Source: an uncultured Glaciecola sp. (lineage in GTDB: Bacteria > Pseudomonadota > Gammaproteobacteria > Enterobacterales > Alteromonadaceae). From it: DNA of 64,000 nucleotides. Position numbers and translations under genes: made by a program. Position 1 is the first letter of the stretch, and each line of letters starts with the position of its first letter. Location of the stretch: assembly GCA_947496235.1 (NCBI GenBank), contig CANMCE010000003.1, positions 124,001 to 188,000 of the forward strand, read 5' to 3'. The notes under the pieces are model-generated. The model was not told the DNA's origin and did not search any database. It saw only the letters and a program-made list of their open reading frames with translations. Of this stretch, positions 1 through 64,000 are shown in pieces.

Positions 1-2446
1 GCTTACTTTTCATGGTGATTTCTTTCTCTATTTTTTCATCATTTTTAAATGCGTTTTCAACGTCATTGATCATCTCATCGTATGAAAAGCTTTTTGATAA
101 ATGATGTAAGGGGCGAGATACATCTGTTTGCCTAAGGTTGATGTACTTTTTGATCTCCTCAGTAAAAAATCGAATATTAAATTCGTCATCTAAGAACAAA
201 ATTCCTATTTGTGACAACGCAAGCACATTATCCAAATCAGCATTGGTTTGCGATATTTCAGATATTTTGTCTTGATACTCAGAGTTTACGGTATACAGCT
301 CTTCATTTACGGATTGCAGCTCTTCATTTGTACTTTGCAACTCTTCATTTGATGACATCAACTCTTCATTCGCTGATTGCAATTCTTCGTTAGTCGTTTC
401 AAGATCTTCAATAGCATGCTTTAACGCTTCTTTGCATTCTAACAATTCAGCTTCGAGTAATTTAATACGCTGATTTGCATGAGACTCAGGGTCATATTTA
501 AGTATATTTTCATCATCAACTTCGGATTTTTTATCAAAAACCAACCAGATATAACCTAACTCAGATTCAATATCATGTTCCTTTAAATAAAATCCCCGAA
601 TGTTTACATTGACATATTCACCCTGATGTAAGGTTGTTAGGTCAGTAAATGTCACTGGCGATTTACTCTCTTTGGCTTTATCGATTATTGATTTTGTCGC
701 TATAAGTAAATCTTCATGAATAATATCATCGATTAACCCGCCCAATTTATTCGGCACCAAACTCCTTACAAAGGGCGTTATATCACCATGTATTTGTAGA
801 ATGTGTAAATCCTCACTCAGCAATAAACATGGGTGAAAGCAATTTAAAATTAAGGCTTCATTTGCGAATCCCAACGATTGGGTATTAGGTCGTCTCCGGT
901 AATCACTTAACAAAGATTCAATGGGAGGAATCTTACTATTCGCCGTGTAATTTTTTTCCATATTAGATTGACCAGTTTGGTGCTGATTTAAAATTATTCT
1001 TTCAGAACTTATTTTTTTAAATACTCTAAGGTCTCTAGACACTTCGGAAAATTTTGTTGAAATTTCACCTAGATTTTCTGATTTCCCTAGAAATAGATAG
1101 CCATTTTTACACAGGGAAAAGAAAATAGATGATAATATCCGAGTTTGCGACTCATGATTAAAGTAGATAAGAACATTTCGACAACTGATAAACGAAACCT
1201 TTGAGAAAGGCACGTCAAGTAATGCATCATGTTCGGCAAAGGCAATTGCTTTTCTCAGTTTTTTGACAACTTGATAGTGGTCCTCGTCAACTTGAACAAA
1301 ATATTTATTGAGCAAGTGCTCAGGAACATCAGCTTCAATATCTTTTGAATAAAGACCTTGCGATCCCCATAAAATTGCATCTTTGTTAACGTCGGTGGCA
1401 AAGCATTTTAATAAATTAGATTTTCCTTGTTTCTCCAATTCTTCTAGGAATAATATTGCCAAAGAATAGATTTCCTCCCCAGTTGAGCACGCAACACACC
1501 AGACTCTAATGGGATCATCACCTGTTGCTTCTCGCACAATTTTAGGGATAACGTGATTAGTTAAAAAAGTGTAAGGCTCTTTATCCCTAAAAAATTGGGT
1601 CACACCAATTAAAAAATCTTGTTTTAGTTTCTCGGCTTCTTTATCGTCTTTTTGCAGAATGCTGAAATACTCTGACATACTGTCACAGTTAAACACGTAC
1701 ATACGCCTTTGCATGCGACGAATAAGCGTATTTTTTTTGTAGGCTGAAAAATCAATCGCGAAATTCTCATGAATATATTCAAGAATTTCAGCAAAAACAT
1801 TTTTGTTTTTAAAAGATTCGACATCAATATTCTTGAGTACGCCTTTACTAAGATCCTCATGACTTTCAAAGTAGTCATGGAGTTTCTCACCCATTTCATC
1901 CGGTGCTAGAATAAAATCAACATCACCGGTATGAATAGCACTCATCGGCATACCATCAAACTTTGCGGTTTCAGGTTTTTGCACAAGGGTTAGTCCGCCA
2001 AACTCTTTAACATGTTTCAACCCTTTACTGCCATCAGAACCAGTACCTGACAAAACAATTGCTATGGCGTTGCTTTTTTTCTGTTCTGCTAAGGATACGA
2101 AAAACTTGTTGATGCCAAAATTTGGCACATCGTTTTGATTTTTATGTTCTAGATGGAGTGAATCTTGATAAATAGTGACATTTTTCTTCGGCGGCAGTAA
2201 GTATATTTTATTTGGCAAAATTTCTGCGACTGATTCAATAGTTTCAACCTCTAAATCGGTATGTTTTTGCAGTAATTCTTGCATCATGCTTTTGTAATCA
2301 GGAAACAAATGCTGAACAATCACCACACAAGCCCCAAGGTCAATTGGTAAATTGCTTACCAAAGCCTGCAAGGCTTCCAATCCGCCAGCTGAAGCCCCTA
2401 CACCTATAACGGGCACTTCTATTTTATTATTTTGATTATCGTTCAC
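1..2446 (-). CDS. CheB-CheR-PAS fusion chemosensory protein (partial, 3' end beyond window)
   Basis: Reading the minus strand from a GTG at 2446 gives 815 uninterrupted codons to the window edge. Residues 1-190 are a CheB methylesterase domain with GASAGG (Ser19), QHLFPDYKS (His46) and SGTGSDG (Asp138), so the catalytic triad looks intact. Residues about 205-460 are a CheR methyltransferase domain with the SAM-binding stretch CSTGEEIYS. A PAS region follows, then a coiled coil built from NEELQS-type repeats near residue 700, then the start of a second PAS domain. There is no receiver domain. The start is supported by GGAG a few bases upstream. Such fusions often carry a C-terminal histidine kinase, which would lie outside the window. 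The family modifies chemoreceptor-like glutamates and couples this to PAS sensing; the partner receptor is unknown. Confidence 0.93.
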   Translation of the reverse strand, partial: MNDNQNNKIEVPVIGVGASAGGLEALQALVSNLPIDLGACVVIVQHLFPDYKSMMQELLQKHTDLEVETIESVAEILPNKIYLLPPKKNVTIYQDSLHLEHKNQNDVPNFGINKFFVSLAEQKKSNAIAIVLSGTGSDGSKGLKHVKEFGGLTLVQKPETAKFDGMPMSAIHTGDVDFILAPDEMGEKLHDYFESHEDLSKGVLKNIDVESFKNKNVFAEILEYIHENFAIDFSAYKKNTLIRRMQRRMYVFNCDSMSEYFSILQKDDKEAEKLKQDFLIGVTQFFRDKEPYTFLTNHVIPKIVREATGDDPIRVWCVACSTGEEIYSLAILFLEELEKQGKSNLLKCFATDVNKDAILWGSQGLYSKDIEADVPEHLLNKYFVQVDEDHYQVVKKLRKAIAFAEHDALLDVPFSKVSFISCRNVLIYFNHESQTRILSSIFFSLCKNGYLFLGKSENLGEISTKFSEVSRDLRVFKKISSERIILNQHQTGQSNMEKNYTANSKIPPIESLLSDYRRRPNTQSLGFANEALILNCFHPCLLLSEDLHILQIHGDITPFVRSLVPNKLGGLIDDIIHEDLLIATKSIIDKAKESKSPVTFTDLTTLHQGEYVNVNIRGFYLKEHDIESELGYIWLVFDKKSEVDDENILKYDPESHANQRIKLLEAELLECKEALKHAIEDLETTNEELQSANEELMSSNEELQSTNEELQSVNEELYTVNSEYQDKISEISQTNADLDNVLALSQIGILFLDDEFNIRFFTEEIKKYINLRQTDVSRPLHHLSKSFSYDEMINDVENAFKNDEKIEKEITMKSK

Positions 2447-2726
2447 ATTAACTCCATTTATCCTAGGCGAAGTCAAAATGTTATAAAAATTAATCTAACA
2501 ATATTTTACAGTATTTACCCCTATTTTTAACAAAATACCATGGGAGCGAGTAGAAATAGAATAATTTTTTTAACACTTTTTACTTGAATTTCTTGTTTTT
2601 CAGCAGTATAGATTAATACTGTATTTATACAATAGTATAATAACTTTGCCAAAGTCACTTGCACATTCAAGCGTAAATTATGAATGATAAGTGTCATTTT
2701 GCGTACAATGAAACATATTAGGTAAT

Positions 2727-5393
2727 ATGGTCAATAAGAATTTAAATTTATCTTCTGACAATAAAAACCGTCGTTTAGATAGTTTTACTCGCCAAACCAT
2801 TAATGAACTTCAGGTCTGTTTTTATGACCCTGATAGTACAGAACGAGCTTATGCCAAAACACTTAACTATTTGGTCGGCGTTACTATCAGTGATTATGCT
2901 GCTTGTTTTACAGTTGACAATGCACAAAAATTTACTGAATTAGGCCAATTGCGGTTAAAAAAACTCATCTCTACCACTGAAGACAAAGACGTTTTTAACA
3001 CAGAAGCGCTCACTGAATGGATCAATACAGGGCAATTGTTACATCCTGTTTTCATTAATTCTCCGATGTCTGAACATTGGCAAGGGTTGCTCGCGCCTGA
3101 TACTAAAGTAAATTCGTTAATGATAGTGCCTATTTTTGTGCATTTAGAATTAAGAGCGGTATTTCTATTAACCAAAACACAGAGCACTTTTTCATCCTAT
3201 GTGCTTAAACGCATCAAACCCGTCATTGCCTCAACTGCTTGTGCAGTTCATAGTAGTGAATCAGTTGATTCCGATTACTTAGGTCTTAATCAGGAGCTTT
3301 TTGGAAGAGAATTTGTCGATACCCTATTAGCATCGTCTCCTTCTGGTATCATAGTAGTGGGTGAAGACAACAAAATAGTCAATAGCAACCCAATAGCACA
3401 AGATATTTTTTATCACATAAAAGATAATGTCGATGAAGACCATAATTGTTCTCTTGAAAACATTGACATTAAAGAGTTCATTCCCAACTTCGATGATTTA
3501 TTTCAGTGGTCAAATCAACCTGATAAAACTGGTTTAGAGCAAAAGGCCATCATCCCAAATATATGGAATCGTGTAGTGGCCAAAAACAAATTTGGCGAAC
3601 CTAGAATTTTAAATTTGACCGTTTTTCGGTTTCGTAAAGGTAAGCGCCTATATTCGATACTACAGATACAAGATATAACGATATACGAAAATACCGCCAA
3701 TAATTACAAACAAGCGTCTCAACAATTTCAAGCATTAACCTATTTAGTGCCGGTTGGAATTATTCAAGTGGATGACCAATGGAATTGCACCTTAACTAAC
3801 GAAAAATGGTCTGAAATCACTGGGCTTAATCAAGCTGAGAGTGAACACCATGGATGGATTAATGCTATTCATTTTGATGACATACAAGATACCCTTGCAA
3901 AACTTTATTATCATCTAAATGACGGTGCTGATTTTAATAGAGAAATTCGCTTGGTTAACGTCAATGGATCAGTCACTTGGGTGGATTTTAGTATCCGCGT
4001 TTTATCTGATAACAATAACAATATCACCGGATTTATTGGTACTTTTACTGATGTTACCGACCGTTATGTAAATAAAGAAAAGCTCCGAGTAGCGGCTGAA
4101 TATGACGGCCTCACAGGCTTAACCAATCGTAATAAATTTCATCAATTATTAGAAAGGGCATTAGAATCCAGTGCCCGAGACAAGGAACTGGTAACCGTAT
4201 TTTTCTTGGATCTAGATGGCTTTAAAGATGTAAATGATACCTTGGGCCATGATGCTGGTGATCTTGTATTAAAAGCAGTTGCCGAACGACTTATAAATTT
4301 ACTGCGTAAAACGGATACAGTATCACGTTTCGGTGGTGATGAATTTGTCATTCTAATTGGGCACAATGATACACCAACAGACATTATTAAGGTCGCAGAT
4401 AAAATCATAAATTCGGTTTCGCAACCTTATAAAATTAAGAACCAGACCGTTTTTCTCACCACCAGCGTGGGCATAGCGCAAGGCTATGGTGAAGAAATTA
4501 GCGCAAATGAATTACTTAAATATGCAGATTCTGCGTTATATCGCGCTAAACGCAGTGGAAAAAACAAATTAGAGGTCTATAGCTCAAGTTTTGATGAAGA
4601 AAATAGACAGCGCGTGATGCTACAAAATGAACTCAGAGGTGGCCTGTCAGATGATCAATACAACTTGGTTTTCCAACCTATTTTTGATTGTAAATCAAAC
4701 GAATTCGTAGCGGCCGAAGCCCTACTGAGATTTAAAACCCATCAAGATGAAAACATATCACCAGACAAATTTATCCCAATTTTGGAAGAAACTAACATGA
4801 TAATTGATGTTGGTCGCTGGGTAGTGGTGAAATTATGTGAACGCTTGAAAGAGTTTTTAGCTTCCTCTAGTTTTCCAGACAGTGCTTACATCACTATTAA
4901 TGTTTCGGCAAAAGAGTTGCTACATCCAGATTTTACCACTCACTTCTTAAACTGTATCAAAAGTCACGATATACCCCCCCGTTGCATTGTGATGGAAATC
5001 ACTGAATCGGTACTTATCAATAAGCCGGAAAAAATAAAGTCGATCTTAAACATTCTTAGACAAAATGGGGTTCGTATTGCCCTAGATGATTTTGGAACTG
5101 GGTATTCTTCATTAAGCTATTTACAGAAATTTCCAATCGATATCTTGAAAATTGATCGGACATTTATTGATGACTTATCTGAGAATAGTAATGACGCGAA
5201 AATTACAAAATCCATTATTGCTCTTGCTAAATCCCTTGACTTAAAAGTAGTTGCTGAAGGGGTTGAAACTCAATTTGCCCTCGATGCTTTGAACAAGCTT
5301 GACGCAGAAATGGTGCAAGGTTTTTATCTTTGTAAACCCCTGACCTTCCAACAAATCAATAAATACTTAGCGCCCAAAAAACGCGCAGGATAA
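2727..5393 (+). CDS. GAF/PAS-PAS-GGDEF-EAL cyclic-di-GMP protein
   Basis: A cytoplasmic c-di-GMP enzyme of 888 aa with no membrane segment. Residues about 30-165 look like a GAF-type sensor, followed by two PAS domains (about 195-320 and 335-455). The GGDEF domain has an intact RFGGDEF near residue 536, preceded five residues earlier by an RKTD product-inhibition site. The EAL domain has EALLRF near residue 664, NVSAKEL, EITES, DDFGTGYSSL and KIDRTF, so both cyclase and phosphodiesterase centres appear complete. Which activity dominates cannot be read from sequence. It is divergent from the CheB-CheR gene across an AT-rich 280-bp gap that probably holds both promoters. AGG lies about six bases before the ATG. 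Confidence 0.95.
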   Translation: MVNKNLNLSSDNKNRRLDSFTRQTINELQVCFYDPDSTERAYAKTLNYLVGVTISDYAACFTVDNAQKFTELGQLRLKKLISTTEDKDVFNTEALTEWINTGQLLHPVFINSPMSEHWQGLLAPDTKVNSLMIVPIFVHLELRAVFLLTKTQSTFSSYVLKRIKPVIASTACAVHSSESVDSDYLGLNQELFGREFVDTLLASSPSGIIVVGEDNKIVNSNPIAQDIFYHIKDNVDEDHNCSLENIDIKEFIPNFDDLFQWSNQPDKTGLEQKAIIPNIWNRVVAKNKFGEPRILNLTVFRFRKGKRLYSILQIQDITIYENTANNYKQASQQFQALTYLVPVGIIQVDDQWNCTLTNEKWSEITGLNQAESEHHGWINAIHFDDIQDTLAKLYYHLNDGADFNREIRLVNVNGSVTWVDFSIRVLSDNNNNITGFIGTFTDVTDRYVNKEKLRVAAEYDGLTGLTNRNKFHQLLERALESSARDKELVTVFFLDLDGFKDVNDTLGHDAGDLVLKAVAERLINLLRKTDTVSRFGGDEFVILIGHNDTPTDIIKVADKIINSVSQPYKIKNQTVFLTTSVGIAQGYGEEISANELLKYADSALYRAKRSGKNKLEVYSSSFDEENRQRVMLQNELRGGLSDDQYNLVFQPIFDCKSNEFVAAEALLRFKTHQDENISPDKFIPILEETNMIIDVGRWVVVKLCERLKEFLASSSFPDSAYITINVSAKELLHPDFTTHFLNCIKSHDIPPRCIVMEITESVLINKPEKIKSILNILRQNGVRIALDDFGTGYSSLSYLQKFPIDILKIDRTFIDDLSENSNDAKITKSIIALAKSLDLKVVAEGVETQFALDALNKLDAEMVQGFYLCKPLTFQQINKYLAPKKRAG

Positions 5394-5530
5394 TCTTTAA
5401 TTTATTTTGTAACCCCATGATTACCAAATTTTTTAATACTATTTTGCGTGTATATAAAAAGCATCCCCATAGTCTTTGCAACATTTCCTTCAACAAAACG
5501 CAACATTTCTGCCAATAAAATTTCATTTTC

Positions 5531-5548
5531 CTGACAAGCAAACGTCAC
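5531..5548 (+). promoter_or_regulatory. Weak candidate PHO box upstream of the phosphatase pair
   Basis: CTGACAA and ACGTCAC are separated by four bases, matching the spacing of the PhoB half-sites (CTGTCAT, four A/T bases, CTGTCAC) at about 10 of 14 positions. The site lies about 130 bp before the first alkaline phosphatase. The match is imperfect and the spacer is GCAA rather than A/T only. The rest of the gap from 5394 to 5678 shows no other clear element. Confidence 0.3.
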
Positions 5549-5678
5549 ATTGTATTTCTACTCTTGTCGCTCATTAACGCCTGTTTGATTGAGCGATTAT
5601 TCCACTTCTCAAATTTCAAACGCTAGCGTTAATCATAGTTTTTTAACTACTCACTACTAATAACATACGGATTACAAC

Positions 5679-7265
5679 ATGAAGATTAATGTCGCTAAAT
5701 ATGTTGCATGGACCGGACTTGCTGTTGCTATTTCAAGTGCATCTTCTGCACTAGCAAACTCGTTACCGGAACATCAAACAAGCAATGCATGGTATACCTC
5801 AGCAAATGAACTGTTGATGCAAAAACTGGATGTAAATAATAGCTTTAAAGCTAAAAATGTCATCTTGTTCGTTGGTGACGGAATGGGCATTTCTACCCTG
5901 ACCGCAGCTCGAATTCTCGAAGGTCAGCAACAGGATATGATGGGTGAAGAAAACCTATTGAGTTTTGAAACCTTTCCTTATTCTGCATTGGTGAAAACGT
6001 ATAACGTTGACGCGCAAACCCCTGATTCTGCAGGTACTATGACAGCTATGATGTCTGGACTTAAAACAGACGTTGGCGTTATTGGTGTTGATGAAGACAT
6101 TGTTAGAGGTGATTGCGCTAGCGTCGCTGGTAACGAGGTAACTTCAGCACTTGAATTAGCTGAAATTAAAGGCTTATCCACCGGCATTATTTCTACTGCT
6201 CGTATAACTCACGCAACGCCAGCAGCGACCTACGCGAAATCTGCAGATCGTAACTGGGAAGATATTTCAGACATGCCAGAAGGTACTACTTGTACTGATA
6301 TCGCTGATCAGTTAGTTAACTTTGAAGCCAATTTAGAAGCACGTTTTACCGGCGTTGATGTAGATGGTATTGAAGTTGTATTTGGTGGTGGTCGTCGTCA
6401 TTTCTTACCGCGCGATGAAGCATTTAATAGCGCTGATGCTGTTAGTTCTGTTGAAGGTGATCGCACTGATAATCGAGACCTTACAGCAGAATGGCAAACT
6501 ACCTACCCACAAGGTTCTTATGTAATGGATCAGACTGGATTTGATGCGATTGATCCAGCATCTACCGAAAGAGTGTTCGGGTTATTCAATGAAAGTCATA
6601 TGCAATATGAAGCTGATCGCGCAAATGACATTGCAGGTGAGCCTTCACTTACTGAAATGACATCAAAAGCCATTGATATTCTAGATAACAATGAAAAAGG
6701 CTTTTTCTTAATGGTTGAATCTGGTCGTATTGACCACGGCCACCATGCGGGTAGCGCATATGGCGCACTGACTGACACCATTGAGTTATCTAATGCCGTA
6801 CGTGCAGCAATGGAAATGACAAACCCAGAAGAAACCTTGATTATCGTTACTGCTGACCACGGTCACGTATTCACTATCGCAGGTTATCCAAAACGTGGTA
6901 ATCCAATTTTAGGCAAAGTAGTAAATGTAGGTAGTGAAGAACCAGCAACTGCAGCTGACGGCCTTGCTTACACTACCCTTGGTTACACTAACGGTTTAGG
7001 CATGATGGATTTAGGCGACGAAACTGATGCCGATGCTTCTTATGCTTTTGCACCTAATACTGGTCGCAAAGATATTACCCAAATCGATACTACTACTAGC
7101 GGCTATCATCAAGAAGCCCTTGTGCCATTAGGTTCTGAAACTCACTCAGGTGAAGATATCAGTCTACATGCCATGGGACCTGGCGCTCAATTAGCACAAG
7201 GTAACATTGAACAGAACATGGTCTTTCATCTAATAGACCAAGCGCTTAACTTGACTAGCAACTAA
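5679..7265 (+). CDS. Secreted or periplasmic alkaline phosphatase
   Basis: A 528-aa PhoA-superfamily phosphomonoesterase that releases phosphate from organic esters outside the cytoplasm. A Sec signal peptide covers residues 1 to about 26 (ending SSALA). The catalytic features are visible: GDGMG (Asp67), PDSAGT with nucleophile Ser117, ESGRIDHGHH (Glu347, Asp352, His356), TADHGH (Asp393, His394) and SETHSGED (His489), which together make two zinc sites and one magnesium site. The family usually reads DSAAT; here it is DSAGT. It lies 15 bp before a paralogue that keeps nearly all these blocks, so the two are probably co-transcribed. Phosphate-starvation control is likely from the function, but the PHO-box match upstream is weak. 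Confidence 0.95.
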   Translation: MKINVAKYVAWTGLAVAISSASSALANSLPEHQTSNAWYTSANELLMQKLDVNNSFKAKNVILFVGDGMGISTLTAARILEGQQQDMMGEENLLSFETFPYSALVKTYNVDAQTPDSAGTMTAMMSGLKTDVGVIGVDEDIVRGDCASVAGNEVTSALELAEIKGLSTGIISTARITHATPAATYAKSADRNWEDISDMPEGTTCTDIADQLVNFEANLEARFTGVDVDGIEVVFGGGRRHFLPRDEAFNSADAVSSVEGDRTDNRDLTAEWQTTYPQGSYVMDQTGFDAIDPASTERVFGLFNESHMQYEADRANDIAGEPSLTEMTSKAIDILDNNEKGFFLMVESGRIDHGHHAGSAYGALTDTIELSNAVRAAMEMTNPEETLIIVTADHGHVFTIAGYPKRGNPILGKVVNVGSEEPATAADGLAYTTLGYTNGLGMMDLGDETDADASYAFAPNTGRKDITQIDTTTSGYHQEALVPLGSETHSGEDISLHAMGPGAQLAQGNIEQNMVFHLIDQALNLTSN

Positions 7266-7280
7266 TAAGGAATTAGAACA

Positions 7281-9191
7281 ATGAAAAAATTGCAACTTAC
7301 ATTGCTAGCGACCGCAATAATCGGTCTATCTGGATGTCTTGATGACGGTGACGATGGTGCACAAGGTGTAAGAGGTCAAACAGGCCCTCAAGGGGAATCT
7401 GGCCTAAATTCACTTATCCGTCAAACTCAACTAGCTGTTGGTAATGCAAATTGCCCAAATGGCGGTGTTCAAATTGACTCAGGTTTAGATACTGACGGTG
7501 ATGGTTCACTAGCGGATTCTGAAGTAAATGAAACAAGCTATGCTTGTCAGCCTGGCGTAACCTCGGTGAATTCTAGCGAGTTACTCACTAACTTAAACAA
7601 TCCTTGGTTTGTTGAAGCTCAACAAGAAATCGCTGAAGCGAGAACTACTTGGTTACAAGCGACTAGCACTAGTCAAACTGGTAATGCAACTACAGCTCAA
7701 GTCACCAGTTATAAAACTAATTCAGCCGCTGAAAAACAAGCCTTAGTAGATAGCCTAAAAGGTCAAGCCAAAAACGTCATCCTATTTGTAGGTGATGGCA
7801 TGGGTGTTTCTACTATCACTTCTGCCAGAATTTTAGATGGTCAAATGGCAGGCAAAGACGGTGAAGAACATCAACTTTCATTCGATAAATTCCCGTTTGC
7901 CGGCTTAGCGAAAACTTATAACGTTGACGCTCAAACGCCTGATTCTGCGGGTACAATGACAGCTATGATGTCTGGGCTTAAAACAGATGTGGGCGTTATT
8001 GGTGTTGATGAAGATATCGTCCGTGGTGACTGCTCCACAGTGACAGGAAATGAATTAGCTACTGCGTTAGAACTTGCCGAATTACAAGGTAAGTCTACTG
8101 GTATCATTTCTACAGCGCGTATAACTCACGCAACGCCAGCAGCAACCTACGCAAAATCAGCTGATCGCAACTGGGAAGATGTATCAGACATGCCAACAGC
8201 AGCTGTTGATGCAGGCTGTAAAGATATTGCGGACCAGTTAGTGAATTTTGAAGCTTATTTAGAATCTCGCGTAGCTGATTCAGATGTAGATGGCATCGAA
8301 GTAGTATTTGGTGGTGGTCGTCGTCACTTCTTACCAAGAGACGCCGCATTTAACAGCCCTGACGCTGTTAGCTCTGTAGAAGGTGATCGTACTGACAACA
8401 GAGACCTGACTGCCGAATGGATGGCGCAATATCCCGCAGGTCAATACGTATATGATCAAGCAGGATTTGATGCCATTAACACTGAAACTGTAGAGCGTGT
8501 ATTTGGTTTATTTAACGAATCACACATGCAGTACGAAGCGGATCGCGGTAATGACATTGCCGGCGAACCAAGCATTGCTGAAATGACAGCTACCGCTATC
8601 AATATTCTAGATAACAACGAAGATGGCTTTTTCTTAATGGTTGAATCTGGCCGTATTGACCACGCTCACCATGCTGGAAGTGCATATGGTGCTTTAACTG
8701 ACACTATTGCACTTGCAGAAGCCGTAGATGTTGCAGACAAAATGACCGATGACAGCGATACGCTTATCATAGTGACTGCCGACCACGGTCATGTGTTTAC
8801 CATTGCTGGATATCCTAAGCGCGGTAACCCAATCTTAGGTAAAGTAGTAAGTGTCGGAAGCGAAGAGCCAGCAACCGATGCAGACGGCATGCCTTACACT
8901 ACACTTGGCTATACCAATGGTTTGGGCTATAGAAACCTAGGTGACATGGTGTTTGATGCCGATGCAAGCTATGCAGCAGCGCCGGATGCAGGTCGTAAAG
9001 ACTTAACTGACGTTAACACTGAGTCTCCTGGATTCCACCAAGAAAGCTTAGTACCACTTACATCTGAAACCCACTCAGGTGAAGACATCGGTATTTTTGC
9101 CAAAGGTCCAGGTGCATTCTTGGTCACTGGTACTAATGAGCAAAACATGGTGTTCCACATCATGAACTTCGCTGGTGATTTAAATAAATAA
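7281..9191 (+). CDS. Lipoprotein alkaline phosphatase with collagen-like stalk
   Basis: A 636-aa paralogue of the preceding phosphatase. Its N-terminus differs: a lipoprotein signal with lipobox LSGC (Cys19), a short Gly-X-Y run (residues about 28-42), then a cysteine-containing segment with GLDTDGDGSLADSEVN that resembles a small domain found behind collagen-like repeats in bacterial lipoproteins. The catalytic blocks GDGMG, DSAGT, ESGRIDHAHH, TADHGH and SETHSGED are all retained. The protein is presumably tethered to the outer membrane, while its neighbour is soluble. The two genes arose by tandem duplication: DNA as well as protein is close to identical through the nucleophile block. A strong hairpin terminator follows. 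Confidence 0.94.
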   Translation: MKKLQLTLLATAIIGLSGCLDDGDDGAQGVRGQTGPQGESGLNSLIRQTQLAVGNANCPNGGVQIDSGLDTDGDGSLADSEVNETSYACQPGVTSVNSSELLTNLNNPWFVEAQQEIAEARTTWLQATSTSQTGNATTAQVTSYKTNSAAEKQALVDSLKGQAKNVILFVGDGMGVSTITSARILDGQMAGKDGEEHQLSFDKFPFAGLAKTYNVDAQTPDSAGTMTAMMSGLKTDVGVIGVDEDIVRGDCSTVTGNELATALELAELQGKSTGIISTARITHATPAATYAKSADRNWEDVSDMPTAAVDAGCKDIADQLVNFEAYLESRVADSDVDGIEVVFGGGRRHFLPRDAAFNSPDAVSSVEGDRTDNRDLTAEWMAQYPAGQYVYDQAGFDAINTETVERVFGLFNESHMQYEADRGNDIAGEPSIAEMTATAINILDNNEDGFFLMVESGRIDHAHHAGSAYGALTDTIALAEAVDVADKMTDDSDTLIIVTADHGHVFTIAGYPKRGNPILGKVVSVGSEEPATDADGMPYTTLGYTNGLGYRNLGDMVFDADASYAAAPDAGRKDLTDVNTESPGFHQESLVPLTSETHSGEDIGIFAKGPGAFLVTGTNEQNMVFHIMNFAGDLNK

Positions 9192-9200
9192 ATCTGCACT

Positions 9201-9239
9201 AAAAACAGCGGCAAACCAAAGGTTATGCCGCTGTTTTTG
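9201..9239 (+). terminator. Rho-independent terminator after the phosphatase pair
   Basis: A 13-bp perfect stem (AAAAACAGCGGCA with TGCCGCTGTTTTT) with a 12-nt loop ends in a T-run and starts ten bases past the stop codon. It ends the two-gene phosphatase unit and separates it from the next gene. Confidence 0.9.
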
Positions 9240-9259
9240 TATTTCAGGAAACATATAAG

Positions 9260-10009
9260 ATGAAAAATAAAATTGTACTAAGTTTAATTTTGACCTTCTT
9301 ATTACTTTGCACCATAGCAAGTAAAGGGTTAGCCGAAGAATCTCAATGTTCAGGCGCGGTAACTGTGGCAAGTTATAAAATTTATCAACCTAGATTGGAT
9401 AAAACCGAAATTCTTGAACTTTATCGCAACAAAAATACCGTTGCTCACTACTATCCCAAAAATCAAATTACCGAGCTTTATGAACTTAATAAAGCGGGAC
9501 AAGTGAAACTCACGAAATATTTTAATGATCATAAACGTGGTATCGAATATCAACCCAATGACAAACTAAATAACATCAGAAACTTAGATTGGGCACAAAA
9601 ATACAAATTAATGGGTAAGAACTTTCTTGATAACGCCAGCCAGCAAATTAAACAGACCAATGATTGTGGTGATGTAATTGCATATAGTATCACCCAAGAT
9701 CACAACACTTTTGTTGCTACCATTGACACTGCTAAAGACATACTCACAGCGTTTGAAATTACTGATGAAAAGGGAAACTTGTTAGAAAAATGGGAGTTGC
9801 AATCAACTGAACTAGCAACTGATTCCAGCGTATTTTTATCCCAATTAAACACCTACCAAACCACAGACTACGCGGACATAGGAGATGACCATACAGACCC
9901 ATTTTTAACCAAAATGGTAAACCTTGGTTTCATTGAAAAATCGAGTTCTGGCTTTTACCACATGGACGACAAACAACAACTGCATGCCGTTGGAGAGCAC
10001 TCGCACTAA
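9260..10009 (+). CDS. Exported protein of unknown function
   Basis: A 249-aa protein with a clear Sec signal (residues 1 to about 25, hydrophobic LILTFLLLCTIAS, then a site near GLA-EE). The mature part has two cysteines (residues about 30 and 135) that could form a disulfide, and no domain I recognise. The C-terminus is acidic with several histidines. AGGAA sits 11 bases before the ATG. It follows a strong terminator, so it likely has its own promoter in the 20 bp after it or depends on read-through. Its place beside the phosphatases may be meaningful or chance. A hairpin-like inverted repeat (AGCACTC with GAGTGCT) overlaps the stop codon. Confidence 0.75.
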   Translation: MKNKIVLSLILTFLLLCTIASKGLAEESQCSGAVTVASYKIYQPRLDKTEILELYRNKNTVAHYYPKNQITELYELNKAGQVKLTKYFNDHKRGIEYQPNDKLNNIRNLDWAQKYKLMGKNFLDNASQQIKQTNDCGDVIAYSITQDHNTFVATIDTAKDILTAFEITDEKGNLLEKWELQSTELATDSSVFLSQLNTYQTTDYADIGDDHTDPFLTKMVNLGFIEKSSSGFYHMDDKQQLHAVGEHSH

Positions 10010-10042
10010 TGTGTGAGTGCTATTAACCAGTATTCAGGTTAA

Positions 10043-10375
10043 TTAGGCTTTTTTCACAAATTGCGATTTCAGCATCATGTTGCCGGCGCCATCGACTTTA
10101 CAGTCAATGTCATGGTCGCCGTCTGCAAACCTTTTAATTACGGCTTTGGTGCCTACTTTTAGTACTTGTGAGCTGCCTTTTACTTTTAGATCTTTAATTA
10201 AGGTTACTTTATCACCTTCCGCAAGCTGATTACCGTTACTATCTTTAATATCATAACCATCATCAGCTTTGGCATTTGGGTCCCATTCATGACCACATTC
10301 TGGACAAATTAATAAATTACGATCTTCATAGGCGAATTCGCCGTTACATTGTGGACAAGGAGGAAGTGCTGACAT
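10043..10375 (-). CDS. yjdM: YjdM/PhnA-family zinc-ribbon protein
   Basis: A 110-aa cytoplasmic protein that begins MSALPPCPQC. It has an N-terminal zinc ribbon with two CxxC pairs (CPQC and CPEC) and a C-terminal KOW-like beta domain ending in VKKA. This is the length and layout of E. coli YjdM (formerly PhnA; about 111 aa). The open frame extends upstream to 10426, but the ATG at 10375 matches the family start. The historical link to phosphonate use is not supported biochemically in the family, so no reaction is assigned here. The gene is convergent with the exported protein at 9260. Confidence 0.88.
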   Translation of the reverse strand: MSALPPCPQCNGEFAYEDRNLLICPECGHEWDPNAKADDGYDIKDSNGNQLAEGDKVTLIKDLKVKGSSQVLKVGTKAVIKRFADGDHDIDCKVDGAGNMMLKSQFVKKA

Positions 10376-10462
10376 CTCGGGTTTCCGTTTACAAATAGTG
10401 CTAAAAAATGAGTTACCTACAATCATCTGAGCATACTATTAAACGCCCATTCTAATGGCACA

Positions 10463-10487
10463 ATGCCCCTATGAATTGTAGGGGCAT
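10463..10487. repeat. Inverted repeat between the sigma operon and yjdM
   Basis: ATGCCCCTA and TAGGGGCAT form a perfect 9-bp stem with a 7-nt loop, about 70 bp past the end of the DUF6768 gene. It could end that transcript, but neither strand shows a good T-run after the stem. Confidence 0.45.
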
Positions 10488-10559
10488 GATATTAACATTA
10501 TTTTCAATGACTGGCGGCATAAATTTCAATATTTATGAAGCATTTGCAGTTAGTCAGTC

Positions 10560-10910
10560 TTAACTTTTTAATCTCAATTCTAAATAGCGAATTTCTTTGG
10601 CTAGATGATTTCGATTAATTTGCATGAAAACCCATAATTTTGTGGCTATTTGTGCATTAAAACTTAACATCAAACAAATTCCCCAAAAAAGCTCATTATC
10701 TGGAGATGCATTAAAAAATTGGTATCCACAGTAAAACATCAAAATTGATAAAATAATGGCGATGCCATAACCTAGTTTGACTAACCAACCAAAGTTTGAA
10801 GCAAATCCCATTTTTAAATAATCCGCCAAACTACTTTGATCTCGCATCAAATCATCTAACGCCTTTGCTTGTTGCTGTAAATCCTGCTTTATTTTTTCAT
10901 CGCTGTTCAT
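10560..10910 (-). CDS. DUF6768-like membrane protein, partner of the ECF sigma factor
   Basis: A 116-aa protein with a charged N-terminal region (residues 1-38), two predicted membrane helices (about 42-64 and 74-93) and a basic C-terminal tail ending LELRLKS. I assign it to the DUF6768 type from its size and layout with moderate confidence. It starts 18 bp after the ECF sigma gene on the same strand, so the pair is an operon. In position it stands where an anti-sigma factor often stands, but it lacks a zinc anti-sigma motif, so regulation of the sigma factor is only inferred. Confidence 0.75.
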   Translation of the reverse strand: MNSDEKIKQDLQQQAKALDDLMRDQSSLADYLKMGFASNFGWLVKLGYGIAIILSILMFYCGYQFFNASPDNELFWGICLMLSFNAQIATKLWVFMQINRNHLAKEIRYLELRLKS

Positions 10911-10928
10911 GGTGATTAATCTCCATTG

Positions 10929-11435
10929 TTAATCCAATTTTCTTAATTTTGTTCTTGCTCTATGAAGCCTTGATTTCACAGTGCCTTCTGGCACCTCAAG
11001 CACAAGCGCTACTTCGAGTAAACTCAAATCATTTAAATAAAATAGTTCTACTACATCTTTCTCATCTTCAGGCAAACTCGCAATCATTGGAGCCAGAGCA
11101 AGAAGATTAACCATGTCGGGGGTTTCTGCTAATTCATCTTGTGCGCTATCATCTTGTTGCCACTTGCTATTTGCACGCATGTAATCAGTAATTTCCCATC
11201 GTAAAGCTCGATATAACCAACTTCGAAATAAGCTTACGTTTTCTAAACGCTGAATACGTCTTGCGACTTTCAGCCACACGTTTTGCACTAAATCTTCAGC
11301 CACCATGATGTCTTTGACCCGCATCAACGCAAATCTGCGCATCGGCGTAACAAAATGTCCATAAAGTAACGCTAAGGCCCTTTTCTTTCCCTCCTGAGCT
11401 TCAAGCACCAAGAGGTCGATCTTAGCTTGTTTCAT
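10929..11435 (-). CDS. ECF-type RNA polymerase sigma factor
   Basis: A 168-aa extracytoplasmic-function sigma factor. Region 2 covers residues about 15-80 (AEDLVQNVWLKV, then FRSWLYRALRWEITDYMR). Region 4 covers about 110-165 with the helix-turn-helix LSLLEVALVLEVPEGTVKSR. Length and motifs are typical of the group that controls small stress or envelope regulons. Codons are continuous and the ATG is the natural family start. The following gene on the same strand is a two-helix membrane protein that may control it. A diguanylate cyclase is divergent from it. Confidence 0.95.
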   Translation of the reverse strand: MKQAKIDLLVLEAQEGKKRALALLYGHFVTPMRRFALMRVKDIMVAEDLVQNVWLKVARRIQRLENVSLFRSWLYRALRWEITDYMRANSKWQQDDSAQDELAETPDMVNLLALAPMIASLPEDEKDVVELFYLNDLSLLEVALVLEVPEGTVKSRLHRARTKLRKLD

Positions 11436-11754
11436 GGTTCATTTTCCCTGTGCATGTGGTTTCCAATATGTATTTCTTTTATGTAAAGACGAGTCAAACT
11501 GAACAAAGGTTCTCCACATGTAAAAATCTAAGTATTTTTGTTTATACCCTAGGTTGATTTCGGCGTATTGTTGGAAAAACGCCGATATTTTATTATTCTT
11601 AATGAAAGCATTAGATTTCCAACAATTGATAGTGTTTAATTTTGATATAGTGTTGAAAATACTCGTAAAATACTGTTCGATCTGTTGGTTTAAGGGATAA
11701 CCACGAGTCGAGAATTTTAGATTATTATTGACAAATTCTGCTTTAAGGACCCGA
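11436..11754. promoter_or_regulatory. AT-rich divergent intergenic region between sigma factor and TPR-GGDEF gene
   Basis: This gap must hold the promoters of both divergent genes. It contains a perfect 11-bp inverted repeat, ATTGTTGGAAA at 11567-11577 and TTTCCAACAAT at 11616-11626, separated by 38 bases. A minus-strand open frame runs through it but looks random in composition and overlaps the start of the cyclase gene, so I do not call it a gene. Confidence 0.45.
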
Positions 11755-13671
11755 ATGAAAATGCAGTGTAGCAAATGGATAGCGATTAAATACCTGTTTC
11801 CGATACTCCTATTGTTAACATATATGGGAATGGCCAATGCAAATTCATTTTTCCCTCACGCCCAATCAAAACTTTCCTTTCCTGCTTTACAAAATGAAAT
11901 CATTCAGCAAATTTCTGCCAATTCAAATCTACAAGATAAAATTGCTTTACAGTACCAACTTGCTTCTCTTTATTTGACTTACGAGCGCATAGACTTACTA
12001 GCCCCCTTACTTAGCAGACTTGAGCAAACCCTTGAGAATGAAACCAATATTTTAAACCGAACCAAGTGGTATTTGTTTAATGGATATGCCCTTTATTATC
12101 AAACTAAATATGGTATGGCGAATGACAGTTTCAAACGAGCATTTAATGAAATGTTACGGGTGCCCGATGAGGTACTTCAACTTAAAGAAAGCCAATATTT
12201 ACTCACTGTATTGCAACTTTATTCCTCTTTAAACCTCGCCTATCTACAGCAATACTCTGACGCCACCTTCCAACTTTCTGAAATCAATGTCACTGCAAAA
12301 GCACTGGACTGGCCAATCATATATGGTTTGAGTTTTTATTTTCTTGGAATGGTGAGTTATGAAATTAAAAACTACGAACAGGCGCTAGAATATTACCACC
12401 AAGCTCAACTTGCTTTTCCACCTGAGGCTGAACACTTCAAAGCTTTGGCATTACTAACTGAAGCTCAAATGATAAATATTGTTGGTGATAGGCGGGAAGC
12501 CTTTGAGCGTCTAGATCAATCTCTTAAAACGCTGCAAAACTATCAGGATTTAAGTTCACTTGCGTTTGGGTATTTGCTCAAATCGTATTTTTACAGTAAA
12601 GATAATAACTATCCTTTATCTCTTGTATGGATATCCAAGTCAGTAGAATTAAGAGAAAAAATTGGTACTAGCGCTAATATCGCCAATGCTTACGTACATT
12701 ACAGCGGAACTCTATTTGACAATGGACAACTAGAAAAGGCGCTAGAGTATGCCGAAAAAGCATCTAACATCGTAAAGGACACGGATGATTTATCCGGGAA
12801 ATGGGATGCCTTTGGCAATTATGCACATTTACTTTCTGAGAAAGGTGACTATCAACAAGCCTACGAATATATGCACCAATCTGAGCGCGCATTGCTTGCA
12901 AAGGCTAGGTTGGACATTACGGCCGAAACAGCGCGATTAAATACTGAATTTAATTTACAAAAAGAAAAATTAAATAATCAATATCTTGACGAAAAAAACG
13001 ACTTATTACAACGTGAGCTTGAAAAAGAACAGCTACTTCAATCTCGACAGAACTCTACAATTTGGATGCTGTCTGTATCCACCCTATTCACTTTAGTTTC
13101 TTTGTCCATTATATACCGCCTATATCTGACTAATAAAAAACTAGCCAGTAAAGATTCACTAACAGGGTTGCCTAATAGACGGACGATATTTGAGATTGGT
13201 GAACGCTTATTTTCTCTGAGCAAGCGATATAAACATGATATGTGTGTGTTGATGATAGACATAGATAACTTCAAACAGATCAATGATACACACGGACATG
13301 GTGTAGGAGACAAAGCGCTTAAATTTCTCACCGAGGTATTTACAGGTGTTTTGCGTAAATCTGATTCCATCGGTCGTGTCGGCGGTGAAGAGTTTTTGAT
13401 GGTATTGCCGCACAGTAATGAAGAAGACGGATATAAGCTCGCGCAAAGACTAATGGAAGAAACTCAGAGGAAATTCCCAGAAAGTAATCTAGCAATCGAT
13501 GAACTGACATTTAGCGTGGGATTAGCCAACCATAATTTAAGCTACAATAAGTTTGAAGATTTATATAAAGCTGCCGACGATGCGCTATACAAAGCCAAGC
13601 ATAATGGCCGAAACCAAATTCAAGCAGTAGATGAAAATCATTCTATTGGTATGCCTTCATTTGCTTCATGA
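11755..13671 (+). CDS. TPR sensor diguanylate cyclase (GGEEF)
   Basis: A 638-aa membrane protein that makes c-di-GMP. A signal or anchor helix lies at residues 9-28, then a periplasmic array of tetratricopeptide-like helices (about 40-400), a coiled coil (about 400-430), a membrane helix (about 433-456) and a GGDEF domain. The active site reads RVGGEEF at about residue 543, with an RKSD inhibition site upstream, so it should be active. I chose the ATG at 11755 because AAGGA sits at the right distance; the open frame also reads back to a TTG at 11728. The TPR part suggests it senses a periplasmic protein or peptide ligand. Confidence 0.93.
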   Translation: MKMQCSKWIAIKYLFPILLLLTYMGMANANSFFPHAQSKLSFPALQNEIIQQISANSNLQDKIALQYQLASLYLTYERIDLLAPLLSRLEQTLENETNILNRTKWYLFNGYALYYQTKYGMANDSFKRAFNEMLRVPDEVLQLKESQYLLTVLQLYSSLNLAYLQQYSDATFQLSEINVTAKALDWPIIYGLSFYFLGMVSYEIKNYEQALEYYHQAQLAFPPEAEHFKALALLTEAQMINIVGDRREAFERLDQSLKTLQNYQDLSSLAFGYLLKSYFYSKDNNYPLSLVWISKSVELREKIGTSANIANAYVHYSGTLFDNGQLEKALEYAEKASNIVKDTDDLSGKWDAFGNYAHLLSEKGDYQQAYEYMHQSERALLAKARLDITAETARLNTEFNLQKEKLNNQYLDEKNDLLQRELEKEQLLQSRQNSTIWMLSVSTLFTLVSLSIIYRLYLTNKKLASKDSLTGLPNRRTIFEIGERLFSLSKRYKHDMCVLMIDIDNFKQINDTHGHGVGDKALKFLTEVFTGVLRKSDSIGRVGGEEFLMVLPHSNEEDGYKLAQRLMEETQRKFPESNLAIDELTFSVGLANHNLSYNKFEDLYKAADDALYKAKHNGRNQIQAVDENHSIGMPSFAS

Positions 13672-13673
13672 AA

Positions 13674-13694
13674 AAGCCCTCATAAAGAGGGCTT
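13674..13694 (-). terminator. Terminator between convergent transcripts
   Basis: AAGCCCTC and GAGGGCTT form a perfect 8-bp stem with a 5-nt loop just past the cyclase stop codon. On the minus strand it is followed by five Ts, so it best serves the lipoprotein operon arriving from the right. It may also act on the plus strand. Confidence 0.8.
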
Positions 13695-13711
13695 GAAGCA
13701 TTTATTTTAGA

Positions 13712-14272
13712 TTATCCAGCATGTTCTATTTGTTCGACCACCTGATTAAAGGCTGGAAGGTTTTCGTTAAAATAATGAATATTTGGCGCAGAAAAGGACA
13801 CTTTAACTAAATTTTTGCCTTTAATAGTTCCTTGCGTAACATGTCGCATAGTTGTGCCATTGGAGTCACGATGAGTCCATTCAACGAAATAATGCCCTAC
13901 ACTATCCATTTCTCGATAATCCTCAGACACTATATCGAAATCTGTTACGTTATTCATTTTACTCCAATAACTTATGTAAGTTTTTGAAGCTTCTAATACG
14001 TCCATATCCGACTTAATTTTGGTTTCTAGCACTTTCTCCAACGTTGAAAAAGGAATAGTTTCAATCAGCATACTATTCAACGAAGGGCCATCTTTAGACG
14101 CGATTGTTAAGTTCTTATTAACGGCAATCGTCACCCAACCATCCGGTAGTGTTATAGTCATACCTTGCTGGGTAACTTTAGCATTTTTTGAATTAACCTT
14201 TTGCCATTGAGCTACACATCCACTCAATAATACAATGGTCAAAGATACAACAAGAATTCTTTTAATGTTCAC
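13712..14272 (-). CDS. Lipoprotein of unknown function, last gene of an M48 peptidase operon
   Basis: A 186-aa lipoprotein with lipobox LSGC (Cys19) after a textbook signal. The mature part is a single soluble domain with no motif I recognise. Its start overlaps the end of the M48 peptidase gene by 11 bp, which implies translational coupling and probably a shared function in the cell envelope. It is the last gene before the terminator at 13674. Confidence 0.82.
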   Translation of the reverse strand: MNIKRILVVSLTIVLLSGCVAQWQKVNSKNAKVTQQGMTITLPDGWVTIAVNKNLTIASKDGPSLNSMLIETIPFSTLEKVLETKIKSDMDVLEASKTYISYWSKMNNVTDFDIVSEDYREMDSVGHYFVEWTHRDSNGTTMRHVTQGTIKGKNLVKVSFSAPNIHYFNENLPAFNQVVEQIEHAG

Positions 14273-15434
14273 TAGTTACTTCCTTTTTATTTAGCTTTTT
14301 TAAATACATTTTCACGTAACCGCTTTTACCTTCGGCGGCTTGGTTAGCTGCTTCTAGATACTTTCGAGCGCATGCATTATCGTTTAATTCCATGCAAACA
14401 ATTCCAGCATGCATGAGAGATTCGTGGTCATTTTCAACATGTTTAAAATAGGTGTCATAGAGCGATAAGGCAGTTTCTAGATCATCTTCTTGTTTGCGCA
14501 TTCGATATGCTTGGGCAAAATACGACAACTCACCTACATTATTTTTATAAACGCTATTACCAAAATGAGTTTCGTACTCATTTATCAAACTATTATAATG
14601 GCCCAGCTCTAATTTTTCGCTGATAGCAAAATTACGTACCTCTGCAAAATTGGCTTTATAAACCTCTTTGTCGTTATAAATTGGATTGATATTGTCATCA
14701 TCAAAATTATTAGCAACATATTGCTCAAAGTTCTCAATACGTTCTAATAGATCAGGGTGTGAGGCAAAAAACCATGAGGCCTCTATATCGTTTGCCAGCG
14801 CATCTGAGGCCATAAATTCAAATATTTTTTTTGCTTCTCGAATATCATAGCCAGCTAGTTGCATTCTCTGAATAGCTTCCATGTCCGCTTCACGCTCAAG
14901 ATCGCGACTAAATCCCGCGATAGAAGAAGCGCCGATGAACTCACCTAACAGAGGGATGCCGACCAAATTCATTAAAACAGCGAACCCAGTCGCTTGCGCA
15001 TGACTGATTCGATTCTTCGCAGAGTGCCGCTTGGTAAAATGCGCTACCTCATGAGCCACTACAGCTGCTAGTTGAGAGTCATTTTCTGCAGCCGCGATGA
15101 TCGCCGAATGCACATATATTTTCCCGTTGGGAAATGCAAAGGCATTCAGAATTGGGGTTTTTACAATTTCTAACGAAACTTCATTAGCAAACTCAGGGTA
15201 AAGATTTGCGGCCATATTATTAATGTGTTGTTTCGCAGTGTATCCTGGTAACACTTTCCCAGATCGACGAATCATATCTACTGCATCTTCGGATTGACTC
15301 CAGAGGCGTTTTTCACCGTCAGTTAAGTTTGAGGTTTGACTCGCGTCTTCAAACTCAACCAATTTTGAAGTCGAACCGCATGCGCACAAACCTACTGTAA
15401 GTGCGAATACACTAACGGTCTGTTTGAAACCCAT
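14262..15434 (-). CDS. M48-family metallopeptidase, putative lipoprotein, with C-terminal helical repeats
   Basis: A 390-aa zinc peptidase of the M48 type. The signal ends in LCAC; Cys19 could be lipidated, although Cys at the -2 position of the lipobox is unusual. The zinc motif HEVAH lies at residues 128-132 and the third ligand is in LEREAD about 55 residues later. The C-terminal 150 residues are helical and TPR-like. The layout recalls the periplasmic BepA/LoiP-type proteases that monitor outer-membrane protein assembly, but the substrate is not visible. It is the middle gene of three, three bases after the upstream lipoprotein and overlapping the downstream one. Confidence 0.9.
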   Translation of the reverse strand: MGFKQTVSVFALTVGLCACGSTSKLVEFEDASQTSNLTDGEKRLWSQSEDAVDMIRRSGKVLPGYTAKQHINNMAANLYPEFANEVSLEIVKTPILNAFAFPNGKIYVHSAIIAAAENDSQLAAVVAHEVAHFTKRHSAKNRISHAQATGFAVLMNLVGIPLLGEFIGASSIAGFSRDLEREADMEAIQRMQLAGYDIREAKKIFEFMASDALANDIEASWFFASHPDLLERIENFEQYVANNFDDDNINPIYNDKEVYKANFAEVRNFAISEKLELGHYNSLINEYETHFGNSVYKNNVGELSYFAQAYRMRKQEDDLETALSLYDTYFKHVENDHESLMHAGIVCMELNDNACARKYLEAANQAAEGKSGYVKMYLKKLNKKEVTSEH

Positions 15435-15437
15435 AAT

Positions 15438-16148
15438 TTATTTCCCTGTAGTTAACGGACTTGTTGATAAAATCTCAGCGATTGCTGATTTTACACTTTT
15501 TTCACTGTCTAGACTCAAACCTTGGCTAGCTGATGAATTACTCCAGAGTAAGTGCCCAGTATCTAAGTCAACTACACCAATGTGCAAAACGGCAATGCCG
15601 CCAGGGTTTACACCTATACCTCCGATCATGGCCAGCGCCGCAAGCGCCTTTTTTCCGCCTGAAGTTACAATGTCTTCGCCATAAATAAAGATAGCTTTGT
15701 CACTGCCTGTCTTATCTTTGAGATATGAAAGCCCATTACCCAAAGTATAGTTAAAAGATTTTCTATCCGACCAAGCCGGTCCCATGTATTGGATGTTCTC
15801 TGCAGAAACTGCTACGCGTTGATAGAGTCCTACATAATCATCAAACAACAACTGTTCGTCTTCGTTTTCTACAGAATATTCGACTATGTCTACGTTATTT
15901 ATATTACTGAATGCTTTTATTACTTCAGATTTGACTATGCGATTCGCTTCAGCAGATTCTTCTGGTAATTTTTCCAAACTACCAATACCTGATTCTTTAA
16001 CTTCGACCTTAATTGGGATTAAAACTGCCGACGTCATGGACTTTATTTTTTGGCTAGATTCTGGATTTTGATTGCTTGTTTGGACTGAATGTGTGACACA
16101 TCCTGTGAGTAAATATAGTGCGAGTAGTACAAATGAAATACGAATCAT
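15438..16148 (-). CDS. Lipoprotein of unknown function, first gene of an M48 peptidase operon
   Basis: A 236-aa lipoprotein with lipobox LTGC (Cys17). The mature protein has a glycine- and alanine-rich stretch near residue 165 (ALAALAMIGGIGVNPGG) followed by a beta segment that includes LDTGHLLWSN. That pattern is seen in some outer-membrane-associated lipoproteins, but I cannot name the family. It lies three bases upstream of the M48 peptidase gene, so the three genes form one transcript with every product on the envelope side. AAGGAAG precedes the ATG. Confidence 0.8.
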   Translation of the reverse strand: MIRISFVLLALYLLTGCVTHSVQTSNQNPESSQKIKSMTSAVLIPIKVEVKESGIGSLEKLPEESAEANRIVKSEVIKAFSNINNVDIVEYSVENEDEQLLFDDYVGLYQRVAVSAENIQYMGPAWSDRKSFNYTLGNGLSYLKDKTGSDKAIFIYGEDIVTSGGKKALAALAMIGGIGVNPGGIAVLHIGVVDLDTGHLLWSNSSASQGLSLDSEKSVKSAIAEILSTSPLTTGK

Positions 16149-16293
16149 GGAACTTCCTTTTTAATACATCTGATTTTTTGTTTTTTTACCATCCATTGAT
16201 TAGTAAATCACAACCTTTGGCCTAAAGGCAACTGAAAAATAACTAATACTAAATTTGCCGAACTTAAACCTATTCTTATGTTTAATTGGCTCT

Positions 16294-17363
16294 TTAGAGA
16301 GCTTGCCCCTTGCTTGTATAATGCTGCTCCCATAATTTATTACTAAATCTATTTTCAGGGTCAAGGCTTTGTTTTAATTCAAAGTAGTCAACAGCCTTAG
16401 GATAGGCTTTCAAGAACTGTTCGGTTGTCGCATCCATTTTCCAACATTTTAATCAGCAACAAATTTGGCAATTTTAGGTTGCCACCAATAGTCATTTTGT
16501 TTGGGAATCAGTCTTTCAGTGACCGTTAACGGCTTTTCGGATTGCACCCAACTAACGCTGTTTATCTGGGTGTAATTAGGAGGATAAATATCTGCATTAT
16601 GAAACACAATGTTTTCATTAGTTTTGATTTGCGTTTGAAAGAATGCGCTGTAGTTGCCAATGGGCATATATTGGGTTTCCCTTGCTACTTTTACATTAGG
16701 CACTAGCTTAAGGGTTGCTTCAGTAATCACGCCCAAACCGCCATAACCACCAATGGCAGCATAAAATATTTCGGAATTTATGGTGGGAGAGGCTTCGATA
16801 ATTTCACCATTGGCTAATATCATTTTGATCGACTTTACCGAACGAATTATTGGCCCTTCCCCCATGTAACGACCATGTACATTTACGCTAAGAGAACCGC
16901 CCACGGTGAAATTGGAATAGGATTGCATGATTTTGATAGATAGATCTTGTGGGTCTATTACTTCTTGAATATCTCGCCAGCGTATTCCGCTTTGCACGGT
17001 AATTTCACGCTTGACTACATCCAATGAGAGTACTTGATTAAAACTTCTCATATCAATATGCAAGCTGTCTTCTAGTGCTATCTGCCCACCTTGACTGTAG
17101 CGTCCTCCGCCAATGGAAATTTTCCCTTTTGATGACATTATCGCTTGGCGTATTTCGTCGGTATTAGTTGGTCTTATTACCTGTGCGACCCTTATAGGAT
17201 TGAGCTGTGTGATGTCATTTACTTGTTCGGGAATAGGTGTAGGAGCTGTGTATTCAGGAGAAAGATCAATAAGTATATAAGATGCTAATGCACCCACCAT
17301 TAGCAAAGATATGCCTATGAACAACAATGTGACTTTGACCAATCCTTTGAATAACTTTCGCAT
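16294..17363 (-). pseudogene. Decayed FAD-binding oxidase (D-arabinono-lactone-oxidase-like)
   Basis: From the ATG at 17363 there is one membrane helix, then a PCMH-type FAD domain (ISIGGGRYSQGGQ, FTVGGSLSVNVHGR and GYGGLGVITEATLKL). The frame stops at 16449. Past the stop, in another frame, the DNA still encodes the C-terminal end of the same family: ATTEQFLKAYPKAVDYF, then LDPENRFSNKLWEQHY, ending in TAA at 16294. The family normally has roughly 100-130 residues between these parts, so an internal deletion with a frameshift is the simplest reading. The N-terminal piece could still be translated, but it lacks most of the substrate domain. Confidence 0.8.
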
Positions 17364-17472
17364 AAATTCCCTTTGAGTCTTTCGATACAAGGTTAAGATA
17401 CCACTAGTTTTGCGAAAGATCTGCTTATCTGTAAGCAAGAGATTTACAAACGATATGCGTTTTAGAAGATAT

Positions 17473-17626
17473 TCAGCAGGCCCGAAGACCTGCTAAATAC
17501 ACTAAGGTACATGGCTTTATACATTAGTTGGCTGGTCTTTAAACGGAGTTACATCACGTAAAAAAAGGCGGGGGGCAACCCGCCTTCTACTACGATAAAG
17601 ATATTGGCCAAGACCAGTAGACCAAC
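17473..17626 (-). ncRNA. Nested inverted repeats with a minus-strand terminator: candidate small RNA
   Basis: In this 373-bp gap between the decayed oxidase and the lipoprotein gene, GAAGGCGGG and CCCGCCTT (17565-17586) form a strong stem that on the minus strand is followed by seven Ts. Around it, CTGGTCTT at 17532-17539 pairs with AAGACCAG at 17610-17617, with GTTGG and CCAAC further out. A third hairpin (AGCAGG with CCTGCT) lies at 17475-17494. No minus-strand gene lies upstream that needs this terminator, so a short RNA started near 17630-17700 is possible. It may equally be a remnant. Confidence 0.35.
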
Positions 17627-17660
17627 AAGACGAATACTAGCTCACTTGAAATTTTAATGC

Positions 17661-17681
17661 AAATGATAATTGTTTTTATTT
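17661..17681 (+). promoter_or_regulatory. Fur box candidate upstream of the TonB receptor operon
   Basis: The left arm AAATGATAAT is followed by one base and the right arm GTTTTTATTT. Compared with the perfect Fur palindrome (AAATGATAAT, one base, ATTATCATTT) 17 of 20 positions match. It lies 56 bp before the chosen start of the lipoprotein gene, a normal promoter distance. This suggests iron-dependent repression of the three genes that follow. Confidence 0.6.
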
Positions 17682-17736
17682 ATATTAACGTGTAGGCTAA
17701 TAAATAAGTTTGGTCACCAAGATGTATGAGGATGTA

Positions 17737-20511
17737 ATGAATAAAAATAATAAGATAATAATTTTGAGCTTAGCCAGTTTAGCCTTGTCTGCTTGTGGAG
17801 GAAGTGGAGGCGACAACAATAGTGCACCGCAATTTAATAACTCAGTTTATTCAGTAACCACTGTAGAAGAAGAAGCTGTCACCAGCCAAGTAACTGCTAG
17901 CGACGCTGATGGCGACAGTTTGACTTATACCTTAGCCTCTGCGCCGACTAATGGCACAATTTCGATTAATGCCAATGGTAACTTTACCTATACGCCAAAT
18001 ATGAATTTCGCTGGCACGGATAGCGCGCAAATTGCTGTCTCCGATGGCACAAGTTCGGTCAATACGACAGTCAATATTACCGTTACCAATATCAACGATG
18101 CGCCCGTTATTCAAACAACATCCGTTACCGTCAGTAGTCAAGGAACTTCGACGGGGTCAATAACGGTAAGTGATCCCGATGGTGACACTGTAACTTTTAC
18201 TTTGGTAAATCAACCTGCGAATGGCTCATTAACACTAGATACAACCACAGGTGATTTTGAATATACCCCAGCTTCTCTTGAACAAATTGATGGTAGTTTC
18301 ACTATCAGTTTCACCGACGGAATTATAAGTACGCCAATTCAGGCTGAAATTAACCTTACCCCTTCGTATAGCACTAATGCAGATAAACTTAGTTACTATT
18401 ACACATCGATTAAATCAAATTTAAAGCAAGCTGATGCAATGATTGAAGCTATTGGCTCGGATGAATATAGAGACGATGTACGAGAATCTTTAGCCGTTGG
18501 TTATACCACCGCAGAATTTGACGACCAGGCAGAAAGTTACCTAGATCAGATCGCCACGCTGGACAGAAAAGCAAATGCACTTTTAGCGGTAGGTGAAAGA
18601 CTTGATCAATTAGGAAAGGTAAATGCAGGTAACGATGCACGTTATCGTTCCCAAGCGCTATACAACCAATTCCTAGCAGAAAAGGGATTGGAAAATATGA
18701 ACAGGGATGATGCCAGCTATTTCATCAGTATTATCAATGACTATGGCAATGTGAATAATGCGGATGCTAAAAACAATATGATTAGCACCGTACAAATTTA
18801 CGCAGAGGCCATTAATAGCGAAGTATACAGTACTACCTATGGCAGACTCCTATCGGCGGCTCGGATTAATCTTGTTGACTTGCAAGAAGCTTATTACAAC
18901 TCAGGAACAGATGCAGATAAAGTCCTTGCTCTGGATGCAGCTCGGTTACTTGAGCCCTTAGCAATGAACGTAGGCTATCGTGTTGTTACTAGAGGTGAAT
19001 TCTCAGGTCGTAACAGTTACCAATTACGGGGGCTTTATCTTGGTTGGTTAGCAGAGCACTATTTTCATTTAGACCAAGAAGATAAAGCGAAACAGTATTT
19101 AGCAGAAGCGTTAGCCTTATATGGTGTAACCAACTACGACCCTGAATATGTGGTAGCAGTATCAGCTGACGCTGAAGTTACCCTAGCAAGTTATACAGCG
19201 GTCATTGAAAACCTCGCTGGATTATTTGAGTACTATTACCCAGATGCGGACACAAATTTAGCGCGAGATTTATTGGCGCCTGAGGCAAATGATTATGCTG
19301 ATGCTACCATTTTTATGTATATGTATCGCGGACTAAAATTAGCTGAAGCTGGTCAAGATCTCACGCCATTATTCACAGAAGTAAGAACCTTTTTTGAAGA
19401 AAATGGTGATTTAAGAGACTATTACGAATTCTTAGTGCAACAGGGCGCTAGCGGCATTCGTCTAGCCGGTTTATTACTTAATCGTGGGTATGATGCCTAT
19501 GCTAGAGAAGCACTAGAAACCGCCGCCAGTTTAATTCAAGAAGAAGCCTATATCACCGAAGAAACAGCTTTGCGTACGTTTGGAACCTATGGTTGCTTTG
19601 GATTAAATAAACTTTATGTAAGAGCCGGCGGTGATGCAGACTCAATTATCCAAGCCTGTGAATCTATAGCGGAAAGTTACTATCAAGCAGAAGATGGAAA
19701 CTTCACTGAAGCTCAAATAGCGGAGGCTTATAAAGCACTCATTGGTTTGTATGCGTTGAATGACAACCAAACCAAAATGCAAGCAGTAGCTGATAACCTT
19801 ATCGCGCAAACGGCACAATTTACTGATTTACAGGAAAGATTTGAGGCAAGAGCTGAAGCGGCTGCACTGCTCTCCAGCTATGGTTTATTAAGCTCCGCTA
19901 ATAGCATTATAACTCAGTTGAGCACTGATATTCAGGCTTATCTGGAGACGGAAGATGGACAAACAGCAGACGCATTAGAAGATCTTGCTCGCAATGTATT
20001 GCCGTTTTTAGCGGGAGACACTAGCCTGCCCGAAAATGATGCTTGGTTCAGTACAAATGTAAAAACGGCCTTGCGACTTCAAGCAACAAGTGAAGGTTTT
20101 TCTGACCAATATTCTGCATTTTTGAGTCATCTACAAAACCTAACGTTAGCCATTGCAGATAAAGTACAAATGCTTACCGTGAATGAGCAACAAGATGTGG
20201 TCGAGTTTTTGGTTTTGGCCCTAGCTCGCGCTGATTTGTATACCCAAGCATCAGCTTGGATTGACAGCGATATAAATGCCGTTGCAGAGCAATATGAATT
20301 ACGTGCTATTTTGGCGAGTCACTTAGCTGAAAAAGATGCCTTCCCGGGGAGTGCCGTTGCCAATGTAGATACCGACAATGATGGTTTGCCAAACTTTTTC
20401 TTATTGACCGCAAGTCAAGCCGATATCGATGCTTCAGGATTGGTTGCAGATAATGATGCTGATAACGATGGCATTTTGGATGCTGAAGATAGCACTCCAT
20501 TAGGTGAATAA
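17737..20511 (+). CDS. Large lipoprotein: two cadherin-like domains and a long helical-repeat region
   Basis: A 924-aa surface or periplasmic lipoprotein. The lipobox is LSAC (Cys21), followed by a Gly-rich linker. Two cadherin/VCBS-type beta domains carry DADGDSLTYTL and DPDGDTVTFTL calcium motifs and a YTPN strand (residues about 35-225). A long helical region follows (about 230-865), TPR-like but not a canonical repeat. The end has calcium-binding motifs of the thrombospondin-3 type (DTDNDGLPNFF and DNDADNDGILDAEDS). The start at 17737 has GAGGA five bases upstream; the open frame reads back to a TTG at 17710. It begins an operon with a TonB-dependent receptor and a di-haem peroxidase and may be the receptor's surface-exposed or periplasmic partner. 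Confidence 0.85.
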   Translation: MNKNNKIIILSLASLALSACGGSGGDNNSAPQFNNSVYSVTTVEEEAVTSQVTASDADGDSLTYTLASAPTNGTISINANGNFTYTPNMNFAGTDSAQIAVSDGTSSVNTTVNITVTNINDAPVIQTTSVTVSSQGTSTGSITVSDPDGDTVTFTLVNQPANGSLTLDTTTGDFEYTPASLEQIDGSFTISFTDGIISTPIQAEINLTPSYSTNADKLSYYYTSIKSNLKQADAMIEAIGSDEYRDDVRESLAVGYTTAEFDDQAESYLDQIATLDRKANALLAVGERLDQLGKVNAGNDARYRSQALYNQFLAEKGLENMNRDDASYFISIINDYGNVNNADAKNNMISTVQIYAEAINSEVYSTTYGRLLSAARINLVDLQEAYYNSGTDADKVLALDAARLLEPLAMNVGYRVVTRGEFSGRNSYQLRGLYLGWLAEHYFHLDQEDKAKQYLAEALALYGVTNYDPEYVVAVSADAEVTLASYTAVIENLAGLFEYYYPDADTNLARDLLAPEANDYADATIFMYMYRGLKLAEAGQDLTPLFTEVRTFFEENGDLRDYYEFLVQQGASGIRLAGLLLNRGYDAYAREALETAASLIQEEAYITEETALRTFGTYGCFGLNKLYVRAGGDADSIIQACESIAESYYQAEDGNFTEAQIAEAYKALIGLYALNDNQTKMQAVADNLIAQTAQFTDLQERFEARAEAAALLSSYGLLSSANSIITQLSTDIQAYLETEDGQTADALEDLARNVLPFLAGDTSLPENDAWFSTNVKTALRLQATSEGFSDQYSAFLSHLQNLTLAIADKVQMLTVNEQQDVVEFLVLALARADLYTQASAWIDSDINAVAEQYELRAILASHLAEKDAFPGSAVANVDTDNDGLPNFFLLTASQADIDASGLVADNDADNDGILDAEDSTPLGE

Positions 20512-20530
20512 AAGGTCTAGTTAAGTACCC

Positions 20531-23236
20531 ATGAAAAATAAAGTCAGCCAGTGGTTTACACTGGCTGCGTTGTTTTTTCTGTATTCAACAGAAATATACG
20601 CGCAGCAAGTGGAAACTGAATCACAAGAAAATTCTGAATTACCATCAGACGATGAGAAACTCAAGACTGAACCTAACGACAAGGTTGAACATGTATTAGT
20701 CGTCGGCGAATACATTGGAATTGAAGTTCCCGAAGCCTTTGGTCGTTTTACCCTTTCGGAATCTTTTGTCAGAAATGCCCCAAAAACCACGGGCGATATC
20801 AACGATTTAATCGCATTGCTACCTGGCGTGCAGTTATCCGAAGATGCCTTCGCAATTGGTCAAGCTGGTGAAATAAAAGCAAAGCCGATTTCAATTTCAG
20901 GCGCCCAACCTTGGCAAACTGGATTTTTTATCGATGGAATGAATTACAACAGTCGTTTAGATCCTGCGGCAAATAGTCGATCGGTTTCCAGTGTAAATGA
21001 TGTGCAAGGCGGTGTGCAAACCTTCAATATAAATAGTCAAATTGTGCAAACAATTGATGTTTATGACAGTAACATTCCTGTGCAATACGGGGGATTTTCT
21101 GGCGGCGTGGTAGAAGTTGAAACTCGCTCATCCTTTGATGTAGAAGAGCCCAAAATATCTCTTGGCTATCGCTCATCGCGAAGCGATTGGAATCGTTACA
21201 ATATGATTATTGGCGATCAACAAGGTGATTTATACGGCGTAACCTCAACCAATACGCCGCCTCAATTTACTCAACACAGCTACAATGTCATGCTGAACAC
21301 CCCAATTTCAAACAACCAAGGGCTACTTTTATCTGCCAACTATACAAAATCCATTAAAACTGAGTATTCGTTAAGTGAAAATGTTAACACTCAGCGCGAT
21401 AACGTAAACCTGCTGATAAAATACTCTATTAGAGATATCTGGTTTGATAAGCTTGACATCAGTGCCACCTATGCACCCTATGAAAATTTGAATATTCTAC
21501 GGGATACCCTCAATAGTAATTTAACCATCAGCGGTGGCGGCTACGGAACTGTACTTAACCTAGAAAAAGAGGTTGATTTTGCCCAGTGGCGCAGTAAATT
21601 TAGTGCAAACGTAAGTGAAAATAGTCGCGCCGCGCCCCAACATTTTTATTTGTGGAATACATTGAGAGGAAAAGAATGGGGTCAATTAAATGCTGATGCA
21701 AGTTCCCAAGATAACACTTTATCAAGAGAAGGTGGATACGGAAATCTGGACAAAACTCAACAACATATAAATTGGCAGAACAGTTTATCTTTTAAAGAGT
21801 GGCAATTGGGTGACAGCCAACACTTTTTTGATTTTGGGATAAGTTTATCACAGCAAAAACTATCCAGAGAACGTTCAACTGATAGCTACTATTATAATTC
21901 TGCCAAACAATATAGTACTGAGCTAGGAGCGCCTACTCTCAACTGTAGCGGCTATACCATTGACTGTGTTGAACTCGTTTATATTCGACCTCTAGATGAA
22001 TTAGAGGCGCAAATTGGCGGTCCTTTAGATTTTAATAACCTTGAACACGTGCAACTCTACAGTGACAACATTGCAGTTAGTCCTCAATACTTTCAATTTC
22101 GCATTGTTTATCCCGTCGAAGATATCGAGGTAGACGTAAATCAGATATCAGCATGGGCAAATTATCAAATTCTTTGGCAGAATTTAACCCTAAACCTAGG
22201 CTTACGTTATGACTATGATGACTTTTTCCAAAACCATACGATTGCCCCAAGAATTAGCGGGAGTTGGGATTGGTTTGATGATAATAGTACTTTATTGGTG
22301 TTTGGCGCTAATCGCTACTATGACGCTGGTTTAGCTACTTATAAATTGAAGCAAGAACAACAACCTTATTACACTCAATTTCGCCCAATTTTAAATAATA
22401 GCTTGCAAGCTTGGGTTCGCTCAAGCCGAGATGCAAATTTACGTTATTTATTTAATGACGTAGATTCTCCCTACAACGACGAAATCACTCTAGCCTGGAA
22501 ACAACATCTAGGAGATTTTGGCTATTTATCTGTACGAGGTGTGTATAGATGGCAAAGAGATCAATTAGCCCGAGCAGGTGAATCTGTGCTAGGTGAAGAT
22601 GGCTACCGATATGCCTATCAGGAGAACACTGGTTACGGAACTAGCAAGCGATTGTCGTTAGCATGGAATGGTCGTTGGCAAAATCATTCATTTTGGGCAA
22701 ACACTGATTTTTCAGAAACGTTCAGTAGTAGCGATTCTTATGATGCAGTGCCAAGCGATGTCGGGTTGGACGAGATAGTATGGTATGAATCTGGCGATGA
22801 GATAGGCCGCTTAGCTACCCGTTCTGATTTAAATAATCTAAATACAAATTTTGCTCGTCCTTTAAAAGTCAATTTTGGTTGGCATGCTGATTGGACAGAG
22901 TATTTTTCTACCAGCATGAATGGTACTTATACCGGCGGTTATGATACCGCTGTCGATACAGGTAGCTACATTCGAGCATCAAATATACTTTGGCTGTGCG
23001 ATACATGTGAAGTAGATTCACTTGAAGTTCCGCTCTTCCGCAAAGCCGAAATAGACGCTCGATGGATGGTTAACCTAGCGGCTAAGCTGCGTCTAAATGC
23101 TAATAATTTAGGTACAGTCACTTTGTCTGTTGATGTTAGTAATGTATTTAACAGTCGCACTTATCTTGTATCTCCAGGAAATAACGGAATAGAAACAGGC
23201 AGAACGCTCTGGGTAGGTGCACAATGGGATTGGTAA
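20531..23236 (+). CDS. TonB-dependent outer-membrane receptor
   Basis: A 901-aa outer-membrane gated channel. A signal peptide covers residues 1-25, then an acidic linker, a TonB-box-like EHVLVVGEY (about 56-64), a plug domain (about 70-195, with PISISGAQPWQTGFFIDGMN) and a 22-strand barrel ending in an aromatic residue (AQWDW). The substrate is not readable from the sequence. It lies 19 bp after the cadherin/TPR lipoprotein gene, and its stop codon overlaps the start of the di-haem peroxidase gene (TAATG), so the three are co-translated. Because a Fur-box match precedes the operon, an iron- or metal-chelate is the best guess. Confidence 0.93.
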   Translation: MKNKVSQWFTLAALFFLYSTEIYAQQVETESQENSELPSDDEKLKTEPNDKVEHVLVVGEYIGIEVPEAFGRFTLSESFVRNAPKTTGDINDLIALLPGVQLSEDAFAIGQAGEIKAKPISISGAQPWQTGFFIDGMNYNSRLDPAANSRSVSSVNDVQGGVQTFNINSQIVQTIDVYDSNIPVQYGGFSGGVVEVETRSSFDVEEPKISLGYRSSRSDWNRYNMIIGDQQGDLYGVTSTNTPPQFTQHSYNVMLNTPISNNQGLLLSANYTKSIKTEYSLSENVNTQRDNVNLLIKYSIRDIWFDKLDISATYAPYENLNILRDTLNSNLTISGGGYGTVLNLEKEVDFAQWRSKFSANVSENSRAAPQHFYLWNTLRGKEWGQLNADASSQDNTLSREGGYGNLDKTQQHINWQNSLSFKEWQLGDSQHFFDFGISLSQQKLSRERSTDSYYYNSAKQYSTELGAPTLNCSGYTIDCVELVYIRPLDELEAQIGGPLDFNNLEHVQLYSDNIAVSPQYFQFRIVYPVEDIEVDVNQISAWANYQILWQNLTLNLGLRYDYDDFFQNHTIAPRISGSWDWFDDNSTLLVFGANRYYDAGLATYKLKQEQQPYYTQFRPILNNSLQAWVRSSRDANLRYLFNDVDSPYNDEITLAWKQHLGDFGYLSVRGVYRWQRDQLARAGESVLGEDGYRYAYQENTGYGTSKRLSLAWNGRWQNHSFWANTDFSETFSSSDSYDAVPSDVGLDEIVWYESGDEIGRLATRSDLNNLNTNFARPLKVNFGWHADWTEYFSTSMNGTYTGGYDTAVDTGSYIRASNILWLCDTCEVDSLEVPLFRKAEIDARWMVNLAAKLRLNANNLGTVTLSVDVSNVFNSRTYLVSPGNNGIETGRTLWVGAQWDW

Positions 23237-24324
23237 TGAAAATCTTATGTGTATTGGTTTTGTTTTGTAATCTAGCCTTAACTAGAGCACAAGAAGCCAC
23301 CGATTCTGATTCTCAGGTTTTGCAGCTCCGTGCTTTATACGCAAAACCTATCGCTGAATGGCCTATGGCAGAAACGGCTGATGCCGTAAAGCCCATAGCC
23401 CTTGCGCCGCTAAAAATACCAACAAAATTAGAATCCCCTAAAATAGCCTTAGGTAAACAATTATTTAATGATCCGATTTTATCTAGAGACAACAGTGTAT
23501 CCTGCGCCTCCTGTCACCTGCCAAGACTTGCTTTCGTGGATAGACGTCAACAGGCAATAGGTATCGACGGACAAACTGGTCGCCGCAATACTCAAGCTTT
23601 ATTTGCCCTAGATCAGTGGCAAAGCTTCTTCTGGGATGGGCGTGCTGTTTCTGCCCAAGCTCAAGCATTAGTGCCTATTAGTGACCATAAAGAAATGGAT
23701 CTACCGTTAAACCTAGCCCTTGAACGATTAAATACAAATTCTAATTATCAAAAATTATTTAAGAGCGTCTATAAAACGCCCATGATTGATTCACAGCAGC
23801 TCGCAGATGCAATAGTAGCCTTTGAACTTACCATAGAACCGCCGAATACGCTTTTTCAGCAGGCGCTTCAAGCCTATCAGTACTCACCTTCCAAGGCTGT
23901 AAACATGCTTTCTGAGCAGCAACTTAAAGGTTTGCATTTGTTTCGGACAAAGGCTAAATGTATGACCTGCCATGAAGGCGCTATGTTCAGTGACAATCAA
24001 TTTCATAATACAGGACTGACCTATTATGGTCGCCGGTTTGAAGATCTTGGTAGATACGAAGTAACTGGAAATAAAGAAGATGTAGGACGTTTTCGGACGG
24101 CTTCTTTAGTCGGTCTGCAGCAAACTCGTCCTTGGATGCATAATGGTCTATTTAATAACTTAAGAGGCATCGTCAACTTGTATAACGCAGGCGGAGCAAG
24201 ACCTAAGCCAAGGGCACATCAAATTGACGACCCTTTATTTCCTGTGACCTCAAATCTGCTTGACGAACTCAAGTTAAATGATGAAGAGATTGCAGACTTA
24301 GTTGCATTTTTAGAAACCTTGTAA
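23236..24324 (+). CDS. Di-haem cytochrome c peroxidase family protein
   Basis: A 362-aa periplasmic di-haem enzyme of the CcpA/MauG superfamily. A signal peptide ends near TRA-QE. Two c-type haem sites are seen: CASCH at residues 90-94 and CMTCH at 242-246. RPWMHNG near residue 300 offers a Met that fits the distal ligand of classical peroxidases rather than the Tyr of MauG. RNTQALFALDQWQSFFWDGRA is the usual family block. The ATG at 23236 overlaps the receptor stop codon, giving a length that fits the family. Linked to the receptor, it could oxidise or release the imported metal complex; peroxide removal is the plain alternative. Confidence 0.92.
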   Translation: MKILCVLVLFCNLALTRAQEATDSDSQVLQLRALYAKPIAEWPMAETADAVKPIALAPLKIPTKLESPKIALGKQLFNDPILSRDNSVSCASCHLPRLAFVDRRQQAIGIDGQTGRRNTQALFALDQWQSFFWDGRAVSAQAQALVPISDHKEMDLPLNLALERLNTNSNYQKLFKSVYKTPMIDSQQLADAIVAFELTIEPPNTLFQQALQAYQYSPSKAVNMLSEQQLKGLHLFRTKAKCMTCHEGAMFSDNQFHNTGLTYYGRRFEDLGRYEVTGNKEDVGRFRTASLVGLQQTRPWMHNGLFNNLRGIVNLYNAGGARPKPRAHQIDDPLFPVTSNLLDELKLNDEEIADLVAFLETL

Positions 24325-24350
24325 GCGGTATAATACTTACATAGCGCTAA

Positions 24351-24647
24351 TTACAAATGACTATTGGAATAACTGCGGCGTTCTACAGGTTGGAATCTCT
24401 CTGAAAAGCGTAAGCTTTCAATGCCGCAGTCTCTGCATTCATTATAATACTTTTCTTTTCGTTTTATGATACGGGCTTCTTCGCTACCGCAGCATTGACA
24501 TTGAGAGTACAAGGGGGTTTCAGTGGCGCAAAAATCACATTCTACGAAATAACCATAACGTCCATATTTTGCGGTTAAACCAACGCGGGAGCCACAACCT
24601 TGGCAAGCGACGGTTGTCATCGACAGAGTTTCGTCTAATTCAATCAT
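24351..24647 (-). CDS. Small protein with two zinc ribbons
   Basis: A 98-aa cytoplasmic protein with four CxxC pairs (CQGC, CDFC, CQCC and CRDC) that make two zinc ribbons. The first (GLTAKYGRYGYFVECDFC) resembles the C4 fingers at the end of topoisomerase I, and the second resembles restriction-alleviation Lar-type ribbons. It has no other domain, so a nucleic-acid or protein-binding role is inferred only. AAGGAAG sits seven bases before the ATG. It is convergent with the peroxidase gene across 26 bp and probably has its own promoter in the AT-rich gap to the right. Confidence 0.78.
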   Translation of the reverse strand: MIELDETLSMTTVACQGCGSRVGLTAKYGRYGYFVECDFCATETPLYSQCQCCGSEEARIIKRKEKYYNECRDCGIESLRFSERFQPVERRSYSNSHL

Positions 24648-24906
24648 TTAAAATCTTCCTTAAATTACTACTTTAGGATAATACAAAGTAGCTCCGTTTT
24701 CCGTATTTTTTTCTGCTTATAAGTATATTAATATATACTTAATGCTAGTTTTTGCTATTCCTGAATTCGCTTTTTTTGAAAAATCATTATTTTTTGAAAG
24801 ATTAATTACCATTGCACAATCTATACTTTATGTTTGGATTGAAATTCCGATTTAATCCCCAATGTTCTATCAATCAATGGCAATAAAACTATCAAGGAAC
24901 CATGGA

Positions 24907-26055
24907 ATGAGGATGTTTTTGCTAACTCTTTTTCTAATAACTTTCTCAAGCATAACTAGTGCGTCAATAACATGGGAAACGCCCAAAAAAATAACATCTA
25001 AAGTACTTCAAGAACCCCGTGATTACCGCGTCTCACTGCCCATTGACTACAATGAGAATACAGACAAACAATACTCACTACTTTTAATTTTAGACGGTCA
25101 ATTCTATGGCGACCTGGTGGCAAATAATGCGCTTTTCTTATCTGACGCAGGCGATATCCCTTATCATGTTGTTGTGGCGTTGGATTCTACCAATCGTCTT
25201 AGAGACTTCACGCCAACCGACTCCGACGATTGGGTAGGCGATGGCGGCGCCGATAAGTTTTTACACTTTGTCACTCAAGAATTATTACCGGAATTGCAAG
25301 GTTTATATCGTATAGAAAAACATAAGGTAATTTGGGGACACTCTGCAGCTGGACTTTATGTAATGCATCATATGATGTCAGCGCCAAATTCATTCGATGC
25401 CTATTTAGTGAATGACGGAAGTTTGGATTGGGACAATAAGGTCATTGAAAAGGAGCTTTCTCAATATTTACAAAGATCAGATCGCCCCAGGCAATTTTTA
25501 TATTTTAACAATAGTTACCTTATCCAAGACATGCCTGATGAGGTCCGTTTTATAGCGCCATTAAAAGACATTTTGCGAAACAACGCCGGAGAAAAACTGC
25601 GCTGGGTCCATCAAAATCTCGATAATGAAAGTCATGGTAGCATTCCACTTATTGGCAGCATTAATGGCCTGAGAGCGCTATATGAAGGTTATCGAATACC
25701 TGAATCTGTTGTTTTTTCAGGGCTGGATGGTCTAATTTCGTACTTCGAACGTGTAAAGCATCATATTGGTGCTCCAAATCAAATTCCCGAAAATTCCATA
25801 CTGGATCTGGCGTTTCATCAACTTTGGACCAAACCTGCAACTTCTGTTGCGACATTTGAATACTGTTTAGAGCTCTATCCTGAATCACTTTCTGCACTAG
25901 AAGGCTTATCCGAAGCCTATCTGAACCAAGGAGATTTTTCTAGAGGCTTGAAAACCTTAGAAACCGCTATTCAAAAAGCTCAAAAAACTGACTCAGAAAA
26001 AGCTGTCGAACTGCAAAAAAAGTTGGGGCAGCTTAAATTGGAACAAGATCTTTAA
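24907..26055 (+). CDS. Exported esterase-D-like alpha/beta hydrolase with TPR tail
   Basis: A 382-aa exported hydrolase. The signal peptide MRMFLLTLFLITFSSITSA ends near residue 19. The hydrolase part has the Ser nucleophile in GHSAAG, the oxyanion stretch LLILDGQFY and a likely His in ESHGSIP, as in the putative-esterase family PF00756 (Fes, esterase D). The last 80 residues look like two tetratricopeptide repeats. I take the ATG at 24907 because AAGGA lies at a good distance and the signal then starts correctly; the open frame reads back to 24862. Siderophore esterase is one possible role given the Fur-type operon just upstream, but many esters are hydrolysed by this family. Confidence 0.85.
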   Translation: MRMFLLTLFLITFSSITSASITWETPKKITSKVLQEPRDYRVSLPIDYNENTDKQYSLLLILDGQFYGDLVANNALFLSDAGDIPYHVVVALDSTNRLRDFTPTDSDDWVGDGGADKFLHFVTQELLPELQGLYRIEKHKVIWGHSAAGLYVMHHMMSAPNSFDAYLVNDGSLDWDNKVIEKELSQYLQRSDRPRQFLYFNNSYLIQDMPDEVRFIAPLKDILRNNAGEKLRWVHQNLDNESHGSIPLIGSINGLRALYEGYRIPESVVFSGLDGLISYFERVKHHIGAPNQIPENSILDLAFHQLWTKPATSVATFEYCLELYPESLSALEGLSEAYLNQGDFSRGLKTLETAIQKAQKTDSEKAVELQKKLGQLKLEQDL

Positions 26056-26078
26056 TTACTGCGCAAATAAACCGTTTT

Positions 26079-26240
26079 CTAACCTATGTATTTAGAACCA
26101 AATACTTTTTCGAGGCGACCATCGGGATCATAAAGCTTCACGCTATCTTGATCCCATTTATAGCAAACTAGGTCTAAAACAAAAATAAATGGATACTTTT
26201 GGAGTTTGCCAACAGCAAGATTTTGGGCTTTACTGTAGAA
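26079..26240 (-). pseudogene. C-terminal fragment of a lost gene
   Basis: A minus-strand open frame of 53 codons without a start codon ends in TAG at 26081. Its residues look protein-like, including CYKWDQDSVKLYDPDGR and LEKVFGSKYIG. The upstream frame is closed at 26243. This suggests the surviving 3' end of a gene, while the rest was removed before the plus-strand hydrolase gene at 26286. I do not recognise the family, and the length is short enough that chance is possible. Confidence 0.35.
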
Positions 26241-26285
26241 TTATTGAACAACAGCAAAATCAACAATATTGAAAAGGAGTTCAAG

Positions 26286-27095
26286 ATGCCAATAAATCCC
26301 AATGCTGATCCTGTTGTTTTAGTTGTGCATGGCGTGCAACTTGGTGAAGATGACGATGCCAATCAACATCTTGATATTGAAGCCTTAGTTAAAGCTAGGC
26401 AAGTAGCCCCCCAAGCCTTTAGTGTTGACGCGTACAAATATGAAAACGTGAATGACCAAGCCGTCGCAAAACTTAAAGACCTTTCAAGGATTCTCATTCG
26501 ATCCACTGTCGGCCAAATTCTTACGCCTAAAGTAATCGACATAGTGTTTGACGTGGTCATATCACTGCGAAATGGCTCAACAGCCAATCGCATTCGTGAG
26601 GGGCTGAAACAGAAAATTCTTAGCTATTATCAAGCCGGACGCCCCTTATTTATTGTGGCGCATAGTTTAGGTAGCGTTTACACATTTGACGTTATCAACG
26701 AATTAATCAAAGAAGGGCCATATTTTAAACGAAACGCGCCCCTAACCTTTCCTGCGTTAGGTTTGGTAACCATTGGAAGTCCATTGGGGTTAGATATGTT
26801 CAAAGCGACCGGCCGCAATATTGCAGAGAAACTTGGTACAGGTCGAGTCCCATTTCAGTGGTTAAATTACTTTGATACCAATGATCCCATAGTTTCCGGA
26901 AATATCTTTGGTAAACAGCTAACAGATCTCTCAATCGCAGGGAATTACCGTCAAGATGGGGATGATTTTGGTTGGTTTATCCGAGACTTTCCAGTCGTGA
27001 CAGGCAAAGCACATTTACTTGCTCATATTGCCTATTGGAACGATATAAAGGTAGGTGATGGCCTTGTGGGTCTGCTGTCATTGGTTAAACGTTAA
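26286..27095 (+). CDS. Alpha/beta hydrolase (lipase/esterase-like)
   Basis: A 269-aa cytoplasmic hydrolase with no signal. VVLVVHGVQLGE near the N-terminus is the oxyanion block, VAHSLGS holds the nucleophile Ser near residue 124, and GKAHLLAHIAYW near the C-terminus offers the catalytic His. The likely acid is in FDTNDPI. The start at 26286 has AAGGAG about seven bases upstream; the longer open frame from 26199 has no ribosome site. A lipoprotein gene follows 15 bp later, so they form a pair. The substrate is unknown. Confidence 0.85.
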   Translation: MPINPNADPVVLVVHGVQLGEDDDANQHLDIEALVKARQVAPQAFSVDAYKYENVNDQAVAKLKDLSRILIRSTVGQILTPKVIDIVFDVVISLRNGSTANRIREGLKQKILSYYQAGRPLFIVAHSLGSVYTFDVINELIKEGPYFKRNAPLTFPALGLVTIGSPLGLDMFKATGRNIAEKLGTGRVPFQWLNYFDTNDPIVSGNIFGKQLTDLSIAGNYRQDGDDFGWFIRDFPVVTGKAHLLAHIAYWNDIKVGDGLVGLLSLVKR

Positions 27096-27110
27096 TTGAA
27101 GGGAATGATT

Positions 27111-27656
27111 ATGAAACGCATTATTGGAATATCTGGCATATTATTACTCACGTCTTGCACAAACCATCTTTATCAAGGCGCACTGGAATACGAAACCACA
27201 GATAATCGCATTTGCGAAGCTAAAATCTATTCCGATGACACTACTTGGTTTTTAAACAAAAACGGTAAGCCAGACACCATCACCATTAAACAAGGTGGTG
27301 ACAATGATTCCTTTCAATTTGACTACTCGCCCACTGATACTGCGAGCTTAGTGAAACCGGCCGAGTTTTATGTGGCAGCTTTTGATCCAGACCAAGCCAA
27401 CATAAGTGATAGCCAAGTGTTGTGCGGAAATTTAACTGGCTTTGAATCCTATAAAAATGGTGAAAACAGCGAAGTTGAGTTCCTATATGTGTGCAACAAA
27501 ATGAATTTGTGGGGGACGACTATTAGCGGTCCTATGCCCGCCAGCGAAACGCCCTATGTATTCAAAATGCAAGACCCCGTTTCTGAATTTTCTTGGACCG
27601 GTGAGCAATTAAGTCAACGGGTAGAACTCCCTACCTGCAGGCCGAAAGAGGATTAG
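27111..27656 (+). CDS. Lipoprotein of unknown function paired with the hydrolase
   Basis: A 181-aa lipoprotein with lipobox LTSC (Cys16). The mature part has four further cysteines, which could form disulfides, and no domain I know. AAGGGA lies six bases before the ATG at 27111; an upstream TTG at 27096 is in frame but lacks a ribosome site. It probably shares a transcript with the hydrolase before it. The DNA downstream is a repeat array, not coding. Confidence 0.78.
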   Translation: MKRIIGISGILLLTSCTNHLYQGALEYETTDNRICEAKIYSDDTTWFLNKNGKPDTITIKQGGDNDSFQFDYSPTDTASLVKPAEFYVAAFDPDQANISDSQVLCGNLTGFESYKNGENSEVEFLYVCNKMNLWGTTISGPMPASETPYVFKMQDPVSEFSWTGEQLSQRVELPTCRPKED

Positions 27657-27704
27657 CCCCTTCTTCGTCATTTCGTCACCTCCTACGACGTTCCGACCCG
27701 CACT

Positions 27705-27771
27705 CGTCATTCCGACGAAAGTCGGAATCTGGTGAATGTTTCTGGAGATGCTGATATTCATCAGCATGACG
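27705..27771 (+). repeat. 67-bp double-hairpin element, copy 1
   Basis: Starts CGTCAT and ends ATGACG. Hairpin 1 is ATTCCGAC, loop GAAA, GTCGGAAT. Hairpin 2 is ATGCTGAT, loop ATTC, ATCAGCAT. A non-paired linker of about 22 bp lies between them. It is the first of six full copies in the window, all 67 bp and all in the same orientation. An eight-base spacer leads to copy 2. Confidence 0.92.
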
Positions 27772-27779
27772 TCTTGCTT

Positions 27780-27846
27780 CGTCATTCCGACGAAAGTCGG
27801 AATCTGGTGGACGTTTCCGGAGATACTGATATTCATCAGCATGACG
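27780..27846 (+). repeat. 67-bp double-hairpin element, copy 2
   Basis: The same structure as copy 1: CGTCAT and ATGACG ends, hairpin 1 ATTCCGAC with GTCGGAAT, and hairpin 2 with one change (ATACTGAT) that weakens its stem. It directly abuts a tandem run of half-elements. Confidence 0.92.
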
Positions 27847-27924
27847 AGAAACTTTTAGGAGGTGCTGATTTTCATCAGCATGACGAGAAACTTTTAGGAG
27901 GTGCTGATTTTCATCAGCATGACG
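27847..27924 (+). repeat. Two 39-bp tandem copies of the element's right half
   Basis: Two identical 39-bp units (27847-27885 and 27886-27924) start AGAAACTTTTAGGAGG and end in the right hairpin (GTGCTGAT, loop TTTC, ATCAGCAT) with GACG. The remaining gap to 28040 holds degenerate fragments. Open reading frames that cross the array on both strands are repeat artefacts. Confidence 0.9.
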
Positions 27925-28040
27925 GGGGAGGCATGAGCATAACGGTGAGAGTGTAAGCATGACGAATGGGCAAAGGTTTTTTGAATATGTTAGGCTATAA
28001 ATCACGCAGCGCTGATTAAAAAATCATCAAGGAAGATAAA

Positions 28041-29780
28041 ATGAATAAACTTTTATGTCAGGTATGCTTACTCTCAGTAATTCTCTATTCTTTTACCGCG
28101 TTTAATTTAGCAAATGCCGAAGAAAATCAAGTAAAACCCTTTGCTAAAGGCATTCGAGGTTTTTGGGTAACTCGAATTAAAGCGAACCAAAACATTGCAG
28201 ATAACACTATTATCAACCTTATGTCGTTGAAAATTCCACGACAAGCGAATAATCCTCCGTATAAACAACAATCAAAATTTGGATCTGTAAATCTAAATTC
28301 ACAAGGTAAAACCTGCACGTTTGAAGTTGTTAGTGCTATTGCCGACAGTAATAACGTTAAACTTGCAGTTTCGCTCTCCCCTTTTTATCAAGTGAACAAA
28401 AAAGGAAAAATAAAAGGTAATGAAAAAGCATTGGAACGATGCCGTGCTATTGGCCTTGATGGAATTGATTTTTATGCAGTAAAACCAAAGCTTTTGGGCG
28501 GCATAATAAGGTTCGAAAATGGTGATGTTGTGCACACCTTGTTTGAACCTCAAGGCGGGGCTTCGCTAAAGTTAGGTAGTGTCAATATAGTCGCAAAGAA
28601 CGCTGAATTATTTTCAGTTAATATACCTGAACCAGCTATAGAGGACGTTAATTCAAATAAGATAAATCCCAAGGATGATAAACTAACAAAGACAAAACCG
28701 CCGAAAAATTCTCAACAATCTGCCCCCAAAGTCGAATCAACCGAAGAGCCGTTTTACAAAGACAACGCATTTACACTTAAACACCCTAACTTCAACACCT
28801 TTTACATACCAGTATATGACGGCATTCCAGCGTTAGTCAGCAACGGGCTGTTATCGACGGGTTCTAAGAAATCACCTTCGTATCAAGAAAATTTCTCTCC
28901 ATCAAATCAACAAGACTGGCAACAATATTACACAGCGCTACGGGACTTTCTTGATATTGTTTCCATGATTGATAACGAACAATTAGTAAGGTGGTATAAG
29001 ACTTCCCCCGGAGAAGGGAATAGCGGTGCATCCACCTATGAAATTGCCTTAGACAAACGCCGTGCTGATTGGATGCTCAATATCATCACCAAGGCATTTT
29101 TAACCGCAGCAAAAATTGACCATATTCATAAGTACTTTTGCCCTGAAATGGATAAGAAAAGTGTGCAATTTACTCGTAGTCGTTGTAGCACTTTCCAAGG
29201 AGATATCAATGAACAAAAACGTTTACTAAGCGTATTTTTAAACGAAACAATTCCTGAATTAACGCAATATGCAGAGCCCTTAAAACAGGTTAACAAAGTT
29301 TCGGTTGTAAACTGGGCTTTAATATCAAATTACGATTCTGAACAACAAGGTTTTGTCGTTAGCCTATTCAGTGACTTTACCTTCACACCTTATGGTGCCG
29401 TTGTTACTGAATCTGCTAGCGATTTTGCACGGAAATTCAAAGAAAGTTATCCAGTATTCAAAACCATGTACATTGGATCGAAAGATCGTTTATCAGGCGC
29501 AGGTTCTACAGGCGCATTATTACCTATGGATATAGACGCAGCTCAAACGTTTTTAAAACAGGCTGACGCAAACCAAAAACGTCTAGCAGCTATAATGACA
29601 ATTGAGCTTATCCCAGAAAACATAGATGATTACGCAAAACGAATTCTCAACGACAAAAAACTCACATCAAGAGAATATAGATATAAATTAGTTTCAGAGA
29701 ATGTTGAGCTATTCCAGCCTACAAAACAAGGCATGGTTCCAGTTCATACATTCCCGGTGGATGTTGAGCCTGTTAAGTGA
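28041..29780 (+). CDS. Exported protein of unknown function
   Basis: A 579-aa protein with a Sec signal (residues 1-26, ending NLANA). The N-terminal part (about 30-200) has FWVTRIKANQ and a beta-rich stretch. A low-complexity Lys/Pro/Asp linker follows at about 205-240, and a mostly helical C-terminal part (about 250-575) contains several cysteines. I do not recognise a family and see no catalytic motif. AAGGAAG lies eight bases before the ATG. It is flanked on both sides by repeat arrays, so it probably forms its own transcription unit. Confidence 0.75.
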   Translation: MNKLLCQVCLLSVILYSFTAFNLANAEENQVKPFAKGIRGFWVTRIKANQNIADNTIINLMSLKIPRQANNPPYKQQSKFGSVNLNSQGKTCTFEVVSAIADSNNVKLAVSLSPFYQVNKKGKIKGNEKALERCRAIGLDGIDFYAVKPKLLGGIIRFENGDVVHTLFEPQGGASLKLGSVNIVAKNAELFSVNIPEPAIEDVNSNKINPKDDKLTKTKPPKNSQQSAPKVESTEEPFYKDNAFTLKHPNFNTFYIPVYDGIPALVSNGLLSTGSKKSPSYQENFSPSNQQDWQQYYTALRDFLDIVSMIDNEQLVRWYKTSPGEGNSGASTYEIALDKRRADWMLNIITKAFLTAAKIDHIHKYFCPEMDKKSVQFTRSRCSTFQGDINEQKRLLSVFLNETIPELTQYAEPLKQVNKVSVVNWALISNYDSEQQGFVVSLFSDFTFTPYGAVVTESASDFARKFKESYPVFKTMYIGSKDRLSGAGSTGALLPMDIDAAQTFLKQADANQKRLAAIMTIELIPENIDDYAKRILNDKKLTSREYRYKLVSENVELFQPTKQGMVPVHTFPVDVEPVK

Positions 29781-29824
29781 TTAATTTCGGCGTCATTCGT
29801 CCCCTCTAGTCATTCCGACCGTCC

Positions 29825-29900
29825 CTCGTCATTCGGCCCCTCCCTCGTCATTCCGACCCCACCTCGTCATTCCGCCCCTCCCTCGTCATTCCGCCCCTCC
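29825..29900 (+). repeat. Four 19-bp tandem units derived from the element's left end
   Basis: Four units of 19 bp (beginning at 29825, 29844, 29863 and 29882) each start CTCGTCATTC, then G or C, G, and a C-rich tail. They repeat the left terminus of the 67-bp element and run into its full copy at 29903. A related unit precedes them at about 29805. Confidence 0.88.
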
Positions 29901-29902
29901 CT

Positions 29903-29969
29903 CGTCATTCCGACGAAAGTCGGAATCTCCCAGATATTTCCGGAGGTGCTGATTTCCATCAGCATGACG
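29903..29969 (+). repeat. 67-bp double-hairpin element, copy 3
   Basis: Has CGTCAT and ATGACG ends, hairpin 1 ATTCCGAC with GTCGGAAT, and hairpin 2 GTGCTGAT with ATCAGCAT around TTCC. The eight-base spacer TGTAGCTT follows and then a broken left end (CGTCATTCAGACC). The array lies between convergent genes. Confidence 0.92.
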
Positions 29970-30013
29970 TGTAGCTTCGTCATTCAGACCCACAAGCTTT
30001 ACTAACATTAGAA

Positions 30014-31054
30014 TTAAAACTGCGTTACGACTGTTACTCCAGGAGAACTTGCTTTATCCAGTGAGGTAAGAGCTAAGATAGATTCCTCAAGAGAAATACA
30101 ACGACTTAACAGTTTTTCTGGAGCAAGTTTTCCTGAAAGAATCATGTTTAACATTGCGTCATATCTATACGCTTGCATTCCGTGACTACCAAGAATCATT
30201 AATTCATGGGCAACAACTCTATCCATAGGAATCGGCGGGGTTGATTGATCTGCCAATAAAAGTCCAACTTGAATATGACGCCCTAAACGTCTAAGCGATT
30301 TAACCGAATTGACTGCTGTTATCGGATGACCAAGTGCGTCCAGTGAAACATGTGCTCCACCTTGGCTAATTTCGTGAATAGCTTCAACTACATTATCAAC
30401 TTTGTTTGCATTAATCGTTGCAACCGCTCCAAAACTCTCCGCCAGCTTTAATGCTTCTTCTGACAAATCAACAGCAATTACGTTTGCCCCTATAGCTGTC
30501 GCTATCATAATTGCAGAGAGCCCTACGCCACCACATCCGTGAACACTAACCCACTGCCCAGCAGAAACCTTACCTTGATCAACTACTGCGCGGAAAGAGG
30601 TAGCAAAACGGCAACCCAAGCTAGCAGCAGTCGTAGATGCCATGTTATCTGGCAAGGCAATCAGATTTACATCAGCATGATCTATAGAAACAAACTCAGC
30701 AAATGAGCCCCAGTGGGTAAAACCCGGCTGCGTCTGAATTGCACAAACTTGATGGTTACCAGAGGCGCAATCACTACAACTACCACAAGCACTTATAAAC
30801 GGAGATGTAACGCGATCGCCAACTTTGAATGTTCGGACATTTTTACCAACAGCTTCAACTACGCCAGCAAATTCATGACCGGGAACATGAGGCAATACTA
30901 TGTCTGGATCATGCCCTTTCCAACCATGCCAATCACTGCGACAAACGCCAGTAGCTTCCACTTTTATTACAACACCATCAATTTTAGGAGAAGGGTCATC
31001 TACCTGCATAATCTTTGGCAACTCTCCAAAATTTTCAAATACTACAGCTCTCAT
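30014..31054 (-). CDS. Zinc-dependent alcohol dehydrogenase (medium-chain)
   Basis: A 346-aa medium-chain dehydrogenase that oxidises an alcohol with NAD(P). Catalytic zinc ligands are Cys38 and His60-Glu61 (PGHEFAG). Structural zinc ligands are Cys90, Cys93, Cys96 and Cys104. The Rossmann motif is [11 protein letters not shown], followed by [11 protein letters not shown], where the acidic residue after the second strand suggests NAD(H). The exact substrate is unknown; the family includes ethanol, aldehyde and sugar-alcohol enzymes. The gene is divergent from an Lrp/AsnC regulator with a perfect palindrome between them, so it is probably a target of that regulator. Confidence 0.93.
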
Positions 31055-31147
31055 TAATACCCACCTTTCAAAACCATTAGTTTATTCATTTTAGTTTACA
31101 GAATTGACTTGAAATTACTTTTCCATTTTCTGTCATTTGCGCTACAT

Positions 31148-31168
31148 TTATGCAAGCATCTTGCATAA
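31148..31168. promoter_or_regulatory. Perfect palindrome, candidate operator of the Lrp-type regulator
   Basis: TTATGCAAG, CAT, CTTGCATAA is a perfect 9-bp inverted repeat with a 3-bp centre. It lies 28 bp before the regulator start and 94 bp before the dehydrogenase start. Lrp/AsnC proteins bind dyad sites of about this size, so the regulator likely binds here and controls itself and the dehydrogenase. Confidence 0.6.
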
Positions 31169-31196
31169 TTACCATGACTTTTAAAGGAATATTTAC

Positions 31197-31661
31197 TTGA
31201 AAAACCTAGATAAAAAAGACATTGTTATTTTACAAAAACTACAATCCGACGGTCGATTATCTAATGCAAAACTTGCAGCAGATCTTTCTATTAGCGAAGC
31301 AGCTTGCTGGCGACGAATCAAAAGCATGGAGAAGGAAGGGTATATAAAGGGGTATCAGGCCAATCTTGATCGCAGCAAACTAGGGTTTGGCGTTATCGCT
31401 TTTGTTCAGATAACTTATGTGGAGCATGGTATCGAAACTACGAAGCAGTTTGAAAAAGTAATTCAAGATTCTCCGAACGTTCTGTTCTGTCACAATACAA
31501 CGGGTGATGCAGACTTTCTATTGCAAGTTGTTGCAAAAGACCTCGATGACTACAGTAGGTTTGTCGAACATGTTTTAAGGAAGCTAAAAGGCGTCTCATC
31601 TATTAGATCCAGTCTATCTTTGAGGGAAGTTACTTCAACTACTAGGCTTCCAATAAATTAA
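31197..31661 (+). CDS. Lrp/AsnC-family transcriptional regulator
   Basis: A 154-aa one-domain-plus-ligand regulator. Residues 3-55 form the winged helix-turn-helix (LDKKDIVILQKL, then SNAKLAADLSISEAACWRR). Residues about 65-145 form the RAM ligand-binding beta domain (GDADFLLQVVAKDLDDYSRF). The start is a TTG; it is favoured because AAAGGA sits eight bases before it and no ATG is available at the family start. It is divergent from the alcohol dehydrogenase, which suggests local control. The ligand may be an amino acid. Confidence 0.92.
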   Translation: MKNLDKKDIVILQKLQSDGRLSNAKLAADLSISEAACWRRIKSMEKEGYIKGYQANLDRSKLGFGVIAFVQITYVEHGIETTKQFEKVIQDSPNVLFCHNTTGDADFLLQVVAKDLDDYSRFVEHVLRKLKGVSSIRSSLSLREVTSTTRLPIN

Positions 31662-31771
31662 GTTCTAACTCATTTAACGGGTATGAGTAAAGTATCACCA
31701 TTCCGACACTACGCCGCCATTTAATCCCTCTCTAGTCATTCCGACTCACCCTCGTCATTCCGTCCCAACAT

Positions 31772-31838
31772 CGTCATTCCGACGGAGGTCGGAAACTGGT
31801 GGATGTTTTAGGAGATGCTGATATTCATCAGCATGACG
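31772..31838 (+). repeat. 67-bp double-hairpin element, copy 4
   Basis: Has CGTCAT and ATGACG ends. Hairpin 1 is TTCCGAC, loop GGAG, GTCGGAA. Hairpin 2 is ATGCTGAT, ATTC, ATCAGCAT. A 38-bp half-element (31839-31876) with the right hairpin follows, then the spacer TGTAGCTT. The wider gap 31662-32233 holds copies 4 and 5, tandem 20-mers and a structured leader. Confidence 0.92.
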
Positions 31839-31884
31839 GGAACGTTTAGGAGGTGCTGATATGCATCAGCATGACGTGTAGCTT

Positions 31885-31951
31885 TGTCATTCCGACGGAG
31901 GTCGGAAACTGGTGGATGTTTTAGGAGATGCTGATATTCATCAGCATGACG
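31885..31951 (+). repeat. 67-bp double-hairpin element, copy 5
   Basis: Identical to copy 4 except that the first base is T instead of C. Both carry the GGAG loop version of hairpin 1. The near identity of these two neighbours suggests a recent local duplication of a 67-bp element plus spacer. Confidence 0.92.
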
Positions 31952-32011
31952 GTAGAGGCATCAGCATGACGGTAGAGGCATCAGCATGACGGTAGAGGCA
32001 TTAGCATGACG
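31952..32011 (+). repeat. Three 20-bp tandem copies of the element's right terminus
   Basis: Three 20-bp units at 31952, 31972 and 31992 each read GTAGAGGCAT, then C or T, AGCATGACG. They repeat the right end of the 67-bp element and imply slippage or unequal exchange at its terminus. Confidence 0.9.
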
Positions 32012-32125
32012 GAGAGGTCATCAAGCTACCAATTTTTAAAATTTATAGATTTAGTAAAGTTTTATGTTTTTTTTGTTAGAACTCTCCACGATTCTGTGAA
32101 GTTTCTCATTGATAGTGTGCAACAA

Positions 32126-32181
32126 GCTTAAGTGGCTTATCACTTAAAACTCTCTCGACCGGGGCTATACACCACTTAAGC
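32126..32181 (+). promoter_or_regulatory. Leader with mutually exclusive hairpins
   Basis: GCTTAAGTGG at 32126-32135 can pair perfectly with CCACTTAAGC at 32172-32181. Its inner part TTAAGTG can instead pair with CACTTAA at 32141-32147. The two pairings exclude each other. The region lies 53-108 bp upstream of the ATG at 32234, in a likely 5' leader, so attenuation or operator duplication are both possible. A further GAGG and CCTC hairpin lies near 32190. Confidence 0.4.
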
Positions 32182-32233
32182 GTAATTAGAGGCAAATTGT
32201 CCTCTATCTTCAAGGAAACTAAAAGGCACTATA

Positions 32234-33433
32234 ATGAAATTAAATCGACTATGTAAACTTATAGGATCAGTGGGGTTAATGGCCATTACCCTATCTGCAA
32301 TGGCTCAGGAAGCTGATGACGATGTTCAACCTTCCCCGCCCTCTATTGGCACAGATATACCCGTCACTTATTTTGGTCCACCACCGTCATCGGTTGAGCC
32401 AGAATTGATTGGCCCCTATCAATTATTGACTGCGGGTGAATTAGACGTAGACGCAGGCACAATAACCTTGCCTCTATATGAAGGACGCCTTAAAGAAACC
32501 GGGGAATCTGTATGGTACATTATCACAGATACTACGGATAAAGATGTTGCAGAAGCATTGGGTATCAACCATGCTGCTAAGCTAGCATTTGCAGACAATT
32601 TACGTGCCGTAAGAATCGCTGAAACCAGTTTCGACGGTACTCTTCTTTTTCACTGGGGTTCAGTAGACTTTTCTCCTGAGCGTTCAGTGGTTCCTGGTAA
32701 CACTACCATTGCCGAGAATCCAGCTTTCCCGCCTGAGAGTTTTCAACCTGGCGCTATAGGCGACGAACTTTACTCTCCTTTAGTGAAAATCATAAGTTCT
32801 GGCGATCACATCTATAACGCCCCTATGGTGGCATTTAATGTGGATGCAGAACAAATTGATTTCTGTGATACCACACCTGACTACAGTTTGGTACATGACA
32901 ATGTGGCCTACATCTGTCCTTCAGAAGGCACTGTCACCATGAAACTAACCCCAGGTTTTAGTTTCGCCAAGCCGGTACTTTATATGTCTACAGACGCTAA
33001 TAATGAACTTCCAGCTGCTCTGGAAGGGGCTATTTTTGCGCCTGGCCTACGAGATGTTGAAGTAGGTGCTGATGATTCCTTGTTTAGCGCAGTAGAACGT
33101 ATTTTCGGCTTTGTTAATGGTCCTGTAAACATAGTTGAAGGACAAGTGAACCCTCAACGTCAAGGATTTGAAAGTGCTTTACGCGGTGAAGGTCCTCCAT
33201 TGAATGTATTAGGTGGTATTCCAACGGTAGCCACAGATTACAGCCCGCTTTGGGACTTAAATCTGGGCGAATGGACGCCTGAAGCTGTGAACCAGCGTTA
33301 TCCATCACGCCTAACCGAAGAGTTCCAAATCCTCGGCCTAGTTGAGCGTGGCTTCATTACCGGTCCAGGTGGCGCTTTGTATGGCTCGACTGGAAATATC
33401 ATCAACTGTCCAATCGTACACAGATTCCTGTAA
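32234..33433 (+). CDS. Exported protein, soluble member of a tandem paralogue pair
   Basis: A 399-aa secreted protein. A signal peptide ends LSAMA-QE (residue 24). The mature part is beta-rich with repeated PLYEGRL, VWYIITDTTD and LNHAAKLAF-like patterns, and ends NIINCPIVHRFL. The same blocks occur in the next gene, so the pair arose by tandem duplication. I recall similar domains of uncharacterised bacterial proteins (PLY-G, YYIVTDASD, LGVN-PKLA), but I give no domain name with confidence. AAAGG lies nine bases before the ATG. Function unknown; an envelope or secreted role is inferred from the signal. Confidence 0.8.
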   Translation: MKLNRLCKLIGSVGLMAITLSAMAQEADDDVQPSPPSIGTDIPVTYFGPPPSSVEPELIGPYQLLTAGELDVDAGTITLPLYEGRLKETGESVWYIITDTTDKDVAEALGINHAAKLAFADNLRAVRIAETSFDGTLLFHWGSVDFSPERSVVPGNTTIAENPAFPPESFQPGAIGDELYSPLVKIISSGDHIYNAPMVAFNVDAEQIDFCDTTPDYSLVHDNVAYICPSEGTVTMKLTPGFSFAKPVLYMSTDANNELPAALEGAIFAPGLRDVEVGADDSLFSAVERIFGFVNGPVNIVEGQVNPQRQGFESALRGEGPPLNVLGGIPTVATDYSPLWDLNLGEWTPEAVNQRYPSRLTEEFQILGLVERGFITGPGGALYGSTGNIINCPIVHRFL

Positions 33434-33466
33434 GCACCGATTAATTTAAATAGTAAGGATTTTAAA

Positions 33467-34939
33467 ATGAATATTAACACCTCTAAAATATTGTTGGTGA
33501 CGGCATTTACGCTGGCGTTGGCAGCTTGTGGGAGTGACGGCGACACTGGTCCTCAAGGACCTCCAGGTCCTCCTGGCCCTGCTGGTGAAGATGCACCGGT
33601 TCCTACACCTACTCCAATTACTGTGGTCGGTGGCCGACTTGCGCAGGATTTTGCAGACGCGACGGAAGCAGAAACCAATGCTTTTACGCCTAATTCAGGC
33701 GATCCTTTGGAATTCGATCCAGATGAAGATGACGTAAGACCTGGACCACCTTCTGTGGGCGCCGATATTCCGGTAACCTACTTTGGACCAGCCCCATCTT
33801 CAGTGAATCCAAATTTGATTGGCCCATTGCAACTATTGACTGCTGGTACTGTAGACACAGAGTCCGAAACTGCGACCATCACATTGCCATTATATGAAGG
33901 TCGTCTTGCTTCTGGCGGACCTCGTGACGGCCAACGTTTTTGGTATGTGGTTACCGACACGTCTGACCCTGAAAATGCCGAAGCCTTGGGTCTGAATTTC
34001 AGCGCAAAATTAGCCTTTACTGACGTCAGTGAAGAAGGTGATAGCTTTAACCCCAATGCAGTTCGACGCGGATTTTATGATCAGAATGGTACACTAATAG
34101 TTAACGGTGGTGCAGTGGACTTCTCTCCAATGAGAAATGTGAATGCCGGCTCTACTAATGACGATGGCACCAGTAACTTACTCGCTAGCTTAACTTTTGC
34201 TCCGGGTGCAGTTGGCACTGGCGTGGACGATGCAGACGGGTTTTACAGTCCATTGGTCAAAATAGAAAACGCCAGAGGTCACATTTATAACGCACCTATT
34301 GTTTCCTTTAATACTGATGAAGAAGATTTTGCGGCATACTGTGACGGCATCAGCATGGAAGAGATGCAAGAAGCACGCTCTATTTTGCATGACAAAGTTG
34401 TTAGTATCTGTCCAGGTGAGGACGGAGAACCCGGCACAGTTACCTTAGAATTGACACTAGGATTTAGCTTTGGCCGACCTGTGCTTTACTTATCTACTGA
34501 CGCTTCAGCAGAAATTGCATCTGCATTGGAAGGAGCAGTATATACTCCTGCACTTGGAAACATTCCTGTAGGCCGTGATGATTCATTGTTTAGTTCAGTG
34601 GAGCGAATTTTTGGCTTTACTAACGGCAAAACAAATCAGCAGGCTGGAGAAGTGAATCCACAAAGGCAAGGTTTCAATAGTGCAATTCTCGGTGAAGGCG
34701 GCCCATTGAATGTATTAGGCGGCATTCCAACCATTGCTACCGACTACAGCCCACTTTGGGATCTGAACTTAGGTGAGTGGACGCAAGAAGCCGTGGATAA
34801 CAACTATCACAGCAGAATGACCGAAGAATTCGCCATTCTTGGCATGGTAGAACGCGGATTTTTGACCGGCCCTGGCGGAGCACCCTACGGCTCAACCGGC
34901 ATCATTATCAACTGCCCGATTGTTCAACGTTTACTATAA
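33467..34939 (+). CDS. Lipoprotein with collagen-like stalk, paralogue of the preceding gene
   Basis: A 490-aa lipoprotein with lipobox LAAC (Cys21). Residues about 28-42 are a Gly-X-Y run (GPQGPPGPPGPAGED), followed by a proline-rich linker. The rest parallels the preceding 399-aa protein block for block (PVTYFGPAPSSV, TLPLYEGRL, FWYVVTDTSD, NPQRQGFNSA, ending NCPIVQRLL). It is 33 bp downstream, so the two are co-transcribed and are closed by a strong terminator. The layout (soluble paralogue plus anchored paralogue on a collagen-like stalk) matches the phosphatase pair at 5.7-9.2 kb. Confidence 0.85.
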   Translation: MNINTSKILLVTAFTLALAACGSDGDTGPQGPPGPPGPAGEDAPVPTPTPITVVGGRLAQDFADATEAETNAFTPNSGDPLEFDPDEDDVRPGPPSVGADIPVTYFGPAPSSVNPNLIGPLQLLTAGTVDTESETATITLPLYEGRLASGGPRDGQRFWYVVTDTSDPENAEALGLNFSAKLAFTDVSEEGDSFNPNAVRRGFYDQNGTLIVNGGAVDFSPMRNVNAGSTNDDGTSNLLASLTFAPGAVGTGVDDADGFYSPLVKIENARGHIYNAPIVSFNTDEEDFAAYCDGISMEEMQEARSILHDKVVSICPGEDGEPGTVTLELTLGFSFGRPVLYLSTDASAEIASALEGAVYTPALGNIPVGRDDSLFSSVERIFGFTNGKTNQQAGEVNPQRQGFNSAILGEGGPLNVLGGIPTIATDYSPLWDLNLGEWTQEAVDNNYHSRMTEEFAILGMVERGFLTGPGGAPYGSTGIIINCPIVQRLL

Positions 34940-34951
34940 GTAATAGTCCCA

Positions 34952-34980
34952 AACGCCGCTTGATTAAGCGGCGTTTTTTT
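34952..34980 (+). terminator. Rho-independent terminator after the lipoprotein pair
   Basis: AACGCCGCTT and AAGCGGCGTT form a perfect 10-bp stem with loop GATT, followed by a run of Ts, twelve bases past the stop codon. Confidence 0.93.
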
Positions 34981-35013
34981 AAAATGGAGACTTAGTCATT
35001 CTGAGGGTTCATT

Positions 35014-35080
35014 CGTCATTCTGACGAATGTCAGAATCTGTTGGATATTTCAGTAGATGCTGATGTACATCAGCATGACG
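35014..35080 (+). repeat. 67-bp double-hairpin element, copy 6
   Basis: Has CGTCAT and ATGACG ends. Hairpin 1 has ATTCTGAC paired with GTCAGAAT, so a C-G pair seen in the other copies has become T-A on both sides. Hairpin 2 is ATGCTGAT, GTAC, ATCAGCAT. This paired change supports selection on the stem. A broken left end precedes it at about 34994. Confidence 0.92.
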
Positions 35081-35120
35081 AAACACTCTAAATTCACTAT
35101 TCAAATTAATTCAACCCACC

Positions 35121-38048
35121 CTACCGATAACTCTCCAAACTTGGACAGCTACAAATAAGGTTTCTATCCCCGAATACGTCATCGATTCTATTTACCGTTG
35201 GCCAGAACTTGTTGTCTTTGACTGCTGGTACTGGGTATACCGCGAGTTCACGGCTGTAGGCGCGGTTCCAATCGGCGTCTGTGATATCCGCTAATGTGTG
35301 TGGTGCGTTGTGCAATGGATTGTCGGTTGCGTCCCATTCGCCGCTTTGCACTTTGGCAATTTCATTGCGGATGCAAATCATGGCTTCGATGAATCTGTCT
35401 AGCTCGGCTTTGGCTTCGGATTCTGTTGGCTCAATCATTAAAGTGCCCGCTACTGGGAAGCTCATGGTTGGCGCGTGGAAACCGTAGTCGTTTAAGCGTT
35501 TTGCCACGTCCATTTCAGTCACGCCGCTAGCTTCTTTTAGTGGACGTAAGTCGATAATACATTCATGGGCCACGCGACCTTGCGTGCCTTTATAAAGCAC
35601 TGGGTAATGACCTTCGAGTTTCTTGGCTACATAGTTGGCATTTAAGATGGCAACTTCGGTGGCTTTTTTCAGACCTTCGCTACCCATCATTTTGATGTAC
35701 ATGTAACTAATTGGCAAAATTGATGCACTGCCCCAAGGCGCCGCTGATACTGCGCTGTTGTCGTTCAGTTCATCATTGGTGCCTGCAGCTTTTAGTTTTA
35801 CCATGCTGTGGCTTGGTAAAAATGGCGCAAGGTGAGATTTAACACCTATAGGTCCCATGCCTGGGCCGCCACCACCGTGTGGAATACAAAAGGTTTTGTG
35901 CAGGTTTAAGTGAGATACGTCTGAACCAATTAAGCCCGGTGATGTAATACCCACTTGGGCGTTCATGTTGGCGCCGTCCATATACACCTGACCGCCAAAC
36001 TCGTGCACTATGTCACAAATTTCACGCACGGTTTCTTCGTATACACCGTGAGTCGATGGGTAAGTGATCATGGCACAGCTTAAGTTATCTTTTACTTGCT
36101 CTGCTTTGGCGCGTAAATCTGCAAGGTCAACGTTACCTTTTGAGTCGCAGTTGACCACTACTACTTTTAAGCTCACCATTTGCGCAGATGCTGGATTAGT
36201 ACCGTGAGCCGATTGTGGGATCAAACACACGTTTCTGTGTCCTTCGCCACGGCTTTGGTGATAGCGTTGAATCGCTAACAAACCAGCGTATTCACCTTGT
36301 GCCCCTGAGTTTGGTTGCATAGAAAGGGCATCGTAACCCGTGATGTTAATTAACCAATCGCTTAGCTCTTCTAACATCTCTTGGTAACCTGCAGCTTGGT
36401 CTAATGGCGCAAACGGGTGAAGTTGACCAAATTCAGGCCAGGTCACTGGGATCATCTCAGCTGTTGCGTTTAATTTCATGGTACAAGAACCCAATGAAAT
36501 CATAGAGTGATTCAATGAAAGGTCTTTGTTCTCTAATGTTTTTATATAGCGCAACATTTCAGTTTCTGAATGATAGCTATTAAACACTTCATGCGTTAAA
36601 AACTCAGAACTACGTACTAGGCTTGCAGGAATTGAATCACTGCCTTTTTCCAGTAATTTGGCATCTAGGTCAGCAACAGATAAACCGTGGTTATCACCAA
36701 TGAATAAGCTAAATAAAGTGTCGATATCTGCACGAGTAGTGGTTTCGTCTAAACTAATGCCCACAGCACCGTCTAAATCTGCACGTAAATTAATGCCTTT
36801 TTCTAAAGCTGCGGCTAATACCGCGGCTTTGTCATCTACCTTGACAGTTAAGGTATCAAACCAAGTAGTGTGAGCTAGTTTAACGCCTTTAGCAGTTAAA
36901 CCGGCAGCTAGAATATCAGTTAATCTGTGCACGCGATTAGCGATGGCAGACAAACCTTTTGGTCCGTGATACACCGCGTAAAAACTTGCCATGTTGGCTA
37001 ATAACACCTGAGCAGTACAAATATTGGAGTTGGCTTTTTCACGACGGATATGTTGTTCACGTGTTTGCAGTGCCATACGTAATGCTGGGCGTCCGCGAGT
37101 GTCTTGGCTCACACCAATAATACGGCCCGGTAATGAACGTTTGTAATCGTCGCGAGTCGCAAAAAACGCCGCGTGTGGACCACCATAGCCCATAGGCACA
37201 CCAAAACGTTGAGCGCTGCCTAGCGCAACGTCGGCACCTAACTCACCTGGAGGCGTTAACATAGTTAATGCTAGTAAATCGGTAGCAACTGCCACTACTG
37301 CTTTGCTTTCCTGTAAGGTTTCAATTAGTCCTTTGATATCGACCACTTCGCCTGTGGTGGTTGGGTATTGCAATAAGGCACCAAACACATCATGTTCGCT
37401 GGCTGCTTCCATTGGGCCAATAATCAATTCGAAACCAAACATGTCAGCACGGGTTTTTAATACATCGAGTGTTTGTGGATGCACAGAGTCGGCGGCAAAA
37501 AAGCTATTCGACTTTTTGTTTTTAGATACGCGTTTTGCCAATGCCATGGCTTCGGCCGCTGCAGTAGCTTCATCTAATAAGGACGCAGAAGCTAAAGGCA
37601 AGCCTGTTAAATCAATAGTGACTTGTTGGAAATTTAAAATCGCTTGTAAACGGCCTTGAGCAATTTCTGGCTGATAAGGTGTGTAAGCTGTGTACCAACC
37701 TGGATTTTCCAACACATTTCGTAAAATCACATTTGGCGTTAAGGTGTCGTAGTAACCTGCGCCAATAAAGCTCTTTAATACTTTATTTTTACCTGCAACG
37801 GTTTTAAGCGCTGCTAGGGCTTCTTCTTCACGTGCGCCTTCACCTACTTGCAAACGATCAGATCGAATGCCTTGTGGCACAGTTTGTTGCATTAGATGAT
37901 CAAGAGAATCAGCGCCAATATCCGCTAACATTTCGCTGATTTCTTGTTGGCCGGGCCCAATATGACGTCGAATAAACTCGTCTTTATTTTCTAGTGTATC
38001 TAGACTCACTGACGACATTTCAGTGCTGGTATTGGTAACATGACTCAT
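35121..38048 (-). CDS. gcvP: Glycine dehydrogenase (decarboxylating), P protein
   Basis: The 975-aa pyridoxal-phosphate subunit of the glycine cleavage system. It decarboxylates glycine and hands the aminomethyl group to the lipoyl arm of GcvH. The N-terminal and C-terminal halves are paralogous domains. The PLP lysine is in HLNLHKTF near residue 717, followed by a Gly-rich loop ([13 protein letters not shown]). The length is close to the 957 aa of E. coli GcvP; the extra N-terminal 10-20 residues suggest the start may lie at a later ATG. It is the last gene of gcvT-gcvH-gcvP, 81 bp after gcvH. Confidence 0.98.
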
Positions 38049-38129
38049 AACGGGTAACCTGTAAAAAAGAATATAAAATATTCAGGCGAACTCAAAAGTC
38101 CGCCTGCTAATTAGGAATTGTTGTGTCGC

Positions 38130-38519
38130 TTAGTCTTCTTCAATAACGCCAGCGTAACCTTCAGCGTCTAATAAACCTTCAACTTCTTCAGCATCGTCCG
38201 CTTTAATTTTAAATAACCAACCATCACCGTATGGGTCTGAGTTTACAAGCTCAGGTGAATCTTCTAAATCTTCATTTACTGCAATTACTTCGCCAGAAAT
38301 AGGCGCGTAAATATCAGAAGCGGCTTTTACAGATTCTGCAACAGCACAGTCGTCGCCAGTAGTCACTGCATCACCAACGTCTGGTAAATCTAAAAACACC
38401 ATATCACCCAAGAGTTCTTGCGCGTGTTCTGTGATACCAATGGTGAATACACCATCACCTTCTGAACGAATCCATTCATGAGTATTTGCGTAACGTAATT
38501 CTTGTGGGATATTGCTCAT
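38130..38519 (-). CDS. gcvH: Glycine cleavage system H protein
   Basis: A 129-aa lipoyl carrier. The lipoylated lysine is in [15 protein letters not shown], near residue 65. The length equals that of E. coli GcvH (129 aa). It shuttles the aminomethyl group from GcvP to GcvT and is reoxidised by lipoamide dehydrogenase, here encoded at 57.8 kb. Middle gene of the operon, 42 bp after gcvT. Confidence 0.98.
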
Positions 38520-38561
38520 AATATTTCCTAATTGAGTAAATGTTAGTGAATATAAGTGTTA

Positions 38562-39650
38562 TTAAAGTACGCTTTTGCCGTTGCGAACAAAGCTAGGCTT
38601 TACAACGTCAACTGTGATGTTCTTTTTACGCATAGCGACTTCTGCTGTAGCGCCCGGTTTAGCTCCCTCACCTGCTGGTACTCTTGCCATTGCAATGCTG
38701 AAACCTAGGGTTGGAGAAAATGTTCCCGAAGTAATAATGCCTTCGCCGTCTGAGGTTGTCACAAAAGTGCCCGCTCGAAGTACGCCTTTTTCTTTCATTA
38801 CTAAGCCAACAAGCTTTTGTGTACCTTCTGCTTTTTGTTGCTCTAAAGCGCTACGACCAACGAAGTCACGGTCTTCTGGTTCCCACGTAATGGTCCAGCC
38901 CATGTTTGCCGCTAATGGCGATACTGTTTCATCCATATCTTGGCCGTATAAATTCATACCTGCCTCTAAGCGAAGAGTATCACGTGCACCTAAACCACAA
39001 GGGCTTACGCCGGCGGTTAATAAGGAATTCCACAAATCGATAGCTTTGTTATTTGGCACCATGATTTCATAGCCAGCTTCGCCGGTATAACCTGTAGTAG
39101 CGATGAATAAGTCTTCAGCTTGCACACCAAAAAACGGCTTCATATCTTTTACTGCTTCTACTTGTGCATCGGAAAAAATCTTGTGGGCTTTTTCTTTAGC
39201 ATTAGGGCCTTGCACGGCAATCATGGAAAATTCATCACGTTCTTTAATCAGAACATCGAAACCTTCTGCGATTTTAGCTAGCCAGTTAAGATCTTTTTCT
39301 TTAGTCGCGCTATTTACCACTAAGCGATAGTTGGTATCGTCAAAGTAATACACAATAAGATCGTCAACCACGCCACCAGCTTCATTTAACATGCCGCTAT
39401 ATAATGCTTTGCCTTTTTGGGTCAACTTAGCCACGTCATTGGCCAACAAGTAGCGCAGATAATCTTTAGCCTGAGCGCCAGTGACATCCACTATTGTCAT
39501 ATGAGAAACATCGAACATACCTGCGTCTTTTCTTACTGCATGGTGTTCTTCAATTTGTGAGCCGTAATTAATAGGCATTTCCCAACCGAAAAAATCCACC
39601 ATTTTGGCACCGGCAGTAACATGGGCTGCGTGCAGGTTTGTTTTGTTCAT
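38562..39650 (-). CDS. gcvT: Aminomethyltransferase, T protein
   Basis: A 362-aa enzyme that transfers the methylene unit to tetrahydrofolate and releases ammonia. The N-terminal folate-binding region ([16 protein letters not shown], then [14 protein letters not shown]) and the central [20 protein letters not shown] are diagnostic. The length matches E. coli GcvT (364 aa). It is the first gene of gcvTHP; the 134-bp gap to the divergent LysR gene is too short for a tandem glycine riboswitch, and none is seen. AT-rich promoter region. Confidence 0.98.
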
Positions 39651-39784
39651 AGCATTCTCTTTTTAGTCAATATTGAACCAGTATAGAAACAGGCTATGCA
39701 GCAAACAAATTAAAAGTACAAATAGTTACATAAAAATTTTTAATGTATTATTGGCACAGTATTAGATTATATAATATTTATATT

Positions 39785-40630
39785 ATGAAACAACTATCTA
39801 TCGATAACTTAAGAACCTTTGTCACCATTGCAGATTTAGGTAGCTTTCAAAAAGCAGGTGATTTGTTGGGTAGAACCCAACCAGCCATTTCATTACAAAT
39901 GAAGAAGCTAGAAAGCCAACTAGAAAAAAAGCTGTTTACTAAAAAAGGGCAGAGTTACCAACTTAATCCCGATGGCCAGTGGTTATACGAGCAAGCTAGA
40001 AAAATATTATCGTTAAATGATGGCATTTTCAGAGAATTTACCGAGCACAAATTAAGTGGCCGCTTGCGTTTAGGCATTCCATCAGAATTTGCCTCTACCT
40101 TACTGCCCAGTATTGTGGGCGAATTTAGCCAACGATACCCAGATGTGTCCTTAGATGTTACGTCGGCTCTTAGCCGGCAATTATTATCGCCTAATTTTCG
40201 CCATCAGTTTGATTTAATTTTGGCGTTAATCCCGCCAGAGTTGCCAATCGAAGGGGAAGTATTATTAAAAGATCAATTAGTTTGGGTGTGCGATAGCAAT
40301 CAGGCGGTATCTAAACAAAGCATTAATTTAGTGGTTGCGCCCGATGGCTGTGTTTATCGCAGTAGAATCATTGAAAAACTTAAACAACAAACCCATGCGT
40401 GGAAAATCACTTATACCAATGCCGACCTTTATGGTTTGATAGCCGCCATGCGCCAAGGTTTGGGCATTACCGCTTTGGCTCGTTCAAGTGTGCCCCCAGA
40501 ATTGAGCATTATTAAAGATAATCGGCTACCTCAATTAGGCCAAATAAATATTTGTTTAATTAAGCAAGAAGGCCAACATCCACAAGTTTGTGAAACTTTA
40601 ACCGGGTACATCAGGTCTAGAATCAACTAA
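39785..40630 (+). CDS. LysR-family transcriptional regulator
   Basis: A 281-aa LysR regulator. The N-terminal helix-turn-helix (LRTFVTIADLGSFQKAGDLL, then TQPAISLQMKKLE) spans residues 8-65; the effector domain follows (90-275). I start it at the ATG at 39785, which gives the standard family N-terminus (MKQLSIDNLRTF); the frame reads back to 39743. It is divergent from gcvT, so control of the glycine cleavage operon is possible. It does not resemble GcvA closely, so this remains open. Confidence 0.93.
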   Translation: MKQLSIDNLRTFVTIADLGSFQKAGDLLGRTQPAISLQMKKLESQLEKKLFTKKGQSYQLNPDGQWLYEQARKILSLNDGIFREFTEHKLSGRLRLGIPSEFASTLLPSIVGEFSQRYPDVSLDVTSALSRQLLSPNFRHQFDLILALIPPELPIEGEVLLKDQLVWVCDSNQAVSKQSINLVVAPDGCVYRSRIIEKLKQQTHAWKITYTNADLYGLIAAMRQGLGITALARSSVPPELSIIKDNRLPQLGQINICLIKQEGQHPQVCETLTGYIRSRIN

Positions 40631-40826
40631 TAGATAAAATGAATACCTAAAATTAAATTCATTTATGTCAATTTTATGTATATTTCGATAATATTTTATT
40701 AACAAATGCATTTTTTACGTATATAATTTAATCATCATTTCATATTACGTAGTTGTAATGATAACAGGGTGTTTTTAGTTCAAACCTGATAAAAATAATA
40801 ATAAGTAGATTTAAGTATATTCAGTC

Positions 40827-42422
40827 ATGTATAAGCATAATTACTTTTTTGTAACTCGTATCATGCGTTTTGTTGTGATCGCTGTTATGTTAGCCGTATT
40901 TCTCGTAGGTGCTATGGCAGTAGCCGCACCAGGTGCAAAAGCGCCTGAGAAATCGCCAAATGAAGGCGAAGGTCCATACGCAACTCTTATTCTAAGAGGC
41001 GCAAATCTGATCAACGGGGAAGGAGCTCCCGTACAAGGTCCTGTTGATATTGTTATTGAAAACAACAAGATAACTAATATCGTTAGTGTTGGGTACCCGG
41101 AAGTACCCATAAGGCCAGACAGGCGACCTAAGCTTCCTAAAAATGGCAAAGAAATTGATTTAACCGGGCACTTTATAGTGCCCGGTTTCGTTGATATGCA
41201 TGGTCACATTGGCGGGTCGGCAGATAACATCCCTGCAGAGTATGTTTTTAAGCTTTGGATGGCACATGGCATTACCACGGTTCGAGAGCCTGGCAGCTTC
41301 AACGGACTTGACTGGGTCCTTGATCACGTAGAACGTAGTAAAAAAAATACCATAGTAGCGCCTCGCATTATTCCTTACGTTGGCTTTGGAATGGGCCAAA
41401 AAGAGCCAATTTTTAGTGCCAAGCAAGCAAGAGACTGGGTAAAAAAAATTGCTAAAGCTGGGGCAAAAGGAATTAAATTTTTTGGTGCTAGCCCCAAAAT
41501 TATGGAAGCCGCATTAGACGAAGCTCAGAAACAAGGTTTAGGCACCATGATGCATCATGCCCAATTAAATGTAATGGGAACAGATGCTCTGGATTCAGCT
41601 CGTTTAGGCTTGGTTTCTATGGAACATTGGTACGGACTACCTGAAGCCTTATTTACCGACCGCACACTTCAAAATTACCCTACCGACTATAATTACAATA
41701 ACGAATACCACAGATTTAAAGAAGCCGGCCGGTTATGGCAACAGGCAGGTAAACCCGGCAGCGAAAAGTGGAATCAAGTGAGAGATGAACTCATATCATT
41801 GGATTTTACTATTAATCCCACTATGACTATTTATCAGGCGAGTCGCGACCTGATGCGCGAAAGAAACGCCATCTGGCATGAAGAATACACCCTGCCTACC
41901 CTTTGGGACTTTTTTACACCTAGTCGATATGCTCATGGATCATATTGGTTTGATTGGACAACCGCTGATGAAATAGCCTGGAAAGAGAATTTTCGTATTT
42001 GGATGCAATTTATCAATGACTATAAAAACCATGGCGGTCGCGTAACAACGGGTTCTGATTCGGGTTATATCTACAAAATTTATGGTTTTGGATACATTGC
42101 AGAATTTGAACTGTTACAAGAGGCAGGTTTTTCACCTTATGAAGTGATTCAATCAGCCACTTTAAACGGAGCGCAAGCCTTAGGTATGGATGATGAAATT
42201 GGTTCTGTTGCTGTGGGTAAACTCGCTGATATGGTGGTGTTGGAATACAACCCACTTCAAAACTTTAAAACACTCTATGGTACAGGGCATTATCGTTTAA
42301 ACGAAAATAATCAGCCAGAGCGTGTAGGTGGTGTTAAATACACCATTAAAGACGGCATTGTGTATGATGCTAAGCAATTACTTAAAGATGTACGTGAGAT
42401 TGTGGCAGAGGCAAAACTATAA
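40827..42422 (+). CDS. Exported amidohydrolase-family metal hydrolase
   Basis: A 531-aa amidohydrolase with an N-terminal signal or anchor (hydrophobic residues about 14-33, ending VAAPG). Metal ligands are visible: His125 and His127 (DMHGH), a Lys in AKGIKFFG, a His in MMHHAQ and the catalytic Asp in TGSDSG. The C-terminal strand SVAVGKLADMVVLEYNP is the usual closing block. Imidazolonepropionase- and prolidase-like members share this layout; the substrate is probably a cyclic amide or dipeptide and cannot be told from sequence. The start could also be the ATG at 40863, which gives a neater signal. No strong ribosome site is seen for either. Confidence 0.87.
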   Translation: MYKHNYFFVTRIMRFVVIAVMLAVFLVGAMAVAAPGAKAPEKSPNEGEGPYATLILRGANLINGEGAPVQGPVDIVIENNKITNIVSVGYPEVPIRPDRRPKLPKNGKEIDLTGHFIVPGFVDMHGHIGGSADNIPAEYVFKLWMAHGITTVREPGSFNGLDWVLDHVERSKKNTIVAPRIIPYVGFGMGQKEPIFSAKQARDWVKKIAKAGAKGIKFFGASPKIMEAALDEAQKQGLGTMMHHAQLNVMGTDALDSARLGLVSMEHWYGLPEALFTDRTLQNYPTDYNYNNEYHRFKEAGRLWQQAGKPGSEKWNQVRDELISLDFTINPTMTIYQASRDLMRERNAIWHEEYTLPTLWDFFTPSRYAHGSYWFDWTTADEIAWKENFRIWMQFINDYKNHGGRVTTGSDSGYIYKIYGFGYIAEFELLQEAGFSPYEVIQSATLNGAQALGMDDEIGSVAVGKLADMVVLEYNPLQNFKTLYGTGHYRLNENNQPERVGGVKYTIKDGIVYDAKQLLKDVREIVAEAKL

Positions 42423-42432
42423 CCACTTTTTA

Positions 42433-42470
42433 TTAGGTGCTTGTTCTATGTGAGTAGATCAAGCACCTAA
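42433..42470. repeat. Inverted repeat between convergent genes
   Basis: TTAGGTGCTTG and CAAGCACCTAA form a perfect 11-bp stem with a 16-nt loop. It lies between the amidohydrolase gene and the small minus-strand gene. T-runs after the stem are absent on both strands, so any terminator role is weak. Confidence 0.5.
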
Positions 42471-42486
42471 AACACATCACTGTTGA

Positions 42487-42654
42487 CTAATCGTCTGAGT
42501 GAGACTGCTGTTTTCGTTGTTTACGATCCCGTGCAGATTGTTCTTTACGCTTATGAAGCTTTGATTTAACTGCATCAGATGTATCACCTCTACTAGCATG
42601 ATAATCATCATCTTCATAATCGTCTTCTTTTGAATATCTGTAATCTTTTCCCAT
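42487..42654 (-). CDS. Small charged conserved-looking protein
   Basis: A 55-aa open frame, MGKDYRYSKEDDYEDDDY at its start and SHSDD at its end. The first third is acidic and tyrosine-rich and the rest is basic (KLHKRKEQSARDRKQRKQQ). Its composition is not random, and similar short acidic-then-basic proteins are common in Alteromonadales, which I recall rather than can check. GAGAA lies eight bases before the ATG. It is a better candidate than the 60-aa frame in another register over the same DNA. Function unknown; nucleic-acid or ribosome binding would fit the basic half. Confidence 0.65.
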   Translation of the reverse strand: MGKDYRYSKEDDYEDDDYHASRGDTSDAVKSKLHKRKEQSARDRKQRKQQSHSDD

Positions 42655-42804
42655 AACAAATTCTCGGTTTACTCACAGTATTAATATCTATTCTGCGCGG
42701 AAAAAATCCAAGATGATTTTGGCATAATCAATGCCAAATTAATAACATTAAATTATATTAAGATTTATTTATATTAATTTTCAATTAGTTAGGTTTAAAA
42801 TCCA

Positions 42805-43992
42805 CTAATTCCCAGCAGCTTGTTTGATAAAAAATTCTTTCACTGGAGATACTTTGTTAGCCGCTAACAAGCCTAGGTTTCTTACCAATTTTTTCATTGG
42901 ATTATCGCCATCAAACAACTGCTTAAAACCTTCCATAGTGGCGATTGTTTTCATCGCTTCGGCTTTTTGCTTTCTTTCATAATTGCGTAAAATTTTATTA
43001 TGGCCAACGGGGTATTTGTCTTTCGATTGAATTAACAACTCCGCTAACGTTTGCGCATCAGAGAGACCTAAGTTTGCACCCTGTCCTGCCAGAGGATGAA
43101 TGGTATGTGCGGCATCTCCCACTAATGCCACATGCAGCTTGGTCCATTGTCGGGTGTAACGCATGCGTAACGGAAATGAAAAACGCTCAGTTGTTAAGGA
43201 TACTAACCCTAATTGGTTGTCGATATCAACTAACAGCGCTTTGCAAAATTCATCCTCACTCAACCCCAGCAATTCGCTAGCGCGTTTTGTCTTCTGTGAC
43301 CACACAATTGAACACTGAAATGGATCGGCAAGGGGTAAAAAGGCGAGAGGCCCAAAAGGTGTAAACCCTTGTCGCGCTGTATTATCGTGAGCTATTTCGG
43401 TACGCACATTGGCAACGATAGCTGTATGCTCGTAATCCCAAAATGTTTCCGAGAACCCCATCTGTGCTTTGATCTGTGAATTCGCGCCGTCGGCGCCAAC
43501 TAATAAACTACCCGTAATTTGTTGTTGATTACTCAATTGCAAAGAATATCCAGCATCGATTTCTTGAATCTGCTCAACACTTACCCCTAGTAACAGCTGA
43601 ATATTAGACATTGTTGCCATCTTGTCATTTAACGCGGCCACAATAAGGTCGTTCTCAATAATATGACCAAGATGTTCACTTTGCATTTCTTGAGCGCTAA
43701 ATTCGATTTGCCCAAAACCATCCTTATCCCACACTTGCATATCTGTGTATGCTTGCTTGCGTTGGATATTTTGCCAGATGTTCAGTTTGCGGAAATAAGC
43801 TTCACTGGCTGCGCTTATAGCACTTACCCTTGCCGAAAATACCTTAGGCTGGATATCAGTGGTAACTGCACTGGCAAAATCGACTACTGTGACGGAAAAT
43901 CCAGCTTCAGCTAAATCAATAGCAAGTGAACCGCCAACAATACCGCCACCCACGATTAACACATCAGTGTTTTGCATTTTTTTGGCTGGCAT
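42805..43992 (-). CDS. ubiI: Ubiquinone-biosynthesis FAD hydroxylase UbiI (VisC)
   Basis: A 395-aa FAD monooxygenase. The N-terminal FAD motif is VLIVGGGIVGGSLA, the second is LLVGADGANSQ, and the third is LVGDAAHTIHPLAGQGANLG, which matches the UbiI (VisC) form (E. coli: GDAAHTIHPLAGQG). In E. coli UbiI hydroxylates the ring at C5 in ubiquinone synthesis. Length is close to E. coli UbiI (400 aa). The start overlaps the ubiH stop (TAATG), so translation is coupled. Gene order ygfB-pepP-ubiH-ubiI is as in E. coli. Confidence 0.95.
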   Translation of the reverse strand: MPAKKMQNTDVLIVGGGIVGGSLAIDLAEAGFSVTVVDFASAVTTDIQPKVFSARVSAISAASEAYFRKLNIWQNIQRKQAYTDMQVWDKDGFGQIEFSAQEMQSEHLGHIIENDLIVAALNDKMATMSNIQLLLGVSVEQIQEIDAGYSLQLSNQQQITGSLLVGADGANSQIKAQMGFSETFWDYEHTAIVANVRTEIAHDNTARQGFTPFGPLAFLPLADPFQCSIVWSQKTKRASELLGLSEDEFCKALLVDIDNQLGLVSLTTERFSFPLRMRYTRQWTKLHVALVGDAAHTIHPLAGQGANLGLSDAQTLAELLIQSKDKYPVGHNKILRNYERKQKAEAMKTIATMEGFKQLFDGDNPMKKLVRNLGLLAANKVSPVKEFFIKQAAGN

Positions 43993-45176
43993 TAGCGTTC
44001 TCCCATGGCGTAACGAACAAAGGCTTTCTGCAGTAAAGATGAGTGATTCATTAGTTGTAAACCTGCACTTCTTCCCACCACTGTTGGTAGATAATGATTG
44101 GAAAACACTCGCACTAAACTGTCTGTCGCGGTAATAATAGAGGTTTTATCCTTGCGTCTACGCTTTTTATATTCAGATAAATTACCGAACACGCCCGGAT
44201 CTTGTCCTCGAAGGCTTTTCACTAAGTCAGATATATCACGTATACCAGTATTAAATCCTTGCCCAGCAATGGGGTGCAAGCTCTGAGCGGCATTTGCAAT
44301 ACAAACCACACGGTGTTGCACAAAATCCGGCACGACTTTAAGTGATAAAGGATACTGAAATCTAGGTGAAGGACTATGGATACTGCCCAGTCTTGAACCA
44401 AATAAAGTTTGTAGACGTTGGCAAAAATCTTCATCAGATAAGCCTTTTACTTCTTCTACCATTTCATCACCAAGGCTCCACACCACAGACATTAGATGCT
44501 GGCTATTTTGACCTTGTTCCACTTCCATGGGCAAAAAGGCAATAGGACCATATTTGGTAAAACGTTCAAACGCCCTGCCTTGATGCGGCAATTGAGTTTG
44601 CACATTAGCGATAATAGCGGTTTGCTGATAGTCCTTTTGTTCCACCACAAAATTGAGTTTTTCCCGTGTAGGGGAGTTGGCTCCTTCGGCAATAATCAAG
44701 AGTTTTGCGTTTAATTTGCGGTTTGAGGTGTTAATCGACACTGAGTCTTTGTGCTGTTGCAGACTTTGGATACTTTCATCCGCAAAGTAATTGATTTTAG
44801 TCCCAGATAACTGCTCATACAATGATAATCCAAGTGTTTCCAGTCGCACTACCTGACCAAAACTCTTTACGCCTAACTCATCGGCAGATAAGGCTACTTG
44901 GGCGCAATGATGGCGATCTGATACATGAATATGCTTGATACTAGATGATGGGATATCTGAGATATCCATACCAAAGCTATGCAAATGCTTGATAGATTCA
45001 GCCGCCAAAGCAATCACCCTAGCATCAAAACTAGGATGAATATCAGATGCGCTAGGAGCATATTTTTCGATCACTGCCACGGAATAATCCGTGTTTTTAG
45101 CAAGAGCCAAGGCTGCCGCGCAGCCTGCAACGCCACCACCCGCAATAACTATATCGACTTGTTCAAACTCTGACAT
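43992..45176 (-). CDS. ubiH: 2-octaprenyl-6-methoxyphenol hydroxylase UbiH
   Basis: A 394-aa FAD monooxygenase for a later ring hydroxylation in ubiquinone synthesis. FAD motifs are IVIAGGGVAGCAAA and, near the C-terminus, ANAAQSLHPIAGQGFNTG; the NAAQ form (rather than DAAH) is characteristic of UbiH. The middle motif reads IAEGANSPTR, where the usual Asp is Glu. I take the ATG at 45176 (E. coli UbiH is 392 aa); the open frame reads back to a TTG inside pepP. Partner of UbiI next to it. Confidence 0.95.
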   Translation of the reverse strand: MSEFEQVDIVIAGGGVAGCAAALALAKNTDYSVAVIEKYAPSASDIHPSFDARVIALAAESIKHLHSFGMDISDIPSSSIKHIHVSDRHHCAQVALSADELGVKSFGQVVRLETLGLSLYEQLSGTKINYFADESIQSLQQHKDSVSINTSNRKLNAKLLIIAEGANSPTREKLNFVVEQKDYQQTAIIANVQTQLPHQGRAFERFTKYGPIAFLPMEVEQGQNSQHLMSVVWSLGDEMVEEVKGLSDEDFCQRLQTLFGSRLGSIHSPSPRFQYPLSLKVVPDFVQHRVVCIANAAQSLHPIAGQGFNTGIRDISDLVKSLRGQDPGVFGNLSEYKKRRRKDKTSIITATDSLVRVFSNHYLPTVVGRSAGLQLMNHSSLLQKAFVRYAMGER

Positions 45177-45207
45177 TTGTGCTTTTGTTGTCTTTATTTT
45201 AGAAATG

Positions 45208-46530
45208 TTAGGCTTGCATGAGTGTTTCAATAGCAGCGATTTCTTTCACTGCGCCTATAGTAAGCACTTCATTGCCCTTGTTTGTTATTAAAATATTATC
45301 TTCAATTCTTACGCCTATGCCTTTGTATTCATCAGGTACATCTGCGTCTTTACTGACATAAATACCCGGCTCTACCGTCAATACTGTGCCAGGCTGTAAT
45401 GGTAAATCTTGTCCGTTCTTTTTGTAATTACCCACATCATGCACATCTAGCCCTAAATAGTGTCCTAAACCGTGCATGAAGAAATTTCGCCAACTTTCAT
45501 TTTCAAGGATCTCAGGCAGACTTCCTTTTAAAATGCCTAACTTGAGTAATCCACCGGCAATGATCTCTACTGCGATTTTCATCCCCTCAGCTAAGGTTGC
45601 GCCTGGGCCAAAGTAATCGATACAAGCCAACTGAGCATCTAACACCAGTTGATAAATATCAGCTTGCGGCTTGCTAAACTTACCATTGACTGGAAATGTG
45701 CGGGTAATATCTGCCGCATACCCTTGATATTCACAACCAGCATCAATTAACACTAAGTCGCCATCATTTATCACTTGGTTGTTTTCAGTGTAATGCAAAA
45801 TACAGGCATTTTCGCCACCGCCCACTATAGTGTTGTAAGCTGGGAACCTTGCACCTTGCATCGCAAATTCATGCAAAATGATGGCTTCTAATTGATACTC
45901 CCAAATCCCTGATTTAGCTTTCTTCATTGCCGCTAAATGTGCATCGACTGAAATATCCGCCGCTATTTGCATGACAGCAATTTCATTCGCGGATTTTATC
46001 AAACGCATCTCATCTAATAATTGACTCACATCATAAATACTGCGAGGCGCTATCATTGATTGCTTAGGTGCAGCTTTACAAGTCGCAATGGCAGTTTGAA
46101 TTTCAGCATCCATATGGGGATGAGAATCTAGGCAGTAATACAAATGTTGATGACCGTCTATGAATTCTGGTAGCAGTTCGGCTAACTCTTCTAAGCTGAA
46201 CGCTTGGTCTACACCTAAATCTGTGGTTGCTTGTTCAACCCCGAGTCGCTTTCCTTGCCATATCTCTGCTTGTTTGTCTTTGGGGGGGACAAAAATATAA
46301 CTAGCGCCTTGTTCAGATTCATCTTTGTTCGATAACAGCAGTAATCCATCGGGTTCATTAAATCCGGTGAGATACCAAAAATAACTGTCTTGTCGGAATT
46401 GGTATTCTGTATCCCTACTACGTGTCACTAAACTCGCCGCAGGAATAGCAACTAAACTGTCAGGTTCGCATTTTGACAGTAACGTCTGTCGACGTTGAAT
46501 GTATTCTGATAAAGGTATCTGTGTGTTCAA
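45208..46530 (-). CDS. pepP: Xaa-Pro aminopeptidase P
   Basis: A 440-aa manganese peptidase of family M24B that removes an N-terminal residue before proline. Metal ligands: Asp in LIDAGCEYQGYAADITRT (two Asp), His in HGLGHYLGLDVHD, Glu in VLTVEPGIY and Glu in GVRIEDN. The N-terminal domain (about 1-170) is the creatinase-like extension. Length equals E. coli PepP (441 aa). Its ATG overlaps the ygfB stop by four bases, and ubiH follows after 31 bp. Confidence 0.97.
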   Translation of the reverse strand: MNTQIPLSEYIQRRQTLLSKCEPDSLVAIPAASLVTRSRDTEYQFRQDSYFWYLTGFNEPDGLLLLSNKDESEQGASYIFVPPKDKQAEIWQGKRLGVEQATTDLGVDQAFSLEELAELLPEFIDGHQHLYYCLDSHPHMDAEIQTAIATCKAAPKQSMIAPRSIYDVSQLLDEMRLIKSANEIAVMQIAADISVDAHLAAMKKAKSGIWEYQLEAIILHEFAMQGARFPAYNTIVGGGENACILHYTENNQVINDGDLVLIDAGCEYQGYAADITRTFPVNGKFSKPQADIYQLVLDAQLACIDYFGPGATLAEGMKIAVEIIAGGLLKLGILKGSLPEILENESWRNFFMHGLGHYLGLDVHDVGNYKKNGQDLPLQPGTVLTVEPGIYVSKDADVPDEYKGIGVRIEDNILITNKGNEVLTIGAVKEIAAIETLMQA

Positions 46531-47099
46531 TGGATAACCGAAGAAGGATGTTGACGACTATCAAGCAAAGACTTGCCTAATTCATTAAAACAAAGCATGG
46601 CGCTGATACGCACATATTCAACCACTTCAAACAAAGCTTGTTCGTTATCTTCGCCTTCCGACATATCTTCGTCCATTCTGGCAATCTGGCTGAAATCTTC
46701 CAACGCTTCTTTTACCTCATCTGAGCAGGTTTTAAAGTCAGATTGATGCAAGCCAAAGCCTAATAGGAAACCTTGCACCCAAAGCACTAGAGCTTTACCT
46801 CTGTCATTGATTGGTGCCGAGTCATCTGGTAAGAAAAGAGTCAACGCAAAATCAGGTTCGATGAACTCTTGGCAAATTCGGTTAAATAAACCCACCATTA
46901 TCTGTTTGGTTTGAGAAGAAAAAACATCGCCTTGATTGACCACATCTTCAAGGGCGGTAATCCAATCTTGATTATCAACACTCATACCGCCTGCGAGCAT
47001 GCCGCAAAGTATACCATGCACTTCAGCCACATCGACGAGTAATTTCTGCTGGGCAAATTGGTTACTCAATTCGTCATATTGTAAATCTGTATCACTCAC
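46527..47099 (-). CDS. ygfB: YgfB/UPF0149 family protein
   Basis: A 190-aa member of UPF0149, an all-helical family. LVDVAEVHGILCGMLAGG and VLWVQGFLLGFGLHQ are typical blocks, and the length matches E. coli YgfB (about 192 aa). The molecular role of the family is not settled. It heads the ygfB-pepP-ubiH-ubiI operon; to the right lies a 145-bp gap and a divergent permease gene rather than zapA, the E. coli neighbour. Confidence 0.95.
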   Translation of the reverse strand: MSDTDLQYDELSNQFAQQKLLVDVAEVHGILCGMLAGGMSVDNQDWITALEDVVNQGDVFSSQTKQIMVGLFNRICQEFIEPDFALTLFLPDDSAPINDRGKALVLWVQGFLLGFGLHQSDFKTCSDEVKEALEDFSQIARMDEDMSEGEDNEQALFEVVEYVRISAMLCFNELGKSLLDSRQHPSSVIH

Positions 47100-47244
47100 A
47101 ATTTTGTCTCAAAGTTATTTCGCCTGCAATCCTAGCACTAACGGGGCAAATTAACTAGCCAGTTAAATTGTGAACGAAATGTAAAATATTTTGATTGTAA
47201 TAACACATTTGATCTTTTAGAGTATTTGAAAAAAAGGAAGACTT

Positions 47245-48591
47245 ATGTTGCAAGAATATCCCTTAGCGGTCGCATTGATAGCCATTGCCGCGCTCCTCAT
47301 TTTGATTATTTTCATTCGCATTCATGCTTTTGTTTCTCTCATCTGTGTAAGCGCTTTCACAGCTTATTTAGGGGGCATCCCCTTCGATAAAATCGTTAGC
47401 ACAATGACCGCTGGATTCGGTTCGACCCTAGCATCCGTTGCACTCTTAGTTGGTTTAGGCGCCATGATAGGAAAACTACTTGATATTACTGGCGGCGCTC
47501 AAGTATTAGCCGACAGCTTGGTAAGTAGATTTGGCGCAAAAAATGCGCCTTTTGCTTTAGGCATAGCCTCTTTATTATTTGGCTTCCCGATATTTTTTGA
47601 TGCTGGATTAATTGTGATGTTGCCAGTAATTTTAAGTGTTGCGGCAAGATTTGGTGGCTCTGTACTATTTTACGCTTTGCCAGCCGCTGGGGCTTTTGCT
47701 GTCACTCACGCCCTAGTTCCCCCGCATCCAGGACCTGTAGTTGCCGGCGACTTACTAGGCGCAGATATAGGTTTATTGCTGGTTTACAGCACCCTGGTTG
47801 CAATTCCAACTTGGTATGTCGGAAGTTTTTTATTTTCTAATTTTATCAGTCAAAAATTCATGATTTCCTTGCCTAATTATTTTAAACCGGCCCAAAGCGT
47901 TGAAAATCCACCTGAATTTTCTACTGTACTCTGGATTCTGCTACTTCCATTATGCTTAATATTTTTAAATACGGGTTTAAATGCCTATCAAACAAGCTTT
48001 AATCATGATTTGGATTCACCACTAGTGGAATTATTAATGGCAATTGGACAAACACCCATTGCATTATTGATAACCCTGTTGTTGAGTTTAGTCTTATTTT
48101 CTCGTCGTTTTAGCCGAGTAGAATTGGAACGATTATGTGACCAATCTCTCGGGCCAATTTGTGCCATCATTCTAGTGACTGGCGCTGGCGGAATGTTTGG
48201 CGGTGTGCTGCGCGCTATTGGCGTTGGCGATTCTTTATCATCTCTCTTGTCAGATATAGGCTTACCGTCCATAGTCGCGGCTTTTATTATTGCAGCTTCT
48301 TTACGCATAGCCCAAGGCTCTGCCACTGTCGCCTTGACCACAACAGCAGCCATTATTGCGCCAGTTGTGGCTATGGACACAAGCTTATCCTCGGCTGATT
48401 TATGCTTTATTGTAATCGCCATTGCTGGAGGCGCCTCGGTTTTATCTCACTTCAATGATTCGGGTTTTTGGTTAGTTGGACGTCTTTTGCAGATGGATGA
48501 AAAAACCACACTTAAAACCTGGACCCCTATGGTCACTGCGATTGGGGTTACTGCGTTCAGTTTGTCTTGGTTTTTAAGTCTATTCCTTTGA
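47245..48591 (+). CDS. GntP-family permease
   Basis: A 448-aa inner-membrane symporter with about 12-14 helices. Family blocks include VGLGAMIGKLLDITGGAQ, FGFPIFFDAGLIVMLPV, ALVPPHPGPVVAG and SGFWLVGRLLQM. Members carry gluconate, fructuronate, or hydroxy acids with protons. Ribonucleoside or ribose transport is suggested only by the downstream genes (ribokinase, nucleoside hydrolase) and is uncertain. AAGGAAG precedes the ATG. It occupies the place of zapA in the E. coli order. Confidence 0.92.
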   Translation: MLQEYPLAVALIAIAALLILIIFIRIHAFVSLICVSAFTAYLGGIPFDKIVSTMTAGFGSTLASVALLVGLGAMIGKLLDITGGAQVLADSLVSRFGAKNAPFALGIASLLFGFPIFFDAGLIVMLPVILSVAARFGGSVLFYALPAAGAFAVTHALVPPHPGPVVAGDLLGADIGLLLVYSTLVAIPTWYVGSFLFSNFISQKFMISLPNYFKPAQSVENPPEFSTVLWILLLPLCLIFLNTGLNAYQTSFNHDLDSPLVELLMAIGQTPIALLITLLLSLVLFSRRFSRVELERLCDQSLGPICAIILVTGAGGMFGGVLRAIGVGDSLSSLLSDIGLPSIVAAFIIAASLRIAQGSATVALTTTAAIIAPVVAMDTSLSSADLCFIVIAIAGGASVLSHFNDSGFWLVGRLLQMDEKTTLKTWTPMVTAIGVTAFSLSWFLSLFL

Positions 48592-48668
48592 AATAGACTT
48601 TAAACCGACTCTTGGATGCGTTAAACTTTGCGATTCTTGCAAATCGGACTTGCAGCACAAAGCTTCAA

Positions 48669-48851
48669 TGCTTCCTGGAATGTTTGCTTGTATACTGCAT
48701 GTTCCTGGCCGATGCTATAAACTTAGGATCTTGACTCTATTGCTTTTGCGCAAGCTCGACTTGAATCGAGAAGCCTACGGCAATGATGATATTTCCACCG
48801 TGTCCATTTCGGCGCACGGACGATAAGTATGCGGCGGCATTTTGGGGGGCG
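48669..48851 (+). ncRNA. ssrS: 6S RNA
   Basis: The DNA can fold as 6S RNA of about 183 nt. CTTCCTGGAATG at 48671-48682 pairs with CATTTTGGGGGG at 48838-48849 over 12 bp, with G-U pairs, as the closing stem. Blocks in order match the E. coli RNA: AATGTTTGC, TTCCTGGCCGAT, CTCGA with TCGAGAAGCCT, and GCGGCGGCAT at the 3' end. The large central bulge that mimics an open promoter would lie around 48715-48745 and 48790-48815. The E. coli ssrS also lies near ygfB and fau (ygfA), which fits. 6S RNA binds sigma-70 RNA polymerase in stationary phase. A 52-codon open frame (48668-48826) over the gene is an artefact. Confidence 0.9.
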
Positions 48852-48873
48852 CCCTATTTCTATGAGTAGCTAA

Positions 48874-49767
48874 ATGGCAGTTTTCAATTTCGGATCTATT
48901 AATATCGACTACGTGTATAACGTAGAACACTTTGTCGCACCTGGAGAAACCCTTTCTTCCACTGGTTTTAATGCCATTCTAGGCGGTAAAGGTGCTAATC
49001 AATCAGTTGCATGTGCCAAAGCTGGTCTAGCTACCTATCATGTAGGTGGAATAGGCTCTGGCGATTTACCAATGATTTCGCCAATGCATGACGCCGGCGT
49101 GAATATGGATAATGTGCAATCCTTTGATGATATTCCAAGTGGGCATGCAATTATTCAGGTCACCCCTGACGCGGAAAACGCCATATTATTATTTTCTGGC
49201 GCAAATCATCAGCTAAATCAAGAACGTATCGAGCAGGCATTGGCCAACGCCAATAAAGAGGATTGGGTATTATTACAAAACGAAACTAATTGTATTGCCG
49301 ACATCATCGAAACTGCTCATGAAAAAGGCATTAAAATAGCCTTCAACCCAGCGCCTATGACCCAAAGCGTGGTTTCGTTACCCTTAGAAAAATTAGAACT
49401 ATTGATTGTTAACGAAATTGAAGCCATGCAACTTACTAATACTAAGACTGTTGAAGATGCCAAAGCGGCACTTTCGACTACTTATCCCGATTTAAAGCTG
49501 GTATTAACCTTAGGCAAGCAAGGTGTTTGTTATCTTCACCAAAATACCGAGTATACATGCGAAGCCTTTAAGGTCGATGCTGTAGATACTACTGCTGCTG
49601 GTGATACTTTTATCGGTTATTTTCTCGCGACTTATGATGCTACTCAAGATGTGCAAACTGCCTTGAAAAGCGCTTGCGCAGCGTCCGCAATATCGGTGAC
49701 CAAGAAAGGTGCCGTACCCTCTATTCCCGCCAAACAAGACGTGGATACTTTTTTACAACAATTCTAA
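48874..49767 (+). CDS. Ribokinase-like PfkB-family kinase
   Basis: A 297-aa sugar kinase. NFGSINIDYVYNV and GFNAILGGKGANQSVACAKAG form the first PfkB signature and DTTAAGDTFIGYFLA the second, with the catalytic Asp in AGDTF. Layout and length are those of ribokinase RbsK, which makes ribose-5-phosphate. It begins 23 bp past the 6S RNA end and is followed after two bases by a nucleoside hydrolase gene, so the pair would turn nucleosides into ribose-5-phosphate. The ribosome site is weak. Confidence 0.9.
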   Translation: MAVFNFGSINIDYVYNVEHFVAPGETLSSTGFNAILGGKGANQSVACAKAGLATYHVGGIGSGDLPMISPMHDAGVNMDNVQSFDDIPSGHAIIQVTPDAENAILLFSGANHQLNQERIEQALANANKEDWVLLQNETNCIADIIETAHEKGIKIAFNPAPMTQSVVSLPLEKLELLIVNEIEAMQLTNTKTVEDAKAALSTTYPDLKLVLTLGKQGVCYLHQNTEYTCEAFKVDAVDTTAAGDTFIGYFLATYDATQDVQTALKSACAASAISVTKKGAVPSIPAKQDVDTFLQQF

Positions 49768-49769
49768 TA

Positions 49770-50723
49770 ATGAGTTCCCCAATGACACAAAAAATAATAC
49801 TCGACACTGATCCCGGCATTGATGATGCAATGGCAATTTTCTATGCTTTTCAAGCACCGGAAATTGATGTTTTAGGCCTTACGACTGTTTTTGGTAATGT
49901 ACCAGTAGAAATGGCTGCACAAAATGCGTTGTCATTGGTAGAACTTGCAGAACTTGATATCCCAGTGTGCAAAGGTACAGGCGTTCCGCACTACGGTCCT
50001 AAATCTACATTCGCGCATTTTGTGCATGGTGATGATGGCTTTGGCAATATTGGACATCATGCACCTAAAGGAAAACTCCACGACCTCAGCTCGGCTGAAT
50101 TTATCGTGCAACAAGCGAGAAAATATCCTGGGGAAATAATCCTAGTGCCTATTGGCCCTTTGAGTAACATTGCGCTCGCACTTAAACTTGAGCCTGAGTT
50201 ACCTAAGTTAATCAAAGCTGTCTATATCATGGGTGGGGCAGCCTTAGTACCGGGTAATGTAACCCCAGTAGCTGAGGCCAACATATGGAATGATCCTATC
50301 GCAGCCGATATTGTCTTTTCTGCAGGTTGGGACCTTATTATGTTTGGCTTGGATGTTACTTACGACTTACCCTTCGACGGTGGTTTTGTGGATATTTTAG
50401 CGGAAAAAAATCCTAAGCTAGGTGGCTTTGTCGCCAAATCATCACAGTTTTACATGGATTTTTATTCTCAAAATCGAGAAGAAAGAGTATGTTTTTTCCA
50501 TGATGCCTTTCCACTCGCTTATATTGCATCACCTGATATGTTTGAGCTGACAGAAGGTCATATGCGAATCGGGACTGACCCATTAATGAAAGGTCAAACA
50601 AGTTTCGCGCCTGTAGGCAGTACGCCAAGTGATTTGTGGAATGACATGCCTTTGATTAAAGTGGCGACTAAAGTTGATCACCCAAAACTGACCCAACATT
50701 TTATAGACACCTACGCAAAATAA
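49770..50723 (+). CDS. Inosine/uridine-preferring nucleoside hydrolase family protein
   Basis: A 317-aa hydrolase that splits ribonucleosides into base and ribose. The calcium-binding N-terminus KIILDTDPGIDDAMAI is diagnostic, and IPIGPLSNIALAL and AEANIWNDPIAAD are further blocks. An ATG at 49770 directly follows the ribokinase stop; a second ATG at 49782 is also possible. It is co-transcribed with ribokinase and abuts the fau start with no gap. Confidence 0.92.
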   Translation: MSSPMTQKIILDTDPGIDDAMAIFYAFQAPEIDVLGLTTVFGNVPVEMAAQNALSLVELAELDIPVCKGTGVPHYGPKSTFAHFVHGDDGFGNIGHHAPKGKLHDLSSAEFIVQQARKYPGEIILVPIGPLSNIALALKLEPELPKLIKAVYIMGGAALVPGNVTPVAEANIWNDPIAADIVFSAGWDLIMFGLDVTYDLPFDGGFVDILAEKNPKLGGFVAKSSQFYMDFYSQNREERVCFFHDAFPLAYIASPDMFELTEGHMRIGTDPLMKGQTSFAPVGSTPSDLWNDMPLIKVATKVDHPKLTQHFIDTYAK

Positions 50724-51329
50724 ATGAAAGAGCCAACAACGACACAACTACGAAATACGCTTCGACAAACGTTTCGTGAGCGTCGTAAGTCGTTGTCCCA
50801 CCAAGAGCAGCACACTGCTGCCCTTGGTTTAGTAGATCAAATTCAATCTCTAGATGTACTGCAAGGTGCTAGTAAGGTTGCACTTTACATGACCAATGAC
50901 AGTGAGTTGGATACTCAACCTCTGATTGAACATTTGTGGCAGCAAAACGTTAAGGTATATCTGCCCGTATTACATCCTTTCAGTGATGGTTATTTACTCT
51001 TTCTTCATTATCATCCTAATTCAGTGATGACAGCAAATCATTACGGTATTGCAGAACCTAGACTGGATTGCCGAGACGTTTGCCCAGTGGCCAATTTAGA
51101 TGTGCTTTTTACGCCTTTGGTGGCTTTTGACGCCTCAGGCAACAGATTAGGCATGGGTGGTGGTTTTTATGATCGTACATTGGCGTTTCTACACAATAAT
51201 AAACAAAACCAACCAAAATTAATTGGACTAGCCCACGATATTCAACAAACCTTAAGTTTGCCGACAGAAGCATGGGATATTCCATTACCTACTATAATTA
51301 CTCCCACACAACATTTTTCATTTACCTAA
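50724..51329 (+). CDS. fau: 5-formyltetrahydrofolate cyclo-ligase
   Basis: A 201-aa enzyme that recycles 5-formyltetrahydrofolate to methenyltetrahydrofolate with ATP. N-terminal basic RQTFRERRKSLS and the C-terminal RLGMGGGFYDRTLAF block are typical. The ATG starts immediately after the nucleoside hydrolase stop. In E. coli the same gene (ygfA) sits right behind 6S RNA; here two salvage genes separate them. Confidence 0.95.
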   Translation: MKEPTTTQLRNTLRQTFRERRKSLSHQEQHTAALGLVDQIQSLDVLQGASKVALYMTNDSELDTQPLIEHLWQQNVKVYLPVLHPFSDGYLLFLHYHPNSVMTANHYGIAEPRLDCRDVCPVANLDVLFTPLVAFDASGNRLGMGGGFYDRTLAFLHNNKQNQPKLIGLAHDIQQTLSLPTEAWDIPLPTIITPTQHFSFT

Positions 51330-51344
51330 TATAAGGATAAGGTC

Positions 51345-51998
51345 GTGGACCAGAATGATAAAAAACGCCTAGTAGGCGAAGCTGCCGCAGAATTCGTACA
51401 ACCGGACACTATTATTGGCGTTGGCACCGGCTCAACCGTCAACTATTTTATTGATGCTTTGGCCAGTAAAGCGCATTTACTCAAAGGAGCGGTTTCCAGT
51501 TCAGAAGCCTCTACTGAGCGTTTAAAAGCCTTGGGGATTGAAGTATTCGATCTTAACGAAGTCGATACCTATGACATATATGTTGATGGCGCTGATGAAG
51601 TGACTGAACATAAACATATGATCAAAGGCGGTGGTGCTGCTTTGACCCGAGAAAAGATAGTTTCAGCGGTCGCCAAGTCATTTATTTGTATTGTCGATGA
51701 TAGTAAAAAAGTGGGTGTTTTAGGCAGCTTTCCTTTGCCGGTTGAAGTGATTCCAATGGCTCGCTCTTTTGTTGCTCGAGAAATCGTCAAACTGGGTGGC
51801 GACCCAATTTACCGACAAGGCGTGGTCACTGACAACGGAAACGTAATACTTGACGTACATAATTTGAAAATCTTAAATCCGCCTGAACTTGAAACTCAGT
51901 TAAATCAAATTCCCGGTGTTGTGTGTAATGGAATATTTGCTCACAGAGGCGCGGACATAGTATTAAGTGCCTCAGGTGACGGTGTTCAAAGATGGTAA
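51345..51998 (+). CDS. rpiA: Ribose-5-phosphate isomerase A
   Basis: A 217-aa isomerase that interconverts ribose-5-phosphate and ribulose-5-phosphate. [37 protein letters not shown] and [10 protein letters not shown] are the family blocks; E. coli RpiA has 219 aa. The start is a GTG with AAGG just upstream. It ends the salvage path that begins with nucleoside hydrolase and ribokinase. Transcription with fau is likely (15-bp gap). Confidence 0.97.
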
Positions 51999-52065
51999 TT
52001 GATTTTATTATCAATTTATTTGTTTGAATATTGGGCAAAGTCTGGTATCTTTGCCTCCATCATTT

Positions 52066-52081
52066 AGACGTCTAGATGTCT
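52066..52081. promoter_or_regulatory. Tandem met boxes, candidate MetJ operator of serA
   Basis: AGACGTCT (52066-52073) directly followed by AGATGTCT (52074-52081) matches two adjacent 8-bp met boxes (consensus AGACGTCT), one perfect and one with a single change. The site lies 57 bp before serA. MetJ with S-adenosylmethionine represses methionine genes; serA control would link serine supply to methionine demand. Confidence 0.6.
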
Positions 52082-52138
52082 TTTATTAAGACTAAATTCT
52101 AGCTCAGTAGTTTGCCAAAGTAAGGAATCTATTTTTCC

Positions 52139-53368
52139 ATGAATAAACCGTCCCTAGCTAAGGATAAAATTAAGATACTTTTGTTGGAAGGACTCCACAA
52201 TAGCGCCCTAGAAACTTTTAAAAACGCGGGTTACCACAATATTGAATCACTTAAAACATCGCTTCCTGAAGAGGAACTGATAGAAAAAGTGAAAGATGTT
52301 CATTTTATTGGAATCCGTTCAAGAACTCAGTTAAGCGAAGAAGTGGTAGCAAAAGCGAAAAAGTTGGTGGCGGTTGGATGTTTCTGCATAGGCACAAACC
52401 AAGTCGATTTAGAAGCAACGCAAATTCGTGGTATTCCTGTATTTAATGCACCCTTTTCAAATACTCGTTCTGTTGCAGAATTGGTCCTTGGACAACTCAT
52501 CGTATTATTACGAGGCATTCCCCGTAAGAATGCTAAAGCGCACAGAGGCGAGTGGGAAAAAAGCGCAGTAGATTCATATGAAGCTAGAGGTAAAACCTTA
52601 GGTATCATAGGTTACGGTCACATAGGTACCCAGTTAAGTATCCTTGCTGAGCATTTAGGCATGCGTGTGCAATTTTATGATATTGAAGACAAGCTAGTAC
52701 TAGGTAACTCTACTCAAGTACCATCTCTGAAAGAATTATTAAACACTTCAGATGTTGTCAGCTTGCATGTTCCTGAGACCGCGCATACTAAAAACATGAT
52801 CGGAAAAGAAGAACTCGCCCAAATGAAACAAGGTGCAATTCTTATTAATGCCGCGCGCGGCACAGTGATTGACATTGATGCACTTTGCGAAGCAATGGAA
52901 CAAGGCAAATTAAATGGGGCTGCAATTGATGTATTCCCAGTTGAACCTAAGTCAAACGACGAAGAATTCGAATCACCGTTGCGTAAATTTGATAATGTCA
53001 TTCTTACGCCTCATGTGGGCGGTAGTACTCAAGAAGCGCAGCAGAACATTGGCATAGAAGTGGCAGGCAAATTAATCAAATACTCAGATAACGGGTCGAC
53101 TTTATCTGCGGTGAATTTCCCTGAAGTATCCTTGCCGCAGTTTACCGATCGTTCACGCTTGTTGCACATACACAAAAACCGTCCAGGGGTGTTGACGCAA
53201 ATTAACCGAGCCTTCGCAGACAAAGGCATTAATATCGCGGCTCAGTACTTACAAACCGACCAAGAAATTGGTTATGTAGTTATTGACGTAGAAAAAGATC
53301 ATGCTCAAGACGCGTTTAAAGAATTGAAAGCGATTAAAGGTACTATTAAAACTCGGATTTTGCATTAA
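52139..53368 (+). CDS. serA: D-3-phosphoglycerate dehydrogenase
   Basis: A 409-aa NAD enzyme for the first step of serine synthesis (E. coli SerA 410 aa). The NAD motif is GYGHIGTQLSILAEHLGM, the catalytic region has NAARGTVID, VFPVEP and LTPHVGGSTQEAQ (catalytic His), and the C-terminal ACT domain (LHIHKNRPGVLTQINRAF) is where serine inhibits. Its own promoter is suggested by the 140-bp gap after rpiA and by tandem met boxes in it. A strong bidirectional terminator follows. Confidence 0.97.
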   Translation: MNKPSLAKDKIKILLLEGLHNSALETFKNAGYHNIESLKTSLPEEELIEKVKDVHFIGIRSRTQLSEEVVAKAKKLVAVGCFCIGTNQVDLEATQIRGIPVFNAPFSNTRSVAELVLGQLIVLLRGIPRKNAKAHRGEWEKSAVDSYEARGKTLGIIGYGHIGTQLSILAEHLGMRVQFYDIEDKLVLGNSTQVPSLKELLNTSDVVSLHVPETAHTKNMIGKEELAQMKQGAILINAARGTVIDIDALCEAMEQGKLNGAAIDVFPVEPKSNDEEFESPLRKFDNVILTPHVGGSTQEAQQNIGIEVAGKLIKYSDNGSTLSAVNFPEVSLPQFTDRSRLLHIHKNRPGVLTQINRAFADKGINIAAQYLQTDQEIGYVVIDVEKDHAQDAFKELKAIKGTIKTRILH

Positions 53369-53380
53369 TAAACTTGTAAT

Positions 53381-53417
53381 AGACAAAAAAACGCGCTATC
53401 AGCGCGTTTTTTTGTCT
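53381..53417. terminator. Bidirectional terminator between serA and the DUF481 gene
   Basis: AGACAAAAAAACGCGCT and AGCGCGTTTTTTTGTCT are perfect 17-bp arms with loop ATC. Either strand gives a GC stem followed by seven Ts, so it serves both convergent genes. Confidence 0.95.
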
Positions 53418-53429
53418 CTATAGCTTGGT

Positions 53430-54179
53430 TTAAAAGAAGCTGTAAACCAAGGTAGCAGCAGTTTCAGTGTCGAGTTTTTCAACACCATCTGCTACATCAG
53501 AGTTGTGGTCAAATTTAATGGATAGTTTCATAGATAAACCACCAAAAATTTGTGCCGTTAGTGCTGACTCCGCTCTTGTTTTGGTGTTGTCAGAACCCAC
53601 TTCCGTTGAAAATGTTTGAGTGAATTTAGCCGTTTCTGAGATCTGCCATTTGTAATCGGCAGCCGCACGTAAGATAGCACCGTTGACGCTCTCGTCATTT
53701 TGATCTTTAGCGAATGAGTAACCAGGACCTATACTGTAGTTGAATGAACTCCCCTGGTTTTGCCAAACTTTATGGTTCCAACCAGCTGCGACTGTTGACT
53801 GGTATTTAAAGTTACTGAAGCGATCATCTTCATAAGAAGCAAATCCAAATAAACGGTAATCTGGATTTTCCAGTTTGTAGTTGGCTTGACCTGAAGCAAA
53901 AAATTTCTGCGCAGTTGTATTTTCGACTTCTTCACCAGTGTCATCGTCAGTCACTGTATCTTTTTTGTATAGAGCTTCGATAGCGTAATCGTTACTCCAC
54001 TGTTCTAATTCTTGTTTAGCGGATAAACCTGCACTTAGAGAAGTTGTTTCAGTATTACCAGTAGTGACGATAAAGCCAAACTCACCGTCCATCGTAAAAT
54101 CTTTTTCATCTTCAGCTTGTGCATAACCGATTGACATGGTCGCTAAACTAACCATGGCTGCAATTTTTGTAATTTTCAT
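53430..54179 (-). CDS. DUF481 outer-membrane beta-barrel protein, paralogue 1
   Basis: A 249-aa YdiY-type outer-membrane protein. Signal peptide to about residue 22 (YAQA-ED). FTMDGEFGFIVTTGNTETTS is the family start block; alternating strands follow, and the protein ends in Phe (LVYSFF), as an outer-membrane barrel should. Salt-induced members are known in E. coli (YdiY). A second paralogue lies 104 bp upstream. No substrate is known. Confidence 0.88.
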   Translation of the reverse strand: MKITKIAAMVSLATMSIGYAQAEDEKDFTMDGEFGFIVTTGNTETTSLSAGLSAKQELEQWSNDYAIEALYKKDTVTDDDTGEEVENTTAQKFFASGQANYKLENPDYRLFGFASYEDDRFSNFKYQSTVAAGWNHKVWQNQGSSFNYSIGPGYSFAKDQNDESVNGAILRAAADYKWQISETAKFTQTFSTEVGSDNTKTRAESALTAQIFGGLSMKLSIKFDHNSDVADGVEKLDTETAATLVYSFF

Positions 54180-54283
54180 AGCGCTTTTCCCTAAAATTTA
54201 GAATTGAATCCATGCTAATACAAGCGGAATAAATCCTTTAGCAGAATGCGCGTATAGTACAAAATACGTGAGTAGTTGCCAAC

Positions 54284-55108
54284 CTAAAAAAACTGATAAA
54301 CTAAAGAAACACTGGTCCTAGTGGTAAATTGATCGACATTATCACCGACATTTTCATCTACCGTCATTTCAAAACTGAATTTCATTGCCAATCGTTCAAA
54401 CACTTTAGCGGATAATGAAGAAATAGCTGTGGCTCTATTATTGGTATCGCTTATTTCAGCCGACAAGTTTTGTTTAAATCTTGCTTCATTTTCAAATTCA
54501 TAAACGAAGTTAGCAGTTCCTCGAACGATAGGGCCTTCTTCGTTCACATTGTCATCCTCTTGGCGATAGGTGGCGTATCCTGGACCTACACTATAGTTAA
54601 AACTACTTTTCTTTTCTTCCCAAAGTATGTGACGCCAACCCACTACCGCAGTGAACTGATCCCTTAGCTGTAAAAATTCATTATCATCATATTCGGCATA
54701 CAAGAATAATCGGTTTTTACCTTTGATAGGTTTATAGTCAAACTCCCCAGACACTTGCACTCGGCTAGTATCGCTGCTTACTCCAGACACGTCACCTGAT
54801 TGATTAAGTATCTGCAAATAATATTGAGAAATCCATTTTTCCATTTTATGACTGGAATCAAAAGCAAGCATAAATACGCTGGTGTCAGTATTCCCAGTGG
54901 TTTTTAAGAATCCAAACTCGCCATCTAATACTAACGCCTTTTCGCTTTCTTTTTGTTTTTTAGCTTCTAGTATCTTGAGCAGATTCCGCTTTTTTTGGTG
55001 GGCATTGCGAAAAAATTCGTAGGCTTTTTGCTGATAAGCAAGCGCAACTTCCTCTGCCATCGAGGGCCAAGAAATTAATAGTAATATGAGAAAACAGCTT
55101 TTTTTCAT
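54284..55108 (-). CDS. DUF481 outer-membrane beta-barrel protein, paralogue 2
   Basis: A 274-aa relative of the neighbouring DUF481 protein, with signal MKKSCFLILLLISWPSMA. It has an additional helical, basic segment (residues about 22-52, rich in Lys and Glu) before the barrel (LDGEFGFLKTTGNTDTSVF). It also ends in Phe (LVYQFF). Shared blocks include FNYSVGPGY and SSLSAKVFE. The extra helical segment is the main difference and may contact another envelope part. Confidence 0.87.
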   Translation of the reverse strand: MKKSCFLILLLISWPSMAEEVALAYQQKAYEFFRNAHQKKRNLLKILEAKKQKESEKALVLDGEFGFLKTTGNTDTSVFMLAFDSSHKMEKWISQYYLQILNQSGDVSGVSSDTSRVQVSGEFDYKPIKGKNRLFLYAEYDDNEFLQLRDQFTAVVGWRHILWEEKKSSFNYSVGPGYATYRQEDDNVNEEGPIVRGTANFVYEFENEARFKQNLSAEISDTNNRATAISSLSAKVFERLAMKFSFEMTVDENVGDNVDQFTTRTSVSLVYQFF

Positions 55109-55163
55109 TTGCGCGAATTCTAAATAGTTATATTCGCGCTTATATATTTTGGTTTTATTAATC

Positions 55164-55985
55164 TTAATTTAGAGCTGACGCTATTTTTAGCGACTCGACA
55201 CGCGCGAATTCGGAAATGATATCATATTCATCATCCGTTAATCCAATAGTGTCGATGAGGATTTCTGGTGTACTTGACTGATGGATAAAGTCTGCACCAA
55301 GATTGTAATGGGCCATACCTGATGATGCGTATACAACTGCGCAGTCAAAGTTACCTAAGCTGTCTTCACTCAAAGAAAATTTCAATAAAGCCTCGTAAAT
55401 AGACTCCGGTATTTGCCAGTTTTTGAGAATCAATCCACTACAATGGGCAAACGTAAAGTTAAACACCGTCATTTGTGCTTCAAGAGGGGGATACTCGTCT
55501 AATAAATCCTTATATTTAAGATATTTTTCTGGCAAACGAGTAGCGCAGATGAGTTCACTTAAATTATGTAAGATACCAATCACAAAATATCTGTCGCTAC
55601 CTCGAATTTGACGCTGTTGCGCAATAGATTTGGCAATCAAACCGCCTAATACCGCTTTCTCCCAAAATTGGTTAAAATCTATTGCTTCACTAGCAAATGA
55701 TTTAAACGCTAGGTTGGCAGTTTCGGCCATGGAAATGTTATACGCAGCTTCACCACCGATCACACCAAGGGCTTTGGGCACTGTAGTAATTTGGTTTTGA
55801 AATCTGAACAAAGCACTGTTGGCCAATCTAAGTACTTTTGCGCTCAAAGATGGGTCGACCGACATGATTCGCGCTATATCATCAACTGACGCACGAGGAT
55901 CATCCAGCATGGTTCGCAACTTTGTACAGGTATCAGGCAAAGTAAACGACTTACTCGCAAACTTTACGATTGGCTCCAACGACAT
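55164..55985 (-). CDS. HDOD-domain signalling protein
   Basis: A 273-aa HDOD protein. SVDDIARIMSVDPSLSAKVLRLANSALF and the following TTVPKALGVIGG are diagnostic. The domain is a catalytically inactive HD relative found in regulators of motility and virulence. I take the ATG at 55985 as the start; the open frame reads to a GTG at 56009. It follows the two DUF481 genes only by position and has its own promoter or shares one with the DUF1289 gene. Confidence 0.88.
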   Translation of the reverse strand: MSLEPIVKFASKSFTLPDTCTKLRTMLDDPRASVDDIARIMSVDPSLSAKVLRLANSALFRFQNQITTVPKALGVIGGEAAYNISMAETANLAFKSFASEAIDFNQFWEKAVLGGLIAKSIAQQRQIRGSDRYFVIGILHNLSELICATRLPEKYLKYKDLLDEYPPLEAQMTVFNFTFAHCSGLILKNWQIPESIYEALLKFSLSEDSLGNFDCAVVYASSGMAHYNLGADFIHQSSTPEILIDTIGLTDDEYDIISEFARVESLKIASALN

Positions 55986-56093
55986 GGTATTACTCTTATA
56001 ATTCAACACATCGTTATACTACTAAAAACAATTGCGCCATAGGTTGGTGAAATTTATACCAATACTTGGCAATTCATAACTAAAACGAGAGGT

Positions 56094-56336
56094 TTAGAAG
56101 AGATTTTGTTGGTTAAAGTGGGTACTTTGGGTCTCTTGTTTATTCTTTTTCGCCTGATACATTTTCTTTCTACGATTACAGGCATTGATAATTATTCGTT
56201 TCGTTTGATCGTCAACTTTGTGCCAGTGTTGGCGCTCTTCTCGACTACGGAAACACCCAATACAATAGCCTCTTGGACCAGATTCACATACCCCAATACA
56301 AGGACTGGGAATGTCAAAAAATTCAAGCTGCTGCAT
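56094..56336 (-). CDS. DUF1289 small cysteine-rich protein
   Basis: An 80-aa protein whose core PSPCIGVC, then GYCIGCFRSREERQHW, fits DUF1289: four cysteines that could bind a metal. The tail is basic and rich in Lys and Gln. The ATG at 56336 is preferred over the GTG at 56372, though neither has a good ribosome site. The family's role is not known. Confidence 0.85.
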   Translation of the reverse strand: MQQLEFFDIPSPCIGVCESGPRGYCIGCFRSREERQHWHKVDDQTKRIIINACNRRKKMYQAKKNKQETQSTHFNQQNLF

Positions 56337-56443
56337 GTAATGTTGCGACCACCAATAAGAGTTAATGCTCACATTATAATCAATCCGTAAATTTCTTCCC
56401 TCTGAGTATTTGTACAGTTGTTCAGTCTATTCAAGAATAACGC

Positions 56444-57583
56444 TTAAATTTTTAACCATTTATAGATTTTATGCGTCTGGAATTCGGTCAGTTTTGCCAT
56501 AGCGTAGGCGATTACTAAAATAGCTATAATCAAAGCGAAATATAACAACAGGCTAGTAAAACTGAAGGTCAGATAACCGTCACTATTAATCAACACTGCT
56601 CTTCCCAAACACAGAAGCGGTGTGTGAATTAAATACAAGGTATAAGAAAATCCCGCTAATTCATGAGAAATCTTTTTGTTGGTTGAAGAAGGGACTATAC
56701 GCTTATCACTGTTAATCAATGCGTAGCAAAATAGGGCAAAACTAACGCCGCAGACGACTCGCTCAACTAGTTTGGAGTCCATTTGCCCTGAGAGTCTGAC
56801 GAAAAGCAAAGCCGCAATGAAGACAATAAAACTTATACTCAACAGCCAAATATAATGTTTGTTATTAACAACAGAATAAGGCAAAAATAATAGCCCAACG
56901 CCTAACAACCAAATACTAAATAAAATCGAAATATCTAATCCAACAAAATAAAAAATGATAACTGCCGTCATCAATTGAATTAGCTTTATATGAGGAGCGC
57001 TTTTACATACCAAGGGTAAAAACAACAAAGGAAAAAGAACGTAATACCAAAATTCATTGGCTAAACTCCAAAGTGCGCCATTGGTTCCTAAGGTCGGAGT
57101 CAATATAGTTTGGGTAAAAAACAAATTTGATATAAAAATGCTGAAGGACAAGTTTTCTGGATTAATAGACCCATACAAAGTATTGGCATTGTATACGCCG
57201 TCAGAAGTCCAATATGTAAGCCCATACATGTCGATTAGGTAGGTTAAAATCAATGCAGGAATTAACACCAACCACAGCCTAACTAAACGTCTGGACAAGT
57301 AATTTTTAAAACTAAACCCCTGACGGTTTACTTGATTGATAATAGAGCGACCAATAAACAAACCGCTGAGTACAAAAAATACCATAACAGCAGGCGAACT
57401 GTAGCCACTGAATAAAACGCGAAATATCTTTTCAGCAATAGAAGGGTTAACAACTTCAGCATAAGGGCCGAAAATTCGGCCAACGGCGTGTCCACATACC
57501 ACAGCAAGAGCAGCAAAAAATCGAATGTAATCTAGTGATACTGATGTCAAACCATCAGGCTGTAGCTTTGCAATCTTCAACAT
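56444..57583 (-). CDS. Acyltransferase family 3 membrane protein
   Basis: A 379-aa integral membrane O-acyltransferase with about ten helices. LDYIRFFAALAVVCGHAVGR holds the conserved His32, and FFVLSGLFIGRS and RRLVRLWLVLIPA are the arginine blocks. Members acetylate or acylate surface sugars. No sugar-biosynthesis gene is nearby, so the acceptor is unknown. Its composition is more AT-rich than its neighbours. Confidence 0.92.
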   Translation of the reverse strand: MLKIAKLQPDGLTSVSLDYIRFFAALAVVCGHAVGRIFGPYAEVVNPSIAEKIFRVLFSGYSSPAVMVFFVLSGLFIGRSIINQVNRQGFSFKNYLSRRLVRLWLVLIPALILTYLIDMYGLTYWTSDGVYNANTLYGSINPENLSFSIFISNLFFTQTILTPTLGTNGALWSLANEFWYYVLFPLLFLPLVCKSAPHIKLIQLMTAVIIFYFVGLDISILFSIWLLGVGLLFLPYSVVNNKHYIWLLSISFIVFIAALLFVRLSGQMDSKLVERVVCGVSFALFCYALINSDKRIVPSSTNKKISHELAGFSYTLYLIHTPLLCLGRAVLINSDGYLTFSFTSLLLYFALIIAILVIAYAMAKLTEFQTHKIYKWLKI

Positions 57584-57756
57584 ATAAGTATCAGACGTCC
57601 ATGTGATGCATATACAAGTTTATTGTTAAAAACTCTACATATATCACGTTGCTATAAGATTATTCAATACACTAATTTATTTGGATTTGAAGAATATCCT
57701 TGTTAAGCGTTATTAGCATGTGGTTAAGTTTGATTTAATTTACTGATTTCATAGCA

Positions 57757-57784
57757 TAAAAAAAGCGCCTTAAAGGCGCTTTTC
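57757..57784 (-). terminator. Terminator of the pyruvate dehydrogenase operon
   Basis: AAAAGCGCC and GGCGCTTTT with a 4-6 nt loop form a strong stem 18 bp past the lpdA stop. On the minus strand a run of seven Ts follows. Confidence 0.92.
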
Positions 57785-57802
57785 ACTAAAACAGAAACTC
57801 AG

Positions 57803-59224
57803 TTACTTTTTCTTCGCTTTTGGATTTGGCAAATCAGTAATACTTCCTTCGAAGATTTCTGATGCTAAACCAATAGACTCATTTAGTGTTGGGTGAGCAT
57901 GAATAGTTAATGCTACATCTTCTGCATCTGCGCCCATTTCGATGGCTAATCCAATTTCACCTAGCATTTCACCAGCGTTAGTTCCAACCATGGCACCACC
58001 AATAACACGACCTGTGTCTTTTTCAAATATCATCTTAGTCATGCCGTCAGTTGCATCAGAAGCAATTGCTCGACCTGAAGCTGCCCAAGGGAAGCTTGCA
58101 GTTTCGTAGCTGATACCTTGCTCTTTAGCTTCTTTTTCGGTTAAACCAACCCATGCAACTTCTGGCTCAGTGTAAGCCACTGAAGGAATACATTTAGGGT
58201 CAAAGTAATGCTTCTTACCCGCGATAACTTCAGCGGCAACATGACCTTCATGTACAGCTTTGTGAGCAAGCATTGGTTGACCGACTAAGTCACCGATAGC
58301 AAAGATGTTATCAACGTTAGTGCGCATTTGTTTATCAACTTTGATAAAACCTCTTTCGTCGACGTTTACGCCAGCTTTATCAGCATCGACAAGACCACCG
58401 TTTGGTCTACGACCAACTGCAACTAGTACTTTGTCATAACGTACCGGTTCTTTAGGCGCCTGTTTACCTTCAAAAGTTACATACAAACCATCATCTTTAG
58501 CTTCAACTGCTGTCACTTTTGTTTCTAACATGGTGTTGAACTTATCTTTGATGGTTTTCATGTAAATCTTGATGATGTCTTTATCAGCTGCAGGGATTAA
58601 CTGATCTAAGAATTCCACCACGTCAATCTGTGAACCAAGGGCATGATAAACCGTACCCATTTCTAATCCGATAATACCACCACCAAGCACTAGCATTTTC
58701 TCTGGAACGTCTTTCATTTCCAATGCACCGGTTGAGTCAATTACTCGCTCGTCATCATGAGGAATGAAAGGCAATGCTACAGGCTCAGAACCAGCGGCAA
58801 TAATTGCTGTTTCAAAAGAAATAGTGGTTTTACCGTCACTTCCTTCCACTTCAAGGGTATTTTTACCGGTGAATTTTCCGTAGCCTTGTACGTGCTTAAC
58901 TTTACGCATTTTTGACATGCCCGCTAAGCCTTTAGTCAATTGACCCACTACGCCGTCTTTGTAACCACGAATTTTATCAAGGTCGAATGTTGGCTCACCA
59001 AAGGTTACACCATGATTAGATAGGTGCTTAGCTTCTTGAATGACTTTCGCCACGTGCAATAGCGCTTTCGATGGAATACAACCAACATTCAAACAAACGC
59101 CACCTAGGGTTTCACGGGCATCCACTAATACGGTTTCAATACCTAAATCAGCTGCCCTAAATGCTGCAGAATATCCACCAGGACCAGCACCAAGAACCAC
59201 TAACTGTGTTTTTATTTCGCTCAT
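57803..59224 (-). CDS. lpdA: Dihydrolipoyl dehydrogenase (E3)
   Basis: A 473-aa flavoprotein (E. coli Lpd 474 aa). It reoxidises lipoyl groups of pyruvate and oxoglutarate dehydrogenases and of GcvH. The FAD motif is VVLGAGPGGYSAAFRA, the redox disulfide is GGVCLNVGCIPS, the NAD motif is VLGGGIIGLEMG and the catalytic His-Glu pair is in HAHPTLNE. Third gene of aceE-aceF-lpdA, 103 bp after aceF; the larger gap may hold a separate promoter, as in E. coli. Confidence 0.98.
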   Translation of the reverse strand: MSEIKTQLVVLGAGPGGYSAAFRAADLGIETVLVDARETLGGVCLNVGCIPSKALLHVAKVIQEAKHLSNHGVTFGEPTFDLDKIRGYKDGVVGQLTKGLAGMSKMRKVKHVQGYGKFTGKNTLEVEGSDGKTTISFETAIIAAGSEPVALPFIPHDDERVIDSTGALEMKDVPEKMLVLGGGIIGLEMGTVYHALGSQIDVVEFLDQLIPAADKDIIKIYMKTIKDKFNTMLETKVTAVEAKDDGLYVTFEGKQAPKEPVRYDKVLVAVGRRPNGGLVDADKAGVNVDERGFIKVDKQMRTNVDNIFAIGDLVGQPMLAHKAVHEGHVAAEVIAGKKHYFDPKCIPSVAYTEPEVAWVGLTEKEAKEQGISYETASFPWAASGRAIASDATDGMTKMIFEKDTGRVIGGAMVGTNAGEMLGEIGLAIEMGADAEDVALTIHAHPTLNESIGLASEIFEGSITDLPNPKAKKK

Positions 59225-59327
59225 TATGACCTCAAATTACCTTTTTAAAGTAAACATTTGCCGCTTATTGTACGGCAAATGTTGATTTGTTTTAACCTAT
59301 TAACTTCATAAATGAAGGATAAGTCTT

Positions 59328-61307
59328 TTACAAAATAATACGTCTAATATCTGACAGCACTTCACTTAAATGCACAGCGAATCGAGCTGCTAGTGCACCG
59401 TCTATCACTCTGTGATCGTACGACAATGATAGAGGTAACATTAGACGAGGCTGGAATTCTTTTCCATCCCACTTTGGTTTTATTTCACTCTTAGATACAC
59501 CTAATATGGCGACATCTGGGGCATTTACAATAGGCGTAAATGCAGTTCCACCAATACCACCAAGGCTTGAAATAGTGAAACAACTCCCTTGCATATCTTG
59601 AGATTTCAATTTGCCGTCTCTAGCTTTAACGCTGACTTCCATTAGTTCTTTTGAAATTTCCATTACGCCTTTTTTGTCCACATCACGAATGACAGGAACA
59701 ACAAGGCCTCCAGGAGTATCTACCGCAATACCAATATGATAATACTTCTTCTGAATCAGAGTTTCGCCAGACTCAGATAAGCTGGTATTAAAGGTCGGGT
59801 AAGCTTTTAACGCATCCGCAACCGCTTTCATCATGAACACTAATGGCGTAATTTTAACGCCCAATTTGCGTTTTTCCGCAATTTGATTCTGTTGCTTACG
59901 GAAATCTTCTAAATCCGTAATGTCGGCCTCTTCAAACTGGGTTACATGAGGAATGGTTACCCAATTGCGATGTAAGTTTGGTCCAGACAGTTTTTGAATA
60001 CGAGTTAACGGCTTCTCTTCTATCTCACCGAACTTGCTGAAATCCACCTTAGGTGGCGGAATAACCTGTAAACCGCCTTCCCCACTACCAATGCTCGCAC
60101 CCGCAGTTGCTTTAGGACGAGAAAGCTCATATTTCACATAAGACTGTACGTCTTCTTTTTGAATACGACCTTTACGACCTGAACCTGTCACTTGTGACAA
60201 ATCAACACCAAACTCTCTGGCTAAACGACGCACTGAAGGTGAAGCATGTACTTTTCCTGTTTTGCTCTTCTCGCCCGCAGATGGATGATGTGGAACAGGC
60301 GCAGAACGCTGTGGTGCTGATTGTTGCTTAGGTGCACTTTGTTCAGCTTTTGGCGCAGGCTTACTTTCTGTAGCTGGCGCTTTTTTAGGTGCAGATCCTG
60401 CTACTTCAAGGGTTAATACCAATGAACCTTCAGAAACTTTGTCCCCTACTTTTACGCTAATAGAAACAACTTTACCTTTTTCAGGTGCAGGAACATCCAT
60501 GGTTGCCTTGTCAGTTTCAAGAGTAATCAAACCATCTTCTTCGTTGATTTCATCACCTTCGCTAACAAGCACATCAATAACGTCAACTTCTCCAGCGTCA
60601 CCAATATCAGGGACTTTTACTTCAATGACTTTGCTTTCAGAAGATGCTTCTTCCTCTGCTGGAGCTGATTCTGTCGAATCAGGCGCTGATTCCGTTTGTG
60701 TATCAGAAGCACCACCAGAGGTTTCTAGAATTAACACCAAAGAACCTTCAGACACTTTATCTCCAGTTGACACTTTCAACTCGACAACTTTACCTGCTTG
60801 TGGAGCCGGAACATCCATAGTGGCTTTGTCGGTTTCTAAGGTAATAAGACCGTCTTCTTCGGCTATCGTATCACCCACACTGACCAGTACATCGATAACA
60901 TCAACCTCAGCGGCATCGCCAATGTCTGGTACTTTCACTTCAATAGTGCTTGAGCCTGATTGACTGCTTGATTCTGTTTTTGCTGGCGCACTGTCTTCCT
61001 TAGGTGCAGCTTCAGCTGCTGGTGTTTCCGCTTTGGGAGCTTCTTCTGCAGATGATTCTTCGCCACCTGCACCCACTTCAGCTTTACCAATCACGTCACC
61101 ATTTTTGATTTTGTCACCAACAGCAACTGTCAATTCTTTAATGGTGCCAGAAAATGGGATAGGAATATCCATACTGGCCTTATCGCTTTCAACCGTTAGA
61201 ATCGAATCTTCTTCATTCAACTGGTCACCTACAGCGACCAGTATCTCAATAACTTCAACTTCGTCCTCGCCCACGTCAGGCACTAGGATATCTTTAAGAT
61301 CTGCCAT
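59328..61307 (-). CDS. aceF: Pyruvate dehydrogenase E2 (dihydrolipoyl acetyltransferase)
   Basis: A 659-aa E2 with three lipoyl domains (ESDKASMDI near residue 45, ETDKATMDV near residues 160 and 265), joined by Ala/Pro/Glu-rich linkers. A peripheral subunit-binding domain (SPSVRRLAREFGVDLSQVTG) and the catalytic core follow; the active His is in LSLSYDHRVIDGALAARF. Three lipoyl domains match E. coli AceF (630 aa). Lipoyl domains 2 and 3 are nearly identical in protein. It lies 11 bp after aceE. Confidence 0.98.
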   Translation of the reverse strand: MADLKDILVPDVGEDEVEVIEILVAVGDQLNEEDSILTVESDKASMDIPIPFSGTIKELTVAVGDKIKNGDVIGKAEVGAGGEESSAEEAPKAETPAAEAAPKEDSAPAKTESSSQSGSSTIEVKVPDIGDAAEVDVIDVLVSVGDTIAEEDGLITLETDKATMDVPAPQAGKVVELKVSTGDKVSEGSLVLILETSGGASDTQTESAPDSTESAPAEEEASSESKVIEVKVPDIGDAGEVDVIDVLVSEGDEINEEDGLITLETDKATMDVPAPEKGKVVSISVKVGDKVSEGSLVLTLEVAGSAPKKAPATESKPAPKAEQSAPKQQSAPQRSAPVPHHPSAGEKSKTGKVHASPSVRRLAREFGVDLSQVTGSGRKGRIQKEDVQSYVKYELSRPKATAGASIGSGEGGLQVIPPPKVDFSKFGEIEEKPLTRIQKLSGPNLHRNWVTIPHVTQFEEADITDLEDFRKQQNQIAEKRKLGVKITPLVFMMKAVADALKAYPTFNTSLSESGETLIQKKYYHIGIAVDTPGGLVVPVIRDVDKKGVMEISKELMEVSVKARDGKLKSQDMQGSCFTISSLGGIGGTAFTPIVNAPDVAILGVSKSEIKPKWDGKEFQPRLMLPLSLSYDHRVIDGALAARFAVHLSEVLSDIRRIIL

Positions 61308-61318
61308 AGCTTATCTCC

Positions 61319-63991
61319 TTATGCGTTTAACGGGTTGACTTTGTTAGGATCGATGTCTAAGGCTTTATGCGCTTTCAACAAATCTTTCTTATCCAAATCA
61401 CCTGCCCGATAAAGCTCATATAAAGCAGCATAAGCAATGCTTTTTGCATCAACTTCAAAGTGACGACGTAAGTTTTCGCGACTATCTGAACGACCGAAAC
61501 CGTCAGTACCTAAAACTCTGTATTGTCCAGGAACATAATTTCTAACCTGATCCGCATAGTTTTTGATGTAGTCAGTTGCTGCAACCGTTGGCCCTTCAAA
61601 CCCATCACTAAGCACTTCAGTGATCCAAGGTGTTTTTTCCTTGGCTTCTGGGTTTCGCATGTTGTAGCGATCACAATCTAAAGCTTCACGAGTTAACTCA
61701 TTGAATGAGGTTACACTATACACTTCAACGCCAACGCCATATTCATCGTGCAACAATTCGGCAGCTTCTCTGACTTGAATAAGAATGGTACCACAACCTA
61801 GTAGTTTTACTTTTTTCTTATTGCGCGCATTGCCAAGCGTATCGAGTTTATAGATACCTTTTAAGATCCCTTCTTCAGCGCCTTTGGGCATTTCAGGTTG
61901 AATGTAGTTTTCGTTCATTACCGTGAGGTAATAGAACACATTTTCCTGATTATCCATCATACGATGAACACCATCTTGCACGATTACCGCTACTTCATAA
62001 CCATAAGTAGGATCGTAACTGATACAGTTTGGAATCAAGGCAGCTTGAGTATGACTGTGACCATCTTGGTGTTGCAAACCTTCACCGTTTAGGGTTGTTC
62101 GACCTGCAGTACCACCAACCAAGAAACCTCTTGCTTGTGAATCACCAGCAGCCCACGCCATATCACCCACACGTTGGAAACCAAACATAGAGTAGTAAAT
62201 ATAAACAGGGATCATTGGGAAGTTATTGGTTGAATAAGACGTCGCGGCAGCTAACCAAGACGACATAGCACCTAACTCATTGATACCTTCTTGCAATACC
62301 TGCCCTTTTTTATCTTCGCGATAATAAGCCACTTGGTCTTTATCTTGCGGAATGTACTTTTGACCTTCGTTAGAATAAATACCCACTTGTCTAAATAGAC
62401 CTTCCATACCAAAAGTACGAGCTTCATCAGGAATAATAGGTACAACGCGCTTACCAATTTGTTTGTCTTTTAACAACACGGTTAATACGCGCACAAACGC
62501 CATTGTGGTTGAAATTTCACGCTCGCCAGAACCTTTAGTGATGGCTTCAAATGCTTTCAGCGGTGGTGCAGGTAATTCTTCAGAAGATTTAGGTCTTCTG
62601 ACTGGCATATAACCATTTAAGGCTTCTCTGCGCTCACGAAGATATTTCATTTCTGCAGAATCATCTTCTAGCTTGTAATACTCTAAGTTTTCGCAAGCTT
62701 GGTCTGATAATGGGATATTGAATCTATCTCTGTATTGCTTAATTGAATCCAGATCCATTTTCTTCACTTGGTGGGCAATGTTTTTACCTTCACCAGCAGA
62801 TCCCATACCGTAACCTTTAACTGTTTTGGCTAAGATTACTTGTGGGCGACCTTGAGTTTCAGTTGCGCGCTTATAAGCTGCGTAAACTTTCACCGGATCA
62901 TGTCCACCACGATTTAAGCGCCAAATGTCTTCATCAGACATATTTGCAACCATGTCCTTCAACTCGGGATATTTACCGAAGAATTTTTCGCGAGTATAAG
63001 CACCGCCTTTTTCTTTACAGTTTTGATATTCACCGTCTACAGTTTCATTCATTAGCTGCAATAATTTACCTGTGTTGTCACGGGCCAATAGTGGATCCCA
63101 GTAACGCCCCCAGATAACTTTAATTACTTCCCATCCTGCACCGCGGAAAGTACCTTCAAGTTCTTGAATAATTTTACCGTTACCGCGAACAGGTCCATCA
63201 AGACGTTGCAAGTTACAGTTAATGACAAAGGTCAAGTTATCTAATTTTTCACGGGACGCTAAGCCGATAGCACCTAAACTTTCCGGCTCGTCACACTCGC
63301 CGTCGCCCAAGAAACACCAAACTCGTTGCTCCGAACAGTCTTTTAATCCACGGTTAGTCAAATACTTAAGAAAACGCGCGAGGTAGATGGCTTGCATTGG
63401 ACCTAGGCCCATGGAAACCGTTGGAAATTGCCAGAAATCAGGCATCAATTTAGGGTGAGGGTATGAAGACAAACCTTTTCCATCAACTTCTTGACGGAAC
63501 ATATCTAGTTGTTCTTCTGTTAAACGACCTTCAACATATGCGCGAGAGTAAATACCAGGGGATACGTGACCTTGAATAAATAAATAATCACCACCGTTAT
63601 CTTCGGTAGGGGCTTTGAAAAAGTGATTAAAACCAACATCGTATAACATGGCTGATGAGGCAAAACTTGAAATGTGGCCGCCTAGTTCAAGGTCTTTTTT
63701 AGACCCTCTAAGAACCATCATTAACGCGTTCCATCGAATAGCATTACGAATTTTAGTTTCAATGGTCTGGTCGCCCGGCATATTGGGTTCTTGACCAGCA
63801 GGTATAGTATTTATGTAAGCGGTGGTCGCATCATAAGGTAAATGCGCTCCATTCAAACGCGCTTTCTCAATTAATGACTCAAGAAGATAATGAGCTCGAT
63901 CCACGCCCTCTTCTTCTAACACTGCTTCTAATGCATCTAACCATTCCTGTGTTTCAATTGGATCCACATCAGGTTGCTTCATTTCAGCCAT
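61319..63991 (-). CDS. aceE: Pyruvate dehydrogenase E1
   Basis: An 890-aa homodimeric E1 (E. coli AceE 887 aa) that decarboxylates pyruvate with thiamine diphosphate and acetylates the lipoyl arm of AceF. The ThDP-binding block GDGECDEPESLGA, then NLTFVINCNLQRLDGPVRGN is visible. The ATG at 63991 is only nine bases from the window edge, so the promoter and any pdhR gene lie outside. Confidence 0.98.
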   Translation of the reverse strand: MAEMKQPDVDPIETQEWLDALEAVLEEEGVDRAHYLLESLIEKARLNGAHLPYDATTAYINTIPAGQEPNMPGDQTIETKIRNAIRWNALMMVLRGSKKDLELGGHISSFASSAMLYDVGFNHFFKAPTEDNGGDYLFIQGHVSPGIYSRAYVEGRLTEEQLDMFRQEVDGKGLSSYPHPKLMPDFWQFPTVSMGLGPMQAIYLARFLKYLTNRGLKDCSEQRVWCFLGDGECDEPESLGAIGLASREKLDNLTFVINCNLQRLDGPVRGNGKIIQELEGTFRGAGWEVIKVIWGRYWDPLLARDNTGKLLQLMNETVDGEYQNCKEKGGAYTREKFFGKYPELKDMVANMSDEDIWRLNRGGHDPVKVYAAYKRATETQGRPQVILAKTVKGYGMGSAGEGKNIAHQVKKMDLDSIKQYRDRFNIPLSDQACENLEYYKLEDDSAEMKYLRERREALNGYMPVRRPKSSEELPAPPLKAFEAITKGSGEREISTTMAFVRVLTVLLKDKQIGKRVVPIIPDEARTFGMEGLFRQVGIYSNEGQKYIPQDKDQVAYYREDKKGQVLQEGINELGAMSSWLAAATSYSTNNFPMIPVYIYYSMFGFQRVGDMAWAAGDSQARGFLVGGTAGRTTLNGEGLQHQDGHSHTQAALIPNCISYDPTYGYEVAVIVQDGVHRMMDNQENVFYYLTVMNENYIQPEMPKGAEEGILKGIYKLDTLGNARNKKKVKLLGCGTILIQVREAAELLHDEYGVGVEVYSVTSFNELTREALDCDRYNMRNPEAKEKTPWITEVLSDGFEGPTVAATDYIKNYADQVRNYVPGQYRVLGTDGFGRSDSRENLRRHFEVDAKSIAYAALYELYRAGDLDKKDLLKAHKALDIDPNKVNPLNA

Positions 63992-64000
63992 AGTTTTTTC

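Follow-up and report, generated by a model that had tools for sequence, protein, structure and literature searches.

We found a dense group of short tagged hairpins in four adjacent gaps, each lying past the 3′ end of a plus-strand gene, within the 64,000-nucleotide stretch of Glaciecola DNA analyzed here (the window) (Table 1). The most prominent are six copies of a 67-bp element already described by the sequence-only reading, which we recovered at the same coordinates, all on one strand, with CGTCAT at the start (TGTCAT in copy 5) and ATGACG at the end. Mean column identity across the six copies was 92%, and every copy folded more stably than each of its own 200 dinucleotide shuffles (z of −3.6 to −5.0). 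The paired change reported in stem 1 of copy 6 is real, with ATTCTGAC/GTCAGAAT in place of the ATTCCGAC/GTCGGAAT found elsewhere; the outermost pair of this stem is broken in copies 4 and 5 (A opposite A). A start-to-start period of 75 bp, proposed to be frequent, held for copies 1 and 2 (spacer TCTTGCTT) but not for the other copies. The spacer TGTAGCTT was present 3′ of copy 3, where it runs into a truncated tag and arm, and also 5′ of copy 5.

Each 67-bp element consists of two unlike hairpins placed head-to-head, and each hairpin of a CGTC tag, an 8-bp stem starting with AT, a 4-nt loop, and CT. The outer 6 bp of the element are inverted; the features previously named terminal inverted repeats correspond to the outward-facing tag at each end and the first bases of its stem. 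When we scanned the window for short palindromes preceded by [CT]GTC (stems of 6 to 10 bp, loops of 3 to 8), we detected 15 tagged hairpins, every one within 27705 to 35080, compared to a mean of 1.8 in 20 first-order Markov sequences of equal length. All 15 had an 8-nt first arm starting with AT and a 4-nt loop, seven had one stem mismatch, and the tails were CT followed by G, C, or A; 14 tags were CGTC and one was TGTC, [CT]GTC being a requirement of the scan. Head-to-head dimers predominate, as the six full copies are accompanied by three extra single right hairpins. The single- and half-hairpin units surrounding the full copies were missing from the earlier list. No Rfam family matched the elements at gathering score, and 6S RNA was the only match in the window.

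Table 1. Hairpin units and a neighboring feature in the window (window coordinates; HH, head-to-head)
Position	Strand	Feature	Basis
27666..27704	+	Two degenerate left half-hairpins (27666, 27686; steps 20, 19) and spacers, 5′ of copy 1	By eye
27705..27771	+	Full HH dimer, copy 1 (stems ATTCCGAC and ATGCTGAT)	Sequence, alignment, hairpin scan
27780..27846	+	Full HH dimer, copy 2; 75 bp past copy 1	Sequence, alignment, hairpin scan
27847..27924	-	Two 39-bp single right hairpins	Sequence, hairpin scan
27933..27964	-	Two degenerate right half-hairpins, 20-bp step	By eye; half listing has one
29791..29902	+	Six left half-hairpins (29791, 29808, 29827, 29846, 29865, 29884), C-rich spacers	Flank count six; end-point listing four; 29791 and 29827 by eye
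29903..29969	+	Full HH dimer, copy 3	Sequence, alignment, hairpin scan
29978..29991	+	Truncated tag and arm beyond copy 3 and its spacer	By eye
31734..31771	+	Two left half-hairpins (31734, 31753) and spacers, 5′ of copy 4	Sequence, half listing
31772..31838	+	Full HH dimer, copy 4	Sequence, alignment, hairpin scan
31839..31876	-	38-bp single right hairpin	Sequence, hairpin scan
31885..31951	+	Full HH dimer, copy 5 (TGTC tag)	Sequence, alignment, hairpin scan
31960..32011	-	Three right half-hairpins, 20-bp steps	Sequence, half listing
34954..34980	+	Hairpin and T run resembling an intrinsic terminator, between upstream gene and copy 6	By eye
34994..35013	+	One left half-hairpin and spacer, 20 bp 5′ of copy 6	Sequence, half listing
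35014..35080	+	Full HH dimer, copy 6; stem 1 with compensatory change	Sequence, alignment, hairpin scan

The absence of the elements outside the cluster held for the window; in the genome, the same frame occurs with other stems at other loci. The window's stem pair itself forms a single cluster in the whole genome. Framed matches numbered at least 31 genome-wide, compared to 13 for a reversed control pattern, and the stem sequences examined come from some of the 13 genomes searched in this way. In all surveys, duplicate contexts were removed. Among 379 units, 78 different stems were found in a constant frame, with a 4-nt loop in 331; the pairing in this set is no independent evidence, because the filter demanded an 8-bp near-palindrome. 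This pattern, widely varying stems in a lasting frame, supports the earlier suggestion that the elements are REP doublets of the widespread CGTCATTCC kind.

The left and right hairpins were also found with other partners. In one genome of the same genus (G101), the left hairpin and its tail are present at three sites on one contig, with the tag and stem altered at one of them, and another right hairpin follows at two of the three. In a genome of another genus (G082), the right hairpin ATGCTGAT is joined to an unrelated left hairpin at one locus (L020) and to ATTCTGAC, the left stem of copy 6, at another (L067). The strict form of the idea that each locus has its own stems was ruled out by the recurrence of ATGCTGAT and ATTACCGC at several G082 loci, and one stem present at nine sites in G103 also counters it. 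Among 12 relatives, none had a CGTC hairpin in the gcvP 3′ region (approximately 1.5 kb on each side), and in the rplQ 3′ region (260 nt, inspected by eye) elements were present in G101 and in 0 of 11 others; the rplQ locus could not be matched in G100. Clean empty sites were not found for the C6, C5, and C2 loci, at which the relatives' gaps were longer, rearranged, or matched on one side only, and the insertion boundary was unreadable at element-free gaps because the sequences are too diverged. The alternative of a MITE with a target-site duplication gained no support from these gaps.

The architecture of two inverted tagged hairpins resembles that of REPINs, whose dimers could be moved by a REP-associated tyrosine (Y1) transposase, either present or recently lost. 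A Y1_Tnp gene, the class covered by our transposase search, was present in 55 of the 98 family genomes, as a single gene in the host genome, and in some element-rich genomes (G018, with 33 matches to covariance model R1; G068, with 23; G087, with 16; and G092, with 13). However, a RAYT partner was not supported: Y1_Tnp presence was unrelated to R1 matches, occurring in 12 of 23 genomes with matches and 43 of 75 without, although under the stricter filters and limited scored candidates of this 98-genome search the 75 negatives may hide elements and weak matches may be due to chance. Moreover, Y1_Tnp was found neither in G071 (38 matches) and G082 (34 matches) nor, within the genus, in G088, G100, G101, and G103; no CGTC hairpin was found within the 5.5 kb surrounding the host's lone Y1_Tnp gene (C4:247526; L060), and the tag is CGTC, not GTAG. 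This lack of association indicates that the 67-bp elements are independent of a resident Y1/RAYT transposase, and we consider a REPIN/RAYT system here highly improbable.

Each half-hairpin is a tag with one arm and sits 5′ of a tag, at 17- to 20-bp steps in the window, where 4 of the 15 units have them. Half-hairpins recur in distant bacteria. The share of units with halves was 19 of 159 within the window's own family, 11 of 220 in a scan of named genomes, and, among the matches listed, 13 of 140 in viral contigs. The viral sample covered ATTCC stems only and included seven half-bearing stretches from the listed matches; its newly fetched part had none in 101 units. A half was located at −15 to −30 in 30 of 379 distinct units, and at −19 to −22 in 24 of these 30. 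In the viral contigs, true 5′ outer halves amounted to 40 distinct cases, 32 of which lay 17 to 25 nt upstream, versus a single true 3′ outer half in the mirror search. Tag-less 3′ inner halves numbered 16 in these contigs, and 10 of the 16 had similar sequences. A second viral pattern, outside the count of 40, comprised 12 distinct cases, six with a palindromic unit (at 19, 19, 20, 20, 25, and 38 nt). Of the 36 viral cases in which half and full unit were at most 30 nt apart, 14 had a match that stopped at exactly 12 nt, the length of tag plus arm. Among 45 candidates from the window's family (minimum of 9 nt; two rows are one site in overlapping loci), the match ended at 9 to 11 nt in 19, at 12 to 16 nt in 20, and at 18 nt in one, and five were near-complete copies.

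The distribution of outer and inner halves bears on whether these series arose by simple replication slippage and decay in DNA rich in hairpins, without any role for the tag. Such slippage would yield tandem units of 19 to 22, 38 to 39, and 75 bp with duplicated leaders, as found here, but it predicts inner halves to be about as frequent as outer ones. Next to the 34 dimers counted in the window's family, outer halves numbered 84 and inner halves 16, compared to 9.6 and 7.4 in shuffled flanks. Of the tag-bearing halves there, 25 were on the "wrong" flank of a dimer and 59 on the right one, an effect due in part to the tandem arrangement of dimers. Across the named genomes, inner halves were not much rarer than outer ones (37 versus 67, with 24.8 and 33.6 in shuffled flanks; a weak signal from 80 of 118 loci), in line with slippage. 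We regard slippage as unlikely.

The leaders preceding the tags appear to have been duplicated together with the halves. The leader of a half agreed with that of its full unit at 4.25 of 8 positions versus 2.59 in 2,000 permutations, none of which was as high (63 pairs), and the leaders of single halves agreed at 3.69 of 8 versus 2.63 in permutations (45 pairs). The agreement in register was 3.14 of 6, compared to 2.03 to 2.14 when shifted in one direction. This similarity argues against the elements being functional terminators or stabilizers of mRNA 3′ ends, in which a C-rich, G-poor half array would load Rho and the two hairpins would shield the RNA 3′ end. The placement of all four gaps behind genes suits such a role, as does the composition of the spacers (C, 0.36 to 0.58; G, 0.05 to 0.125 on the tag strand). 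A same-strand gene ended within 600 nt upstream of 19 of 24 resolved half-bearing units and 141 of 218 half-less units, but these proportions are close and come from a crude ORF caller; the count left out units located within an ORF (5 with halves and 111 without), units lacking a gene on the relevant side (1 and 13), and units whose gene was more distant (7). In addition, copy 6 sits behind its gene's own terminator-like hairpin, and no converging gene lies opposite the right-hand arrays in gaps 1 and 3. A terminator or stabilizer function of the elements is rather doubtful.

We favor, with moderate confidence, an explanation in which the elements are non-autonomous CGTC REP heterodimers amplified locally and the halves are duplications of the 5′ half of a unit. 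The 67-bp elements are best read as head-to-head heterodimers of CGTC-1-type REPs, intergenic and REPIN-like, and each unit comprises a G-poor leader of approximately 9 nt, the CGTC tag, the 8-bp stem starting with AT, the 4-nt loop, and the CT tail. Judging from the copies present, amplification within 7.4 kb probably proceeded as whole dimers and single hairpins. The halves would be tandem duplications of leader, tag, and first arm, ending near the hairpin tip. The likeliest route may be single-strand hairpin processing, in which the tip is cleaved or a growing 3′ end is displaced at the tip, and the 3′ end would then reanneal approximately 20 nt upstream, where copying resumes. Outer halves with a tag are more numerous than inner halves without one, which suggests that the tag is needed either for the process or for its products to be retained. 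Against this explanation, the halves are a minority feature with spread end points, the flank count is weak in the named genomes, some tag-bearing halves of the window's family lie on the "wrong" flank, and tag-less inner halves occur in viral contigs; the proposed mechanism is read from sequence.

The half-hairpin series may reflect the way in which these hairpins are copied. A bolder and distinctly speculative version, which we think improbable, is that CGTC REPs are still being made by an undescribed form of tag-dependent single-strand copying without Y1, the halves being aborted near-tip copies placed in tandem at the 5′ edge that record the process in distant bacterial lineages. One-sided half-copies ending near the tip would provide a measurable signature, i.e., the changing unit (approximately 19 to 22 bp), its side, and its end point, and the window's cluster is a natural test site in which units with the same stems occur next to one another in whole, single, and half form.

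Among known systems, REPINs and BIMEs with RAYT (GTAG REPs) are alike in being non-autonomous units of two inverted tagged hairpins, but they have a GTAG tag and a RAYT partner, both of which the window's elements lack. No half was found near 13 palindromic GTAG units, too small a control to carry weight, and one viral stretch had two GTAG tag-and-arm copies 36 nt apart. By their sequence, the window's elements appear to fit the CGTC-1 class of repetitive extragenic palindromes (Di Nocera, De Gregorio, and Rocco 2013, PMC3733652). According to that paper, these share the CGTC/TGTC tag, the 8-bp stem starting with AT, the 4-nt loop, head-to-head dimers, and an intergenic location near gene 3′ ends, and they have no associated or dedicated transposase; their formation and spread, including whether de novo formation continues, are left open there. 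Several differences exist. The CGTC-1 3-nt tail mostly fits CCA, whereas the window's is CT plus G, C, or A; we did not treat CCA as defining, because the paper says that most, not all, tails fit. Homodimers are said to predominate in CGTC-1, although two species have nothing but heterodimers, whereas 21 of 21 dimers in the window's family have unlike stems, and local clusters such as the window's are called rare. The half-hairpin arrays are a further difference from the published description, the words half, truncated, incomplete, iteron, and partial being absent from the paper's main text. No description of half-palindrome arrays was found among the openly licensed papers listed, and half-hairpins beside CGTC REPs have been little noted before, as far as our literature searches show. 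The Neisseria dRS3 elements belong to CGTC-1 and, according to the same paper, occur mostly in large clusters (PMC3733652), and by description they resemble the window's elements in both class and clustering.

The six 67-bp copies were found as the sequence-only reading had described them. Read on both strands, each copy consists of two outward-facing hairpin units divided by a spacer. A unit has the tag CGTC, an 8-bp stem beginning with AT, a 4-nt loop and CT; the second unit lies on the opposite strand with another stem. The left stem is ATTCCGAC or ATTCTGAC and the right ATGCTGAT. A generic scan located 15 tagged-hairpin units in the 64 kb, all within 27705-35080, against 1.8 given by Markov sequences. 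Smaller units beside the full copies were of three kinds, namely single right hairpins, left half-hairpins and right half-hairpins (tag and first arm only).

Smaller units, examples of loci in the same genome with other stems, and other features of the window
Feature	Position	Details
Single right hairpins	27847-27924 and 31839-31876	38-39 bp
Left half-hairpins	29791-29902	six, 17-20-bp steps
Right half-hairpins	31960-32011	20-bp steps
Other-stem locus, contig C6	6157 and 6259	ATCCCGCC with ATTGCGAC
Other-stem locus, contig C5	41659	ATTACTGC with ATTCCCTT
Other-stem locus, contig C2	from 338778	ATTCCGTT, 57-58-bp head-to-tail array
6S RNA gene	48669-48852 (+)	RF00013, 72 bits
Duplicated stretches	5943-8737	73-84% identity, about 1.9 kb apart
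Duplicated stretches	60466-60944	75% identity, 318 bp apart

Each of the four gaps holding the elements lies on the 3' side of a + strand gene (4/4). Two of these genes encode an AsnC/Lrp-type regulator and a DUF7482 protein, and the 186-aa and 579-aa proteins preceding the other two gaps had no Pfam match. A terminator-like hairpin of the last of the four genes, seen by eye, stands before copy 6. At the gcvP 3' end, a CGTC hairpin was found in 0/12 relatives' loci, one of which (L044) held a TGTC match in a different frame; at the rplQ 3' end, G101, a genome of the same genus, carried elements and 11 other genomes had none in the 260 nt inspected. A role of the elements as functional terminators or mRNA 3'-end stabilisers seems unlikely. 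Two adjacent DUF7482 proteins are encoded at 32234-33433 and 33467-34939 (+), with 75% identical DNA over 150 nt, and a short run, GPPGPPGP, occurs near the start of the second.

The sequence-only reading had proposed looking for the element in the rest of the genome and in relatives. With R1, a covariance model of the element, the window's stem pair was confined to this cluster in its own genome, the same frame occurring elsewhere with other stems; among the 98 genomes of the family, 23 had R1 matches (E up to 0.01). The window's left hairpin and tail recur at three sites on one G101 contig (one site degenerate), followed at two of the three by a right hairpin of different sequence. In G082, from another genus, the right hairpin ATGCTGAT is paired with an unrelated left hairpin at one locus (L020) and, at another (L067), with the stem that copy 6 carries on its left, ATTCTGAC. 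The hairpins thus act as modules. Across the named-genome collection, at least 118 stretches showed the dimer frame with stems left free, the hosts among the matches listed including Sphingomonas, Sphingopyxis, Acidisoma, Acidocella and Pedobacter. Unlike stems were joined in 21/21 distinct dimers of the family (spacer up to 40 nt); in the named-genome dimers, 15/91 had unlike and 76/91 like stems.

Stem ATTCCCTT was seen at nine dispersed sites in G103 (L254-L262), several inside a longer common repeat, compared with one matching place in the window's genome. One CGTC dimer directly adjoins the end of a CRISPR-like array with repeat GTTCACCGCCACACAGGCGGCTCAGAAA and unique spacers (L022, about 1301-1500; G018:C12), and an extended tract of the 7-bp repeat GGGCTAA borders on two others (L021, about 1301-1425; G087:C1).

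The suggested RAYT-type partner did not follow the element. The transposase domain Y1_Tnp (PF01797) was present in 55/98 family genomes and, when counts from two result tables were joined for these 98, in 12/23 genomes with R1 matches versus 43/75 without. It was not found in G071 (38 R1 matches) or G082 (34), and was present in G018 (33) and G068 (23). Within the genus 5/13 genomes carried it, and it was not found in G100, G103, G088 and G101, the members with the most framed matches.

In the window and loci L001-L220, which are not random samples since L001-L102 were chosen by match to model, frame or flanks and L103-L220 for holding dimers, 30/379 distinct units were preceded, at -15 to -30, by a copy of that unit's own tag and arm start that was not palindromic. 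These half copies lay mostly at -19 to -22 (24); a single array supplied four at -27, and the remaining two lay at -24 and -16. Half-bearing units numbered 4/15 in the window, 19/159 in the family loci including the window, and 11/220 in the named-genome loci, among whose listed titles were Sphingomonas kyeonggiensis (L129, L149) and Acidocella (L152). Within 130 nt of the 379 units, 70 half copies were on the 5' side versus 17 on the 3' side. In viral contigs a full unit preceded by tag and arm was seen in 43 distinct cases, 40 of them with true halves at 14-37 nt (32/40 spaced 17-25 nt); the mirror search gave 16, of which 15 were second full units and one a true half. Tag-less inner halves behind a unit numbered 16, one sequence being common to 10. 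In a viral sample not picked for halves, 13/140 units in 5/86 stretches had a 5' half.

The match between half and unit covered tag plus arm and nothing more (12 nt) in 14/36 viral cases, and stopped at 13-15 nt in 10/36 and at 9-11 nt in 10/36; in the family loci it stopped at 12-16 nt in 20/45 and at 9-11 nt in 19/45, nine being the search minimum. Spacers on the tag strand were rich in C and poor in G, the last 10 nt 5' of the tag were G-poor in half-less units too, and a pyrimidine immediately preceded the tag in 85-93% of units across three sets. Half and full unit resembled each other in their 8-nt leaders beyond chance and in register, the trace expected if leader, tag and arm had been duplicated in tandem. 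The leaders, the spacing and, less sharply, the end points support the halves as duplications of the 5' half of a unit.

Alongside 34 family dimers we counted 84 outer (tag-bearing) and 16 inner halves, versus 9.6 and 7.4 in shuffled flanks; 70 named-genome dimers (from 80 of the at least 118 loci) had 67 and 37, versus 33.6 and 24.8, a much weaker contrast. The excess of tag-bearing halves is weak among the named genomes and strong both in the family and in viral contigs. It suggests that a tag-dependent hairpin process may produce the halves; replication slippage, in which the tag would play no part, appears a somewhat unlikely source. Measured against the description in PMC3733652, membership of the window's tagged elements in the CGTC-1 class of REPs is well supported.
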